From assembly GCA_903847155.1 (NCBI GenBank), contig CAINCU010000012.1, forward strand, positions 1-64,000: a stretch of 64,000 bases of DNA, written 5' to 3'. The position numbers and the translations under genes were made by a program. Positions 1 to 64,000 of the stretch are shown here, in pieces. Position 1 is the stretch's first letter; the number at the start of each line of letters is the position of its first letter. Source of the stretch: an uncultured Gallionellaceae bacterium (GTDB lineage: Bacteria; Pseudomonadota; Gammaproteobacteria; Burkholderiales; Gallionellaceae). The notes beneath the pieces are model-generated. The model was not told the DNA's origin, ran no database searches, and was given only the letters and a program-made list of their open reading frames with translations.

Positions 1-26
1 AGGAGTGGGGCGCAGGAATACTCGGG

Positions 27-1670
27 TTGTGCGCGCTGCCGCTGTTGCTGACCTCGCGTTATTGGCAAACACCGCAAGTGCCGCGTATTGTGCTGTTGCC
101 GTTCGGCCTGATACTGTTGTTGATGGTGCAATTCTTTGCGGGTCGCATCAGTCATATTGACCAGTTGCTGATGCTGTCGCTATATTTTCTTTTCGCAGCC
201 ATGCTCATCATGCTCGGGCAGCGCTTGCGCGAGGAGCTTGGTTTGCCATTGGTGGCAACTACGCTTGCAGTAATTTTGCTGGTCGGTGCGGAGCTGAATA
301 CGCTGGCAGGAATACTGCAACACTTCCGTTGGCACATCTTCTTGGGTTCGGTCATCACTGCCAAAACTTCCAGTGCGGTATATGGCAACATCGCGCAACC
401 GAACCATTTTGCCAACTACATTGCGCTGGGTCTGATCTCGTTGGGCTTGCTCTATGTGCGCCGATGGTTGCGTGCATGGCAAGCAGCGTTGCTGGCGACC
501 CCCATGCTGTTCGTGCTGGTGCTGTCCGGCTCGCGCAGTGCGTGGCTGTATCTGAGTTTTGCCTTGGTGCTGGCATGGCTGTGGCAACGAAGAGATCATG
601 CGCTACGTCCATTGCTGACTTACACCGCAGTACTCTGGCTGGGTTTTGCTGCCATGCATGGCATAGTAGAAATTCCTTGGCTTCAAGGAACTACAGGCAG
701 CATCACCTCGGGCGAGCGTTTGTTCGGACAGGTTGAAGGCAGCAGCATTCGCCTGCATATATGGCACGAAGCGTGGCTTATTTTTACGCAGTACCCGTTG
801 CTGGGCGCAGGCTTTGGCCAATTCGCCTATCAGCATCTGCAGCTTGCCGCGACGCTGCGTGATACAAATATTTCAGGGTTGTACAACAACACGCACAACA
901 TCGTGCTGCAACTGGCTGCGGAGACAGGTTTGGCAGGGCTGGTCGTTCTTTTTGGCACACTGGGTTTATGGTTCTGGCAATCCGTGATGCGCAATGCGCA
1001 ACTCACGCTGTACCACTGGTGGGGCTTCGCCATTCTGGCTGTGCTGGGCATCCACAGCATGTTGGAGTATCCGCTGTGGTATGCCTATTTTCTCGGTATT
1101 GCCGCTGTGATGCTGGGCGTGTTCGATACATCGAGCTACCGGCTGGAGTTGCGCAATGTCGGAAGACTTTCCGTGGCAGCGGTTTTGTTGCTGGGTGCCA
1201 TGTCGCTGGTGCAGGGATTTCGGGGGTACCAGCATCTGGAAAACGCACTGTCATTTGGAGGGCAAGCTGCAAAAAATTCAAATGTTCGTGCCAATCCGCG
1301 TGATGAGCTGATGGAAGCATATCAATACCCGCTGTTCAGTTCCTATGCCGAATTGTTTCTAGCCAACATGATGGAGCCGAGCGCCGATCATTTGTCAGAT
1401 AAGCTTGCGCTGAACGAGCGTGCCATGCATTTTATTCCTGACGCCCCGGTGGTCTATCACCAGGTGTGGTTGCTGGCTCTTTCAGATCGACCGCAGGAGG
1501 CAAGAGAGCAGTTGGAGAAAGCGATCTGGGCGTATCCGCAAGATTTTGCCAAGGCGCACCTCGAACTCGAAAAGCTAGCAAGCAAAGACTACGTGCGATT
1601 CGGCGCTCTGTTAAAATTCGCCACCCAAAAATATGAGGAGTATCAAAGTGCAGCAGTTTCTTCAAACTAA
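27..1670 (+). CDS. PglL/Wzy-like O-oligosaccharyltransferase (O-antigen ligase superfamily); true start may lie upstream of the window
   Basis: Polytopic protein with the GNIAQPNHFANY motif and a large periplasmic loop (GAGFGQFAYQHL), typical of PglL/Wzy_C proteins. Confidence 0.75.
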   Translation: MCALPLLLTSRYWQTPQVPRIVLLPFGLILLLMVQFFAGRISHIDQLLMLSLYFLFAAMLIMLGQRLREELGLPLVATTLAVILLVGAELNTLAGILQHFRWHIFLGSVITAKTSSAVYGNIAQPNHFANYIALGLISLGLLYVRRWLRAWQAALLATPMLFVLVLSGSRSAWLYLSFALVLAWLWQRRDHALRPLLTYTAVLWLGFAAMHGIVEIPWLQGTTGSITSGERLFGQVEGSSIRLHIWHEAWLIFTQYPLLGAGFGQFAYQHLQLAATLRDTNISGLYNNTHNIVLQLAAETGLAGLVVLFGTLGLWFWQSVMRNAQLTLYHWWGFAILAVLGIHSMLEYPLWYAYFLGIAAVMLGVFDTSSYRLELRNVGRLSVAAVLLLGAMSLVQGFRGYQHLENALSFGGQAAKNSNVRANPRDELMEAYQYPLFSSYAELFLANMMEPSADHLSDKLALNERAMHFIPDAPVVYHQVWLLALSDRPQEAREQLEKAIWAYPQDFAKAHLELEKLASKDYVRFGALLKFATQKYEEYQSAAVSSN

Positions 1671-2061
1671 CATTTGGACAATTTTGATCGCGCTCAGCAG
1701 CGGAGGCATGCTGGTCTGGTCGATTATCGGCAACCGCCTGCGCGGCATCCACGATGTCGATCACATCGCGGCGATGCAACTTATCAATCACAAAAACGCA
1801 TTGATTCTGGATGTGCGCGAGAAAACTGAATACGAAGCTGGTCATATCCTGAACAGCAAGCATATTCCGCTGGGCAAGCTGGGTGAGCGTGTAGGTGAAT
1901 TGGGCAAATATCGCGAACGACCGGTCGTTGTGGTATGCCGCAGCGGACAGCGTTCGGCGAGCGCCTGTGTCTTTCTCGGCAAGAAAGAATTTGCCCAGGT
2001 TTTCAATTTGGCTGGCGGTGTTCTGGCTTGGCAAAAAGCCAGCCTGCCACTGGAAAAATAA
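1648..2061 (+). CDS. Rhodanese-like domain protein, membrane anchored
   Basis: N-terminal TM segment; LDVREKTEYEAGHI and VVVCRSGQRSASA active-site motif; GTG start after a GAGGAG-like RBS. Confidence 0.85.
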   Translation: MQQFLQTNIWTILIALSSGGMLVWSIIGNRLRGIHDVDHIAAMQLINHKNALILDVREKTEYEAGHILNSKHIPLGKLGERVGELGKYRERPVVVVCRSGQRSASACVFLGKKEFAQVFNLAGGVLAWQKASLPLEK

Positions 2062-2072
2062 GGAAAATAACG

Positions 2073-2330
2073 ATGGCAAAAGTTGTGATGTATTGCACGG
2101 AAGTGTGCCCGTACTGCGTCAATGCCGAGCGCCTGCTGAAAAGCAGGGGTGTGACCGCAATTGAAAAGATACGCATCGACCTGCAACAGGAGCAGCGCGG
2201 TTTGATGGAAACCAGAAGCGGACGCCGCACTGTGCCGCAGATATTTATAGATGAACGACATATTGGCGGCTTTGACGACCTTGCTGCGCTGGATCGAGCG
2301 GGCGGGCTGATGCCGTTGTTGCAACAATAA
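2073..2330 (+). CDS. grxC: Glutaredoxin 3
   Basis: CPYC active site and TVPQIFIDERHIGGFDDL motif; 85 aa. Confidence 0.92.
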   Translation: MAKVVMYCTEVCPYCVNAERLLKSRGVTAIEKIRIDLQQEQRGLMETRSGRRTVPQIFIDERHIGGFDDLAALDRAGGLMPLLQQ

Positions 2331-2343
2331 CCAAAGGAAAATC

Positions 2344-2814
2344 ATGACCGAAGCCACATCCGCGATAGCACCTGTATTCAACATTGAAAAGCTGTTCGTC
2401 AAAGACCTATCGCTGGAAATCCCCAATGCACCGGCGATTTTTCTGGAGCGGGAAAGTCCACAAATTGATATGCAACTGCAAACGCAGGCGGCAACGGTGG
2501 AAGACGGCGTGTACGAAGTAGTAGTTACCGCGACGGTAACGGCCAAACTGGCTGAAAAAAACAAAGTGTTGTTCCTGATCGAAGCCAAACAGGCTGGGAT
2601 ATTTCAGGTGCGTAATATTCCGCAGGAAGAAATGGAAACGGTTCTGGCGGTGGTCTGCCCGAATATTCTTTACCCGTACCTGCGCGAGGTGGTATCGGAT
2701 TTGTCCGTGCGCGGCGGATTCGCTCCGGTGGTACTCAATCCGATCAATTTCGAATCCATCTATATGCAGCAAAAGCAGCAGCAAGAGCAAGCTGCTGAAA
2801 CCGTCAAGCATTAA
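2344..2814 (+). CDS. secB: Protein-export chaperone SecB
   Basis: FNIEKLFVKDLSLEIPNAP and CPNILYPYLREVVSDLSVRGGFAPVVLNPINF motifs. Confidence 0.95.
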   Translation: MTEATSAIAPVFNIEKLFVKDLSLEIPNAPAIFLERESPQIDMQLQTQAATVEDGVYEVVVTATVTAKLAEKNKVLFLIEAKQAGIFQVRNIPQEEMETVLAVVCPNILYPYLREVVSDLSVRGGFAPVVLNPINFESIYMQQKQQQEQAAETVKH

Positions 2815-3248
2815 TGAAACGACTGACCACCGCGCTACTTTTTCTTGTCGCCTGTCACACGGCGGCGGCATACGAGTTCGTCTCGGTGGCCGAACCGGCC
2901 ATCCTTTACGATGCCAATTCGCTTAAAGCAAAAAAACTGTTCGTCGCCACGCGCTATTTGCCGCTGGAGCAGATCGTGGCGCTGGAGAGTTGGGTCAAAG
3001 TGCGCGATTCCAAAGGTAAGCTATTCTGGATCGAGAAGCGCAATTTGAGCAGCAAACGCTACGTGGTGGTGACTGCCGACAAAGCCATAGTACGCAGCAA
3101 TTGGGATGACCGCGCTCCGGTAGTGTTTTATGCACCGCGCCAGTTGGGTTTGGAATGGTTGGGCAATGAAGGCGCGGTTTGGGTCAAGGTGCGTCATCGC
3201 GATGGCTTGACTGGCTTTGTCAAAAGCAGCGACGTGTGGGGTGATTGA
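2814..3248 (+). CDS. SH3-domain-like exported protein
   Basis: Signal peptide; SH3-like repeats (ESWVKVRDSKGKLFWIEKRNL); sits between secB and gpsA. Confidence 0.7.
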   Translation: MKRLTTALLFLVACHTAAAYEFVSVAEPAILYDANSLKAKKLFVATRYLPLEQIVALESWVKVRDSKGKLFWIEKRNLSSKRYVVVTADKAIVRSNWDDRAPVVFYAPRQLGLEWLGNEGAVWVKVRHRDGLTGFVKSSDVWGD

Positions 3249-4243
3249 TGAAACTTGCGATCCTGGGTTCTGGAGCATGGGGAACCGCTTTGGCGGTCAG
3301 CTTCGCGCCGCGCCATCAGGTCACGCTCTGGTCGCGCGAGGCGAGCGAGATAGAAGCGATGGTCAGGGATCGCGAAAACCAGCGTTTTCTCCCCGGCATC
3401 CCGCTTCCTGACGAACTGAAACTATCCATCTCGTTGAGCGAGACATTGGTCGATGCCGAGCTGGTCATTCTCGCCGTCCCTGTCGCCGGCTTGCGCAACA
3501 TGCTGCAGCAACTTGCCGGACTGGCATCGCCCGTTCCCGTAATCTGGGTATGCAAGGGCTTCGAGAGTGGGACGTCGCTATTCCCCCATCAGATCGCAGA
3601 AGAGATATTGCCCGCAAGCTTCTCGCGCGGTGTGCTGTCCGGCCCCAGTTTCGCGCAGGAGGTGGCGCGCAGCCAGCCGACGGCAATGACACTGGCATCG
3701 AACGATGGCGAGTTCGCACATCAAATGGCGAAAGCCCTGCATCATTCGCGCTTGCGTATCTATTCCTGCACAGACTTGGTGGGGGTCGAGATCGGCGGCG
3801 CGGTCAAGAACGTGCTGGCCATCGCAGCGGGCATTTGCGATGGCATGAAAATGGGGCTTAACGCCCGTGCCGCCTTGCTCACACGCGGTCTTGCCGAAAT
3901 GACCCGCCTCGGTTTGAGAATGGGCGGACGCGCCGAAACTCTGGGTGGATTGTCTGGCGTGGGCGACCTCATTCTCACCTGTACCGGCGATTTGTCGCGC
4001 AACCGCCAAGTCGGCATGCTGCTCGCGCAAGGTCATTCATTGGCTACTATTCTGGTCGAACTCGGGCATGTGGCCGAAGGCGTTTACACCGCGCGTGAGG
4101 TACATCGCATCGCACAGCAGTTCGGGGTGGATATGCCGATCAGTGAAGCGGTGTATCGCGTGCTATACGAGGACTTCCCCGCCGACAAGGCTGTCGAAAT
4201 GCTGTTGAGCCGCCAGCCAGGCAGCGAGTTCGATCAGGTTTAA
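3248..4243 (+). CDS. gpsA: Glycerol-3-phosphate dehydrogenase [NAD(P)+]
   Basis: MKLAILGSGAWGTALA and VGVEIGGAVKNVLAIAAGI motifs. Confidence 0.95.
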   Translation: MKLAILGSGAWGTALAVSFAPRHQVTLWSREASEIEAMVRDRENQRFLPGIPLPDELKLSISLSETLVDAELVILAVPVAGLRNMLQQLAGLASPVPVIWVCKGFESGTSLFPHQIAEEILPASFSRGVLSGPSFAQEVARSQPTAMTLASNDGEFAHQMAKALHHSRLRIYSCTDLVGVEIGGAVKNVLAIAAGICDGMKMGLNARAALLTRGLAEMTRLGLRMGGRAETLGGLSGVGDLILTCTGDLSRNRQVGMLLAQGHSLATILVELGHVAEGVYTAREVHRIAQQFGVDMPISEAVYRVLYEDFPADKAVEMLLSRQPGSEFDQV

Positions 4244-4258
4244 GCGAACCTTTAATTG

Positions 4259-4390
4259 TTCGTCATTCCGGCGAAGGCCGGAATCCAGCCAAATAAAAAA
4301 ACTCTTGCGCAGCAAGGCCAAACACCAAAGGCATTTTTATTAAAACCGCTGGATCCCGGCCTTCGCCGGAATGACGGAATTTGAATTTCT
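4259..4390. repeat. MITE-like palindromic repeat, family 1 (GTCATTCCGGCGAAGGCCGGAATCCAGC ends)
   Basis: Left arm CGTCATTCCGGCGAAGGCCGGAATCCAGCC, right arm GCTGGATCCCGGCCTTCGCCGGAATGACGGAATTTGAATTT, inverted, about 130 bp. Confidence 0.85.
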
Positions 4391-4410
4391 TGAAGTAGCC
4401 TTAACGGTTT

Positions 4411-4890
4411 TCAGATGTTGTCGGCGTGTAAAAAACCGCACTGCCTCCAAGCCTCATACACTACTACCGCCACCGTATTGGAAAGATTCAGGCTGCGGTT
4501 GTTGGGCAGCATCGGCAAACGCAAGCGTTGCTCTGCTGTTAACGAGTCCAGAATCTCGGTGGGAAGGCCGCGACTCTCCGGCCCGAATAAAAACGCATCT
4601 CCTGTCTGATAGCGCACCTCGTGAAAAAGATGTGATGCCTTGGTGGTGAAGGCGAACAGGCGCGAGTCAGGCAGTGCTGAAAGGCATTGCTGCAAACTGT
4701 CATGCACCTGCAACGTGGCATATTCGTGATAGTCGAGACCGGCACGGCGCAGATGCTTGTCGTCCAATGCAAAACCCAATGGACGGATCAAGTGCAGGCG
4801 AGTACCAGTGTTGGCACACAAGCGAATGATATTGCCGGTGTTGGGAGGTATTTCGGGTTGATACAAGATCACATTGAACACAAATAACAC
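4411..4890 (-). CDS. trmL: tRNA (cytidine(34)-2'-O)-methyltransferase
   Basis: NVILYQPEIPPNTGNIIRLCANTG and FGPESRGLP motifs of SPOUT TrmL. Confidence 0.93.
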   Translation of the reverse strand: MLFVFNVILYQPEIPPNTGNIIRLCANTGTRLHLIRPLGFALDDKHLRRAGLDYHEYATLQVHDSLQQCLSALPDSRLFAFTTKASHLFHEVRYQTGDAFLFGPESRGLPTEILDSLTAEQRLRLPMLPNNRSLNLSNTVAVVVYEAWRQCGFLHADNI

Positions 4891-4965
4891 CTTGTCAGTG
4901 CGGGGAAAAACAGCTAACTTCCGTCCCCGTTATTTAGTCTTACGCAAAAATTCTCAGGGGGAATT

Positions 4966-6669
4966 ATGGCGCGTCCGGAAAAAGTTCGCTTAGGCGACTT
5001 GCTGGCACAGCAAAAATTGATTTCGCACGACCAGTTGCTGTTCGCGCTGGAGCAGCAGAAACGCACCGGCCGCAAAGTGGGTCGGGTGCTGGTGGACAAC
5101 GGCTTTGTCACCGAGGATCAAATATCCGAGGCGTTGGCCAAGCAGCTCAATATTCCCTACATTAATCTGAAGTATTACAACGTCAATATGGAAATCGTGC
5201 GCCGCCTGCCGGAGAATCAGGCGCGCCGTTTCCGTGCGTTGGCGCTGGAAGATCGCAATGGAGCGATTCTGGTCGGCATGACCGACCCGACCGACCTGTT
5301 TGCTTTTGACGAAATTTCGCGCCTTCTCAAGCGCGATATCGACGTGGCAGTGGTTACCGAAGGCCAGCTGCTGGAGACCGTAGACCGTGTGTATAGGCGC
5401 ACGGACGAAATCAGCGGTCTGGCGCGCGAAATATCGGAAGATCTGGGCGAAGGTTATATCGACTTTGGCGCATTGAGCGATAACGTCGGCACGGAAGAAG
5501 CGCCGGTGGTCAAGCTGCTGCAAACCATGTTCGAAGATGCGGCACAAGTCAATGCGTCGGACATTCACATCGAACCGCAGGAAGCGCGCTTGCAGATACG
5601 CTTCCGCATCGACGGCGCGCTGCACCTGCAAACCGAGGCGGACAGCAAAATTGCCGGATCGATTGTGTTGCGCCTAAAGCTGATGTCGGGTCTCGATATT
5701 TCCGAAAAGCGTTTGCCACAGGATGGCCGTTTCAATATCCGCGTGCGCGAACAGGCGGTGGATGTGCGTATTTCCACCATGCCCACGCAATATGGCGAAT
5801 CGGTAGTAATGCGTCTGCTCAACCAGAGCGGCAGCTTCCTCACCCTGGACAAGCTGGGCATGCCGCCGGATATGCTCAAACGATTCCGCGAAATCATCCG
5901 GCGCAGCAACGGAATGGTGCTGGTCACCGGCCCCACCGGCAGCGGCAAAACCACCACGTTGTATGCCGGACTGGCTGAGATCAACACTATCGACCAAAAG
6001 ATCATCACCGTGGAAGACCCGGTGGAATATCGCTTGCCCGGTATCAACCAAGTGCAGGTGAATGAAAAGATCGAGCTGTCGTTCTCGCGCGTGCTGCGTT
6101 CCGCTTTGCGCCAGGACCCGGATGTTATCCTCGTCGGCGAAATGCGCGATGTCGAAACTGCGCAAATCGGTATGCGCGCCGCCATGACCGGTCACTTGGT
6201 TTTCTCTACTCTGCACACCCGCGATTCTGCCGGTACACTGTTCCGTCTGGTGGATATGGGCGTGCCGAGGTACATGGTGGCTTCTTCAGTGCAAGCGGTG
6301 CTGGCACAGCGCTTATTGCGTCGGGTATGTGAAAGCTGCGGTGAAGCGCACCAACCGACTCCGCAGGAAGTCGAGTGGCTGGAAACGGAAGGCATAAGTC
6401 GTGGCGATTGGGGAATATTGATGCATGGGCGCGGCTGCTCGCACTGCAACGGCACCGGTTATCACGGGCGCATGGGTGTCTATGAGATGCTTGAGATGAA
6501 CCAGGATCTGGTAGATTCTGCCGCGCATCAGGACAATACGCAATTCATGCAAGCCGCAAGAAATTACCTCAAGGGCAAAACGCTAATGGATGCGGCGTTA
6601 CGCGAAATGAAGCTGGGACATACCAGCGTCAACGAAGTGATGCGTATCAGTAATCAGGTGGAAGACTGA
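4966..6669 (+). CDS. mshE: MSHA biogenesis / type II-like secretion ATPase
   Basis: GspE/PilB family: GPTGSGKTTTLYAGL Walker A, VEDPVEYRLPGINQVQVN, N-terminal MshEN domain; start of the MSHA gene cluster. Confidence 0.9.
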   Translation: MARPEKVRLGDLLAQQKLISHDQLLFALEQQKRTGRKVGRVLVDNGFVTEDQISEALAKQLNIPYINLKYYNVNMEIVRRLPENQARRFRALALEDRNGAILVGMTDPTDLFAFDEISRLLKRDIDVAVVTEGQLLETVDRVYRRTDEISGLAREISEDLGEGYIDFGALSDNVGTEEAPVVKLLQTMFEDAAQVNASDIHIEPQEARLQIRFRIDGALHLQTEADSKIAGSIVLRLKLMSGLDISEKRLPQDGRFNIRVREQAVDVRISTMPTQYGESVVMRLLNQSGSFLTLDKLGMPPDMLKRFREIIRRSNGMVLVTGPTGSGKTTTLYAGLAEINTIDQKIITVEDPVEYRLPGINQVQVNEKIELSFSRVLRSALRQDPDVILVGEMRDVETAQIGMRAAMTGHLVFSTLHTRDSAGTLFRLVDMGVPRYMVASSVQAVLAQRLLRRVCESCGEAHQPTPQEVEWLETEGISRGDWGILMHGRGCSHCNGTGYHGRMGVYEMLEMNQDLVDSAAHQDNTQFMQAARNYLKGKTLMDAALREMKLGHTSVNEVMRISNQVED

Positions 6670-7913
6670 TGCCGGTTTTTGCATACAAAGGCAGAAGCAG
6701 TCGCGGCGATCTGGTGCAAGGATCGCTGGAGGGTGCCGATAGCGGCGCTATCGCCGACCAATTGCTGAACACCGGTGTCACACCGACCGAGATCAAACTC
6801 ACACATGCGGCCACTCTCCAGAAGGAAGGCGGCATCAGCATTTGGCAATGGAGCTTTACGGAAAAGAAGGTCGATCCGCAGGAGCTGATGCTGTTTTCGC
6901 GCCAGATGTACACCCTGCTCAAGGCCGGTGTGCCCATCATGCGTGCCTTGGCCGGATTGCAGGAGTCATCGCAGAATCCGGCGTTCTCCGCCATGTTGCA
7001 AGACCTGCGCGAGAGTCTGGATAGCGGGCGCGAACTCTCCTCTTCGATGCGCCGCCACCCCAAGATATTTTCGCCGTTCTATTTGAGCATGGTGCAGGTC
7101 GGCGAAATGACCGGCATGCTGGATCAAACTTTTCTGCGCTTATACGACCACCTTGAGTTTGAAAAAGACATGCGCGAACGCATCAAAGCGGCCGTGCGCT
7201 ATCCGATGTTCGTGGTTATCGCCATGGCCGTTGCCATCGTCGTTGTCAACATCTTTGTTATTCCGGCCTTCGTCAAAGTTTTCGAGGGTTTTCATACCGA
7301 ACTGCCGCTGATGACCCGGATTCTGATGGGATTTTCCGCCTTCATGGTGCGCTTTTGGCCGCTATTGCTGGCGTGCGTGGTTGGCGCTGTAGTCGCTTTC
7401 CGTTCCTGGATCGCCACTGTGGATGGGCGCTACCGATGGGATCACTACAAACTGGATATGCCCATCGCCGGCCCGATCATCTTCAAAGCCACGCTGTCGC
7501 GCTTTGCGCGCAGTCTGGCGCTGTCGTTCAAGAGCGGCATTCCCATCGTGCAGGCGCTGAATACCGTGGGTCTGGTGGTGGACAATGAATATATGCGCGG
7601 CAAGGTCGAACAGATGCGCGACGGCGTGGAGCGCGGCGAGAGCATCCTGCGCACCGCCCACGCCAGCGGCGTATTCAATCCCACTGTGTTGCAGATGATC
7701 GCCGTGGGCGAAGAAACGGGCGATCTGGACGGCCTGATGTTCGAAGTGGCCGACATGTACGAACGCGAGGTGGAATACGAAGTCAAGAACTTGAGCGCAC
7801 AGATCGAGCCGATCATGATCATTGCACTCGGTATTCTCGTGCTCATTCTGGCACTCGGCATCTTCCTGCCGATGTGGGACTTGGGTCAGGCGGCGATGCA
7901 TCATAATGGTTGA
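6669..7913 (+). CDS. mshG: MSHA biogenesis inner-membrane platform protein (GspF/PilC family)
   Basis: T2SF domains, MPVFAYKGRSSRGDLVQGSLEG N-terminus, directly after mshE. Confidence 0.9.
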   Translation: MPVFAYKGRSSRGDLVQGSLEGADSGAIADQLLNTGVTPTEIKLTHAATLQKEGGISIWQWSFTEKKVDPQELMLFSRQMYTLLKAGVPIMRALAGLQESSQNPAFSAMLQDLRESLDSGRELSSSMRRHPKIFSPFYLSMVQVGEMTGMLDQTFLRLYDHLEFEKDMRERIKAAVRYPMFVVIAMAVAIVVVNIFVIPAFVKVFEGFHTELPLMTRILMGFSAFMVRFWPLLLACVVGAVVAFRSWIATVDGRYRWDHYKLDMPIAGPIIFKATLSRFARSLALSFKSGIPIVQALNTVGLVVDNEYMRGKVEQMRDGVERGESILRTAHASGVFNPTVLQMIAVGEETGDLDGLMFEVADMYEREVEYEVKNLSAQIEPIMIIALGILVLILALGIFLPMWDLGQAAMHHNG

Positions 7914-8481
7914 GTCTGATCATCAGCGCGTGTTTGTCTTGCCCGGTCAAAGGGAGGCAAGCGCAAGGCGGCAGCGCGGCTTCACCCTGTTCGAGCTTAT
8001 CGTCGTCATCATCATCATCGTGGTGCTGGCGGGATTGTTCATGATGCGCATCCCGTATTATCAGGAACAGGCCGAAAAGACCGCCATGCAGCAAGTGGAA
8101 GGCGCGATACAAAGTGCGCTGGTGTTGCGATTCAGCGCATTGGAGACACGCGGCGCGGCGAACGAAAAGGATTTGGTTATATTAACCACCGATAACCCGA
8201 TCAACTGGTTGCAAAGAAAGCCGCGCAACTACCTAGGGGAATACTTCGACCCCGGTCCGCACAGCGTCCCTTCCGGCAACTGGGTGTTCGATCTCAAGTC
8301 GCGCGATTTGATTTACATGGTGGATCACGGCAACTATTTCACGCCCGGCAAAGACGGCAACAAATGGATACGCTTTCACGTTAATTTGGAATATGAACCC
8401 AAACTGGGGCGCCCGGAATCGGGCAAGGAATTAACCACATTCCAGTTTGAGCCGAGCGAACCCTATCACTGGTTTGAATGA
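7906..8481 (+). CDS. Prepilin-like protein (MshF/MshB-like)
   Basis: RGFTLFELIVVIIIIVVLAGLF prepilin N-methylation motif after an extended leader; follows mshG. Confidence 0.75.
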   Translation: MVESDHQRVFVLPGQREASARRQRGFTLFELIVVIIIIVVLAGLFMMRIPYYQEQAEKTAMQQVEGAIQSALVLRFSALETRGAANEKDLVILTTDNPINWLQRKPRNYLGEYFDPGPHSVPSGNWVFDLKSRDLIYMVDHGNYFTPGKDGNKWIRFHVNLEYEPKLGRPESGKELTTFQFEPSEPYHWFE

Positions 8482-8515
8482 ACCAAAATAATTAAACCAG
8501 AGTAATCCAATAAGC

Positions 8516-8645
8516 CGTCATTCCGGCGTAGGCCGGAATCCAGCAAAAACATATACTCCGCGAAGCGGACAAATCAATGATGTTGACCCGCTTGCGCGGG
8601 GGATTTTAAATCATCTGGATTCCGGCCTTCACCGGAATGACGCAG
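8516..8645. repeat. MITE-like palindromic repeat, family 1 copy
   Basis: CGTCATTCCGGCGTAGGCCGGAATCCAGC ... CTGGATTCCGGCCTTCACCGGAATGACG. Confidence 0.8.
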
Positions 8646-8739
8646 TTTTTGCTAATAGGTTTTTCGGATTCAACGTGACACTATGTCGTCATACAAACAT
8701 ACTTGAACATGACGAAATTCACTGACAAGGAGAAGCGAA

Positions 8740-9366
8740 ATGAACAACCCTTTCATTCAATCCTGGCTACTACAATCCGCAGTAATCTTTCTCATCATCG
8801 GTGGTTTTGCCGGATTGGTGATCGGCGCATTGCTGGTGTTCCGTCCGCATCTATTGCAGCACATCAGCAAGCCGCTTAATCGTTGGGTCTCCACGCGCCA
8901 TATTGACCAGGCACTGGAACACAGCATCAGCTTCGACCCATGGTTCTACCGTTATCGCAAGATCAACGGTATGTTGATCCTGCTTGGTGCGCTGTATGTG
9001 CTGTATTTCTTTACTGTGCAATTGGACAGATCAGTGGCCGTTGCAGCGCTCGCCAAAAGTTTTAACTATCCACCAGCATTAGTCGGTGGCTTGCTGGATG
9101 CGCTGGCGTTGAGCGCGCTGTTGGGGGCGCTGTGCGCCGTGTTCGTGGCGCTGTTTATGCTGCTACGCCCCAGTCTGCTACGCGATTTTGAGCAAAATGC
9201 AAATCAGTGGTTGTCGCTGCGCAGGGCGCTCAAACCGCTGGAGATTCCACGCGAGGAAGCGGATGGTTATGTCCTGCGTTATGCGCGACAAGTGGGCATC
9301 TTCCTGTTGCTGGGCGGGCTTTATACCTTGGTCGGGCTATTCATCTGGTTGGGCAGGCAAGTATAG
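8740..9366 (+). CDS. Hypothetical four-TM membrane protein with internal duplication
   Basis: Hydrophobic segments; two similar halves (RPHLLQHISKPLNRWVSTRH / RPSLLRDFEQNANQWLSLRR); RBS aaggagaag upstream. Confidence 0.7.
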   Translation: MNNPFIQSWLLQSAVIFLIIGGFAGLVIGALLVFRPHLLQHISKPLNRWVSTRHIDQALEHSISFDPWFYRYRKINGMLILLGALYVLYFFTVQLDRSVAVAALAKSFNYPPALVGGLLDALALSALLGALCAVFVALFMLLRPSLLRDFEQNANQWLSLRRALKPLEIPREEADGYVLRYARQVGIFLLLGGLYTLVGLFIWLGRQV

Positions 9367-9546
9367 AAATGGTGAGTACTATTCGTTGTAATCCATTGAT
9401 CCACGATATTTTTTACTTGACAACGCCATTGTTGCCCTCTATGTTTGTGCCAAGTTCGCAAAGCTAAGTGCTGCGGCACGGCGCAAAACGGGCGAAGTTT
9501 TAATCTAAACGGGGCTGCGGCTCCACAATGTAATCAGGAGAATGTT

Positions 9547-9894
9547 ATGAAAAAGCAACAAGGTTTTACACTGATCGAACTGATCGTGGTGATCGTGATT
9601 CTGGGTATTTTGGCGGCGACTGCATTGCCGAAGTTTATCGATCTGAGCAGTGATGCAAGACTGGCTGCAGTTCAAGGTGTTGCTGGCGCCATCGCTTCAT
9701 CTGCTTCTATTCAGTACGGTGCAAGCCAGATAAGTTCAACTGCACACCCATACACTACTGCTAACGCATGTAGTGGCAATTACTTGCAGACTGGGCTTGA
9801 TACGACTAAATATAGCACTTCACTAGCTGTTAGCGCATGCAATGTTACGGCAGTTGGATACACAACTGTATCGCAAGTGGTTTCATTGCCTTAA
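9547..9894 (+). CDS. mshA: MSHA-type major pilin
   Basis: [55 protein letters not shown], short leader, RBS aggag. Confidence 0.85.
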
Positions 9895-9910
9895 GAATAG
9901 CTAATAAGCT

Positions 9911-10030
9911 AAAAGGGGTCAGGTTCGAATTGTTTTTCACTGACCTGCGTAGCAAGCAATAAAAGAAGTTGGTAACAAACAAGGGAGGCTTCGGCCTCCC
10001 TTGTTTTTTGTGCGGCACTGGAGCTTTTGC
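9911..10030 (+). repeat. Cassette repeat R1 (terminator hairpin plus promoter-like segment)
   Basis: AAAAGGGGTCAGGTTCGAATTGTTTTTCACTGACCTGCGTAGCAAGCAATAAAAGAAGTTGG...CAAGGGAGGCTTCGGCCTCCCTTGTTTTTTG, shared with R2-R5. Confidence 0.85.
9980..10009 (+). terminator. Rho-independent terminator-like hairpin (copy 1)
   Basis: CAAGGGAGGC-TTCG-GCCTCCCTTG TTTTTT. Confidence 0.85.
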
Positions 10031-10070
10031 TGCACTACGAGTCATTGGAGCATGGCGTAAGGAGATCAAA

Positions 10071-10304
10071 ATGAGCATTACTGTTGAGCAAATTGCTGAA
10101 GAGGCGTTGTCTTTACCGAGTGAGGCGCGCGCACTTTTGGCTGATCGTTTGGTTGAAAGCCTTGATCCGGCGGAAGATGGTTATGTGCGCCAACTGTGGG
10201 TGGCGGAAGCGCAAAGGCGTATTGAAGATGTGCGTAGCGGACGTGTGGCGACTGTTGCCGGTGCAGAGGCGTTTTCCCAAGTCAGAGCAACCATAGCGCG
10301 ATGA
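10071..10304 (+). CDS. Addiction-module antitoxin (TIGR02574-like), copy 1
   Basis: MSITVEQIAEEALSLPSEARALLADRLVESLDPAEDGYVRQLW...; overlaps the next ORF by ATGA. Confidence 0.8.
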   Translation: MSITVEQIAEEALSLPSEARALLADRLVESLDPAEDGYVRQLWVAEAQRRIEDVRSGRVATVAGAEAFSQVRATIAR

Positions 10305-10590
10305 ATTACCGCTTTCATCCTGAAGCCTTGCGCGAGTTTCAGGCAGCGACGATTTATTACGAGGAGCAGCAGCGCGCTTTGGGTGAGCGTTTTATATCAG
10401 CCGTTCAGACAGCGATTGATCACATCATCGCTTCGCCGTTGTCGGGACGCATTCTGGAAGAGGATGTGGCCGCTATCTAACCAAAGTTTTTCCATATGCG
10501 GTGCTGTACTCAGTGGAGGACGATTACATTTTGATCGTTGCCGTCATGCATTGCCATCGCGCGCCTGGGTATTGGCTGCATAGGGTTTAG
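10301..10590 (+). pseudogene. ParE/RelE-family toxin, copy 1, frameshifted
   Basis: Near-identical to the intact copy at 12030-12320 but lacks one C (GATGTG-GCCGCTATC vs GAAGTGCGCCGCTATC); stop at 10478-10480 leaves 59 aa. Confidence 0.85.
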
Positions 10591-10635
10591 CCTGTCATTT
10601 TGGGTTTTTGTTACACTAAAGCAATGGAGGGCATT

Positions 10636-10872
10636 ATGGAAAAAGCGCTATTTATTCGTGCAGAGTGGGATGAAGAAGCGGAAGTGTGGGTTGCCACGAG
10701 CGACGATGTTCCCGGTCTGGTTGCCGAAGCCGATACCGCAGAGGCTTTGTTAGCCAAATTGCGCACATTGATTCCCGAGTTATTGGATGCAAACGGCTAT
10801 CCCGATGCAGGCGATGTGCCGTTTGAGTTGTTTTCCCGGCGTTTCGATGTGACGCATCGGCAAGCGGTCTGA
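10636..10872 (+). CDS. HicB-like antitoxin (DUF1902), copy 1
   Basis: MEKALFIRAEWDEEAEVWVATSDDVPGLVAEADTAEALLAKLRTLIPELL; 78 aa; stop/start junction with the HicA-like ORF. Confidence 0.8.
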   Translation: MEKALFIRAEWDEEAEVWVATSDDVPGLVAEADTAEALLAKLRTLIPELLDANGYPDAGDVPFELFSRRFDVTHRQAV

Positions 10873-11078
10873 TGGAAAGTTTCACCGCTCAGTTAAAGGC
10901 TATTTTGCTCAAGGCCGGATGTCGCTTTGAGCGGCAAGGTAAAGGCGATCACGAAATTTGGTTCAGCCCGATTACTGCGGTGCACTTTCCTGTGGATAGC
11001 AAAATCAAATCAAGGACACATCGAATAATTCAAATTCCGTCATTCCGGCGAAGGCCGGAATCCAGCGGTTTTATTTAA
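10872..11078 (+). pseudogene. HicA-like toxin, copy 1, C-terminus replaced by repeat-derived residues
   Basis: GCRFERQGKGDHEIWFSPITAVHFPVDSKIKSR is HicA-like; the tail IPSFRRRPESSGF is a translation of repeat family 1. Confidence 0.8.
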
Positions 11079-11080
11079 AA
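11030..11080. repeat. Half copy of MITE-like repeat family 1
   Basis: ATTCAAATTCCGTCATTCCGGCGAAGGCCGGAATCCAGCGGTTTTATTTAAAA, no matching right arm before R2. Confidence 0.8.
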
Positions 11081-11085
11081 CGGGT

Positions 11086-11210
11086 CAAAGGGGTCAGGCT
11101 CGAATTGTTTTTCACTGACTCAGCGTAGCAAGCAATAAAAGAAGTTGGCAGCAAACAAGGGAGGCTTCGGCCTCCCTTGTTTTTTGTGTGGCGTTGGCGC
11201 ATTTTGTCAT
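11086..11210 (+). repeat. Cassette repeat R2
   Basis: AAAGGGGTCAGGCTCGAATTGTTTTTCACTGACTCAGCGTAGCAAGCAATAAAAGAAGTTGGCAGCAAACAAGGGAGGCTTCGGCCTCCC... Confidence 0.85.
11156..11185 (+). terminator. Terminator-like hairpin (copy 2)
   Basis: CAAGGGAGGC-TTCG-GCCTCCCTTGTTTTTT. Confidence 0.85.
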
Positions 11211-11248
11211 ACTGTGTACATTCAGCAACGTCTCAGAGGGGGATTCAC

Positions 11249-11638
11249 ATGGACATTACCTACGCAGATTTAAGGTTGGCCAACGATGCGCGCGATGATT
11301 TGGAAGAGATTGACGCAAGCGCGGTTGTGGACACTGGTGCAATGCACTTGTGCATCCCTGAGCACGTGGCGATCCAGTTACAGCTCAAAGCCAGATCGCA
11401 ACGTGAGGTGCAAACCGCTGATGGGAAGTCGCATATGGTGGACTATGTTTCGCCGGTCAGAATCTCGATGCTTGGACGCGAGTGCGTCACAGGGGCTCTG
11501 GTGATCGGCAATCAGGTTTTGCTGGGCGCGATTCCCATGGAAGATATGGATTTGATTGTTGAGCCGGCGAGATTGCGTGTAAGCGTAAATCCGTTAAGTC
11601 CGAATATTCCGCTATCGCTGGCTAAGGGAATCAAATAG
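11249..11638 (+). CDS. Clan AA (retropepsin-like) aspartic protease
   Basis: ASAVVDTGAMHLCIPEHVAIQL (DTGA active site) and VLLGAIPMEDMDLIV. Confidence 0.75.
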   Translation: MDITYADLRLANDARDDLEEIDASAVVDTGAMHLCIPEHVAIQLQLKARSQREVQTADGKSHMVDYVSPVRISMLGRECVTGALVIGNQVLLGAIPMEDMDLIVEPARLRVSVNPLSPNIPLSLAKGIK

Positions 11639-11639
11639 G

Positions 11640-11775
11640 GTTTAAGGGGAGGTGATTTATTTTTCACTGACCCTGCGTAGCAAGCAATAAAAGAAGTTGG
11701 CATCAAACAAGGGAGGCTTTGGCCTCCCTTGTTTTTTGTCTGGCGCACGTGCATTTTGTTACACTGCAAGCCATC
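11640..11775 (+). repeat. Cassette repeat R3
   Basis: TTTTTCACTGACCCTGCGTAGCAAGCAATAAAAGAAGTTGGCATCAAACAAGGGAGGCTTTGGCCTCCCTTGTTTTTTG...TGCATTTTGTTACACTG. Confidence 0.85.
11708..11737 (+). terminator. Terminator-like hairpin (copy 3)
   Basis: CAAGGGAGGC-TTTG-GCCTCCCTTGTTTTTT. Confidence 0.85.
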
Positions 11776-11799
11776 GGAACATGACGTGAGGAGTGCAAA

Positions 11800-12033
11800 A
11801 TGAACATCACTGTTGAACAAATCGCTGAAGAGGCGCTGGCTTTGCCAAGTGAGGCGCGCGCACTATTAGCGGATCGTTTGGTTGAAAGCCTTGATCCGGC
11901 GGAAGATGGCTATGTGCGCCAACTGTGGATGGTAGAAGCGCGTAGGCGCATCGAGGATGTGCGTAGCGGGCGTGTGGCGACTGTTGCCGGTGTGGAGGCG
12001 TTTGCCCAAGTCAGGGCAGCAATAGCGCGATGA
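11800..12033 (+). CDS. Addiction-module antitoxin (TIGR02574-like), copy 2
   Basis: Paralogue of 10071-10304, 8 differences over 77 aa by eye. Confidence 0.8.
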   Translation: MNITVEQIAEEALALPSEARALLADRLVESLDPAEDGYVRQLWMVEARRRIEDVRSGRVATVAGVEAFAQVRAAIAR

Positions 12034-12320
12034 ATTATCGCTTTCATCCTGAAGCCTTGAGCGAGTTTCAGGCGGCGACGATTTATTACGAGCAACGGCA
12101 GCGCGCTTTGGGCGAGCGTTTTATATCAGCAGTTCAGACTGCGATTGATCACATCATCGACTCGCCGTTGTCGGGGCGCGTTTTGGCAGAGGAAGTGCGC
12201 CGCTATCTAACCAAAGTTTTTCCCTATGCGGTGTTGTACACAGTAGAGGACGATTACATCCTGATCGTTGCCGTCATGCATTGTCATCGCGAGCCGGGAT
12301 ATTGGCTGAATAGGGTTTAG
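12030..12320 (+). CDS. ParE/RelE-family toxin, intact copy
   Basis: MNYRFHPEALSEFQAATIYYEQRQRALGERFISAVQTAIDHIIDSPLSGRVLAEEVRRYLTKVFPYAVLYTVEDDYILIVAVMHCHREPGYW. Confidence 0.85.
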   Translation: MNYRFHPEALSEFQAATIYYEQRQRALGERFISAVQTAIDHIIDSPLSGRVLAEEVRRYLTKVFPYAVLYTVEDDYILIVAVMHCHREPGYWLNRV

Positions 12321-12340
12321 TCCGCACGGGTTGGCAAAAA

Positions 12341-12370
12341 CAATGGAGGCTGCGGCCTCCCTTGTTTTTT
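12341..12370 (+). terminator. Terminator-like hairpin (copy 4; repeat R4, partial)
   Basis: CAATGGAGGC-TGCG-GCCTCCCTTGTTTTTT, followed by GGCGTTGGCGCATTTTGCTACACTGT. Confidence 0.8.
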
Positions 12371-12428
12371 GTGCGGCGTTGGCGCATTTTGCTACACTGT
12401 GCTATCGGTTAGGCTAATGGAGTTTGTT

Positions 12429-12665
12429 ATGGAAAAAGCGCTATTTATTCGTGCAGAGTGGGATGACGAGGCGGAAGTGTGGGTCGCCACAAGCGATGAT
12501 GTTCCGGGTCTGGTTGCCGAAGCGGATACCGCAGAGGCTTTGTTGGCCAAGTTGCGCACCTTGATCCCCGAGTTGCTGGATGCCAACGGTTATCCCGATG
12601 CGGGCGATGTGCCGTTTGAGTTGTTCTCGCGGCGTTTTGATGTGACGCATCGGCAAGCGGCCTGA
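12429..12665 (+). CDS. HicB-like antitoxin (DUF1902), copy 2
   Basis: Two amino-acid differences from copy 1 over 78 aa. Confidence 0.8.
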   Translation: MEKALFIRAEWDDEAEVWVATSDDVPGLVAEADTAEALLAKLRTLIPELLDANGYPDAGDVPFELFSRRFDVTHRQAA

Positions 12666-12871
12666 TGGAAAGTTTTACCGCGCAGCTAAAGGAAATTTTG
12701 CTCAAGGCTGGATGTCGCTTTGAACGGCAGGGTAAAGGCGATCACGAGATTTGGTTCAGCCCGATTACTGCGGTGCACTTTCCTGTGGATAGCAAAATCA
12801 AATCAAGGACACATCGAATAATTCAAATTCCGTCATTCCGGCGAAGGCCGGAATCCAGCGGTTTTATTTAA
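12665..12871 (+). pseudogene. HicA-like toxin, copy 2, C-terminus replaced by repeat-derived residues
   Basis: Same SRTHRIIQIPSFRRRPESSGFI tail as copy 1. Confidence 0.8.
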
Positions 12872-12950
12872 AATGCTGTTACGTCAGTGCATTGCACTGC
12901 ACCTATATTTTTTCCTAGACACCGGCCTTCGCCGGTGTGACGAATAATTA
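12823..12950. repeat. MITE-like palindromic repeat, family 1 (complete copy inside hicA)
   Basis: ATTCAAATTCCGTCATTCCGGCGAAGGCCGGAATCCAGC ... ACACCGGCCTTCGCCGGTGTGACG. Confidence 0.8.
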
Positions 12951-12978
12951 GAGATGCCAAAAAGAAGTTGGCATCAAA

Positions 12979-13008
12979 CAAGGGAGGCCGCAGCCTCCCT
13001 TGTTTTTT
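12979..13008 (+). terminator. Terminator-like hairpin (copy 5; repeat R5)
   Basis: CAAGGGAGGC-CGCA-GCCTCCCTTGTTTTTT. Confidence 0.85.
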
Positions 13009-13075
13009 GTCCGGCGCTGGTGCATTTTGTTACACTACAAACCCGTGTAGATTAGTAGGATGAAATGCTGCGAAC

Positions 13076-13156
13076 ATGCGTTTGACTGCCGAGCAAATCA
13101 AAGTAATCAAATTGGAGACCGAACATTATTTCGACGCTCATGCATATGACCATTGA
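13076..13156 (+). pseudogene. Truncated N-terminus of a nucleotidyltransferase (MntA-like)
   Basis: ATG-initiated MRLTAEQIKVIKLETEHYFDAHAYDH-stop; resembles the N-terminus of small nucleotidyltransferases before the lost GSR motif. Confidence 0.5.
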
Positions 13157-13158
13157 CC

Positions 13159-13626
13159 ATGCGTAATCCCCGCAAAATTATTGCTGTAACTCAACGCGGC
13201 TTCACGCTGGTAGAGTTGATTACCATCATCATTATTCTGGGCATCATCTCGGTGGTGGCGTTGCCGCGTTTCACCAGCAAGAGCTCGTTTGACAGCCGTG
13301 CCTTCAGTGATGAGGTGAAATCAACCTTGCGTTTGGCGCAAAAACTGGCCGTCGCGCAGCACCGCAATTCGTGCGTGAATGTGACCGCTGCGAATGTGGC
13401 CATCAAGGTGAGCAGCGCGGAACCGGGCGCTTGCGACACGGCGCTGCCAAGCTTGAGCGGCAGCGGAAATTACCTGATTAATGCGCCGGGCAGTTCCGTG
13501 CTCACTTTCTCTGCGGCCACGATCACTTTCGATTTAAAGGGCAGTCCGGGTGCGACGGCAATTACTTTGAAAGTGGATACCGAGCCGACAATCACGGTGG
13601 AAGCGGAGACGGGCTATGTGCATTAA
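13159..13626 (+). CDS. mshC: MSHA minor pilin / GspH-like pseudopilin
   Basis: QRGFTLVELITIIIILGIISVVALPRF prepilin motif; position between mshA-like and mshD-like genes. Confidence 0.75.
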   Translation: MRNPRKIIAVTQRGFTLVELITIIIILGIISVVALPRFTSKSSFDSRAFSDEVKSTLRLAQKLAVAQHRNSCVNVTAANVAIKVSSAEPGACDTALPSLSGSGNYLINAPGSSVLTFSAATITFDLKGSPGATAITLKVDTEPTITVEAETGYVH

Positions 13627-13659
13627 ACCGAAGCGTGCAATTTTGTTTGGAATGAGGCC

Positions 13660-14160
13660 ATGAAAATTGCTGAACTCTTGCGCTCGCTATCGGAAGGTCA
13701 AGTCCAATATGTGCTCGTCGGTGGGTTGGCAGTTCAATTGCATGGATTCATGCGTTCAACTTTTGATGTTGATCTGGTACTGGCGATGAACGACGAAAAC
13801 CTCGTGCGATTTATCGAGGTGTCCAAACGATTCGGGCTGACTCCTTCGATCCCTGTTTCTATCGACTCGTTAAGGGATGCCGATCAGATCGAACAGTGGT
13901 ATCGCGAAAAAGGAATGCTGGCATTTGCCTTGAGAGAGCCGCAAACCGGCGGTGGCGTGGTGGATGTGCTGGTGCGTCCTGAAGTATCTTTTGAGCAACT
14001 CAAGCGCAATGCAGTGGCGGGGGCGTTGTTTGCGCAGCAGGTCTGGATCGCATCCATTGATGATTTGCTAACCATGAAGCGCGCCGCGAATCGTCCCAAA
14101 GATCATCTGGATATTGCTGCGCTGGAAAAGATCAAACGCGGGGAAGATCCCAATGGCTGA
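13660..14160 (+). CDS. Nucleotidyltransferase-fold protein (AbiEii/DUF6036-like)
   Basis: VQYVLVGGLAVQLHGFMRSTFDVDLVL (GG...DxD) and IASIDDLLTMKRAANRPKDHLDIAAL motifs. Confidence 0.7.
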   Translation: MKIAELLRSLSEGQVQYVLVGGLAVQLHGFMRSTFDVDLVLAMNDENLVRFIEVSKRFGLTPSIPVSIDSLRDADQIEQWYREKGMLAFALREPQTGGGVVDVLVRPEVSFEQLKRNAVAGALFAQQVWIASIDDLLTMKRAANRPKDHLDIAALEKIKRGEDPNG

Positions 14161-14356
14161 GTCAAAATTGACTGTGCGCTTAACCATACCAGAGGACGTG
14201 ATGATTTCCCGTCTGGCTCAGTCCGAACAGATGCGGGAATTTTTCATACAAATGTGGCAGCAAAACCCAATGTTGGCCAAGCAGGGGGGGCAAAAAGTGC
14301 AACGCCTGTTGACCCCGCTTGAGTGCGTGGCTGTGAATGAAACTTCAGTCAAAGGC
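14153..14356 (+). CDS. Small partner ORF of the nucleotidyltransferase; no stop before mshD-like gene (read-through ORF)
   Basis: MAESKLTVRLTIPEDVMISRLAQSEQMREFFIQMWQQNPMLAKQGGQ..., start overlaps the NTase stop, continues in frame into 14357. Confidence 0.5.
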
Positions 14357-14827
14357 ATGGACAAGCAACGCGGCATCAGCCTGATCGAACTCATCATGTT
14401 CATCGTCATTATCAGCACGGCGCTGGCGGGGATATTGCTGGTGATGAATCAGGTCGTCGGTCACAGTGCCGATCCGCTTATCCGCAAACAGGCTATGGCT
14501 ATCGCCGAGTCGATGCTGGAAGAGGTCAAGTTGCAGGACTTGTCCGGCGTCGGCTGTGCCGGAACACTGGTAACGAATTCGGCGCGCTCAGGAGTGACTT
14601 CCGTGTGCGATTACAACGGCTACAACACCACTGCGGGTATTCTGGATTTTTCTACCAATAGCCATATAGGCCTGGATAACTACAACATCACGGGCGTGGT
14701 TGTGTCACAAGTCTCCCCATTGGGCGTCACGCCGATTACGGCAGGCAGCGGGGTGGTGATTACCGTCACCGTTGCCGGCCCGGGTGGGACGACGTTGAAT
14801 GCAACAGGCTACCGGGCGGGAAGATGA
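14357..14827 (+). CDS. mshD: MSHA minor pilin
   Basis: MDKQRGISLIELIMFIVIISTALAGILLVMNQVVGHSADPLIRKQAMAIAESMLEEV. Confidence 0.8.
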   Translation: MDKQRGISLIELIMFIVIISTALAGILLVMNQVVGHSADPLIRKQAMAIAESMLEEVKLQDLSGVGCAGTLVTNSARSGVTSVCDYNGYNTTAGILDFSTNSHIGLDNYNITGVVVSQVSPLGVTPITAGSGVVITVTVAGPGGTTLNATGYRAGR

Positions 14828-15699
14828 TGCGCATGCCTCTGACATCGCAGCACGGATTTACGCTGGTTGAGATGATCGTGGTGATTGTCATCACTGGCAT
14901 TATCGCAGGTATGGTGGCAATCTTCATCCGTGCGCCGGTGCAAGGCTATGTAGACAGCGCGCGTCGTGCCGAAATGACCGATATTGCGGATACCGCTCTG
15001 CGGCGCATGGCGCGCGATCTGCGCACTGCGGTGCCGAATAGTGTGCGCGTGTCGGGCACATCCGTTGAGTTTCTGCCGACGAGCGACGGAGGGCGCTATC
15101 GGATTGCCGATGTCGGAGGGGCGCACTGCGGAGGCACTGCAATGGGGGACGCGTTGAGCTTCGATCCGGCCGACCCGGTTGACACTTGCTTTGACATCGT
15201 GGGACGGCCTATCGATTTTACGACAGGCGATACCATTGTGATTGGAAGCACGCAATCCGATGGCAGCCTGCCTTATATGACGGCTGCCGCTGGCGGCGTA
15301 AGTCGCACGATTGCCGCCGCCGGTGTGGGGACAGGCAAAACCACAGTGAAAATATCTTCTACCCAACAATACCCCGCCTCATCCGAACTTCCTGGATCGC
15401 GCTTCGAGGTTGTCCCCGGCGACCAGCAAGCGGTGACCTACGCCTGCGAGAATTTTGTTACGGTTAATGGTGACGGCACAGGCACGCTCACCCGATATTG
15501 GCATTACGGTTTTAACAATCCGCAAGTCGCGCTGCCCGGCGGTACAAGCGCGCGCCTTGCCGACAAAATCTCGGGATGCAGTTTTGTTTACGATGTCAAC
15601 AACAGGCGCAACAGCCTGCTGGCGGTGACGCTCACGATCACGCGCGGCAGCGAAAGCGTGAGTTTGTATCAAGAAATACATATCAACAACGTACCGTGA
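14824..15699 (+). CDS. mshO: MSHA minor pilin
   Basis: QHGFTLVEMIVVIVITGIIAGMVAIFIRAPVQGYVDSARRAEMTDIADTALRRMARDLR. Confidence 0.85.
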   Translation: MMRMPLTSQHGFTLVEMIVVIVITGIIAGMVAIFIRAPVQGYVDSARRAEMTDIADTALRRMARDLRTAVPNSVRVSGTSVEFLPTSDGGRYRIADVGGAHCGGTAMGDALSFDPADPVDTCFDIVGRPIDFTTGDTIVIGSTQSDGSLPYMTAAAGGVSRTIAAAGVGTGKTTVKISSTQQYPASSELPGSRFEVVPGDQQAVTYACENFVTVNGDGTGTLTRYWHYGFNNPQVALPGGTSARLADKISGCSFVYDVNNRRNSLLAVTLTITRGSESVSLYQEIHINNVP

Positions 15700-16145
15700 T
15701 GGGGAAGGCGATGCAAAAGAATATGCAACGCGGGTTCAGTTTGATCTCGGCCATTTTCTTGCTGGTGGTGCTGGCAGGGTTGGGCGCGGCGATGCTCGCG
15801 TTTTCGACCGCGCAAAACAAAAGTCAGACGATGGACGTGCTTGGCTCGCGCGCCTACGAAGCAGCCAATGCGGGCGTCGAATGGGCGGCATACAACATTG
15901 AAACCACATCCTCTGCGTCGGCAGCCGCCACCTTGGTTTTTGCGCATGGCACGGGAACTGCACTCGCCGGAGTCCTGTCTCCTTTTGATGTGACGGTGAG
16001 CTACACTGCAGTTGCAGTGAGTGATGCCGCAGTTACCGGCGGACCCGTGGGCAATGTGTGGACGCACGACATCACTGCCAGCGCGGTGATGGGTGCGGCG
16101 GGCACCTCGAATTATGTCGAGCGCGTCATCAACGCCAAGATGTAG
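15699..16145 (+). CDS. mshP: MSHA biogenesis protein MshP
   Basis: MQRGFSLISAIFLLVVLAGLGAAMLAFSTAQNKSQTMDVLGSRAYEAANAGVEWA. Confidence 0.8.
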   Translation: MGKAMQKNMQRGFSLISAIFLLVVLAGLGAAMLAFSTAQNKSQTMDVLGSRAYEAANAGVEWAAYNIETTSSASAAATLVFAHGTGTALAGVLSPFDVTVSYTAVAVSDAAVTGGPVGNVWTHDITASAVMGAAGTSNYVERVINAKM

Positions 16146-16172
16146 CAGACATTGCAGAACATAGCCTGGAAG

Positions 16173-16227
16173 CCAATAGATTCGGGCATCTCCAGACTAG
16201 CATGTTGTAGATTGGCGAATCTATTGG
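16173..16227. repeat. Short palindromic repeat, family 2 copy
   Basis: Perfect 12-bp inverted repeat CCAATAGATTCG / CGAATCTATTGG flanking GGCATCTCC...TTGTAGATTGG. Confidence 0.75.
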
Positions 16228-16478
16228 TTGCGGGTAAGGTATAGGGCAGAGTGAAGGTGCGCAGAACACGGTCGTATGAACCTAAATAACGCAATTAAGT
16301 TACTGATAAATAATAATTTAAATTTTGTTGACGTTCTATCTTTAGGATGAGATGCTAATCGTCAATATCTCTTACTCTGATAATCTGCGTTAATTCGGGT
16401 TAGCTGCGGACTAACCAATTTTTGGGTTGACCGCATTTCAAATTGTTCAAATGCCATCCAAGGCGATGGGGGCTGGAT

Positions 16479-19400
16479 ATGAATATGAAAAATATGAGCA
16501 GGTTCAAATTGCTGACGCTGATTTTGCTGCTGTCGCTGGTTACGCCCGCGTGGGCGGTGGTGACGTATCAAGGCGCGACCAGCGCTATTAAAGAAGCTAC
16601 CCCGGCACTTGTTGGCTCGCCGGGTAGTTTGGTAATCAATAAACCTGCCGGGACGGTTACCGGCGAGGTGATGCTTGCTTCCATTGCGGCACGACCGACG
16701 GCCTTGACGGTTGTTGTCCCGACGGGCTGGATTCTTTACCGGCGTACCGAGCAGGTAAATGGCGGCCCTTCGACTGCCCCCGGCGGCATGAGCCTGTTCA
16801 CTTACTACAAGGAAGTCACAGCCGCCGACACCCCCCTTAGCAATTACACTTGGACCTTTACCAACTCGTCGAACTCTGGGGGTGGTGCAGCAGGTGTCAT
16901 ATCGCGTATCAGCGGGGTCGATACCTTGAATCCGATCGACGTATATAACGATGTCTTGGGTGGGAGCAGTCTGACCCAGACCGCGCCACAGGTAACCACT
17001 ACCACGCCGAATACCATATTGGTTGCGGGCATTAGCTTTCTTTCGGCATGCCCTTTTGGCTTACCCACTGGAACTGCCGGATTTGTACAGAAGCTTCAGG
17101 TGCAGGCTCCCCTTGTGAATAATGATACGGGCACCACGTTGCAGGTTTCGGCAATTGGTCAGGCGGCTGCCGGACTGACCGGGAATGTTTCGGCAACTGC
17201 TGCAGGCTGCGCCGGTGACAATGGCATAGGCCACATGTTTGCTCTGGCTTCTCCCCGTCCCGACTTGAGCCTGACCATGGTTCGTAACGTCCCGCTGACG
17301 CCGGGTGCCAGCGCCAGTTACACGCTGACAGTCAGCAACCTGAGTCCTGCAACATCTGAAGCAGGCACGGTGACGGTGGTCAATACCTTGCCGACAGGTT
17401 TGACTTACAACGGAACCGGTTCAGGTGGTACGGGTTGGGCATGCGGCGCAGTGGGACAGGTAGTCACCTGCACCCGTACCGGACTTGCCGCAGGGGTAAC
17501 GGCTCCCGCGCTGCTGCTGAATGTGGACGTGGCCGCCGGGGCAACCGGGCTGAAAACCAACACCGCCACGGTAACCGGAACCGGCGGTCTCAACGGAGAT
17601 GGCAACCAAGCCAACAACACCGATACCGATAGTTACACCATACAGGCGGATCTGGCGATGACCATGACGCGCGGTGCCGCCCTCGTGCCGGGAACGAATG
17701 CGACCTACACACTCAACATCATCAACAATGGCACCGCCGCCTCGGGCGCACTTTCGGTGACCGATACTTTACCGGCGGGATTGACCTATGTTTCCGGGGT
17801 CGGCGCGGGCTGGTCGTGTGTGGTTGGTCCGCCAGTCACCTGTACGCACGCTGCCACGCTTGCCAATGGTGCATCTACTTCTTTGGTGCTGACGGTTGCG
17901 GTGGCTGCGGGCGCAGCTGGAACTACTATTACCAATAGCGCGACAGTGACGGGAACCGTCACCGATACCAATCTCGCGGACAATACCGATAGCGATAGCT
18001 ACTACATTCCGCTGGCAACTTATGCCTATTACATGATGGATGAGGCGAGTTGGACAGGGGGGGTGGGCGAGGTTAAGGACAGCAGCGGCAACAGCCGAAA
18101 TGCTAGCAAAACAGGTGCGGGTGTCACCACACAAACTGCGCCCGCAAGTGGCTCAAAGGGCGATACCTGCATGGGCGGGGTAATTCCGCTGGGCACAGGA
18201 GCCGGAACGCAAATGGGCGTGAGCACTCCCATCAATCCCAATGCACTGGGACTGGGCAGCGCCGGCACGGTCAGCTTCTGGTACTACAATAACGTTGCCT
18301 GGACGGCCGCCGGCGCCGCCAATGACCGCACCTTGCTCGATGCTACCGGAGGTGCCGGTACCACGGAATTTTGGCTGGTGCTGCAACGGGCAGGTAGCTT
18401 GCGCTTCATGCTCGACAACGCCAGCGCCGCCTCACAAACTGCCACGGGCGCTGTGCATAACACAGCGCCTTTTGCTGCCAACACCTGGCACCACATCGCC
18501 ATCACTTGGGACTTCTCCGCTGCCGTCCACACAATGTTAATCTTCGTGGACGGAGTGCAGGACGGGATTCGAAATAACGTCGCAGTGACCTCAGAAACCC
18601 CAAACTACGGCACATTCTTCGTCGGCGACAGCAAAACGACAGTCTATACTGCCCCAAACGTCGGCAACTCCGCCAACGGCGTGATCGACGAAGTGCGCTT
18701 CTATGCGACTGCGCTCACAGCCGCGCAAATCACGACGGACATGAATGCAGCTCATGCCTGTGCGTCCCTGAACCACTTGGAGATTCAACATGCCAGCGGT
18801 ACGGGGCTGACTTGCGCAGCCAGCACGCTGACCGTCAAGGCGTGTACTGATGCCGCAGTTCCATGCGCAAACCCGAATACCGGCGGGGTCAGCGGTACGC
18901 TGAGTGCAACCGGAACGCCTACGGTGAACTGGGATGGCACTACCGGCGGGGCAACGGGCGCGGGATTCGTGATTCCGAGTGGCAGCAGTACGGTGACCAA
19001 GAACGTGCAGGTCGCTACGGCAGGTACTGTGGTGTTTGGCATCACCTCCCCTTTGCCCGTGCCACCCAGTGGCATAACTTGCAATTTCGGTTCGCCTGTT
19101 TGCACCTTCACCGCAAGCGCAGCCGGTTTTATTTTCTCGAATAGCGTGTCGGGGAATACCATTTACACTATCCCCACGCTGGCTTCAGGGACGGCGCTAA
19201 ATACCACTAATCTGCTCTGGCTGCGCGCGGTTGAAGCTTCTACAGCCAATGCGGCAGTCTGCACCCCGGCGATCATTAACCAAACGGTGTCGGTGAATTT
19301 GGGCTATACCTGTAACAACCCGAGTGCGTGCCAAGCGGGAAACCTTGCTCTCATCAACGGCAGCGCAGTTACAGCGACGGGCACAGGCGTCAGCCTTGCG

Positions 19401-20738
19401 TTCGATGCCAATGGCTCGACACCAATCAACTCTGTGCGTTATGACGACGTAGGACAAATCACGCTTACAGCCAGCGAGACGGCAATCCCGTTTGTCACCG
19501 CCACGTCGGTTACGCTCAATGGTAGCAGCAACACCTTCGTGGTTAAGCCGGATCATTTCGACCTTTCCGGTATTCAGCAAACCGCTTCGCCTTTTCTGGT
19601 AAATCCGGCGGCAGCAAATGCGGCAGGAAATAAATTCGTAATGGCCGGAGAGCCGTTTTCTATTAGCGTTACGGCGAAGAATGCACTCGGCGTTACTACA
19701 AAGAATTATGGGCAGGAAACGACGACTCCGGAAAGTGTGAAGCTGACGCCAACCAACGTGGTTGCGGGCATGGTGGCTGCTCCTGCGATCAGCGGTACGT
19801 TTGGCACTTTTGCAGCAGGTGTGGCAACTGGTACCGCCTTCTCTTGGCCCGAGGTGGGCATCATTACGCTGACACCTAGCGTGTCGGATGGAAGTTATCT
19901 GGGGGCGGGAGATGTGACGGGAACAGTCAGTGGCAACGTGGGGCGTTTTTATCCCGACCACTTCGATACCGTGGTGACTCAAGTGGCGAATGTGCCGATG
20001 AGTTGTCCCAACGGAGCTTGTCCCACTACCTATAACGGGTTTGTATATGCCGGGCAGAAATTCAGCCTGAGTGTGACGGCAAAAAATTCCAGCGGAGTTG
20101 CCACGGCAAATTACAACACGACAACTGCGTTTGCCAAGGCCACCTCACTAAGTCCGTTCGGGGGGGTAGGTTCATTGATTGCACCTACCGGAGCAGGGGC
20201 GCTGGGTGTGACAAGTGTGTCGGCCTTTGTGGCAGGCACACTCACAGAGGCCAACGAGTTATATACATTCACAACCGCTCCGACCGTGCCGACCAATATT
20301 TATATTCGCGCCTCGGATAGCGAGGCATCTTCGTTGCTGCCGACTCCTGCAAATTCGATCGAAGGTGGTGTTGAGGTGGCGAGCGGACGCCTCAAAGTTT
20401 CCAATGCTTATGGCTCTGAATTGTTGCCGTTGACGTTGGCAGCGACTGCGCAGTATTACACTGCGAACGGTTGGCTTAACAGCATCACGGATAGCGTTAC
20501 GACCTTGACGGTTGCGGCAACCTATCCCGTTAGTTCGGGAACGACTACGGCGACACCGAGTCCGAGCGGAGTTCTGTCTGGTGGGACATTGAATATCAAG
20601 TTAAGTAAACCAACTGCCGGGGCGGGTGTTGCGACGGTTAGTCCTGGAGTAGGTTTCCTGACGGTTATTCCAGGTACAGCGACCTTCGGAGTTTACAAAA
20701 GCAATAACAATTTCATTTACCGGAGGGAAAATTATTGA
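16479..20738 (+). CDS. mshQ: MshQ-like large exported adhesin/pilus-associated protein (DUF11, LamG-like and DUF6701 regions)
   Basis: Signal peptide; two DUF11-like repeats; LamG-like segment (FWYYNNVAWTAAG...NTWHHIAITWDF); DUF6701-like C-terminus (FGVYKSNNNFIYRRENY). Confidence 0.8.
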   Translation: MNMKNMSRFKLLTLILLLSLVTPAWAVVTYQGATSAIKEATPALVGSPGSLVINKPAGTVTGEVMLASIAARPTALTVVVPTGWILYRRTEQVNGGPSTAPGGMSLFTYYKEVTAADTPLSNYTWTFTNSSNSGGGAAGVISRISGVDTLNPIDVYNDVLGGSSLTQTAPQVTTTTPNTILVAGISFLSACPFGLPTGTAGFVQKLQVQAPLVNNDTGTTLQVSAIGQAAAGLTGNVSATAAGCAGDNGIGHMFALASPRPDLSLTMVRNVPLTPGASASYTLTVSNLSPATSEAGTVTVVNTLPTGLTYNGTGSGGTGWACGAVGQVVTCTRTGLAAGVTAPALLLNVDVAAGATGLKTNTATVTGTGGLNGDGNQANNTDTDSYTIQADLAMTMTRGAALVPGTNATYTLNIINNGTAASGALSVTDTLPAGLTYVSGVGAGWSCVVGPPVTCTHAATLANGASTSLVLTVAVAAGAAGTTITNSATVTGTVTDTNLADNTDSDSYYIPLATYAYYMMDEASWTGGVGEVKDSSGNSRNASKTGAGVTTQTAPASGSKGDTCMGGVIPLGTGAGTQMGVSTPINPNALGLGSAGTVSFWYYNNVAWTAAGAANDRTLLDATGGAGTTEFWLVLQRAGSLRFMLDNASAASQTATGAVHNTAPFAANTWHHIAITWDFSAAVHTMLIFVDGVQDGIRNNVAVTSETPNYGTFFVGDSKTTVYTAPNVGNSANGVIDEVRFYATALTAAQITTDMNAAHACASLNHLEIQHASGTGLTCAASTLTVKACTDAAVPCANPNTGGVSGTLSATGTPTVNWDGTTGGATGAGFVIPSGSSTVTKNVQVATAGTVVFGITSPLPVPPSGITCNFGSPVCTFTASAAGFIFSNSVSGNTIYTIPTLASGTALNTTNLLWLRAVEASTANAAVCTPAIINQTVSVNLGYTCNNPSACQAGNLALINGSAVTATGTGVSLAFDANGSTPINSVRYDDVGQITLTASETAIPFVTATSVTLNGSSNTFVVKPDHFDLSGIQQTASPFLVNPAAANAAGNKFVMAGEPFSISVTAKNALGVTTKNYGQETTTPESVKLTPTNVVAGMVAAPAISGTFGTFAAGVATGTAFSWPEVGIITLTPSVSDGSYLGAGDVTGTVSGNVGRFYPDHFDTVVTQVANVPMSCPNGACPTTYNGFVYAGQKFSLSVTAKNSSGVATANYNTTTAFAKATSLSPFGGVGSLIAPTGAGALGVTSVSAFVAGTLTEANELYTFTTAPTVPTNIYIRASDSEASSLLPTPANSIEGGVEVASGRLKVSNAYGSELLPLTLAATAQYYTANGWLNSITDSVTTLTVAATYPVSSGTTTATPSPSGVLSGGTLNIKLSKPTAGAGVATVSPGVGFLTVIPGTATFGVYKSNNNFIYRRENY

Positions 20739-20895
20739 TGCTTATTTTTGCCTGCGCGATGAATCATATGGAAGTCGTTGAAAGCGGGAGATTTATCGTT
20801 TTTTGTGGACTTGTCGTCGATTTGGGTAAAATACTTGACGTTTTCAATAATAATGCTTGACGGCAAAGGGTTAGTGAATTATTTTCGCGTCAATT

Positions 20896-21852
20896 ATGAG
20901 ATTGCCCCCATTCCTGTCATTTATTAACCGTTCCAACCGCGATGCCGGTTGGGTTTCGGTGTCCCTCGGAAACAAAGGTGTGTACGTCGCACAGGCGAAG
21001 TTTGTGGGCGCTCGCCCGCAGGTGACGAGGTGTGCGTTTTATCCCGCCAATGAAGTTACTTCTGCCACGCTGGAAAAGATTCGCAAGGATGCACAGCTCG
21101 AAGGCGCGCGCTATACCACGGTGCTGGCGTCCAATGAATACCAGTTGCTGATGGTGGAAGCGCCCAATGTGCCAGTGGATGAGTTGAAGACAGCCATTCG
21201 CTGGAAGATCAAGGATTCGCTCAGCTATCATGTTGATGATGCAACGATTGATGTGTTGCAAATCCCCTCCGGGAAATATGGTAGCGACCGTCCGCAATCG
21301 CTGTATGCGGTGGCGGCATCGAATGAAACGATACGCAAGCGCATCGCACTGTTCGAGAAAGCCAAATTCGACTTGGCGGTGATCGACATTGCGGAGATGG
21401 CGCAACGCAATATCGCGGCTTTGTACGAAACAGAAGGGCGCGGCTTGGCTTTGTTGGCTTTCGATGATGAGGGCGGCTTGCTGACTATTACTTGCGATGG
21501 TGAATTGTTTTTGGCGCGGCGCATTGAGATTACGCTGGGACAGTTGCAGGATGCGGATGATGCTTTGCGCCAGCAATATCAGGATCGTGTTGAATTGGAA
21601 GTACAGCGTTCGCTGGATTATTTTGATCGCCAGTTCAATCACATTCAGATGGATCGCTTGCTGGTTTCAGTGCCCGCTGAATTGGGGTTGGTGAAGATAC
21701 TGGCCGATAATCTTGGATTGCCGGTCGAGGCGTTGGATCTGGCTCAGGGTATGGATATCATCGGCGTGCCGGAGTTAGCCGATAGCGAATTTGCCTGTTA
21801 TGCCCTGCATGCCTTGGGCTCTGCGCTGCGGCTGGAGAAGAAAGCCTTATGA
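20896..21852 (+). CDS. mshI: MSHA biogenesis protein MshI (PilM/GspL-like)
   Basis: Actin-like ATPase fold architecture; heads the mshI-N block; gene order. Confidence 0.75.
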   Translation: MRLPPFLSFINRSNRDAGWVSVSLGNKGVYVAQAKFVGARPQVTRCAFYPANEVTSATLEKIRKDAQLEGARYTTVLASNEYQLLMVEAPNVPVDELKTAIRWKIKDSLSYHVDDATIDVLQIPSGKYGSDRPQSLYAVAASNETIRKRIALFEKAKFDLAVIDIAEMAQRNIAALYETEGRGLALLAFDDEGGLLTITCDGELFLARRIEITLGQLQDADDALRQQYQDRVELEVQRSLDYFDRQFNHIQMDRLLVSVPAELGLVKILADNLGLPVEALDLAQGMDIIGVPELADSEFACYALHALGSALRLEKKAL

Positions 21853-22481
21853 GTCAGCAGATCAATCTGTTCAATCCGATCTTCCTGAAGCAGAAAAAAT
21901 ATTTTTCTGTGACGACGATGCTGCAAGCGCTGGGTTTGATTGTGCTGGGCTCCTTCGTGTTTTACGGTTATGCCTGGTATCAAGTGCAGCAGCTAGATGT
22001 GCAGACTCGAGAAATGACCAAACGCTATGAAACAGAACAGATGCGTCTGGCTAAATTCGCCAGCGAGTTTTCTCCGCAACAATCGAGTCAGTTATTGAAT
22101 GACGAGTTGAAGACGCTGGAAGCGCAAGCTGCCGCACAAGAGACTTTGCTGAGTACGCTCAAGAGTGGGGCGATTGGCAATACCCAGGGCTATTCGGAAT
22201 ATCTGCGCGCATTTGCGCGGCAGTCTGCGAACGGCTTGTGGCTGACCGGGTTTGATATCAACGGCGATGGCGCCAACATGAGTTTGCAAGGTGCGGTGAC
22301 CAACCCGCAGTTGCTGCCAGCCTATATTCAGCGCATGAACAAGGAGCCGGTGATGCGGGGCAAGTCATTCTCCATGTTGAAAATGAATCAACCCCAAGGG
22401 GTAGATGGCAAATCTGCACCGCGCGGCTATGTCGAATTCAATTTGCAATCGACTGAGATCGTCGAAGGAGCAAAGAAATGA
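21849..22481 (+). CDS. PilN-like assembly protein
   Basis: Single N-terminal TM, PilN-like organisation between mshI and the PilO-like gene. Confidence 0.7.
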   Translation: MSQQINLFNPIFLKQKKYFSVTTMLQALGLIVLGSFVFYGYAWYQVQQLDVQTREMTKRYETEQMRLAKFASEFSPQQSSQLLNDELKTLEAQAAAQETLLSTLKSGAIGNTQGYSEYLRAFARQSANGLWLTGFDINGDGANMSLQGAVTNPQLLPAYIQRMNKEPVMRGKSFSMLKMNQPQGVDGKSAPRGYVEFNLQSTEIVEGAKK

Positions 22482-23146
22482 TCGCACGCCGGGATGCTTT
22501 TGTCGCAAAAGTGGATGGCATGTCGTTGCGCGAACGCGCGCTGATTTTTGCAGCCCTGGTATTTGCTGTATTGTCACTGATCAATTCAGTTCTGCTTGAT
22601 CCGCTGCTGGCACAGCAAAAAAGCTTGTCAACGCAAGTGGCTCAGCAGCAGGAAAAAATGAAGGAAAGTCAGTCGCAATTGGGCGAATTATTGCAAGCCA
22701 AACAGGCAGACGAACACTCGCCGCAGCGTGAGACTATTTTCAAATTACGCAAACAGATTGCGCAAGGAGATGCGTTCTTGAAAGAGACGCAGGGCAAGTT
22801 GGTGCCACCGGAGAAGATGGCGGCTTTGCTGGAGCAGGTGTTGAGCAAAAACGCACGTTTGCAGTTGGTGAAACTGGATACGCTTCCTGCGTCATTATTC
22901 ATGGAGCCGACTGCGGATACCGGGGCAAAAGCATTGACTCAGGCCAAACAGATTTACAAGCATGGGGTAACGATGACGGTGCGCGGCAGTTATGCAGATT
23001 TATTGCAATATCTTACCGCTCTGGAAAAGCTGCCCACGCAGATGTTCTGGGGCATGGCGAAAATGAATGTAGTGCAATATCCGAATGCGGAATTGACGCT
23101 GACGCTATATACCCTGAGCTTGGATAAAACATGGCTACAAGTTTGA
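22478..23146 (+). CDS. mshJ: PilO/GspM-like protein (MshJ)
   Basis: N-terminal TM plus coiled coil, VRGSYADLLQYLTALEKLPTQMFWG. Confidence 0.7.
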   Translation: MIARRDAFVAKVDGMSLRERALIFAALVFAVLSLINSVLLDPLLAQQKSLSTQVAQQQEKMKESQSQLGELLQAKQADEHSPQRETIFKLRKQIAQGDAFLKETQGKLVPPEKMAALLEQVLSKNARLQLVKLDTLPASLFMEPTADTGAKALTQAKQIYKHGVTMTVRGSYADLLQYLTALEKLPTQMFWGMAKMNVVQYPNAELTLTLYTLSLDKTWLQV

Positions 23147-23652
23147 ACAGGCAGTTGCGCGCGGCGCTTGTGCTGGGAGTGTTGTGCATTACAACTTCAT
23201 TCGCTGCTGAACAGTTAAGCGATCCGACCCGCCCTGCAATTGAGTTGGTGCCGGGATTGAACAGTGATGGCATTCAAACACCGCCTCCGCAGGGGTTGCA
23301 GTCGGTGATTCTTTCCCCGCAGCGAGAGGCGGCGATTATCAATGGCACCGAGGTCGAACTGGGAAAAAAATACGGCGATGCCGTGTTGACTGTGGTGAAT
23401 GAGACTTGTGTGGTGTTGATGGGGCCGGAGGGGCGTCAGGTGATGCACATGTTCCCCACCGTAAGCATGACGAAAAACCAATTGGCTTGTATCAAGAGTC
23501 AGGGAATGCGTCCGATCAGCCAAACAACGAGCAAGCACGTGAAAAGAAATAAAGCCAAAGAAAAAATCAAAACCAAAGTCAGGGCCAAGGCGAAAAGACG
23601 CGCTGTGGTGTGCATGCCTGTCGAAGAAATCAAGAATGGGAGTGGGAAATGA
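23131..23652 (+). CDS. mshK: MshK-like protein
   Basis: Signal peptide; DPTRPAIE...LQSVILSPQREAAIINGTEVELGKKYGDAVL; Lys-rich tail. Confidence 0.7.
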   Translation: MATSLNRQLRAALVLGVLCITTSFAAEQLSDPTRPAIELVPGLNSDGIQTPPPQGLQSVILSPQREAAIINGTEVELGKKYGDAVLTVVNETCVVLMGPEGRQVMHMFPTVSMTKNQLACIKSQGMRPISQTTSKHVKRNKAKEKIKTKVRAKAKRRAVVCMPVEEIKNGSGK

Positions 23653-25334
23653 AGCGTTTATTAGTGGTGCTGTGCCTTTTGTTCGTCTCGGGCTGTGCTA
23701 GCACCGGTTCAAATTCCGTTAAGCAAGCAATTAACACGGAAATGAATGCGGTTGCTAAAGAAAGTGCACATCCGAGTAAACAAGAAGACGTTAATGCCGC
23801 TCTGCTTCCTCCGCTGACTGCCCTGACTCCGCAAGGGGATGGCAGGACAAATGTTGAAGCCAAATTTGATTTGGTGGTGAACAACACGCCGGCACAACAA
23901 GTATTCATGGCTATTGTGTCAGGTACCCGTTACAGCATGCTGCTGCATCCCGATGTCAGCGGCAATATCTCGCTAAATTTGAAAGATGTGACCGTATTCG
24001 ACGCGTTGGAAGCGATTCGTGAGATGTATGGCTACGAGTACAAAATGGATGGCACACGTATCTATATCCAACCGGTTGGCATGCAAACTCGTATTTTTCA
24101 GGTGAGCTATCTGACGGGTGAGCGCGATGGAAAGTCATCTTTGCGCGTGGCATCAGGTTCGGTGGCAGACAGTGCGATGGGAAATACGGGAACGGGGTCG
24201 ACCACAAACAATAGCAATGCCAATACGGACGCTAGCAACCGTGACAGCAGCAAGGTTAGCACGACCTCCAAGTCGGATTTCTGGCAAGAGTTGAGCGCGT
24301 CACTGGTCGCGATTGTGGGTGCAGAAAAGGGGCGTAGCGTGGTCATCAGCCCGATGTCGGGCGTGATCGTAGTACGTGCCATGCCCGATGAATTGAGAAA
24401 TGTCGCGGCTTATCTTAAAGCCTCGCAAATTTCTGTTGAACGTCAGGTGATTCTGGAAGCGAAGATTGTTGAAGTGCAATTGAATGACACTTTCCAATCC
24501 GGGGTGAATTGGAGTGGCTTTAGGACTGCCAGTAACGGGAGTTTTTCCGGCGGAGTAATATCTCCGGGTTCGACTCTGGCAACGACCGGGGCGTTGACGA
24601 ACGGGATACTTACTTCAACCGCAGGTTCAAATTTGGTTACGACGGCGGCAACTTTATTGCCATCCGGCGCTACAGCAGGTTCGCTGTTTGGTCTTGCCTT
24701 CCAGTCCGGCAATTTTGCGGCGATGCTCAATTTCCTTGAGTCGCAGGGCGATGTTCACGTGCTGTCCAGTCCGCGTATTGCAACCTTGAATAACCAGAAG
24801 GCGGTCTTGAAAGTCGGCACGGATGAGTTTTTTGTGACGGAAGTCAGTGGTGGTACGCAGTCAACGACGGCTATTGCGGGTACCTCGCCGACCGTCAAGG
24901 TGCAACCATTCTTCTCCGGTATTGCGCTGGATGTGACCCCGAGCATTGATGAGAATGGCGAGATCATTTTGCATGTGCATCCCTCTGTCAGCACGGTAAC
25001 GACAGTGAACAAGACGATAGATATGGGCACGTCGAACGGGACTTCAAATATTTTCAATTTGCCTTTAGCTTCGAGTTCGGTCTCGGAAACAGACAGCGTA
25101 GTGCGTGCGAAGGACGGGCAAATCGTGGCCATTGGCGGTTTGATGCGCCAGGCATCCTTTGACGATCAATCCGGCATTCCGGGGATGCCCAAGACTTTGC
25201 TTGGACAAACCACACGGACTACCCAGAAACGCGAATTGGTTATTTTGATCAAACCGACGGTGGTGAATAATGATAAAGATTGGACTAATGACATTGCCCG
25301 CAGTCGTGATCGCATCTCTGACATGAACAGATAA
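23649..25334 (+). CDS. mshL: MSHA outer-membrane secretin
   Basis: Lipoprotein signal (VSGCAS); secretin domain (VRAKDGQIVAIGGLMRQ, GIPGMPKTLLGQTTRTTQKRELVILIKPTVV). Confidence 0.9.
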   Translation: MKRLLVVLCLLFVSGCASTGSNSVKQAINTEMNAVAKESAHPSKQEDVNAALLPPLTALTPQGDGRTNVEAKFDLVVNNTPAQQVFMAIVSGTRYSMLLHPDVSGNISLNLKDVTVFDALEAIREMYGYEYKMDGTRIYIQPVGMQTRIFQVSYLTGERDGKSSLRVASGSVADSAMGNTGTGSTTNNSNANTDASNRDSSKVSTTSKSDFWQELSASLVAIVGAEKGRSVVISPMSGVIVVRAMPDELRNVAAYLKASQISVERQVILEAKIVEVQLNDTFQSGVNWSGFRTASNGSFSGGVISPGSTLATTGALTNGILTSTAGSNLVTTAATLLPSGATAGSLFGLAFQSGNFAAMLNFLESQGDVHVLSSPRIATLNNQKAVLKVGTDEFFVTEVSGGTQSTTAIAGTSPTVKVQPFFSGIALDVTPSIDENGEIILHVHPSVSTVTTVNKTIDMGTSNGTSNIFNLPLASSSVSETDSVVRAKDGQIVAIGGLMRQASFDDQSGIPGMPKTLLGQTTRTTQKRELVILIKPTVVNNDKDWTNDIARSRDRISDMNR

Positions 25335-25337
25335 CGC

Positions 25338-26291
25338 ATGTATCTGAGTCACTTCGGACTACGCGAACTTCCTTTCTCGCTGACACCGGATACCAGCTTC
25401 TTTTTTGCCTGCTCCAATTATCAGGAAGGGCTGAATACGTTGCTGGTCGCCGCGCGCAACGGCGAAGGTTTTATCAAGATCACCGGCGAAGTTGGCAATG
25501 GCAAAACTCTGCTATGCCGCAAATTTCTCGCCACTCTGAATCAAGGACGACAAGCCACCACGCTCATCGGCACTCAAGATGAAGCATCCGAGGCCAAAGC
25601 CGGACTGCGTTTTGTCACTGCCTATCTTCCCAATCCCTATCTTGAGCCACGCAGTTTGCTGCTGGCGCTGGCAGACGAATTTCGCATCGAGTTGGAAGCC
25701 AATGTTGACCAGCACCGTCTCTTGAAAGAACTTACCCGCGCCCTGCTCAACTTTGCGCGCGAGGGGAAGCGCGTACTGGTATGCCTGGACGAAGCACAGG
25801 CCATGCCGCTGGAGAGTATCGAGGTGCTGCGTTTGCTGACAAATCTGGAAACGGAGAAACGCAAATTGCTACAGGTCGTGCTGTTCGGACAGCCGGAGTT
25901 GAATGACAGATTGCGTCATCACTCGGTGCGCCAACTGCGCCAGCGCATCAGCTTTCAATACGTGTTGAAGGGATTATTGCGCGAAGAACTGGAGCGCTAT
26001 CTGCGTCACCGCTTGCTGGTAGCCGGTTATGCGGGTGATACTTTATTCAGCAGTTCTGCGGTCAGAAAATTGCACCGCATCTCCGGTGGCACGCCAAGGT
26101 TGGTCAATATTGTGGCGCATAAAGCCTTGATGCTGGCATTTGCCGAAGGGCGACAACAAGTCACCGCCAAGCACGTTGCCGTGGCCGCTGCCGACACTCC
26201 GGAAGCGCGGCGCGACAGTTTGCCGTGGCTCGTGTTCGGGGTTGTGGCAGTGATCGCCCTCCTCGCTGCGGTCTGGGTATACTGGCGATGA
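25338..26291 (+). CDS. mshM: MSHA biogenesis AAA ATPase (ExeA-like)
   Basis: MYLSHFGLRELPFSLTPDTSFFF, ITGEVGNGKTLLCR Walker A, VCLDEAQAM. Confidence 0.9.
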   Translation: MYLSHFGLRELPFSLTPDTSFFFACSNYQEGLNTLLVAARNGEGFIKITGEVGNGKTLLCRKFLATLNQGRQATTLIGTQDEASEAKAGLRFVTAYLPNPYLEPRSLLLALADEFRIELEANVDQHRLLKELTRALLNFAREGKRVLVCLDEAQAMPLESIEVLRLLTNLETEKRKLLQVVLFGQPELNDRLRHHSVRQLRQRISFQYVLKGLLREELERYLRHRLLVAGYAGDTLFSSSAVRKLHRISGGTPRLVNIVAHKALMLAFAEGRQQVTAKHVAVAAADTPEARRDSLPWLVFGVVAVIALLAAVWVYWR

Positions 26292-27343
26292 GCTTGATCA
26301 ATCGGGTGTTGAATCAATTGGAGCAGCGTGGCGCAGATACTTCGCCAGGCCAAACGCAGGTGCGTGCAGTGCCGATACAAGTCGAACCGCGTTGGAAAAT
26401 ACCGGCCCTGTTTGCGCTAGTAATCATAGTTTCGGCAATGGCGGCGTGGCTCTGGCCGAAAGCTCAAGTGCCGCAAATCGAGCCGGTAAAGGTAGCCGCC
26501 GAGTTAGCGCCGGTGCCACCCTCATCGGTGTCGGGCATCCAACCAGAAGACTCGTTGCAATCCGCCACGAAATTGAGTTTCGAACTTGGCTGGATACCGC
26601 AGCAGCAATCCTCTGGCGAACGCAGCCCAAATAAATCGTCCAAACCGGTTTCTGTCAAAGCACCTGTCGCTGCAAAACCACCATTAGCCGTTGCGGCAGC
26701 ACTGAAACCGGCGCAAACCAAACAGCCTGCGGTGAATGTTCAATCTTCTGGCACATTGCCGCTCAAACAAATTAGCCATACGCAACGTGCCGACGCGGAA
26801 TATCGCAAGGCGCTAGCGCTGCAACAACAGGGGCATGTGGCCGAAGCGCTGGCCGGTTATGACGCGGCGCTGCAATTGAATGCACAGCACGATGCGGCGC
26901 GTCTGGCGCAGGCTGCTTTGTTGATCAAGAGCAAACGTAGTGACGATGCCGAACGCTTGTTGCAAGAGGGCTTGAAACTAAATCCGACTCAGACCGAATT
27001 CAGTATGGTGCTGGCGCGAGTACAGGTCGAGCGCGGCAAGGTCGAGCAGGCGCTGGATACATTGCAACAAAATTTGCCGCAAGCGGCTGACAAGGCAGAA
27101 TATCAGGCGTTCTACGCCGCGTTGCTGCAGCGTGAAAGTCGGCACGAGGAAGCGGTGAAACACTACCAGATTGCCGTACAGCTCTCACCGAACAGCGGAG
27201 TTTGGCTAATGGGCTATGGCATTTCGTTGCAGGCAATCAAGCGTATCGAGGATGCCAAAGCGGCATACCAGCGTGCGCTGGCGACACAAACGCTGAGTCC
27301 GGAATTGACAGCGTTTATTCAGCAGAAACTGAAAGGGTTTTAG
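26288..27343 (+). CDS. mshN: MSHA biogenesis TPR protein
   Basis: MSLINRVLNQLEQRGAD N-terminus; TM; C-terminal TPRs. Confidence 0.85.
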   Translation: MSLINRVLNQLEQRGADTSPGQTQVRAVPIQVEPRWKIPALFALVIIVSAMAAWLWPKAQVPQIEPVKVAAELAPVPPSSVSGIQPEDSLQSATKLSFELGWIPQQQSSGERSPNKSSKPVSVKAPVAAKPPLAVAAALKPAQTKQPAVNVQSSGTLPLKQISHTQRADAEYRKALALQQQGHVAEALAGYDAALQLNAQHDAARLAQAALLIKSKRSDDAERLLQEGLKLNPTQTEFSMVLARVQVERGKVEQALDTLQQNLPQAADKAEYQAFYAALLQRESRHEEAVKHYQIAVQLSPNSGVWLMGYGISLQAIKRIEDAKAAYQRALATQTLSPELTAFIQQKLKGF

Positions 27344-28046
27344 CGGGCTGCGGTAATGTTCTCGCCACTACCCATGCGCTAACCTCGGCTGCCCCGGCTT
27401 TTTTCAGGGCGCGCGCCAACTCTCCGATGGATGCGCCGCTGGTCATTACGTCATCCACTATGGCGACATGTTTGCCTTGCACTTGAGCAGGCAGCGCAAC
27501 TTCGAAAGCTCCGCGTATATTCTTGTCGCGTTCCTTCCACGGCAACGAGGATTGCGGCGGCGTGTCGCGCACGCGCTGGCAGGCACTGCTCAGAAGCGGA
27601 ATGTCGAGGCGTTTTGCGATGCGTGCCGCCAACAGTTGAGATTGATTGAAGCCGCGTGTGCGCAAGCGCTGCGGGTGCAGGGGCATGGCGACGAGGCAAT
27701 CCGGGCGATTCTCGACGTGGCGTGCCAGTTCGTCCGCAAGAAAATTCACCAGTATCAATTGCTCGTGGAATTTCAGCGCTTTGACAAGTTGGTTGAGCGG
27801 GAACGCATAGCTGAAAGCAGCCAGCGTGCGTTCAAATGGCGGCATTTTCTTCAGGCACTTCCCGCATGTTTCACCTGCGGTGGTAGGCAGGGCGCAGACC
27901 GGGCAATGCGCGGCGGTTAGGCGCGGTAGTTCCGCCTCGCAAGCCGCACAGCACAAGCCATTCCTGCTCATGGCACCGCACAACAGGCAGGGCTGGGCAG
28001 GCAATAAACGCCTAATTACCGAGCGGATGTTTAAAATTGTTTGCAC
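27315..28046 (-). CDS. ComF family protein (amidophosphoribosyltransferase-like); start uncertain (GTG proposed)
   Basis: CLLCGAMSRNGLCCAACEAELPRL zinc-finger-like N-terminus and VAIVDDVMTSGASIGELARALKKAGA PRTase motif. Confidence 0.85.
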   Translation of the reverse strand: MQTILNIRSVIRRLLPAQPCLLCGAMSRNGLCCAACEAELPRLTAAHCPVCALPTTAGETCGKCLKKMPPFERTLAAFSYAFPLNQLVKALKFHEQLILVNFLADELARHVENRPDCLVAMPLHPQRLRTRGFNQSQLLAARIAKRLDIPLLSSACQRVRDTPPQSSLPWKERDKNIRGAFEVALPAQVQGKHVAIVDDVMTSGASIGELARALKKAGAAEVSAWVVARTLPQPAKTLSVSAE

Positions 28047-28122
28047 CAGAATTGACAAGTCTGTATCCGATAGCTGAAGATGCACGCCTTCCAATTTACC
28101 GCCTTTGTGCCTCAGTGCAAAC

Positions 28123-29127
28123 ATGAAACTTGAAACCAACGTTGCAGAATCCAGCAGTTCCGACCACATGGATGCCCCAGCCCGAGCTTGGACGGTGGCC
28201 GAGATTGAAGCTTTGTTCAAACTGCCATTCGCCGATTTGCTGTACCACGCGCAACAAGTGACGCGCGAGCATTTCGATCCGAATGCGGTGCAGCTTTCCA
28301 CCTTGTTATCGATCAAGACCGGCGGTTGTTCCGAGGATTGCGGCTACTGTACCCAGTCCTCGTTCCACGCGGGCGTGGAGAACAAAAAAATGCTGGAAGT
28401 TGAAGAGGTGGTAAAGGCCGCCAAGGCTGCCAAAGAAGCCGGTGCCGGACGTTTCTGTATGGGCGCGGCATGGCGCGAACCCAATGAAGAAGACATGAGC
28501 ACCGTGGTCGAGATGGTCAAGGAAGTGCGTGCGCTGGGCATGGAAACCTGTGCCACGCTGGGCATGCTCAACGACGAGCAGACCGAACAATTGCGCGTTG
28601 CCGGACTGGATTACTACAACCACAATCTGGATACCTCGCCCGAGTTTTACGGCAACATCATTAGCACCCGCGACTACCAGGATCGCCTCGACACGCTGGC
28701 GCGTGTGCGCAAAGCGGGCATGAATGTCTGCAGCGGCGGCATCATAGGCATGGGTGAAAATCTCACCCAGCGCGCCGGACTCATCGCACAACTTGCCAAC
28801 ATGAATCCATACCCGGAAAGTGTGCCGATCAACAATCTGGTCAAGGTCGAAGGCACACCACTGGCGGATACGGAAGACCTCGATCCGCTGGATTTCGTGC
28901 GCACCATCGCCGTGGCGCGCCTCACTATGCCGCGCGCTTTCGTGCGCCTTTCAGCTGGAAGGCAGCAGATGTCCGACGCCGTGCCAGCGCTGTGTTTTCT
29001 AGCGGGCGCCAACTCAATTTTCTACGGCGACCAGTTGCTGACCACGGGCAATCCCGAAGTCGAGCGCGACAAGGCGTTGATGGACAAGCTGGGCATGTAT
29101 CCGCTCGCCAAAAAGAAATGTCATTAA
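28123..29127 (+). CDS. bioB: Biotin synthase
   Basis: Radical-SAM motif [13 protein letters not shown]; full length. Confidence 0.97.
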
Positions 29128-29259
29128 CGATGAGTCTGCGTCAATTTTTCAGCCTGACGTTTAGGTACTGTCGAATTTGCAATTCAGTTCGGGCGGCAGC
29201 GTACTGAACTGAGTATATTTGCTGTGTTTCAAAATACACTGCATGTTCGCAAGGAAGTA

Positions 29260-29325
29260 AACACGGGCATCTACATCAAGTGTATAGTGTAGATTGCCTA
29301 TTGACGGGCGTTCCCATGAGGGTGT
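29260..29325. repeat. Short repeat, family 2 copy
   Basis: ACGGGCATCTACATCAAGTGTATAGTGTAGATTGCCTATTGACGGGCGTT. Confidence 0.65.
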
Positions 29326-29352
29326 TCGGAAAAATCCGTAAATTTTCTCGAT

Positions 29353-30510
29353 ATGAATACCTACCACGAACTGCAAACTGAATTGGATCAGCGCGCCGCG
29401 CAGGGCTTGCTACGCAGTCGGCGCACGCTGACCAGCCCGCAGACAACGCACTCTCTGGTGGACGGCAAGCTCTATCTGGCGTTTTGCAGCAACGATTACC
29501 TTGGTCTCGCCAACCATCCGCAGCTCATCGCCGCACTGCAACAAGGCGCGCAGCAATGGGGTGTGGGCGCGGGTGCGGCACATCTGGTGAACGGCCACTT
29601 CGCGCCGCATCATCAACTCGAACAACAACTCGCCGCCTTCGTCGGCAAACCGACCGCGCTGCTGTTTTCCACCGGCTACATGGCTAACCTCGGCGCGGTG
29701 CAGGCGCTGGTGGGCAAGGGCGACACGGTGTTTGCCGACAAGCTCAATCACGCCTCGCTCAACGACGCCATGTTGCTGTCGCGCGCCGGTGTGAAGCGTT
29801 ATCGGCATGGCGACATGGCACAACTCGCGCAGTTGCTGGAGCAGACCAAGAGCGGGTGCAAACTTATCATCACCGATGCAGTGTTCAGCATGGACGGCGA
29901 CATCGCACCATTGCGCGAAATGCTGGCCTTGTGCGAGCAACACGATGCTTGGTTGTATGTGGACGATGCGCACGGTTTCGGCGTGCTGGGCGCACAGGGA
30001 CGCGGCTCGCTGTCACATTTCGGCATCGCCTCCGAGCGCATCATTTACATGGCGACGCTGGGCAAAGCGGCGGGCGTGTCGGGTGCATTTGTCGCGGCGG
30101 AGCAGGTGGTCATCGACACGCTCATCAATCATGCGCACAGCTATGTCTATACCACCGCCTCACCGCCCGCCTTGTCCGTGGCGCTGGCGCAGAGTCTGCA
30201 GTTGATCGAGCAGGGAGATGATTTGCGCGAACATTTGCAGCAACTCGTTAAGCAATTGCGCACAGGTCTGGCCGACTTGCCGTGGCAACTGATGCCATCG
30301 CATACCGCGATCCAACCGCTGTTGATCGGCGACAATCAGGCAGCGTTGCAGTTGAGCGCAGCCTTGCGCGAACGCGGCATCTGGGTGGCCGCGATCCGTC
30401 CGCCTACGGTGCCGCAGGGTACGGCGCGCCTGCGTATCACCTTGTCGGCGGCGCACAGCGCAGCGGATGTGCAGCAACTCATCGGAGCCTTGCATGAGCT
30501 TGCACATTGA
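29353..30510 (+). CDS. bioF: 8-amino-7-oxononanoate synthase
   Basis: FCSNDYLGLANHP, DDAHGFGVLGAQGRGSLSHF, TLGKAAGVSGAF. Confidence 0.95.
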   Translation: MNTYHELQTELDQRAAQGLLRSRRTLTSPQTTHSLVDGKLYLAFCSNDYLGLANHPQLIAALQQGAQQWGVGAGAAHLVNGHFAPHHQLEQQLAAFVGKPTALLFSTGYMANLGAVQALVGKGDTVFADKLNHASLNDAMLLSRAGVKRYRHGDMAQLAQLLEQTKSGCKLIITDAVFSMDGDIAPLREMLALCEQHDAWLYVDDAHGFGVLGAQGRGSLSHFGIASERIIYMATLGKAAGVSGAFVAAEQVVIDTLINHAHSYVYTTASPPALSVALAQSLQLIEQGDDLREHLQQLVKQLRTGLADLPWQLMPSHTAIQPLLIGDNQAALQLSAALRERGIWVAAIRPPTVPQGTARLRITLSAAHSAADVQQLIGALHELAH

Positions 30511-31288
30511 GAGCAGCGGCAGCGGCGCACCTTTGGTGTTGCTGCATGGATGGGGCATGCACGGCGGAATTTGGGGCGAGGTAGCGCAGCGTCTGGCGGA
30601 AAAATTCTGCGTGCATAGCGTCGATCTGCCGGGCTATGGATTTAGCCAGGCTGTGAAGGGAAAAGAGGGAAGTGCAAAGGGTGGGGCAACGTTGGATCTC
30701 ATTGTCGATGAGCTGGCGTCCAGTTTTCCCGAGCCTGTTTTCGTATGCGGCTGGTCGTTGGGCGGGCAGCTCGCGTTGCGTTGGGCGGCGCGCGAACCCG
30801 AGAAGCTGCAACGGCTGGTGCTAGTGAGCAGTACGCCGTGTTTTGTTGCACGCGCAGACTGGCTCTGCGGCATGGACGGCGCGGTGTTTGAAAAATTCGC
30901 CAGCGAGCTGGAACAAAACCATGCCGCCACTTTGCGCCGCTTCATCGCGTTGCAATTGCGCGGCAGCGAAAACGAGCGTGAACTGATGCTGTTGTTGCGC
31001 GAGCGCCTGTTCAGTCGCGGCGAGCCGGACATGCAGGCATTGCGCGATGGCTTGGGCATTTTGCGCAATGACGATCAGCGCAGCGAACTGAAGTTTATTC
31101 AACAGCCGACTTTGGTTATCGCCGGTGAACGCGACAAACTCACGCCACCGCAAGCCTCACACTACATGGCGCAATCCATGCCGGACGCGCGGCTGATTGA
31201 AGTGAAGGGCGCAGCGCATGCGCCGTTTTTGTCGCACCCGAATATTTTTGTTGAGCACATAAAAAGCTTCCTACATGAACGAATTTGA
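30494..31288 (+). CDS. bioH: Pimeloyl-ACP methyl ester carboxylesterase
   Basis: LLHGWGMHGGIW, GWSLGG nucleophile elbow; between bioF and bioC. Confidence 0.92.
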   Translation: MSLHIESSGSGAPLVLLHGWGMHGGIWGEVAQRLAEKFCVHSVDLPGYGFSQAVKGKEGSAKGGATLDLIVDELASSFPEPVFVCGWSLGGQLALRWAAREPEKLQRLVLVSSTPCFVARADWLCGMDGAVFEKFASELEQNHAATLRRFIALQLRGSENERELMLLLRERLFSRGEPDMQALRDGLGILRNDDQRSELKFIQQPTLVIAGERDKLTPPQASHYMAQSMPDARLIEVKGAAHAPFLSHPNIFVEHIKSFLHERI

Positions 31289-32144
31289 AATAGATAAACG
31301 CCAAGTGCGCCGTGCCTTCAGTCGTGCCGCGAAGAATTACGATGCGACGGCAGTAATGCAGCGCGAGGTGTGCACACGCCTGCTGGAAAAGCTGGACTGC
31401 ATCAAGCATCAACCAGCCACTTTGCTGGATGTCGGTAGCGGCACGGGTTGGGGTACGCGCCAGTTGGGCGAGCGTTATCCGCAGGCGCAAATAATCGCGC
31501 TCGACATCGCCATCGGCATGCTGCAAGTGGCGCGCGGCACCTCAAGCTGGTGGCAGAAATTGTTTGCTGGCAAAAGAGAAAATTTCCTGTGCGCCGATGT
31601 CGAGGCGTTGCCGATTGCGTCCAATAGCATCGAGATGGTGTGGTCGAATCTGGCGCTGCAATGGTGCAACGATTTGCCCGCCACTTTTGCCGAGTTGCAG
31701 CGCGTGATTAAAGTGGACGGGCTGCTGATATTTTCCAGCTTCGGCGTGGATACGCTGCACGAATTGCGCAGCGCGTTTCGCGATGTGGACGGTTACAATC
31801 ATCTGAGTCGCTTCGCCGATATGCACGACATCGGCGACATGTTGTTGGCGGCAGGCTTCGCCGGTCCGGTGATGGAAATGGAAAAGATCACGCTGACCTA
31901 CAGCGATGTGCGCGCGGTGATGCAAGATTTGAAAAGCATAGGCGCACACAACGCCACCGCCGGACGTGCGCCGGGCATGATGGGCAAGGCGGCGTGGCAG
32001 CGCGTGATGGAAAATTATGAAAAACTGCGCGTTGACGGGAAATTGCCTGCAACGTTTGAGATCATCTATGGCCATGCGTGGAAGCCTGCGCCTAAGCAGA
32101 CGCAGGATGGGCGTGCGATTATCAGGACGGATTTCAAATTATGA
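31275..32144 (+). CDS. bioC: Malonyl-ACP O-methyltransferase
   Basis: SAM methyltransferase LDVGSGTGWGTRQL; operon context. Confidence 0.93.
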   Translation: MNEFEIDKRQVRRAFSRAAKNYDATAVMQREVCTRLLEKLDCIKHQPATLLDVGSGTGWGTRQLGERYPQAQIIALDIAIGMLQVARGTSSWWQKLFAGKRENFLCADVEALPIASNSIEMVWSNLALQWCNDLPATFAELQRVIKVDGLLIFSSFGVDTLHELRSAFRDVDGYNHLSRFADMHDIGDMLLAAGFAGPVMEMEKITLTYSDVRAVMQDLKSIGAHNATAGRAPGMMGKAAWQRVMENYEKLRVDGKLPATFEIIYGHAWKPAPKQTQDGRAIIRTDFKL

Positions 32145-32821
32145 GCTACTTCATTACCGGCACCGACACCGGCGTGGGCAAGACGCTGGTGAGTTGCGCG
32201 CTGTTGCACGCCTTGGCCGCACAGGGCAAACGGGTGGTCGGCTTCAAGCCGGTGGCGGCAGGTTGTGACGAGGACGATCACAACGATGATGCCAAACGCT
32301 TGCGCGCCGCAAGCAATGTGCAGGCAGCTTACGGTCAGATCAATCCCTATTGTTTTTCACATGCTATCGCGCCGCATCTCGCTGCACGGCACAGCGGAGT
32401 TCGTATCGAATTTTCGCGCATCATCACGACTTACAAAGAACTGGCAGGGCAGTCCGACGAAGTGATCGTGGAAGGTGTGGGCGGTTTTTGTGTGCCGCTG
32501 AACGATAAGCAGGACGGCGCCGATCTTGCCCAGCGATTAAATCTGCCGGTCATTCTGGTGGTGGGCATGCGCCTGGGATGCTTGAATCATGCCCTGCTGA
32601 CCCTGCGCGTTATTACCGAATACCAATTAGAATGCGCGGGTTGGGTGGCCAACGTGGTGGCTGACGGGATGCCTGCGCTGGAAGAGAACATCGAAGCCTT
32701 GCGCGAGCGCATCGCAGCGCCGTTGCTGGGTATCATTCCTTATCAAGCGCAGCCGGATGCTAGTACGTTGGCATCACTGTTGAACGTGCAGTTGCTGGAG
32801 AAAAAAGAAACCGATGGTTGA
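32141..32821 (+). CDS. bioD: Dethiobiotin synthetase
   Basis: YFITGTDTGVGKTLVSCALL; VEGVGGFCVPL. Confidence 0.96.
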   Translation: MSYFITGTDTGVGKTLVSCALLHALAAQGKRVVGFKPVAAGCDEDDHNDDAKRLRAASNVQAAYGQINPYCFSHAIAPHLAARHSGVRIEFSRIITTYKELAGQSDEVIVEGVGGFCVPLNDKQDGADLAQRLNLPVILVVGMRLGCLNHALLTLRVITEYQLECAGWVANVVADGMPALEENIEALRERIAAPLLGIIPYQAQPDASTLASLLNVQLLEKKETDG

Positions 32822-33524
32822 ATTCAGTTTCCTTGCGGTATTTCTGGTGGGTCTGCTGGGCGGCGTGCATTGCCTGGGCATGTGCGGCAGCATCGTCGGC
32901 ATCTTTACCACTCAGGTGCCGCAAAATCAAGCGCGCTGGCCGTTCCATCTGGCCTATAGCAGCGGGCGCATGGCGAGTTATGCGGTGGCGGGCGCGTTGG
33001 TTGGCGCAGTGGGGCATGCGGGATTATTGATGCGCGATGCTGTGCCGGTGCAGCATCTGTTGTTTGCCCTGTCCAGCTTGATGCTCATCGCACTTGGCCT
33101 GTATCTGGCCGGTGTCTGGGGCGCAGTGCGCCGCATCGAACAACTGGGCGGCGGGCTGTGGAAACGTTTGCAACCCTACACCATCAAATTATTGCCAGTG
33201 AACACTGTGCCACGTGCCTTGGGCTTGGGCGTGTTGTGGGGTTGGTTGCCGTGTGGTCTGGTGTATAGCGTGCTCATCACCGCGCTGGCGAGTGGCAGCG
33301 CAATGCAGGGTGCACTCATCATGTTGGCATTCGGTCTGGGCACATTGCCGAATCTGTTGGCGATCGGCTTGTTCTGGGAAAGTATTAAAGGCTGGGTGCA
33401 GTCATCACGCGTGCGCTTGGCGGCGGGCTCCTTGGTGGTGTTGTTCGGTGTGTATGGCTTGTTCAAAGTGGGCTACACCTTTGCAGTGCATGGATGGGCG
33501 GGAGCGTGCCATGTGGCGGCATAG
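32814..33524 (+). CDS. Sulfite exporter TauE/SafE-family (CcoS/DsbD-like) membrane protein
   Basis: GGVHCLGMCGSIVG and LWGWLPCGLVYSVL motifs. Confidence 0.8.
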   Translation: MVEFSFLAVFLVGLLGGVHCLGMCGSIVGIFTTQVPQNQARWPFHLAYSSGRMASYAVAGALVGAVGHAGLLMRDAVPVQHLLFALSSLMLIALGLYLAGVWGAVRRIEQLGGGLWKRLQPYTIKLLPVNTVPRALGLGVLWGWLPCGLVYSVLITALASGSAMQGALIMLAFGLGTLPNLLAIGLFWESIKGWVQSSRVRLAAGSLVVLFGVYGLFKVGYTFAVHGWAGACHVAA

Positions 33525-34098
33525 TCTGATTCTGATATTTGTATTCTTCCTGCTTGCCGCATGCGGCGAGCAAAAACTTCCCTCTCCCTTCAAAGCCAGC
33601 GACGTAAGCTCGCAGTATGCGCATGCCGATTTCCATTTGAACGATGCCAAAGGCAAGCCGGTTAGCTTGGCAGATTTTCGCACCAAGGTAGTGGTGCTGT
33701 TCTTTGGCTATACCCAATGCCCCGATGTGTGTCCGACCACGCTGGCGGATATGGCGCAGGTGATGCGCATGCTGGGCAAAGATGCCGACAACGTGCAGGT
33801 ACTGTTCGTGACGCTTGATCCCGAACGTGACACGCGTGAAGTTCTGGCGCAATATCCGCCCGCGTTTTATCCCACGTTTATGGGGTTATCCGGCGATGCG
33901 CAGGCCACCGCGCAAGCAGCCAAGGCGTTCGGGATTTATTACCAAAAGCAACCCACCAAAAGCGGAGGTTATACGTTGGATCATTCTGCCGGAACTTATC
34001 TGATTGCACCGGGCGGAAAATATGTTTTGCTTTCGCCGTTTGCGCAGCGGCCTGAATTGCTGGTGCAGGACATTCGCTTGTTAGGGACATTGAAATGA
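33511..34098 (+). CDS. SCO1/SenC-family copper chaperone/thioredoxin-like lipoprotein
   Basis: FFGYTQCPDVCPTTLADMAQVM, VTLDPERDT. Confidence 0.9.
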   Translation: MWRHSLILIFVFFLLAACGEQKLPSPFKASDVSSQYAHADFHLNDAKGKPVSLADFRTKVVVLFFGYTQCPDVCPTTLADMAQVMRMLGKDADNVQVLFVTLDPERDTREVLAQYPPAFYPTFMGLSGDAQATAQAAKAFGIYYQKQPTKSGGYTLDHSAGTYLIAPGGKYVLLSPFAQRPELLVQDIRLLGTLK

Positions 34099-35921
34099 GT
34101 TTTTTGGCAGATTTGTTGCGTTTTGAAATAAACGAAACAAATCTGCCGGTTCGCCGCGAACAAGTACGCGCGCGCATTACCATGTATCCGACCATGATCA
34201 TACCTGCCATGTTTATGGCATGGTTACTGGTCTGGGTGATGCGGAATGCAGTGGCGCATGAAGCGTTGATCGCATGGTTGGTGATGATCAGCATCACTCA
34301 GATATTCGAGTTGTCACAGTGGTGGCGCTTTCGGTCATTGACGCAGGATGCGGAGCAATGCCGCCGTTGGGATGCGCGATTTAAACGCAATACCAGCATC
34401 GGGGCTCTGGCATGGGGCAGCGCTTGGTGGGTGATGTTCGTGCCGGGCGATCTCGGCTATCAAGCGTTACTGATCTGTGTGGCGATGGGTTTCTCTGCGG
34501 GCGGAGTGACCATTAATCCGATACACCGTCCGTCACTGTACCTCTATCTGGTGTTGCTGCTGGCTCCGTTGATTGGGCGTGTGGTTTTGGAAAACGATGA
34601 GCAGCATTGGTTTCTTGCCATTATGCTGCTGATCTACGCCGGTTTTCTTCTTCAATCAGCGTCCAAGTTGATGCACACGTTTGAACTGTCCCTGCAGCAA
34701 CGCTTCGAAAAGGAAGTATTGTTGTACACCCTGCGCATGCGCGAGGAAGAAACCGCACAGGCGCTGGCGGCGGCGGAGTTGGCCAACATGACGAAATCCA
34801 GATTTTTAGCCACTGCCAGTCACGACCTGCGCCAACCTTTACAAGCGTTGCGCTTGTTTACCGAGGCATTGCAAGACACGGCAAAAGACAAGGAAACCAC
34901 CCATCTGGCCAAACAAATTGGCAAATCAGTGGATGCGCTGGTTGATATGTTCGATGACTTGCTTGATGTGTCCCGACTGGATGCCGGCATCATTCAACCG
35001 CGCATGCAACATTTTGCGCTGTACGATTTGTTTGACCGGTTATATGTGGATTTTGGCCAGCTGGCACAAGCCAAGGGCCTGCTGCTTGAATTGCCCTACA
35101 ACAACGACGATGAAATGTGTCGAGAACATTGCCCGACAGTGGTTTATAGCGATCCGTTCCTGCTGGAACGCATGTTGCGCAATCTGCTTTCCAATGCCAT
35201 ACGCTACACCGATCATGGGCGGGTAAGGGTTAAATGTCAGTGTACCAATAGCCATGTTGAGATCGCAGTGCAGGATACCGGTATCGGCATCCGTCCCGAG
35301 GTGATGAAGCAAATATTCGAAGAGTATTACCAAGTGGATAATCCGCACCGTGACCGGCGCAAAGGCTTGGGACTCGGCTTGGCCATCGTGCGTCGCATGG
35401 AAGAATTGCTTGGCTATCATATCAAGGTTGAGTCCGAGCCGGGGCAGGGTTCATCTTTCAGCTTTAGCGTGAAAAAAGGCGACAAGGATGTTCTGGCGCG
35501 GCCTTTTGTCATCACGCATACGCGTTACGATGTTGACGGCAAAGTGGTTGCCTTGGTCGAGGACGATCAGGATATCCGTGAATTTACCGCGGAGTTGATG
35601 CAGAGCTGGGGTTGTCGTGTGTTTGCGGAAGCTGACGGTGCGGAACTGTTGCGAAAATTGGATATGGCAGCCGTGCGCCCGGATCTACTGGTGTGCGATT
35701 ACCGTTTACCTAACAATCAGACTGCACTGGATGTTATGCAGCAAATGCGGGAGTTTTGGGGCGATCTACCAATTCTGGTGGTTACCGGTGATACCGGAGT
35801 GGAGACTTTGCAAGCGATCCAGCAAAGTGGGGCGAGTTTGTTGCACAAACCGATAGCTCCAACACGTTTGCGTTCCGCGATGTATTTGGTTATGCAGGGA
35901 ACGGCGGCGACGGAGCCGTGA
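34095..35921 (+). CDS. Hybrid sensor histidine kinase/response regulator
   Basis: HisKA ATASHDLRQPLQALRLF, HATPase N/G boxes, C-terminal receiver VCDYRLPNNQTALDVMQQM. Confidence 0.9.
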   Translation: MSFLADLLRFEINETNLPVRREQVRARITMYPTMIIPAMFMAWLLVWVMRNAVAHEALIAWLVMISITQIFELSQWWRFRSLTQDAEQCRRWDARFKRNTSIGALAWGSAWWVMFVPGDLGYQALLICVAMGFSAGGVTINPIHRPSLYLYLVLLLAPLIGRVVLENDEQHWFLAIMLLIYAGFLLQSASKLMHTFELSLQQRFEKEVLLYTLRMREEETAQALAAAELANMTKSRFLATASHDLRQPLQALRLFTEALQDTAKDKETTHLAKQIGKSVDALVDMFDDLLDVSRLDAGIIQPRMQHFALYDLFDRLYVDFGQLAQAKGLLLELPYNNDDEMCREHCPTVVYSDPFLLERMLRNLLSNAIRYTDHGRVRVKCQCTNSHVEIAVQDTGIGIRPEVMKQIFEEYYQVDNPHRDRRKGLGLGLAIVRRMEELLGYHIKVESEPGQGSSFSFSVKKGDKDVLARPFVITHTRYDVDGKVVALVEDDQDIREFTAELMQSWGCRVFAEADGAELLRKLDMAAVRPDLLVCDYRLPNNQTALDVMQQMREFWGDLPILVVTGDTGVETLQAIQQSGASLLHKPIAPTRLRSAMYLVMQGTAATEP

Positions 35922-35958
35922 ATGGTATGATTGACGCTGTGGGGATGGGGGGAAGCTA

Positions 35959-36657
35959 ATGAAAATAAAAGTGTTGCTGGTGGATGATCACGCGTTGTTT
36001 CGCGATGGCATGCGTTATGTGTTGCAGCAGCTTGCTGACGAGGTAGAGATAATCGATACCGGTAACTTTACCGAAGCATTGAAATTGATAAATGAAAGTC
36101 CCAATTTCGATCTCGCCCTGCTCGACCTGAACATGCCGGATAGTGACGGTGTTCCTTCGCTGCAACTTTTCCATCAGCGTTTCCCGGATATTCCGTTGGT
36201 CGTAGTTTCCGGTTCGGATCAGCGCGACGACATTGAGAATGTAATGAATCTGGGTGCAATGGGCTTTATCTCCAAAATGTCGCCGAGCAAAGTGATGTTG
36301 TCAGCTTTGCGTATGGTGCTGGAGGGTGGCGTGTATGTGCCGCCGCAACTGCTGCAACAAGCTGTTTCCAGGCTGGATATGGGTATGAGCCTGACCGACA
36401 AGCGCAGCCAGCGCGCCAGCAAATATGGGCTTACTCCGCGCCAGTTGGAGGTGTTGCAATTGATCGGGAACGGACTCAGCAACAAGGATATTTCCAATAA
36501 ACTCAATTTGGCAGAAGGCACAGTCAAGATCCACGTCGCCGCCATCTATCAGGCTTTACATGTCGGTACGCGTGTTGATGCTGTGGTGGCCGCACGACGT
36601 TTTGGTTTCATTGGCGCAGACGACGCTTCCGATTTCGCAAAAACACGGGAAGCCTGA
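35959..36657 (+). CDS. LuxR-family (NarL/FixJ) response regulator
   Basis: [14 protein letters not shown] receiver, [38 protein letters not shown]. Confidence 0.93.
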
Positions 36658-38933
36658 TGGCATTGCACGACACTCCGCGCGCCCCTTTGCCCGAACGCCT
36701 GCTCGGCTTGTTGCGCGAATCCCGCTGGCTATTGCTGGTAGCGGTAGCACTCTATCTCATACTTATCCTGTTCGGTTATGACCGCGCCGATCCTTCCTGG
36801 TCGCATAGCGCCAGTGGTGCGCTCACCCACAATCCGGGCGGCGTGCTCGGTGCCTGGCTGTCGGATGTATTGCTCTATTTGTTCGGTTTTTCCGCGTGGT
36901 GGTGGGTGACGCTGATGTTGCAGCGCGTGTGGGCGGGTTATCGCAACATACGCGCCGACAGCCTGTTCGATCAACGCGCGCTATGGCTTTCATTAATTGG
37001 CTTTCTGGTGCTGCTGTTTTCCAGCAGCGCACTCGAAGCATTGCGCCTCTACACTTGGAAAGTTTCACTTCCGCTTGCGCCCGGGGGCATGTTCGGCGCA
37101 GTACTGGGGCACGCGCTGGCGCACGATATCGGATTCGTTGGCGCAACCTTGTTTCTGCTGGTGCTGATGGCGGTGAGTTTCAGTCTTTATACCGGATTGT
37201 CGTGGTTGCGCTTCGTCGATTGGTTAGGCGATGCACTGGAAACTATTTTCTGGTGGGCGCGTAATCGCTGGCAGACGTGGCAAGACAAGCGCATCGGCGT
37301 GCAGGCAATGCAGCAACGCGATGTGATCGTCGAAGAAGAAAAAAAACGCGTGGAAGAACATCAGCCCATCTACATCGAAATGCCGGTGTTCGAAGTGCCG
37401 CGCTCAAAGCGAGTAGAAAAAGAGAAACAAGTCTCGCTGTTCGACGACATGCCGGATTCGCCGCTGCCGCCGCTGCATTTGCTGGATCAAGCTACGCAGC
37501 AAGTCGAGGTTGTTTCCAACGAAACACTGGAATTCACCTCGCGCCTGATTGAGCGCAAGCTCAAGGATTTCGGCGTGGAAGTCAAAGTGGTTGGTGCGTA
37601 TCCCGGCCCGGTCATCACGCGCTACGAGATCGAACCCGCCGTCGGCGTGAAAGGAAGCCAGATCACCAATCTGGTGCGCGACCTCGCACGCGCGCTGTCG
37701 GTAGTGAGCATCCGCGTAGTCGAGACCATCCCCGGCAAGGCCTTCATGGCGCTGGAGCTGCCCAACCCGAAACGCCAGATCGTCAAGCTGTCCGAGATCC
37801 TCAGTTCGCAAGTGTATGCCGACATGCATTCGCCGCTGACCATAGCCATGGGCAAGGACATTTCCGGCAAGCCGGTGGTGGCCGATTTGGGCAAGATGCC
37901 GCACGTACTGGTGGCCGGTACCACCGGTTCCGGCAAGTCGGTGGCGATCAATGCCATGATCCTCAGTCTGCTGTACAAGTCCACGCCGCAACAGGTGCGC
38001 CTGCTGCTGGTCGATCCCAAGATGCTGGAACTGTCGGTGTACGAAGGCATCCCGCACCTGCTCGCACCTGTGGTCACCGACATGCGCCAAGCCGCCTCCG
38101 CGCTTAACTGGGGTGTGCAGGAAATGGACAAGCGCTACAAGCTGATGTCGCATTTCGGCGTGCGCAACATCGCCGGTTTCAACCAGAAATATCACGACGC
38201 GATCAAGGCAGGCGAACCGCTGACCAATCCGTTCACGCTTACACCGGAAAATCCCGAGGCGCTGGAAGAATTGCCGTTCATCGTCATCTTCATCGATGAG
38301 CTCGCCGACCTGATGATGGTGGTCGGCAAAAAAGTGGAAGAACTCATCGCGCGTCTGGCGCAGAAGGCGCGCGCCGCCGGTATCCATCTGGTGCTGGCCA
38401 CGCAGCGCCCGTCGGTGGATGTGATTACCGGACTCATCAAAGCCAACGTGCCGACGCGCGTGGCGTTCCAGGTATCAAGCAAGATCGACTCGCGCACCAT
38501 CCTCGACCAGATGGGCGCGGAAGCCTTGCTGGGTCAGGGCGACATGCTCTACCTGCCGCCGGGCAGCGGTCATCCGCAGCGCGTACATGGTGCATTCGTC
38601 TCCGATCAGGAAGTGCATCGCGTCACCGAATATCTCAAGGCACAAGGCGAACCGAATTACATCGAAGGCGTACTGACTTCGCTGGAAGAACCTGGCGCAG
38701 AGGGCGGCGAACTGGATGGCGGCGCGGATGCAGAAGCCGATCCGCTGTACGACCAGGCTGTCGAGATCGTAGTCAAGACGCGCCGCCCTTCCATCTCGCT
38801 GGTACAACGTCATTTGCGCATCGGTTATAACCGCGCCGCACGTTTGATTGAACAGATGGAAAAAGCCGGTCTGGTGTCGCCGATGCAGGGCAACGGCAAC
38901 CGCGAAGTGTTGGCTCCTAACCGGGAAGGGTGA
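36657..38933 (+). CDS. ftsK: DNA translocase FtsK
   Basis: [29 protein letters not shown]-terminal gamma domain. Confidence 0.95.
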
Positions 38934-39022
38934 AAGGGAGAAGGAAAGAAGTCTGACGCGCACAGGTTTCCACCCTTCACCTTTCGCTCGTATCCCTTTC
39001 CCTTAACTCTCAGGTTTGGAAT

Positions 39023-39637
39023 ATGTTCAGAAAATCACTCATCGTTCTTTTGTTGTTTGCCTCGACAAGCGCGTACGCTGCCGCCACTGATAAGCTGAAG
39101 TATTTCATTGCCGCCACGCACTCCGCGCAGGCCAACTTTTCTCAAGAAGTGCAGGACAAAAACGGTAAGCGCATCCAATCGGCATCCGGCACCATGCAAT
39201 TTGTGCGCCCCGGTAAATTTCGCTGGAGCTATCAAAAGCCTTACGAGCAGCTGATCGTCGGCGATGGCAAGAAATTCTGGATGTATGACGTTGACCTGAA
39301 TCAGGTTACGGTGAAAAAACTGGATGCCGCTCTGGGCAGCAGTCCGGCGGCGCTGCTTTCCGGCAGCAACGAGATTGAGAGCGGCTTTGTGCTGAAAAAC
39401 ATCGAAGATCGCGACGGCTTGGAATGGCTGCAAGCCGTTCCAAAATCAAAAGAGACCACCTTCGAGAAAATCCTCATGGCGTTCAATGCCAAATCGGGAC
39501 TGGCGGTGATGGAGTTGTACGACGCGTTCGGTCATCACACTGTACTGCGCTTCACTGACTTGAAAAATAACCCCGGGCTGTCATCGAAACTTTTCCAATT
39601 CGTGCCACCCAAGGGCGCGGATGTGCTCGGTGACTAG
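39023..39637 (+). CDS. lolA: Outer-membrane lipoprotein carrier protein
   Basis: Signal peptide; FSQEVQDKNGKRIQSASGTMQFVRPGKFRWSYQKPYEQLIVGDGKKFWMYDVDLNQVTVK. Confidence 0.93.
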   Translation: MFRKSLIVLLLFASTSAYAAATDKLKYFIAATHSAQANFSQEVQDKNGKRIQSASGTMQFVRPGKFRWSYQKPYEQLIVGDGKKFWMYDVDLNQVTVKKLDAALGSSPAALLSGSNEIESGFVLKNIEDRDGLEWLQAVPKSKETTFEKILMAFNAKSGLAVMELYDAFGHHTVLRFTDLKNNPGLSSKLFQFVPPKGADVLGD

Positions 39638-39648
39638 GTGAGTTTCGC

Positions 39649-40853
39649 GTGAGCCGCATCGCCTTCGTGTGGGAGCTGGGTTCGTCTTACGGGCATATCT
39701 CGGTGTTGCTGCCGTTTGCCAAAAAGCTCAAGCAGCGCGGGCATGATGTGGTACTGGTGTCGCGCGAACTGCAAAACGCCAGCAACCTGCACCATGAAGG
39801 AATCCCCATCCTGCAAGCGCCGCTGTGGCTGAATCCGCCCAAAGGTTTGTCTGAGCCGCCGTTGAACTATTCCGAAATCCTCATGCGCTACGGTTATTTC
39901 AATGCGGAGAGTCTGGCGGGATTGGTCAGCGCATGGCGTTCCTTGTTTGCATTGCATGGCAGCGATTTGATCGTGGCGGATCATTCGCCCACCGCCTTGC
40001 TCGCGGCGCGCAGTATGGGCTTGGCGGCAACCACGCTGGGTTCCGGGTTTTATTTGCCACCGCGCCAGACGCCGTTGCCGAATATGCGTCCCTGGTTGAA
40101 CGTGCCGCAAGAGCGCCTGAAGAATTCCGATGCGCATGTGCTAAAGGCAATGAATACGGTGCTCTCCGCCTATAAAGTAAAAGTGCTGGGCGGTGTACAC
40201 GAGCTGTTTGAGACAGAAGAAAACTTTCTCTGCACCTTTGCCGAGTTGGATCATTACCAGCAACGCGGGCCAGCCAAATACTGGGGCGCTTGTTACAACA
40301 TGCAAATGGGGCAGAATGTGGCGTGGCCTGCTGATGCAGTTCAGCGCATCTTTGTTTATCTTGATCCGCAGGGGCGCGATTTCGCCAACGTGTTGCAAGC
40401 GATCTCTGTGTTGGGATATTTCGCATTCGTGTGCGCGCCGGGCATCTCTGACAATCAGCGCCGACAACTGGAGAATGCACGCATGGTCATTGCAGACAAG
40501 CCGTTCAGACTGGATAAGCTGTTGCCCGATTGCGACCTGTTCATCGGCTATGCCGGGCAAGGCATTACGGCAGGCATGTTGATGGCGGGTGTGCCGCAGC
40601 TACTGCTGCCTACCCATCTCGAACGTTTCCTGATGGCGACGCGGATTGCGGCAATCGGCGCGGGGATCGCGGTGAACCCTGAAGCGTCTGCGCCGGATTA
40701 CGCGATGGCCATTCGCGCGATATTGGAGACACCCGGCTATCGTGACGCGGCGCATCGTTTTGCAACAAAATATGCCAGCCTCAATCAGCAGGAACAGCAG
40801 GAAAATATTGTGAACAGAATTGAAGAGATCGCTGCAAAGAAAAAGGTGAGTGC

Positions 40854-40857
<4 letters not shown>
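39649..40857 (+). CDS. UDP-glycosyltransferase-like protein
   Basis: GHISVLLPFAKKLKQRGHDV and DLFIGYAGQGITAGMLMAGVPQLLLPTHLE; GTG start. Confidence 0.7.
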
Positions 40858-43480
<2,623 letters not shown>

Positions 43481-43545
43481 GTGTTAGCGGTGGGCGCACT
43501 TTCGCGCCTGCCGATAAATACATGATTTCAAAATCGCACCTCGTG

Positions 43546-43617
43546 AAGATGGCCGTCAATAGGCGATCTGCGCTATACGGTTGATGTAGATTGCCGTATT
43601 TAGGCGCTTGCGGGCAA
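43546..43617. repeat. Short repeat, family 2 copy
   Basis: GAAGATGGCCGTCAATAGGCGATCTGC...GATGTAGATTGCCGTATTTAGGCGCTTGCGGGCAAG. Confidence 0.65.
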
Positions 43618-43659
43618 GTCGGCTTATAATTTTTGCAGAAATGATTCATCGGAGGATCG

Positions 43660-43926
43660 ATGCGCAAACTAAATGAATATGTCGAAATGGCTGCTGCGGA
43701 ATATTGGCAGGAGACAGGCAAGGACGAAATGGATTCGCTGTGGCTGGCGGAGTTTTTTCAGGACGGCGGCGTGATGGATGATTATCCCAGGTTGGGCGTG
43801 GTCGAATTCTACGCATTGGTGCAAAAGGCGCTGACGCTCGAAGTCGAGCAGGCGGAAAAGTTGGCGCGCTTGCAACTGGAAATAGCCATGCGCAACGCCA
43901 AGCCTCAGGGGAAGTCATCATGCTGA
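43660..43926 (+). CDS. Hypothetical protein
   Basis: 88-aa ORF with ATG and RBS (ggagg), overlapping start of corA. Confidence 0.65.
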   Translation: MRKLNEYVEMAAAEYWQETGKDEMDSLWLAEFFQDGGVMDDYPRLGVVEFYALVQKALTLEVEQAEKLARLQLEIAMRNAKPQGKSSC

Positions 43927-44885
43927 TCAACTGCGTTGCCTACCAGAACGGCGTCAAACTCGCCGACCTTGATGTCGAGGAAATCAGCAATTATCTGGAG
44001 CGCAAAGATTGTTTCGTGTGGGTGGCGCTGCGCGATGCGACCAATGCCGAACTCGACAAGATGCAGGAAGAGTTCGGCTTGCACGATCTGGCGGTCGAGG
44101 ATGCGCACCACGGTCACCAGCGTCCGAAGATCGAAGAATACGGCGACGAGTTGTTCGTGGTGATGCACATTGTTGAGGAAGCACAAGGCGAGTTGTCGGT
44201 CGCCGAGATGAGCATCTTCGTTGGCAGCAATTTCATCCTTTCCGTGCGCAACCGCAGTACGCAGGATTTTCTTGGGGTGCGCGGACGTTGCGAACGTGAG
44301 CCGGAGTTGCTGCGGCTGGGTTCCGGTTTCGTGTTGTATGCGTTGATGGACGCGGTGGTGGATCGCTACTTTCCGGTAATGGATGAGCTTGAGTCGCAAC
44401 TGGAAGAAATTGAAGAACACCTGTTCGACAAGGATGCCGCCCTCGCCAACATTGCCCAGCTGTATGAACTAAAGCGCAAGGTGGTGGTGCTCAAGCATGC
44501 GGTGTTGCCGCTGCTGGAAGCTACCGCAAAATTGCACGGCATGCGCGTGCCGCCGGTTTGTGCCACCACGCAGGAATACTTCCGCGATGTCCACGACCAC
44601 TTGGCGCGCATCAACGCCACCATAGACGCCATGCGCGACACCATCACCACCGCGATTCTGGTGTGCCAGTCCACGGTGTCCATCGAACAAAACGAAGTGA
44701 ATAAACGCTTGGCTGCATGGGCCGGTATCTTCGCCGTCGCCACCGCCTTTGCCGGTATCTGGGGCATGAATTTTCAGCACATGCCGGAGCTATCGCTGGA
44801 ATACGGCTATCCGCTGGCTCTGCTTGCGATCACAGGAACATGCGGATATTTGTACTACCGCTTCAAGAAGTCCGGCTGGTTGTAA
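43920..44885 (+). CDS. corA: CorA-family magnesium/cobalt transporter
   Basis: C-terminal GMNF motif (IWGMNFQHMPEL) and two TM helices. Confidence 0.93.
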   Translation: MLINCVAYQNGVKLADLDVEEISNYLERKDCFVWVALRDATNAELDKMQEEFGLHDLAVEDAHHGHQRPKIEEYGDELFVVMHIVEEAQGELSVAEMSIFVGSNFILSVRNRSTQDFLGVRGRCEREPELLRLGSGFVLYALMDAVVDRYFPVMDELESQLEEIEEHLFDKDAALANIAQLYELKRKVVVLKHAVLPLLEATAKLHGMRVPPVCATTQEYFRDVHDHLARINATIDAMRDTITTAILVCQSTVSIEQNEVNKRLAAWAGIFAVATAFAGIWGMNFQHMPELSLEYGYPLALLAITGTCGYLYYRFKKSGWL

Positions 44886-44925
44886 CTCCATTCCCGGATC
44901 GAAAGTGAAGCTACTACAGCTACAA

Positions 44926-45044
44926 GTTCCCTCTCCCGCAGGCGGGAGAGGGTTAGGGTGAGGGCTGGTGGATATGAGTCACTCTTTCATATAGCGCACA
45001 GACCCTCATCCCCAGCCCTTCTCCCGCCTGCGGGAGAAGGGAGT
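44926..45044. repeat. MITE-like inverted repeat (CTCTCCCGCAGGCGGGAGAGGG family)
   Basis: TTCCCTCTCCCGCAGGCGGGAGAGGGTTAGGGTGAGGG ... CCCTCATCCCCAGCCCTTCTCCCGCCTGCGGGAGAAGGGA between convergent corA and pyrD. Confidence 0.85.
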
Positions 45045-45064
45045 AAATTCAAGCATTGAGTGAA

Positions 45065-46084
45065 TCACTTCGCCCGTTTGATCGCCGTCGCACACTCGTT
45101 CACCAAATCCCAGCCGCGATAGATCATGCCGCTGTACATCTGCACCAGTGCGGCACCTGCATGCATCTTCTCCACTGCATCTGCACCTTTTAAAATGCCG
45201 CCCACGCCGATGATGGGCAGCACACCATGTAACTCGGCAGCGAGTTGACGGATCACGGCGGTGGATTTTTCGCGTACCGGAGCGCCGCTGAGTCCGCCGG
45301 TCTCTTTGCCGTGCGGCAGGTTCTCCACGCCTTCGCGCGACAGTGTGGTGTTGGTGGCGATCACGCCGTCGATGCGGTGTTTGATGAGTAGCGCGGCAAT
45401 GTTCTTGATTTGATCTGCGTCGAGATCGGGCGCGATCTTCACCGCCAGCGGCACGTATTTGCCATGTTGCTGCGCCAGTTTTTCCTGTTCCGCTTTCAGC
45501 TGTGCCAGCAACGCATCCAGTTCGTCGCCGCCTTGCAACTGGCGCAGGTTCTTGGTGTTGGGCGAGGAGATGTTGATGGCGACATAGCTGGCGTGGGCAT
45601 ACACCTTGCGCAGGCTGATCAGGTAATCATCCGCCGCTTTCTCGATGGGCGTGTCGGCGTTCTTGCCGATGTTGATGCCGAGTATGCCTTTGAACTTGGC
45701 GCGCTTGACGTTCTCGACCAGCTTATCCACGCCGTCGTTGTTGAATCCCATGCGGTTGATAATGCCCTGCGCTTGCGGCAGGCGGAACAGGCGCGGTTTC
45801 GGATTGCCCGGCTGCGGGCGCGGCGTGACGGTGCCGATCTCGATGAAACCGAAACCGAGTGCGGCCAGCGCGTCGATGCAGTCGCCGTTCTTGTCCATGC
45901 CTGCGGCCAGTCCCACTGGGTTGGGAAAGGTCAGACCCATCACCGTGCGCGGATCATCCACCGGACGTTTCACCACCAAGCACAGCGTGCCCAGACAATG
46001 TGCGGCTTTCAGCGCATCGAGCGTGGCGTGGTGGGCGGTCTCAGGGTCGAGGGCGAACAGGGCGGGGCGGAGTAATTGGAACAT
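45065..46084 (-). CDS. pyrD: Dihydroorotate dehydrogenase (quinone)
   Basis: [45 protein letters not shown]. Confidence 0.96.
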
Positions 46085-46987
46085 CTAGCGATCTTTCTTG
46101 ACGACTACGGAAATGGGGAACGGTTTTTTCGGGAACACTTCGCCGCGCGGCTTGCCGCGCCAATGTTCGGCGACGACATCGCCGATCTGCAAACACAGCA
46201 GCCCGAACAGCGCGAGGTACGCGCTCAGTTGCCATGCGGACGCGGCAAAATATAAAGCTCCGCCGGTAATTCGATAAACCGTCAAAGCGAGACCGCCCAC
46301 CACGATGCCGGAGACTGCGCCCAATAGCACGCGGCTCCAGTCGCCCTGCGGCAAGCCGGAAAAGACGCTGCTCTCATTCCAGAATAACTGTAGCGAGACA
46401 AGTAGCAATAACGGAGACGACCAAAACAACCCGCCCAAATGATTGATCCAGATCGTGCCGCCCAGCAGTCCACCCAGTGCCATCAGCAGCAGAATATATG
46501 CAGTGATCTCGGCATGTAATGCGGGAAGGGCGAATCTGCGCGTGCGCAAACGCAGTAAACCGGCCAGCCACAAGCGCGTAAACAGTACGACAGGCAATAG
46601 TGCTGCGCCAAGGAATACGGCAAGCAGTAGTGCTATTGACTCCGTGCTTGCCGGGGTGAGCCATGCGCCTTCGAACAGATTCAGATAGGCGAACAGAACG
46701 CCGGTGAACGCACCTGCCACGCCGCACCACAGCACATAGCCGCGCTGTGCACGCAGCAGGCTGTGCTCTGTGCGCTGAAAAGTCAGGGTGTCGAGCAGGA
46801 TGCCGAATGCCAGTACGGCGAATGTGCTGAAAATTGCGGGAAGCCAGACGGCACCGGCGATTGGAGTCGATGCAACCCACTCTTCACCGGAAAGCGTTAA
46901 CGCCAGCGGCGGCAACAGCAGCAGCGCAACGACGAAAGCGGCAAGGCGAGTTATCACGGACTGCCATTCTGCAAAATTGCTTGCCAT
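46085..46987 (-). CDS. Hypothetical polytopic membrane protein
   Basis: Multiple hydrophobic segments, start at MASNFAEWQ proposed; between bpt and pyrD. Confidence 0.6.
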
Positions 46988-47691
46988 GTGCCGTCCAGCA
47001 AACCTTGCAGCGGCCGGAACTTGGCTTTGTATGCCATCTTGCGGCTGCCCGCGATCCAGTAGCCGAGATAAAGATAGGGCAGTTGCAACTTGCGGCATAG
47101 CTCGATCTGCCACAGCACGTTGTAAGTGCCGTAACTGCTGTGCGGCACATCGGGGTCGTAAAAAGTATAGACCGCCGACAGGCCGTCCGCGAGCACGTCG
47201 ATCACGCTCACCATGCGCAATACGCCGTTCTCGCGGAATTCCACCAGCAGCGTATCGACATTGCTTTGCAGCAGGAAGCTGCGATATTGCTCAGGGTCGT
47301 CGTTATCCATGTCGCCATCGCGGTGACGCGCTTGCTGATAGCGGCGGTATAGCTCGAAATATTCCGGGTTGTCGTGCAGCGTATGCAACGTGGCGTTCAG
47401 ATCGGCGTGCTGTTTACAACTGCGGCGCTGCGAGCGCGTCGATTGAAAATCATTGACTGCCACACGTGCCGGCACGCACTGCTGGCAGTTGTCGCAATGC
47501 GGACGGTAAGTGAAGGTGCCACTACGGCGAAAGCCGTGGCGCACCAGCTCGGAATAGATCGCCGGAGAAATGAGAATACTGGGCGTGGCCACTTGCGAGC
47601 GCGCTTTCAGTCCTTCCAGATAACTGCACGGGTAAGGTTCAGTTAGATAGAGATGCAATGCGGACAGCGGAATGTCGTTGAGCAGGCTCAT
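46954..47691 (-). CDS. bpt: Aspartate/glutamate leucyltransferase (arginyltransferase family)
   Basis: [49 protein letters not shown]. Confidence 0.93.
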
Positions 47692-47939
47692 GGCGGAACA
47701 GGGCTAAGGCTTGGTGCAGAGTTTACCAAGACTGGCGCGAACTGGATAAGACTGTTTGGCGAACTATGCAGATATATAGGCCAAATGGCATATTGACCCT
47801 GTGGTTGGGGCGGGTTAGCTTGCGGGCAGGTTCAAATGCGGAGATATATTCTGGGGCCGACTCCTTTGATTGGTATCGTCGGTTTGTTTGAACGAATGAA
47901 ACACGAAACGGAGAACGAAGCGCAAGGGAGGATGGTGGC

Positions 47940-48581
47940 ATGAATAAACTAACGTTAAAGCGGAATTATTTTGGCGGGCTTGATGGCGAGGCAGTAGATA
48001 CGGGCATCTTCGTAATGAGGCTTTGTAGATTGCCTATTGACGGGCGTTGCGGGGTGGTTGGTTGGCTGAAGACAGCCTTAAGAAATTTTACCTTTGTGGT
48101 GCTTACTGTTGCGTGCGGGATGGTGATGTTGGCGGGTAATGCGCAAGCAGAGATAAGTGGGCTAGAGACATACAGTCTCGTTTGTCAGAAGGCCTTGACT
48201 ATTCTTGATCGTGATGTGAATTCGTTTCAAAACGAATTTGGTAAGCCATTATCAAAGAGAACACGAAAATACAAATTGTTTGATGATCCAAAAGAGGATT
48301 ACGCAGTTGCTACTACAGTTTCTTATCCAAATTCTGTGACACTGTTTTACACAACCTTTAACAAGACTATAACAATCGACAAAATTGTTTTTGCATCCAT
48401 CAAGTCAGTGAAATTGATCGGGTTTGATGAAAATACAGCGAGTGAGATAATAAATAAATACGGAGCACCGTCTCAAGAAACTTCGACTTCGTTGAAATAT
48501 GGTTGTGATTCTGTTGAATTGATTTTTACAACTAAGGACGGACGAAATACGGCAATGCAAATTATTTCCCCGTTAATTTAA
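47940..48581 (+). CDS. Hypothetical exported protein; 5' end overlaps repeat family 2, start uncertain
   Basis: Signal-peptide-like ALRNFTFVVLTVACGMVMLAGNAQA; AT-richer than surroundings. Confidence 0.55.
   Translation: MNKLTLKRNYFGGLDGEAVDTGIFVMRLCRLPIDGRCGVVGWLKTALRNFTFVVLTVACGMVMLAGNAQAEISGLETYSLVCQKALTILDRDVNSFQNEFGKPLSKRTRKYKLFDDPKEDYAVATTVSYPNSVTLFYTTFNKTITIDKIVFASIKSVKLIGFDENTASEIINKYGAPSQETSTSLKYGCDSVELIFTTKDGRNTAMQIISPLI
47985..48055. repeat. Short repeat, family 2 copy inside an ORF
   Basis: GATACGGGCATCTTCGTAATGAGGCTTTGTAGATTGCCTATTGACGGGCGTTGCGGGG. Confidence 0.65.
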
Positions 48582-48682
48582 TCCACTAGCCGAGTAACAA
48601 TGGTTGAAGGGGCCAGGCTCGAATTGTTTTCCGGCGGGCCGGTTAAAGGGGGGCGATTGATCCTGAATGTCATTGAACAGGC

Positions 48683-49378
48683 TTACCTGAACAGGTCTTT
48701 TTCGAATCGCCAGTCAGCGACTGGCGCATAGTCAATCAACACTTCCAACCGTGCGATGAATTCGCTGCGCGGAATTTCGCGCGCACCGAGCGAGGCTAGA
48801 TGCGGCGTGTGCATCTGACAGTCAATCATGCCGAAGTTCCATTTGGCGAGTTGCATGGAGAGATGGGCGAGCGCGATCTTGGACGCATCCGTCCTGTAGC
48901 TGAACATGGATTCGCCGTAGAACATTCTGCCCAGCGCCATGCCATACAGCCCGCCCACCAGTTCGCCATCCAGCCACGTTTCCACCGAATGCGCGTAGCC
49001 CATGCGGTGCAATGCGCAGTAGGCGGCAATCATTTCCTCAAGTATCCATGTGCCGCTGGCGCCTTCGCGCGGTGCGGCGCAAGCGCGCATCACCTGCTCA
49101 AACGCACTGTCGATGCGCACTTCATAGCGCCCATTACGCAACGTTTTGCGTAATGAATTAGAGATTTTGAATTCGTCCGGGATCAAGATCATGCGCGGAT
49201 CGGGACTCCACCACAGGATGGGTTCGCCTTCGCTGAACCACGGAAAGATGCCGTGACGATAGGCATCCAGCATATGTGCAGGTGAAAGGTCGCCGCCCGC
49301 CGCCAGTAGACCGTTGGGGTATTGGAGCGCCTGTTGCAAGGGCGGGAAAGGCTCATTTGGGTGCAGGAATGGGATCAT
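48683..49378 (-). CDS. aat: Leucyl/phenylalanyl-tRNA-protein transferase
   Basis: [56 protein letters not shown]. Confidence 0.95.
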
Positions 49379-49464
49379 AGTGAGCGGGCAGAAATATATA
49401 TAGGCCGTTTTTCATATAGGCAGGTGCTGCTAATTTGTTTATATTATGCCCAACATAGCGCGAA

Positions 49465-51012
49465 ATGCGCCGGGAGGTTTACGTGGTATTGGGACTGTTT
49501 GGAAAAAAATCAGATCATCCTTTGGCTGACATGAAGTTGGCTCAGCAGTTGCTGGACGATATTCCCAAGACGGATTCGTTCAAAGCGTTGCAGGAACTGA
49601 GCGACTGGATCGAGGCGATACGCGCTGAAGCGGATGATTTCAAGCTGGATCACGAATGGGCGGTGCTGCGCATGTTCGATCAGGCCGCTCAGCCTTATGT
49701 GCGCAAGCTACTGTGCGACTATTTCTCCGTGCAATCCCTGTCGCAGTTCCAGGAAAACCGTTTGTGGACTGCACTGGAAATATTTTTCACGCAAAGCGAA
49801 CTTTGCCATTTCGATGTATTGACCCGCTATGCCAAAGGCGCGAAAGGCGCTTCTTCGATCAAAGCGGATTTGCCCTTGTTGTGCGCACGCGGCATTGCGG
49901 CGAACACCGCGCGGCTCAAGCTGGCGGCGGCGCGCTACACCCTGGTTGAACCGTGGGTATGGGAACATCTGGCCGGATATTACGGCCTCGCTGAAACGCA
50001 AAAAATTCAGCACGAACCGGTGGCCATATATCCCGGTGTGAACACTTCGGTGGCGCAGGAATTCGCTGTGCTGGTGATATGGTACGGTTCCAGTGCGGGC
50101 ACTTTGAGCCCTTTGCAAGAGCACATCACTGAACGTCTTTTTGCCCATCTGAGCAAAGGGCTGCAAATCAGTAAAACATACGATGAGGCAGGGTTGTTCA
50201 TCTTTGACTTGGCGCAGCCCACGCCGCCCATGCGCGTTTCGGCAGAGATAACACTGCATCCTTCCTTGCGTTATTTCAATGCTGAAGCGATGAAGCTGCA
50301 ATTGGATGGTCTGCTTAAAATTCTGGAAAAGGGAGTCGTGCCGGACGGCCTCAATTTCTATGGAGCCAGATACGACTCGGAACTTCTGCGGGATTTTGCC
50401 CAGCGCTTGTTGCAAAGCTTGGTTTTGCCGCCGCCGATGCGTCGCAATCCGCGCCGCAAGATCAATGTGAATCTAAAAGTGGCCAACGGTTTTTTCAAGA
50501 TGCTGGAACAGACCGATGTCGGTACGAATTTCGGTGCGGACGAAGGCGAGTTATGGGATGTGGAAGACATCAGCGCCACCGGGTTTCGCAGTGTGGTGCC
50601 CTTGGCGCGCGCCGAGGGGGTCAAGATCGGGACGCTGCTCGGCAGCAGGCCGGAAACTGTTTCGCATTGGGGGGCGGGTGTGGTCAGACGTTTGAGTCGC
50701 GATACGGACGGCAGCCTGCACGTCGGGGTTGAGGTATTGAGCCACCGCGTTACTGGCGTACCGTTGAAGGATCATGCGCAGCCGGGCATAGAGAGCGATA
50801 TGGCAGGCATCTATTTAAATCGGCCCTCCGATACCAGCGGTGAAGCGTGGCTATTGATGAAGCCGGAAATATTTTCTGCCAATCGTAGCCTGAACATGCA
50901 GTTGAACGGCAAAGACTACCTGTTGTTGCCGTTGGCGCTGGTCGAGCACGGCAGCGATTACGATCTCGCGCGCTATCGCATGATGGAGCAGGATCAAGGA
51001 CACGAGGATTAA
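49465..51012 (+). CDS. Hypothetical protein, possible C-terminal PilZ-like region; start uncertain
   Basis: Long ORF; LLGSRPETVSHWGAGVVRRLSRDTDGSLHVGVEVLSHRVTGV resembles a PilZ-type tail. Confidence 0.6.
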   Translation: MRREVYVVLGLFGKKSDHPLADMKLAQQLLDDIPKTDSFKALQELSDWIEAIRAEADDFKLDHEWAVLRMFDQAAQPYVRKLLCDYFSVQSLSQFQENRLWTALEIFFTQSELCHFDVLTRYAKGAKGASSIKADLPLLCARGIAANTARLKLAAARYTLVEPWVWEHLAGYYGLAETQKIQHEPVAIYPGVNTSVAQEFAVLVIWYGSSAGTLSPLQEHITERLFAHLSKGLQISKTYDEAGLFIFDLAQPTPPMRVSAEITLHPSLRYFNAEAMKLQLDGLLKILEKGVVPDGLNFYGARYDSELLRDFAQRLLQSLVLPPPMRRNPRRKINVNLKVANGFFKMLEQTDVGTNFGADEGELWDVEDISATGFRSVVPLARAEGVKIGTLLGSRPETVSHWGAGVVRRLSRDTDGSLHVGVEVLSHRVTGVPLKDHAQPGIESDMAGIYLNRPSDTSGEAWLLMKPEIFSANRSLNMQLNGKDYLLLPLALVEHGSDYDLARYRMMEQDQGHED

Positions 51013-51022
51013 CAGTTGCTGG

Positions 51023-51685
51023 TTACTTCATCCGTTGTTTCAACCACAACGTGATCGCATCAATTTCTTCCATACAAACCGTGTGCTGCATCGGGTATTC
51101 GTGCCACTCCAGCTGGCAACCCAAACGCTGCAGCTCTTCCGCCGACGCTTTCCCCAAGGCATAAGGTACGATTGGATCGCTGCGTCCGTGTGCCATGAAG
51201 ATAGCCGTGGATAGGGCATCTTCAGTTGCCTCTTGGGCCAAACTGTGCGACAGCGGCAGGTAAGTGGAAAGCGCGAGAATCCCGCCCAGCTTGTGTTTGT
51301 AACGCAAGCCGCTATACAAGACGATGGCGCCGCCCTGCGAAAATCCCGCCAGAAAAATGTGATCCGCCGCGATACCGCGTTGGATCTCCTGCTCGATCAA
51401 CTTCTCCACTTCATGCTGCGATGCGCGAATGCCGATCTCGTCCTGTGTCCCGCCGATGTCGGCGCTGCGGATGTCATACCAGGCAGGCATGATGAAACCG
51501 CCGTTGATGCTGACCGGACGTTTGGGCGCATGCGGGAAGATGTAGCGCACGGCTTGCGGCAGATGGATCTCGTCAACGATGGGCACGAAATCATCGCCGC
51601 TCGCGCCGAGACCGTGCAGCCAGATGATGCTGTATTGTGGGTCGCGGCCACTCAGCAGGGTGATGTGGGGGAGCAGATCACTCAT
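51023..51685 (-). CDS. Phospholipase/carboxylesterase (alpha/beta hydrolase)
   Basis: IIWLHGLGASGDDFVPIVDE, FLAGFSQGGAIVLYSGL. Confidence 0.92.
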   Translation of the reverse strand: MSDLLPHITLLSGRDPQYSIIWLHGLGASGDDFVPIVDEIHLPQAVRYIFPHAPKRPVSINGGFIMPAWYDIRSADIGGTQDEIGIRASQHEVEKLIEQEIQRGIAADHIFLAGFSQGGAIVLYSGLRYKHKLGGILALSTYLPLSHSLAQEATEDALSTAIFMAHGRSDPIVPYALGKASAEELQRLGCQLEWHEYPMQHTVCMEEIDAITLWLKQRMK

Positions 51686-52221
51686 GGTTCGGGAATGACA
51701 TCTCTTAATATCTGAAAGAGTTCCCGATAGCTCTTGGGTGGCTTCAATAGTTCTTTTTCTTTTTGTGCATTGCGAATCAGCGTGCGCAGATGTTGTGCAT
51801 CGGCTTCGGGATGTGCAGCCAGCAATTCGGTGAGCGCATCCGGCTGTTCCAGCAAACGGTCACGCCACTGTTCGACTTGATGCAGCCACGCCGTGTGTTG
51901 CCGCGATACGCCGTTCCAAGCATCCAGTTTGGCCTGGATGGGTGCGGGATCGACTTCGCGCATCAATCTGCCGATGTATTGCAGTTGGCGATTGAGCGCG
52001 CCGAACTTGGTCATGCGTTTGAATTCCAGAATGGCTTCTCGCAAATTTTCTTCCAGATCGAGATCGCGCAGTTTCTCTTTGGACAGCTCGGTCAGCGTTT
52101 TGCCGAGGTCTTGCAGTTCGAGCATCTGCTTTTTGATTTTGGTCTTGCTGGGCGGAAGTTCTTCTTCCAGCTCGTCGTCGTGGTGTTTTTGTCGCGTATT
52201 CATGGGTTCGGTAAGGTTCAA
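51682..52221 (-). CDS. darP: Ribosome-associated DUF615 protein (YjgA/DarP)
   Basis: LPPSKTKIKKQMLELQDLGKTLTELSKEKL...FGALNRQLQYIGRLMREVD. Confidence 0.9.
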   Translation of the reverse strand: MNLTEPMNTRQKHHDDELEEELPPSKTKIKKQMLELQDLGKTLTELSKEKLRDLDLEENLREAILEFKRMTKFGALNRQLQYIGRLMREVDPAPIQAKLDAWNGVSRQHTAWLHQVEQWRDRLLEQPDALTELLAAHPEADAQHLRTLIRNAQKEKELLKPPKSYRELFQILRDVIPEP

Positions 52222-52270
52222 CAGATGTTGCTATGATAGCGCCTCCCGACGAACCAGCCTCCCGAATTTT

Positions 52271-53617
52271 ATGAACTCCAAAGTTTCCAAAGCCGTGCAC
52301 ACCGCCGATTCCCTGCAACAACTCGCCGCCGATATTGTGCGTTACGCCCGCCAGCAGGGCGCTTCCGCCAGTGCCACGGAGGTCTCGGAAGGCTTCGGCC
52401 AGACCGTCAGCGTGCGCCATGGCGCAGTCGAAACCATCGAATACAACCGCGACAAAGGCTTGAGCGTCAGCGTTTACCTCGGCCAACGGCGCGGCAATGC
52501 CAGCACCTCGGACTTCTCCAGGCAGGCCGTGCGCGACACCGTCGATGCCGCGCTCAACATCGCGCGCTACACCGCAGAAGACGATTGCGCCGGACTGCCG
52601 GATGCCGATCAGCTCGCCACCGAATTCCCCGATCTCGACCTGTATCACCCGTGGAAGCTGAATGTGGAGCAGGCCATCGCGCTGGCAAGCGAGTGCGAAC
52701 AAGCCGCGTTCAACGCCGACAAACGCATCAACAATTCCGAAGGGGCCTCCATCAACGTCAGTGAAGGCCGCTTCGTGCAAGCCAATAGTCTGGGCTTCGT
52801 TGGCGGCTACCCCAGTTCGCGCCACAGCGTCAGTTGTTCGGTGATCGCCGGCAAAGGCGACGGCATGCAGCGCGATTATTGGTATGGCGTGGCGCGCAAT
52901 GCCAGCGAGATTCTGAAAGTGGAAGAGATCGGACGCATCGCCGCAGAGCGCACCGTACGCCGCCTCAAGGCGCGCAAAATGCCGACCACGCAATGTCCGG
53001 TGCTGTTCGAAGCGCCGGTGGCGGGCGGCCTGTTCGGCCACTTCGTCGGCGCAGTCAGTGGCGGCAGTCTGTATCGCAAATCTTCTTTCCTGCTCGATCA
53101 ACTCGACCAAAAAGTATTCTCCGACATCGTGCGCCTCGACGACGTGCCCAACATCCCGCGCGGCTTGGGCAGCAGCACATTCGACAACGAAGGCGTGCGC
53201 ACCCAACGCCGCGCCATCGTCGAAGCGGGCGTATTGCGCGGCTACTTTTTGGGCAGCTACAGCGCGCGTAAACTCGGCATGCAAACTACCGGCAACGCGG
53301 GCGGCACGCACAACCTCATCGTGCAATCCGGCGAGCTGGATTTCGCCGGACTGCTGCGCAAAATGCAGCGCGGCCTAGTGGTCACCGAACTGCTTGGCCA
53401 CGGCGTCAATCCCGTGACCGGCGATTACTCGCGCGGTGCGGCGGGCTTCTGGGTCGAACATGGCGAGATTCAATACCCGGTGGAAGAAATCACCATCGCC
53501 AGCAACCTCAAAGATATGTTCAAAAACATCATCGCCATCGGCAACGACGTACTCGCCCAAGGTTCGCGCCAATGCGGCTCGGTGTTGATCGAGCGCATGG
53601 CGGTGGCGGGAAGCTGA
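52271..53617 (+). CDS. pmbA: Metalloprotease PmbA (TldE)
   Basis: TVSVRHGAVETIEYNRDKGLSVSVYLGQRRGNASTSDFS; GAAGFWVEHGEIQYPVEEITIASNLKDMF. Confidence 0.95.
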   Translation: MNSKVSKAVHTADSLQQLAADIVRYARQQGASASATEVSEGFGQTVSVRHGAVETIEYNRDKGLSVSVYLGQRRGNASTSDFSRQAVRDTVDAALNIARYTAEDDCAGLPDADQLATEFPDLDLYHPWKLNVEQAIALASECEQAAFNADKRINNSEGASINVSEGRFVQANSLGFVGGYPSSRHSVSCSVIAGKGDGMQRDYWYGVARNASEILKVEEIGRIAAERTVRRLKARKMPTTQCPVLFEAPVAGGLFGHFVGAVSGGSLYRKSSFLLDQLDQKVFSDIVRLDDVPNIPRGLGSSTFDNEGVRTQRRAIVEAGVLRGYFLGSYSARKLGMQTTGNAGGTHNLIVQSGELDFAGLLRKMQRGLVVTELLGHGVNPVTGDYSRGAAGFWVEHGEIQYPVEEITIASNLKDMFKNIIAIGNDVLAQGSRQCGSVLIERMAVAGS

Positions 53618-53664
53618 AGCAGGATTTCGCGTCGTCAAAAGGAATGATTGAAATAATCATCTGT

Positions 53665-53736
53665 CTCGCAAGCCGCGTAAATAGGCGATCTGCAATGTAT
53701 GGTGTATGGAGATTCCCGTGTTTGCTGGCTTGCGAG
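53665..53736. repeat. Short palindromic repeat, family 2 copy
   Basis: CTCGCAAGCC / GGCTTGCGAG perfect 10-bp ends around AAATAGGCGATCTGC...GGAGATTCCCGTGTTT. Confidence 0.75.
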
Positions 53737-53878
53737 TAAGTTGTGTTTGTGGACTCCAGTTTCGATCTGCAGCAAATCACTTTTCAGGAATAAATCGGCA
53801 CACGGAACGCACGGGCAATTTCGCCGCCCCTCCGTGATAAAATGCGCGCCTTTCTTGTTCACCCTTAGAAGGCACGTC

Positions 53879-55126
53879 ATGTTCTCGCGCAAAAACACCA
53901 TCGCTGTTACCGATCCCGAACTCTGGAGCGCTATCCAGAATGAAAACCGCCGTCAGGAAGATCACATTGAGCTGATCGCCTCGGAGAATTACACCAGCCC
54001 GGCCGTGATGGAAGCGCAGGGCAGCCAGCTCACCAACAAATATGCCGAGGGTTATCCGGGCAAGCGTTATTACGGCGGTTGCGAGTATGTGGACGTGGCG
54101 GAGCAACTGGCGATCGATCGCGCCAAAGCCTTGTTCGGCGCGGAATACGCCAACGTGCAGCCGCACTCCGGTTCGCAGGCCAATCAGGCGGTGTATGTGT
54201 CGGTGCTTAAGCCGGGCGACACCATTCTGGGCATGAGCCTAGCGCACGGCGGTCACCTGACCCACGGCGCGTCGGTGAATATCAGCGGCAAGCTATACAA
54301 CGCCATCCAGTACGGGCTGAACGACAAAGAAGAGATTGATTACGATCAGGTGCAAGCCTTGGCATCACAGCACAAGCCGAAGATGATCGTGGCTGGTGCA
54401 TCCGCCTACGCGCTGGTCATCGACTGGAAACGTTTCCGCGCCATCGCCGATAGCGTCGGCGCTTATCTGTTCGTGGATATGGCGCACTATGCCGGCCTGA
54501 TCGCGGCGGGCTATTATCCCAGCCCGGTTGGTATCGCCGACTTCGTCACCACCACTACCCATAAGACGCTACGCGGCCCGCGCGGCGGTTTGATTCTGGC
54601 CAAGGCCGAACATGAGAAGGCACTCAATTCCGCCATCTTCCCCGCGCTGCAAGGCGGTCCGTTGATGCACGTCATCGCGGCCAAAGCCGTGGCGTTCAAG
54701 GAAGCGGCAAGCAAAGAGTTCAAGGAATATCAAAAGCAAGTCATCGACAACGCGCGCGTGATGGCGAAAGTGCTGCAAGAACGCGGTTTGCGCATCGTCT
54801 CCGGCCGCACCGACAGCCACGTGTTCCTCGTCGATCTGCAAGCCAAGAACCTGACCGGCAAAGATGCCGAAGCCGCACTGGGTCGTGCCCACATCACCGT
54901 CAACAAAAATGCTATTCCAAATGATCCGCAAAAGCCGTTCGTCACCAGCGGCATTCGCGTCGGCTCTCCCGCCATGACCACGCGCGGTTTCAAGGAACTG
55001 GAAGCCGAGCAACTGGCACACCTCATCGCCGACGTGCTGGATGCGCCGAACGATGAAGCGGTGACCGCACGTGTGGTAGGCGAAGTGAAGAAGCTGACAG
55101 CCAGGTTTCCGGTGTACGGCGCTTAA
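53879..55126 (+). CDS. glyA: Serine hydroxymethyltransferase
   Basis: [54 protein letters not shown]. Confidence 0.97.
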
Positions 55127-55206
55127 ACCATGAGAAAGGGGAAGGGTGAAGATGGAAGGAAAGCTGCGGTTTTCCACTCTTCTCTCTGCTCTCTTCACTA
55201 TTTCCG

Positions 55207-55683
55207 ATGAAATGCCCTTTCTGTAAACACCCCGATACCCAGGTCGTTGATACTCGCGAAAGCGAGGAGGGCGACAGCGTGCGCCGACGGCGGCGTTGTC
55301 TGTCGTGCGAGAAGCGCTTTACTACCTACGAAACGGTGGAGATGCGCATGCCGCAGGTGGTAAAGCAGAACGGTATGCGCAGCGAATTCGACGAGGACAA
55401 GTTGCGCACCAGTTTCTCGCGTGCGCTGCACAAGCGCCCGGTTTCCACCGAGCTGGTGGATGCCGCCATCGACCACGTCACGCAAAGAGTATTTGCCATC
55501 GGCGAACGCGAGATCGGTTCGCGCCAGATCGGCGAGATGGTGATGAAGGAATTGCTCAAGCTGGACAAGATCGCCTACATCCGCTTTGCCTCGGTGTATA
55601 AGAGTTTTCAGGATGTCGGCGATTTTTCCGATGCGATTGATGCGGTGAGCAAGCCGCGTGCGCGTCCCCGCAAAACAGACTAA
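55207..55683 (+). CDS. nrdR: Transcriptional repressor NrdR
   Basis: [42 protein letters not shown]. Confidence 0.97.
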
Positions 55684-55685
55684 CC

Positions 55686-56864
55686 ATGCTCGATGCGAAT
55701 GACAGTCAATGGATGGCGCGTGCGTTGCAACTGGCAGAACGCGGGCTGTACACGACATCGCCCAATCCGCGCGTCGGCTGCGTTCTGGTTAAAGAGGGCA
55801 CAATGGTCGGTGAAGGCTGGCATGTGCGCGCAGGAGAACCTCATGCAGAAATTCACGCACTGCGCGCTTCGGGCGAGGCAGCGCACGGTGCGACAGCATA
55901 TGTGACTCTGGAGCCGTGCAGTCATTACGGGCGTACGCCGCCCTGCGCTGATGCGCTGATCGCGGCAGGTGTCGCGCGCGTGGTAGTTGCGGTGCAGGAT
56001 GCCAATCCGCTGGTGGCCGGTCAGGGCATTGCCAAATTGCGCGCCGCCAACATCGAGGTGGAATGCGGCTTGATGGAAGCGGCAGCGCGCGAATTGAACA
56101 TTGGTTTTATTTCGCGCATGACGCGCGGCCTGCCGTGGGTACGCAGCAAGATCGCGGCGAGTCTGGACGGGCGCACCGCGCTGGCGAATGGCAGCAGCAA
56201 ATGGATCACTGGCGAAGCGGCGCGGCGCGATGTGCAGCATTGGCGCGCGCGTTCCTGTGCGGTGCTGACAGGCATCGGCACGGTGCTGGCGGATGATCCA
56301 CAGCTCAATGTGCGCGGGATGGAGGCGGTCGCCCTGACACGGTGGGGCGAAGCCCTCCGGTGCGGGAAGGGCGACCGGGCGGCGGATTGCGCGTCGGCAA
56401 TTTCAGATGAACTTGATGCCGCCGCCGTGAGGCAACCGCTACGCGTGGTGCTGGATCGCAAACTGCGTATTTCGCCCGATGCCAAAATATTGCAGGGTGG
56501 CAAAGTGCTGATCTACACCGCATCGACCGACACCAATAAATACGCGGCATTGCAGGCGCGCGGCGCGGAAGTGGTGACGATGGTGCAGTATGATCTGGCG
56601 GTAGTGATGCGTGATCTGGCGCAACGCGGCATCAACGAAGTGCTGGTTGAAGCAGGGCGCACGCTGAATGGCGCGCTGTTCAAGGCCGGATTGGTGGATG
56701 AATTGGTGCTGTATCTGGCGCCGCAAATGTTGGGTGATGCCGCGCGCGGTATGGCGGATCTGGGCGCGCTGACGCAATTGCAGCAGCGTGTGGAACTGGC
56801 GTGGCAGGATGTGCGCCAAGTGGGAAACGATTTACGAATTACTGCGAGGGTAAAAAATGTTTAG
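55686..56864 (+). CDS. ribD: Bifunctional diaminohydroxyphosphoribosylaminopyrimidine deaminase/5-amino-6-(5-phosphoribosylamino)uracil reductase
   Basis: HAEIHALRASGEAAHGATAYVTLEPCSHYGRTPPCADALIAAG; C-terminal RibD reductase. Confidence 0.96.
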   Translation: MLDANDSQWMARALQLAERGLYTTSPNPRVGCVLVKEGTMVGEGWHVRAGEPHAEIHALRASGEAAHGATAYVTLEPCSHYGRTPPCADALIAAGVARVVVAVQDANPLVAGQGIAKLRAANIEVECGLMEAAARELNIGFISRMTRGLPWVRSKIAASLDGRTALANGSSKWITGEAARRDVQHWRARSCAVLTGIGTVLADDPQLNVRGMEAVALTRWGEALRCGKGDRAADCASAISDELDAAAVRQPLRVVLDRKLRISPDAKILQGGKVLIYTASTDTNKYAALQARGAEVVTMVQYDLAVVMRDLAQRGINEVLVEAGRTLNGALFKAGLVDELVLYLAPQMLGDAARGMADLGALTQLQQRVELAWQDVRQVGNDLRITARVKNV

Positions 56865-57453
56865 TGGAATTATTGCCGATGTGGGACTGATCAAAACTGC
56901 ACAGGACAGGGACGGCGGCTTGCGCCTGACCGTGGCCACCCAAGTGCTGGGCATGGACGATGTCGCCATCGGTGATAGCATCGCTGTGAACGGCGTATGT
57001 CTCACCGTGATCGAGATAAAAGGCAACGATTTCACCGTGGAAGTCTCGCGTGAAACCCTGAACTGCACCGCCGGGCTGGACAAGCAAGGCATGCACGTCA
57101 ATCTGGAAAAAGCCTTGCGTTTGTCCGACCGTCTGGGCGGACATCTGGTCAGCGGCCACGTCGATGGTGTGGGTGAAGTGGTGGCATTTAACGACATCGG
57201 CGAAAGCTGGCGTTTGGTGGTGCGCGCACCGCATACACTGGCGAAATACATCGCGATGAAAGGTTCCATCACCATCAACGGCGTGAGCCTCACCGTGAAT
57301 CTGGTGGCAGGCAGCGAGTTCGATGTGAACCTGATTCCGCACACGCTGGAAGCCACCACGCTCAACGAATTGAAAGCCGGTACGCGCGTGAATCTGGAGA
57401 TCGACCTGATTGCGCGCTACGTCGAGCGCATGATGCAAGCCGATAAGGCGTAA
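56857..57453 (+). CDS. ribE: Riboflavin synthase alpha subunit
   Basis: MFSGIIADVG...SIAVNGVCLTV...GHLVSGHVDGVGEV; duplicated lumazine-binding domains. Confidence 0.95.
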   Translation: MFSGIIADVGLIKTAQDRDGGLRLTVATQVLGMDDVAIGDSIAVNGVCLTVIEIKGNDFTVEVSRETLNCTAGLDKQGMHVNLEKALRLSDRLGGHLVSGHVDGVGEVVAFNDIGESWRLVVRAPHTLAKYIAMKGSITINGVSLTVNLVAGSEFDVNLIPHTLEATTLNELKAGTRVNLEIDLIARYVERMMQADKA

Positions 57454-57458
57454 AGCGC

Positions 57459-57496
57459 ATCGCATGAAGATCGCCTATTGACGGTTATCCGCAGGC
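57459..57496. repeat. Partial repeat, family 2
   Basis: CGCATGAAGATCGCCTATTGACGGTTATCCGCAGGC. Confidence 0.45.
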
Positions 57497-57521
57497 AGTT
57501 GCGTTGGTAGAAAGGTGAGCA

Positions 57522-60197
57522 ATGAATAATTGGCATCAGCTTTCCGCGCAAGAAGTGCTGACTGAACTCTCGGTCAGCACGCAAGGTTTGACTCATGCCG
57601 AGGCCGCGATGCGTCTCGCCCGCGACGGCGAGAATCGTCTGATCCCGCCCAAGCTGCGCGGCCCTTTGCTGCGCTTCCTGCTGCAATTCCACAATGTCCT
57701 GATCTATGTGTTGCTCGCCTCGGCGTGTATCACGGTTTTGCTCGCGCATTGGGTGGATACCGGCGTGATCGTGGGCGTGGTGTTGATCAACGCCATCATC
57801 GGTTTCATTCAGGAAGGGAAAGCGGAGCAGGCACTGGATGCCATCCGCCGCATGCTTTCGCCCGAGGCCACGGTGCTGCGCGAGGGCAAACGCAAGGTGG
57901 TCGCGGCGGAAACGCTGGTGGCTGGAGATATTGTGCTGCTGCAATCCGGCGACAAAGTGCCCGCCGATCTGCGCTTGCTGAACGTGAAAAATCTGCGCAT
58001 CGAAGAAGCGGCGCTGACCGGAGAATCCGCCGCCGTCGAAAAAAATAGCGCAGCGGTAGATGCGCAGGCCGTGCTCGGCGACCGCTATTGTATGGCCTAT
58101 TCCGGCACGCTGGTGGTGTACGGGCAGGGTATGGGCGTGGTGGTGGCCACTGCCGGCGACACCGAGATCGGGCGCATCAGCGCGCTGCTGGATGAAGTGA
58201 AAGCACTGTCCACGCCACTGTTGCGGCAGATGGAATCATTCGGGCGCTGGCTGACGCTGGTTATCCTGCTGCTGGCCGCTTTGACTTTCTTGTTCGGCTG
58301 GCAGGTGTATCACTTCGGCATCGCCGACATGTTCCTTGCCGCCGTGAGCATGGCGGTGGCGGCGATCCCGGAGGGCTTGCCCGCCGTGATGACCATCACG
58401 CTGGCGCTCGGCGTGCAGCGCATGGCAAAGTATCACGCCATTGTCCGCCGTTTGCCTGCGGTCGAAACGCTGGGTTCGGTGACGGTGATATGCACCGACA
58501 AGACCGGCACGCTCACCCGCAATGAAATGACGGTGCAGCGTGTGTTGACGGCCGATCAACTGTTTGAGGTGAGCGGTGCGGGCTATGCACCGCACGGCGG
58601 ATTTGCAGTTGCAGGCAACGAGGTGGACATTGCCGGGCAGGGCGATGCGCTCGACCTGTTCCGTGCCGGACTGCTGTGCAACGATGCCACGCTGCACGAA
58701 ACAGCGGGGGAGTGGCACATCGCGGGCGACCCGACTGAAGGCGCACTCATCTCGCTGGCGCGCAAAGCCGGACTGGATGCGAAATTTGAACATGAGGCAC
58801 TGCCGCGCAGCGATCTGATCCCATTCGAATCCGAGCACCGTTTCATGGCGACCCTGCATCACGACCATGCCGGACAGGCTTTCATCTTCGTCAAAGGTGC
58901 AGAGGAACAGATACTGCAAATGTGCCAGCGCCAGCGCACGGCGGGCGAGGATGCGGCGCTCAACTTGGCGCAGTGGCAGGACAGGATGGAACAGACCGCT
59001 GCGCTCGGTCAGCGCGTGCTGGCGCTGGCGGTGAAAAAGATCGGGGGTGCGCAGCACGAACTGAATTTTGCCGACATGCAATCCGGCTTCACCCTGCTGG
59101 GCATGGTCGGCATTACCGATCCGCCGCGCGCGGAAGCTATCGCCGCCGTGCGCGAATGCCAAGCGGCGGGTATCAGAGTCAAGATGATTACCGGCGACCA
59201 TGCTGCCACGGCCTGCGCCATCGCCGGGTTGCTGGGCATCGGCAACGGCAGTTCCCTGAGCGGCAGCGAACTGGACGCGCTGGATGACACCCAATTGCGC
59301 CAGGCCGTGCAGGAAGTGGATGTGTTTGCGCGCGCCTCGCCGCAACACAAGCTGCGCCTGGTTGCGGCGTTGCAGGCCAACGGTGAAGTGGTCGCCATGA
59401 CCGGCGACGGCGTGAACGATGCACCCGCGCTGAAGCGCGCCGACATCGGCGTGGCGATGGGCAAGAAAGGCACCGCGGTGGCCAAGGAAGCGGCGAAAAT
59501 GGTGCTAGCCGATGACAACTTCGCCACCATCGTGCACGCCGTGAAAGAAGGGCGCACGGTGTATGACAACATCAAGAAAGCCATCGTGTTCATCGTGCCC
59601 ACCAACGGCGGCGAAGCGGGCATGGTGCTGGTCGCCGTATTGTTCGGCATGACGCTGCCGATCACACCGGTGCAAATCCTGTGGGTAAATATGGTCACCG
59701 CGATCACGCTGGCGCTGGCCCTGTCGTTCGAGCCCTCCGAGGCTGACGTGATGCAACGCCAGCCTCGCGCGGGCAGCGAGTCGCTGCTAACCGGCTTCAT
59801 GCTGTGGCGCGTGGTATTTGTATCCCTGCTGCTGACCGGCGGCCCGCTCGCGCTGTTCCTGTGGGAAAGCGCGCGCGGTATCGGTATAGCAGAAAGCCGC
59901 ACGGTCGCCGTCAACGCCTTGGTGGTCGGCCAGATGGCTTACCTGTTCAACTGCCGCTACCTGCTCGCGCCGGTGCGACGCTGGCAGGATTTCACCGGCA
60001 ATTATTACGTGCTGCTCACCATTGCCGTGTTGGCTGTCGCACAGACGGTCTTTACCTATGTGCCTATCATGCAGCATCTGTTCGGTGTGGTTGCCATTGA
60101 TGCTGCGGCATGGGCGCGCATCGCGCTGTTCGGCGTGTTGTTGTTTGCGGCGGTCGAGGTTGAAAAGGCGTTGCTACGCCGGGGCAGGGGACGGTGA
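57522..60197 (+). CDS. Cation-transporting P-type ATPase (P2/Ca2+-like)
   Basis: TGES, ICTDKTGTLTRNEMTV, MTGDGVNDAPALKRADIGVAMG. Confidence 0.92.
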   Translation: MNNWHQLSAQEVLTELSVSTQGLTHAEAAMRLARDGENRLIPPKLRGPLLRFLLQFHNVLIYVLLASACITVLLAHWVDTGVIVGVVLINAIIGFIQEGKAEQALDAIRRMLSPEATVLREGKRKVVAAETLVAGDIVLLQSGDKVPADLRLLNVKNLRIEEAALTGESAAVEKNSAAVDAQAVLGDRYCMAYSGTLVVYGQGMGVVVATAGDTEIGRISALLDEVKALSTPLLRQMESFGRWLTLVILLLAALTFLFGWQVYHFGIADMFLAAVSMAVAAIPEGLPAVMTITLALGVQRMAKYHAIVRRLPAVETLGSVTVICTDKTGTLTRNEMTVQRVLTADQLFEVSGAGYAPHGGFAVAGNEVDIAGQGDALDLFRAGLLCNDATLHETAGEWHIAGDPTEGALISLARKAGLDAKFEHEALPRSDLIPFESEHRFMATLHHDHAGQAFIFVKGAEEQILQMCQRQRTAGEDAALNLAQWQDRMEQTAALGQRVLALAVKKIGGAQHELNFADMQSGFTLLGMVGITDPPRAEAIAAVRECQAAGIRVKMITGDHAATACAIAGLLGIGNGSSLSGSELDALDDTQLRQAVQEVDVFARASPQHKLRLVAALQANGEVVAMTGDGVNDAPALKRADIGVAMGKKGTAVAKEAAKMVLADDNFATIVHAVKEGRTVYDNIKKAIVFIVPTNGGEAGMVLVAVLFGMTLPITPVQILWVNMVTAITLALALSFEPSEADVMQRQPRAGSESLLTGFMLWRVVFVSLLLTGGPLALFLWESARGIGIAESRTVAVNALVVGQMAYLFNCRYLLAPVRRWQDFTGNYYVLLTIAVLAVAQTVFTYVPIMQHLFGVVAIDAAAWARIALFGVLLFAAVEVEKALLRRGRGR

Positions 60198-60272
60198 TTA
60201 CTGCTTGGGTGGACGTAGTGCGATAACGACTACGGCAACCAGCACCACTAGAATGATGAGTTCGATGAACAT
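60198..60272 (-). CDS. Putative 24-aa single-TM small protein
   Basis: Minus-strand ATG...TAA encodes MFIELIILVVLVAVVVIALRPPKQ; GAGAAAG about 7 nt upstream of the start. Confidence 0.35.
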   Translation of the reverse strand: MFIELIILVVLVAVVVIALRPPKQ

Positions 60273-60436
60273 AGACTGCTTTCTCATTGCGGGTAAATAG
60301 TCGCTACACAATAAACCATGTGGATGCGCTATCGCTTATCCACCCTACGCTTACTACTCGCGCCGCGCATGACAATTTCATACAATCCACGGCATGAAAA
60401 ATCGTACACACCTGTCTTGTCCATCCTGCTTGTTCA

Positions 60437-62254
60437 TTGCAGATGAATAACGACAATCGAAATGTGTTGTGTGGCATGAGCAGGGGCGTGCTGCTGGTAT
60501 GCGTCTGGCTGGCGCTGTTGCCGCTATGGGCGCAGGCCGATGATGTCGGCATTTCGGCTGCCGGTCAGATTGCCCCCAAAGTTGTCGAATTGATCGCGCC
60601 CAAAGAAGTGCGCGAAGTCCTTGCCAGCTATTTTGTGTTGCCGACCAAAGTGCTGGCCAGCGAGAATGAACGCGCGGTCTTCATGCGCCGCGCGCAGCGC
60701 GAAATTCCGGAGTTGCTGGTGACGGAAGGATATTTTTCCGGCAAGGTGAAGTTGCGTTCTGTATCGAGTGAAGGCCTGCTTGAACTGGAAGTGCTTCCGG
60801 GTGCGCGCACTGTGGTCAGCGAAGTGAACATCGAATTTCGCGGCGATCTGGCGCTGCCGGATGCGACGCGCAGTGCGCGCGTGCAGCAACTGCGTGCCGC
60901 ATGGCGGCTGCCGGTGGGCAAGCCGTTTCGGGCAATTGCATGGGATGATGCCAAAGCCGATCTGTTGACACAGGTGGCAAGCAAAGACTACGCAGCCGCG
61001 CGCATGGTGGAAAGCGCCGCGCAGGTGGATGCGGCCACAGCCAGCGCCCGCCTGCATATCGTGATCGATTCCGGTGCGCGCTATTTGTTCGGCGAGATGC
61101 AGGTGAGCGGGCTTGAACGTTATGAAGAATTACTGGTGACGCGCAACGCCACATTCAGTCGCGGTCAGCCCTACCAGCGCGATCTGTTGTTGGCTTTCCA
61201 AACCAAAGTGCAGAACCAGCCGCAATTCGGTTCAGTGGTGGTGAGTCTGGATACTGCAAGCGGAGTGCAAACTTCTGTTGCCGGGGAATCCGCCGTGATT
61301 ATCCCGGTCAAGATCAAGATCGACGAGGCGCAATCGCGCAAGATTTCGCTGGGTGCAGGCTACAGCACCAACAGCGGCAAGCGCGGCTCGCTCAGTTATC
61401 AGAGCTACAACTTCGTGAATCAGGCGTGGACGCTGAATGGCGCATTGGTTTTGGAGCAGAACCATCAAATCTTCTCTACAGGCATAGACACGCCGCCCAA
61501 TCCGCTTGGCTATCGTTTGTCATGGGTAGGCAGCACCGAGAAAACGCAGATACAGGGATTGGAAACGCGTCTGGACAAATTCGGCGTGACGCGCAGCCGC
61601 AGCCTGTTCGATATTGACAGCGGCATCAGTCTCACTTGGCAAGAGGAGCTACTCCTGCCGCAGGGCGGCATACTGGAAGATAATCTGGCTTTGGTGCTGG
61701 ATTGGCGATGGTATAGGCGCAGGGTGGACAATCCCCTATCGCCCATGAACGGTGAATTGACAGAAATAAAGATTGGCGCGGCGAGCAAGGAGCTGCTGTC
61801 GGATCAGGATTTTGTGCGCAGTTATGTTCGCCACCAGGCGTGGATACCGCTTGGCGCAAACGACGTGGTTTCACTGCGTATTGAAGGCGGCTATACCGCT
61901 TCCAGATCTCGTCTCGGCATTCCGCAGGATTATCTGTTCCGCGTCGGCGGTACGCAGACCGTACGCGGTTTTGCCTATCAGAGTCTGGGCGTCAGCGAAG
62001 GCAATGCCATCGTCGGAGGGCGTGTGATGACCACCGCCAGTCTCGAATATACCCATTGGTTCGGCAGCTACGGCTTTGCACTATTCAGCGATGCCGGCGG
62101 TGCAGCTGATACGCTGCCCACGCTACACCTTTCATCGGGCAGTGGCGCGGGCATACGCTGGCGCAGTCCGGTGGGGCCGCTGGCGCTTGATTTGGCGCAA
62201 GGCAAAGGTCAACCGAGTTCGCACGTGCACTTTTCCATCGCGGTGGCGATCTGA
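60437..62254 (+). CDS. tamA: Translocation and assembly module outer-membrane protein TamA (BamA/Omp85 family)
   Basis: POTRA repeats, Omp85 barrel (FRVGGTQTVRGFAYQSLG, GAGIRWRSPVGPLALDLAQG); followed by tamB. Confidence 0.88.
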   Translation: MQMNNDNRNVLCGMSRGVLLVCVWLALLPLWAQADDVGISAAGQIAPKVVELIAPKEVREVLASYFVLPTKVLASENERAVFMRRAQREIPELLVTEGYFSGKVKLRSVSSEGLLELEVLPGARTVVSEVNIEFRGDLALPDATRSARVQQLRAAWRLPVGKPFRAIAWDDAKADLLTQVASKDYAAARMVESAAQVDAATASARLHIVIDSGARYLFGEMQVSGLERYEELLVTRNATFSRGQPYQRDLLLAFQTKVQNQPQFGSVVVSLDTASGVQTSVAGESAVIIPVKIKIDEAQSRKISLGAGYSTNSGKRGSLSYQSYNFVNQAWTLNGALVLEQNHQIFSTGIDTPPNPLGYRLSWVGSTEKTQIQGLETRLDKFGVTRSRSLFDIDSGISLTWQEELLLPQGGILEDNLALVLDWRWYRRRVDNPLSPMNGELTEIKIGAASKELLSDQDFVRSYVRHQAWIPLGANDVVSLRIEGGYTASRSRLGIPQDYLFRVGGTQTVRGFAYQSLGVSEGNAIVGGRVMTTASLEYTHWFGSYGFALFSDAGGAADTLPTLHLSSGSGAGIRWRSPVGPLALDLAQGKGQPSSHVHFSIAVAI

Positions 62255-64000
62255 TGGCCGGGGAAAAATCACGTATGCCGTTGCGCAGCAAAGTGCTGCT
62301 GTGGCTGTTGACGCCCTGCGTAGTGGTAGCCGCTGCCGGGGGATGGTTAGGCGCCACCACCTCGGGTTTGCAATGGCTGGTCACTGTGGCAGAACGCCGC
62401 AGCGGCGGCAGTTTCAGCGCGGCTGGGATCGGCGGCTCGTTGTTTGACGCGCCCGTTGTCGGGCAACTGGTGTTGAAAGGCGACGGTTGGCGCATCACGG
62501 TAAAAGGGTTGCAAATGCACTGGCGTCCTGCGGCGCTGTTGCACAAGCAACTCAACGTGATGGATTTGTCCGCGCAGCAAATCGATGTGCTTTCGCTGCC
62601 GTCGGACCACCCCACCGTGCTGCCAACCAGCCTGATGCTGCCGCTGGAGGTGAGTATGCTGCAAATGAACATCGGCTCGCTGCGCATGTTCAGTAAGGAA
62701 GCTGCGCCAGCCGATTTCGAGGCGAGTGACATCAAGGCCAGCTTCGCCAGCGATGCGCAACATTACAATTTGAAAATGCTGCAAATCAAACTGCCTTATG
62801 GCGAGTTTGCCGCTAACGGACAGATGGCAACGCAATCTCCTTTTGCGCTGAAGGCCACAGCCACCCTGGATACGCCGCTGACGTTGTCGGGACGCAGCGA
62901 AATGCTGCATGTGGCTGCCAATGCCGATGGCGATCTGCAACATTTGGCCTTGCAGCTGTCCGGTAAAGGTGCCGGCATGAATGCGCGTGGCAACGCGCAG
63001 TTGGCACCTGTCGCTGATGTCTGGCTGAGCGGCATACAAATTCATTTCGACGGAGTCGAAGCACACTGGATTGCCGATGTCGTCCCGTCGGCCAGACTTT
63101 CCGGGAACACCGAGTGGCATGGCATCAAAGGGGGTGGCATGGAAGGCACGCTGCAACTGCACAATGCACATCCGCTGGCGTTCGATCAGCATGGAATGCC
63201 GCTGCAGGGTCTGAGTGGGCGAGTGCGCTGGGCTGACGCGCAATGGCAAGTGCGGCAAATGGATGCGAGCTTGCCGAACGACGGACACATCACCGGTGCG
63301 ATGGTTTGGCACACCCTGAGCGGCAAGGGCGATGCGCACTTGCAGGTGCATGAGGTTGATCCGTCGCTGCTGCACAGCCGCTTGCCGCACACCAGGTTGA
63401 ATGGAACTATCGTGCTGGGTAGCGCGGGAAATAATCAAACTGCCAAAGTGTCGTTCATCGGCGGCGATGTCGAAATGAGCGGCGAATTTCAACACCAAGG
63501 CAAACAAATCGAGATTCGCGATTTGCGTGTGGCGCGCGGTGAAACGGTGCTCAGCGGGCATGGGAAAATGGCCATGGACAGACGGCGGACTTTCCAGATG
63601 TTCAGCAAGCTGCAAAAACTCAACCTGGCGGAATTCTCAAACACTCCACACACCGATCTGAATGCCGATATGGAAGTGTCCGGCACGCTGTTGCCCGAGC
63701 CTGCCGGGATGATGCAATTCGAATTGGCCGACAGCCGCTTTGCAGAATATGAGATCGGCGGCAACGGGCATTTTGACTTCACCGGACTCGACTATGTGGT
63801 GGGCCAGGCCGAAGCGCGCTTGGGTGATAACCGTCTCGACCTGAGTGTGGCGCGCGGCACCGGAGCGGATCATTTGCGGCTGCATCTGATTGCGCCGAAT
63901 CTGGCGCAAATCAGCAAAGACCTGGGCGGGCAATTGACCGGGCAAGGCGATTTGAGCGGCAGTCTGAAAGTGCCAGAATTAAACTTTTCATTGGGTGGCA
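62254..64000 (+). CDS. tamB: Translocation and assembly module protein TamB, N-terminal part (truncated by window end)
   Basis: AsmA-like/TamB beta-repeat protein after N-terminal TM (LLWLLTPCVVVAAAGGWLGATTSGLQWL); no stop before the window end. Confidence 0.85.
   Translation, partial: MAGEKSRMPLRSKVLLWLLTPCVVVAAAGGWLGATTSGLQWLVTVAERRSGGSFSAAGIGGSLFDAPVVGQLVLKGDGWRITVKGLQMHWRPAALLHKQLNVMDLSAQQIDVLSLPSDHPTVLPTSLMLPLEVSMLQMNIGSLRMFSKEAAPADFEASDIKASFASDAQHYNLKMLQIKLPYGEFAANGQMATQSPFALKATATLDTPLTLSGRSEMLHVAANADGDLQHLALQLSGKGAGMNARGNAQLAPVADVWLSGIQIHFDGVEAHWIADVVPSARLSGNTEWHGIKGGGMEGTLQLHNAHPLAFDQHGMPLQGLSGRVRWADAQWQVRQMDASLPNDGHITGAMVWHTLSGKGDAHLQVHEVDPSLLHSRLPHTRLNGTIVLGSAGNNQTAKVSFIGGDVEMSGEFQHQGKQIEIRDLRVARGETVLSGHGKMAMDRRRTFQMFSKLQKLNLAEFSNTPHTDLNADMEVSGTLLPEPAGMMQFELADSRFAEYEIGGNGHFDFTGLDYVVGQAEARLGDNRLDLSVARGTGADHLRLHLIAPNLAQISKDLGGQLTGQGDLSGSLKVPELNFSLGG

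Follow-up and report, generated by a model that had tools for sequence, protein, structure and literature searches.

Minimal mobile elements of Neisseria are small, strain-variable cassettes that occupy a fixed chromosomal gap between conserved genes; they are single alternative inserts, presumably spread by transformation with the help of homologous flanks. Integrative elements at the 3' ends of tRNA genes rebuild the 3' end of the host gene and leave direct repeats. Chromosomal integrons carry small, co-oriented cassettes rich in toxin-antitoxin (TA) genes, each followed by a hairpin-forming repeat, with a content that varies between strains and species. Finally, the pdif modules of Acinetobacter, mostly found on plasmids, are small, include TA pairs, lie between short repeats that are XerC/XerD sites, and are shuffled among relatives (PMC6449649, PMC13141974).

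The locus described here lies in a window of 64,000 nucleotides (the whole stretch analysed) of contig CAINCU010000012.1, from an uncultured Gallionellaceae bacterium. Between its mshA- and mshC-like pilin genes (Table 1), it shows all the integron traits listed above, the small TA-bearing modules between repeats of the pdif system, the small cassettes in a fixed gap between conserved genes of the minimal mobile elements, and the rebuilt host gene 3' end and direct repeats of the tRNA elements. Unlike in integrons, the repeats, which lack attC R boxes, resemble copies of an intrinsic terminator of the host gene, each cassette has its own promoter-like box, the anchor is a host gene terminator instead of attI, and no IntI in this genome exceeds the cut-off. 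Unlike those of pdif modules, the repeats are copies of a chromosomal 3'UTR-terminator, with no dif-like match above shuffles. The inserts differ from minimal mobile elements in being bounded by duplicated terminator repeats, in forming multi-cassette arrays and in having cassette families common to two unrelated anchor genes, and from the tRNA elements in that the unit has no integrase and the repeat is the 3'UTR and terminator of a protein gene. We propose, with a probability of about 0.6, that the array is a recombinase-less, terminator-anchored platform of gene cassettes, shuffled by homologous recombination between the repeats.

Table 1. Features between mshA and mshC and at their borders (positions in the window; genes called with Pfam where a Pfam family is given; hicB copy 2 at 12429 called by homology).
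Feature	Position	Strand	Evidence
mshA-like major pilin (anchor gene)	9547..9894	+	Pfam N_methyl 1.8e-11; orthologues in congeners
R1: mshA 3'UTR, terminator hairpin (9977-10006) and promoter-like TTTTGCTGCACTA	9915..10038	+	
Antitoxin of parDE unit 1 (Unstab_antitox)	10071..10304	+	PF09720 1.3e-13
parE pseudogene of unit 1, frameshift, stop at 10480	10301..10590	+	PF05016 partial; relative intact in G017
Probable trace of a further repeat, now lost; its TTTTGTTACACTA remains at 10606-10618, without the hairpin	10600..10620	+	Repeat-family comparison
hicB-like antitoxin (DUF1902), copy 1	10636..10872	+	PF08972 8.8e-25
hicA copy 1, MITE-broken, left part of MITE only	10872..11078	+	PF07927 partial
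R2: copy of mshA 3'UTR, hairpin 11153-11182 and promoter-like box	11090..11214	+	91% to R1
Clan AA (retropepsin-like) aspartic protease cassette	11249..11638	+	TIGR03698 (NCBIfam) 5.7e-18; PF13650
R3, hairpin 11705-11734	11654..11766	+	
Antitoxin of parDE unit 2	11800..12033	+	89.6% nt to unit 1 over parDE
parE of unit 2, intact	12030..12320	+	PF05016 1.8e-11
R4, hairpin 12338-12367; UTR part GTTGGCAAAAACAATGG of G017/G021 type, other copies differ	12330..12399	+	Alignment
hicB-like antitoxin, copy 2	12429..12665	+	99% protein identity to G011 hicB
hicA copy 2, broken by full MITE	12665..12960	+	PF07927 partial
R5, hairpin 12976-13005 with the loop in inverse orientation to that of R4, and promoter-like box	12960..13037	+	
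N-terminus remnant of MntA-like nucleotidyltransferase, ancient leader of mshC	13077..13158	+	tblastn to intact G017 gene, 56.5% over 23 aa
mshC-like minor pilin	13159..13626	+	PF07963 (N_methyl); orthologues in genus
DUF6036 nucleotidyltransferase, insert after mshC	13660..14160	+	PF19502 1.2e-8

The cassettes are co-oriented and separated by five copies of one repeat, whose hairpins, recomputed on the window, start 1176, 552, 633 and 638 bp apart, exactly as given in the earlier note. Two type II TA families are present, parDE-like (PF09720 and PF05016) and HicAB-like (PF08972 and PF07927), and three of the four toxin genes are broken. The first unit does hold the antitoxin, broken parE, hicB and broken hicA previously read as one block, but a sixth repeat was probably lost inside it, as a TTTTGTTACACTA piece of that repeat survives between the broken parE and hicB. 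Similarly, the MITE, multicopy in the genus, had been assigned to the second hicA only; it is complete there, but its left part is also present in the first copy. The nucleotidyltransferase remnant behind R5 can no longer be taken for a separate recent cassette, since several congeners also have this N-terminus ahead of mshC; the G017 gene is intact (NF047752 MntA match of 4.9e-4, below the family cut-off). The DUF6036 gene is unevenly distributed, at 84% nucleotide identity in G011 and 78% in G021; in G017 and G031, the match covers just 39 nt.

The repeats are the terminator of the anchor gene. They are about 65-115 bp long, comprise a 13-bp-stem terminator and a promoter-like TTTTGYTACACTG, and have diverged (65-91% identity; 91% over 114 nt between R1 and R2), their length and extent differing from copy to copy. 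G001 (locus L104) has a single-copy equivalent of the R1 region, 82% identical to R2 over 125 nt. The hairpin is a covarying helix, with 95.9% of cells paired and 12 two-sided changes vs 3.4 when shuffled; an Rfam scan of the window gave no family at its gathering score. As the promoter scan called no sigma-70 promoter at the TTTTGYTACACTG box, the label promoter refers to position and conservation only. In the whole genome, the full repeat is confined to the array, with one 24-nt piece elsewhere, on another contig, and in a pattern scan of 34 genus genomes nearly all matches fall at the terminators of mshA or cyc2, with no match for the reversed pattern used as control. Outside these sites, the hairpin hardly occurs in these genomes, which rules out a genome-wide terminator type.

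Comparison with relatives shows that empty sites have one terminator copy, filled sites typically have one extra per cassette, and cassette content differs between species. No cassette separates mshA from mshC in 24 of the 27 genus loci read, where typically one such terminator, the native one of mshA, is present; the three others are filled differently, in this genome, in G017 (antitoxin-parE) and in G011 (hicBA). The number of hairpins behind mshA rises from one at the empty sites of congeners to two in G011 and in G017 and five in this genome. When the empty G021 and the filled G017, which are different species, are compared, both flanks match at 92%, and the terminator region of the empty site has an aligned counterpart on either side of the parDE cassette. 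The outgroup locus L272 also has cassettes at mshA-mshC, bounded by further mshA terminator copies, and its post-cassette repeat matches at 93% over 71 nt of anchor-specific 3'UTR. The site thus combines fixed, conserved flanks with different inserts, or none, in relatives. The core idea of the earlier note, a non-integron platform anchored at the mshA terminator, survives the two outcomes named beforehand as contradicting it: the interval is not a fixed gene content with tandem duplication but varies between species, and the repeats are not ordinary genome-wide terminators but locus-specific, both in this genome and in the 34-genome scan.

Other loci of this architecture do exist, at a second anchor unrelated to mshA, the gene of a Cyc2-like cytochrome-porin. 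In G010, G033 and G009, TA cassettes are separated by copies of the cyc2 3'UTR-terminator: three further copies in G010 (98% over 53 nt, 89% over 81 nt and 100% over 38 nt), and copies in G033 matching the cyc2 3'UTR of G006 (90% over 70 nt, 86% over 78 nt and 97% over 35 nt). Repeats match the 3'UTR of their anchor, not the hairpin alone, and their sequence differs between the two anchors. The cyc2 arrays also hold genes other than those of the mshA array, and some cyc2 cassettes (G001, G031 and intervals in G012) have no recognisable terminator copy behind them, which counts against the platform.

The same cassette families recur at both anchors. DNA relatives of parDE in the genus are found only at mshA (G000, twice, and G017) and cyc2 (G001 and G031), and an order-wide DNA search with the parDE cassette recovered it only in G344 (same family, outside the genus), again at cyc2; the other matches were a 146-nt antitoxin stretch (G320), one mshA terminator-promoter (G285) and short matches of about hairpin size. 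Because the MITE dominated the matches of a hicBA search at the DNA level, HicB was traced by protein search in the 34 genomes; this gave five copies, each located either at mshA or downstream of cyc2. Identity between genomes is far higher in the cassettes than in the backbone: parDE copy 1 is 93.8% identical at the nucleotide level to that of G017 (89.6% to copy 2) vs 78% for a neighbouring gene, and hicBA is 83-85% identical to that of G011 vs 66%. Cassettes therefore move horizontally, and this contrast is consistent with transformation and homologous recombination. Relatives of the aspartic protease lie at cyc2 in G031 and between mshA and mshC in L272. Against the platform, however, this gene is also found on its own in many loci unrelated to these, in one case (L271) following the terminator of a porin, so that this cassette at least has another route of movement.

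Alternatively, a site-specific system could act in trans, a recombinase encoded elsewhere (IntI, XerCD or another enzyme, of the tyrosine or a different type) using the palindromic terminator as att, which would make the array orphan integron- or pdif-like. IntI (TIGR02249) is indeed above cut-off in 15 of the 34 genus genomes, including G017 and G011, att-like repeats on both cassette sides are the expected trace of site-specific insertion, and R5 is inverted relative to R4. However, the best IntI match in this genome reaches 83 bits vs a cut-off of 265 bits (Xer-like partial matches), IntI is not above cut-off in G021, G031, G010, G006 or G009 either, and no integrase gene was seen near the mshA or cyc2 arrays. 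The scan for foldable attC sites (RYYYAAC...GTTRRRY) found none in the arrays of this genome, G017, G011, G010, G033 and G009, although the same script does detect sites of attC type close to IntI at three of the four genus loci scanned; attC identity is thereby ruled out, and 'integron-like' does not hold in a mechanistic sense. A dif identity is ruled out as well, the best match to the 28-bp XerC/XerD site (one dif consensus) having 11 of 28 mismatches, like shuffles. The repeats also differ among themselves in length and extent, as the copies of a fixed core site would not. We consider a system in trans unlikely. No transposase lies in the mshA-mshC interval, and the only inverted-repeat element besides the terminators is the MITE inside hicA, the array repeats being direct. 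The gene collection behind mshA and cyc2 looks like neither an integron nor a transposon.

A marginally less likely explanation is ordinary duplication, an ancestral parDE-hicBA-protease block having been inserted once and partly duplicated in the lineage. It fits the gene order (parDE, hicBA, protease, parDE, hicBA), and the MITE has the same position and an identical sequence in both hicA copies, so that the hicA-MITE segments, at least, have a recent common ancestor. Yet parDE copy 1 is nearer to G017 than to copy 2, on which ground simple tandem duplication is rejected; R4 has a UTR of G017/G021 type, G011 and G017 have a single unit each, and it would be left unexplained why terminator copies separate unlike genes and why the cyc2 arrays hold other genes. 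Least probable is that TA genes land anywhere by illegitimate recombination and survive mainly behind strong terminators, whose copies would arise independently, through convergence or gene conversion: T-tailed hairpins of this kind are widespread as intrinsic terminators, the protease occurs singly at many loci, in L271 behind a porin terminator, and the L279 insert, flanked by a 137-nt thyA duplication, shows that inserts can duplicate flanks without R, but the repeats match the anchor 3'UTR beyond the hairpin and anchor by anchor, the hairpin is nearly absent elsewhere, and all detected parDE and HicB relatives are at just two sites.

In the terminator-anchored platform, the mobile unit would be small and self-contained, a promoter with a TA pair or an orphan gene, lying between direct repeats copied from the 3'UTR and intrinsic terminator of the anchor; mshA-type repeats would also include the promoter-like box of the downstream gene. 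Gain, loss and reshuffling could proceed by RecA-type homologous recombination between repeats, either by exchange of cassette-terminator blocks with incoming DNA of relatives (natural transformation) or by excision of a circle between two repeats and its Campbell-type integration. Growth by such recombination, as suggested before, is consistent with the mosaic hicBA copies (100% identical around the MITE, at 10992-11051, and 85-93% over most of the remainder), although the crossover itself is inferred rather than directly demonstrated. Repeats of this length and identity are short for efficient RecA recombination between species, which counts against the platform. Because the terminator would be rebuilt on both sides at every such insertion, the anchor gene, presumed highly expressed, would stay insulated and insertion would be nearly neutral; addictive TA units could therefore persist while their toxins slowly decay. 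More tentatively, genes may be captured without any dedicated recombinase or site, the host 3'UTR-terminator acting as dock, a new copy sealing each TA cassette, and cassettes crossing anchors and species.

An open-access text search on TA genes of Gallionellaceae and on TA cassettes with terminators gave no description that matches. If true, this would be a simple and possibly widespread way to build cassette arrays, any strong terminator being a potential docking repeat, and it would help to explain why some places in a chromosome accumulate TA modules in the absence of an integron or transposon. In the Gallionellaceae, an iron-oxidising, freshwater family, it would link the turnover of TA genes with the pilus locus and with a gene that probably serves iron oxidation.

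The interval between mshA and mshC in the window contains five direct repeats (R1 to R5). Each combines a T-tailed hairpin, its stem at most 13 pairs long, with a downstream box that reads TTTTGYTACACTG or nearly so; about 45 nt 5' of the hairpin are common to R1, R2 and R3. R2 and R3 are the two best terminator-like matches of a terminator scan, which also found R4 with a shorter stem. The first unit between repeats contains an antitoxin gene, a broken parE, a hicB-like gene and a broken hicA, and the later ones an aspartic protease gene, an antitoxin gene with an intact parE, and a hicB-like gene with a MITE-broken hicA. All array genes are on the + strand, in agreement with the co-orientation claimed in the earlier note, and the array is enclosed within a 127-kb contig. 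Toxin genes are broken in three of four cases and antitoxin genes are open in all four; the MITE, which is multicopy across the genus, splits both hicA copies at an identical position.

Positions of the array features and of related loci (L, individual loci read)
Feature	Position	Strand	Remark
mshA	window 9547-9894	+	upstream flank of array
AAAGGGGTCAGGTTCGAATT-like motif	window 9915-9940		directly 3' of mshA
Hairpins of R1 to R5	window 9977, 11153, 11705, 12338, 12976		
Broken toxin genes	window 10301-10590, 10872-11078, 12665-12871		
MITE	window 11030-11078, 12805-12960		CGTCATTCCGGCGAAGGCCGGAATCCAG ends
N-terminus of MntA-like nucleotidyltransferase	window 13077-13158		just before mshC
mshC	window 13159-13626	+	downstream flank of array
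DUF6036 nucleotidyltransferase	window 13660-14160		between mshC and next pilin gene
Cyc2-like hotspot loci	L132 1164-3394; L134 1-1760; L206 215-1003; L209, L211, L137		L209, L211, L137: behind Cyc2-like gene
Aspartic protease insert	L279 3748-4635		between two copies of thyA start

Judged on its sequence, the repeat of the window is the mshA terminator. The genus set comprises 34 Gallionellaceae genomes, mostly draft or metagenome assemblies, and reading of the mshA-mshC interval covered 27 of them, that of the window (G000) included; the congeners are different species, and single events lie below the resolution of this comparison. The interval is free of cassettes in 24 of these 27 genomes, nearly all with a single hairpin after mshA, and the box TTTTGYTACACTGCAA is also found in many congeners' intervals. 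Among 13 distinct hairpins, of mshA and cyc2 type (see below), the stem covaries, with 95.9% of cells pairing and 12 two-sided changes vs 3.4 in shuffles. When two mismatches are allowed, the hairpin pattern matches 33 places in the genus, 32 of which are at mshA or cyc2 terminators (as placed from contig and neighbour positions; one, at a contig end, was assigned through the genes next to it). With the reversed pattern there are 0 matches. The 24-nt AAAGGGGTCAGGTTCGAATT-like motif, present directly 3' of mshA in several congeners as well (L101, L106, L110, L118) and singly elsewhere (G000:C68:25793, G012, G016, G019), is perhaps a REP-like element.

Hallmarks of integrons, dif modules and transposons were not detected in the window array. 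The attC scan, which does detect sites at three of the four IntI loci from the genus, found none in the arrays, as the earlier note had anticipated; IntI is above cut-off in 15 of 34 congeners and in none of the G000 contigs. No dif-like site scores above shuffles, and no transposase is present within the mshA-mshC interval of the window.

The interval differs in content from species to species. The site consists of R-hicB-hicA-R with an intact hicA in G011, and of R-antitoxin-parE-R with an intact parE in G017. In G021, an empty relative of G017 whose two flanks match at 92%, the single terminator region can be aligned with each end of the insert carried by G017. L272, from a related groundwater Nitrosomonadales genome, holds two predicted terminator-promoters between mshA and mshC: the protease lies between them, and an RHH/ParE-type pair follows the second, whose sequence is of the L272 type (93% over 71 nt).

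The nucleotidyltransferase (NTase) remnant before mshC did not hold as a further cassette. After the box, several congeners show an NTase N-terminus running into mshC; it is MntA-like in G001, G011, G031 and G017, and continues in frame into the pilin in the first three, perhaps as a recycled prepilin leader. The NTase of G017 is intact, MntA-like (below cut-off) and followed by a short remnant ORF, then mshC. From these comparisons, the window remnant is an ancient mshC leader sequence. The DUF6036 nucleotidyltransferase downstream has 78-84% nucleotide identity in G021 and G011; in G017 and G031 no more than 39 nt match.

Several congeners carry a second anchor gene, whose product has a signal peptide, a single CXXCH and weak similarity to porins (PF13609); it resembles the Cyc2 cytochrome-porin of iron oxidisers (putatively cyc2). 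A second hotspot is observed there in several Gallionellaceae, with toxin-antitoxin cassettes separated by copies of this gene's 3'UTR-terminator. Its own terminator, AACAGGGGAGACTTCGGTCTCCCCTGTT, recurs after cassettes: four copies surround small ORFs, hicA-hicB, DUF4160-DUF2442 and an RHH-like antitoxin in G010, whose array stops at a contig end, three surround DUF5397-VapD-like, DUF2442 and coiled-coil genes in G033, and two surround DUF433-DUF5615 in G009. The copies include cyc2 3'UTR (in G010, e.g., 53 nt at 98% and 81 nt at 89%). Cassettes also lie directly behind cyc2 in G001 (parDE), G031 (antitoxin and protease) and G006 (hicBA).

At both anchors, terminator copies bound the cassettes, their number rises with cassette number, and cassette families are common to the two. 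The mshA and cyc2 sites hold nearly all detected parDE and HicB family members: DNA relatives of parDE occur within the genus only at mshA (two in G000, one in G017) and cyc2 (G001, G031), and G344, a genome of the same family outside the genus, has such a relative at cyc2; of five HicB protein copies in the 34 genomes, three are at mshA, one directly behind cyc2 and one about 2.1 kb behind it. The exception is the aspartic protease, found at many single locations in the family; in L279, it lies between two copies of the thyA start (137 nt, 93%), and this duplicated flank is a hint of a more general way for inserts to come in together with a doubling of the adjoining sequence.

Sequence similarity is higher among cassettes than in the backbone. 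The first parDE copy of the window is 93.8% identical to that of G017 and 89.6% to the second copy, the gene upstream of mshA being only 78% identical between G000 and G017; hicBA is 83-85% identical to that of G011, and the upstream gene 66%. The protease is closest, among those compared, to that of the L272 array (86% nucleotide identity), and R4 holds a UTR stretch of G017/G021 type. The two hicBA copies of the window are identical around the MITE vs 85-93% over most of the rest, a pattern expected from gene conversion. Together, these identities and this mosaic point, at the sequence level, to units acquired more than once and later recombined. Cassettes would be gained, lost and exchanged by homologous recombination between the repeats, with circles or transforming DNA as possible substrates, and their insertion may be tolerable through insulation by the predicted terminators.
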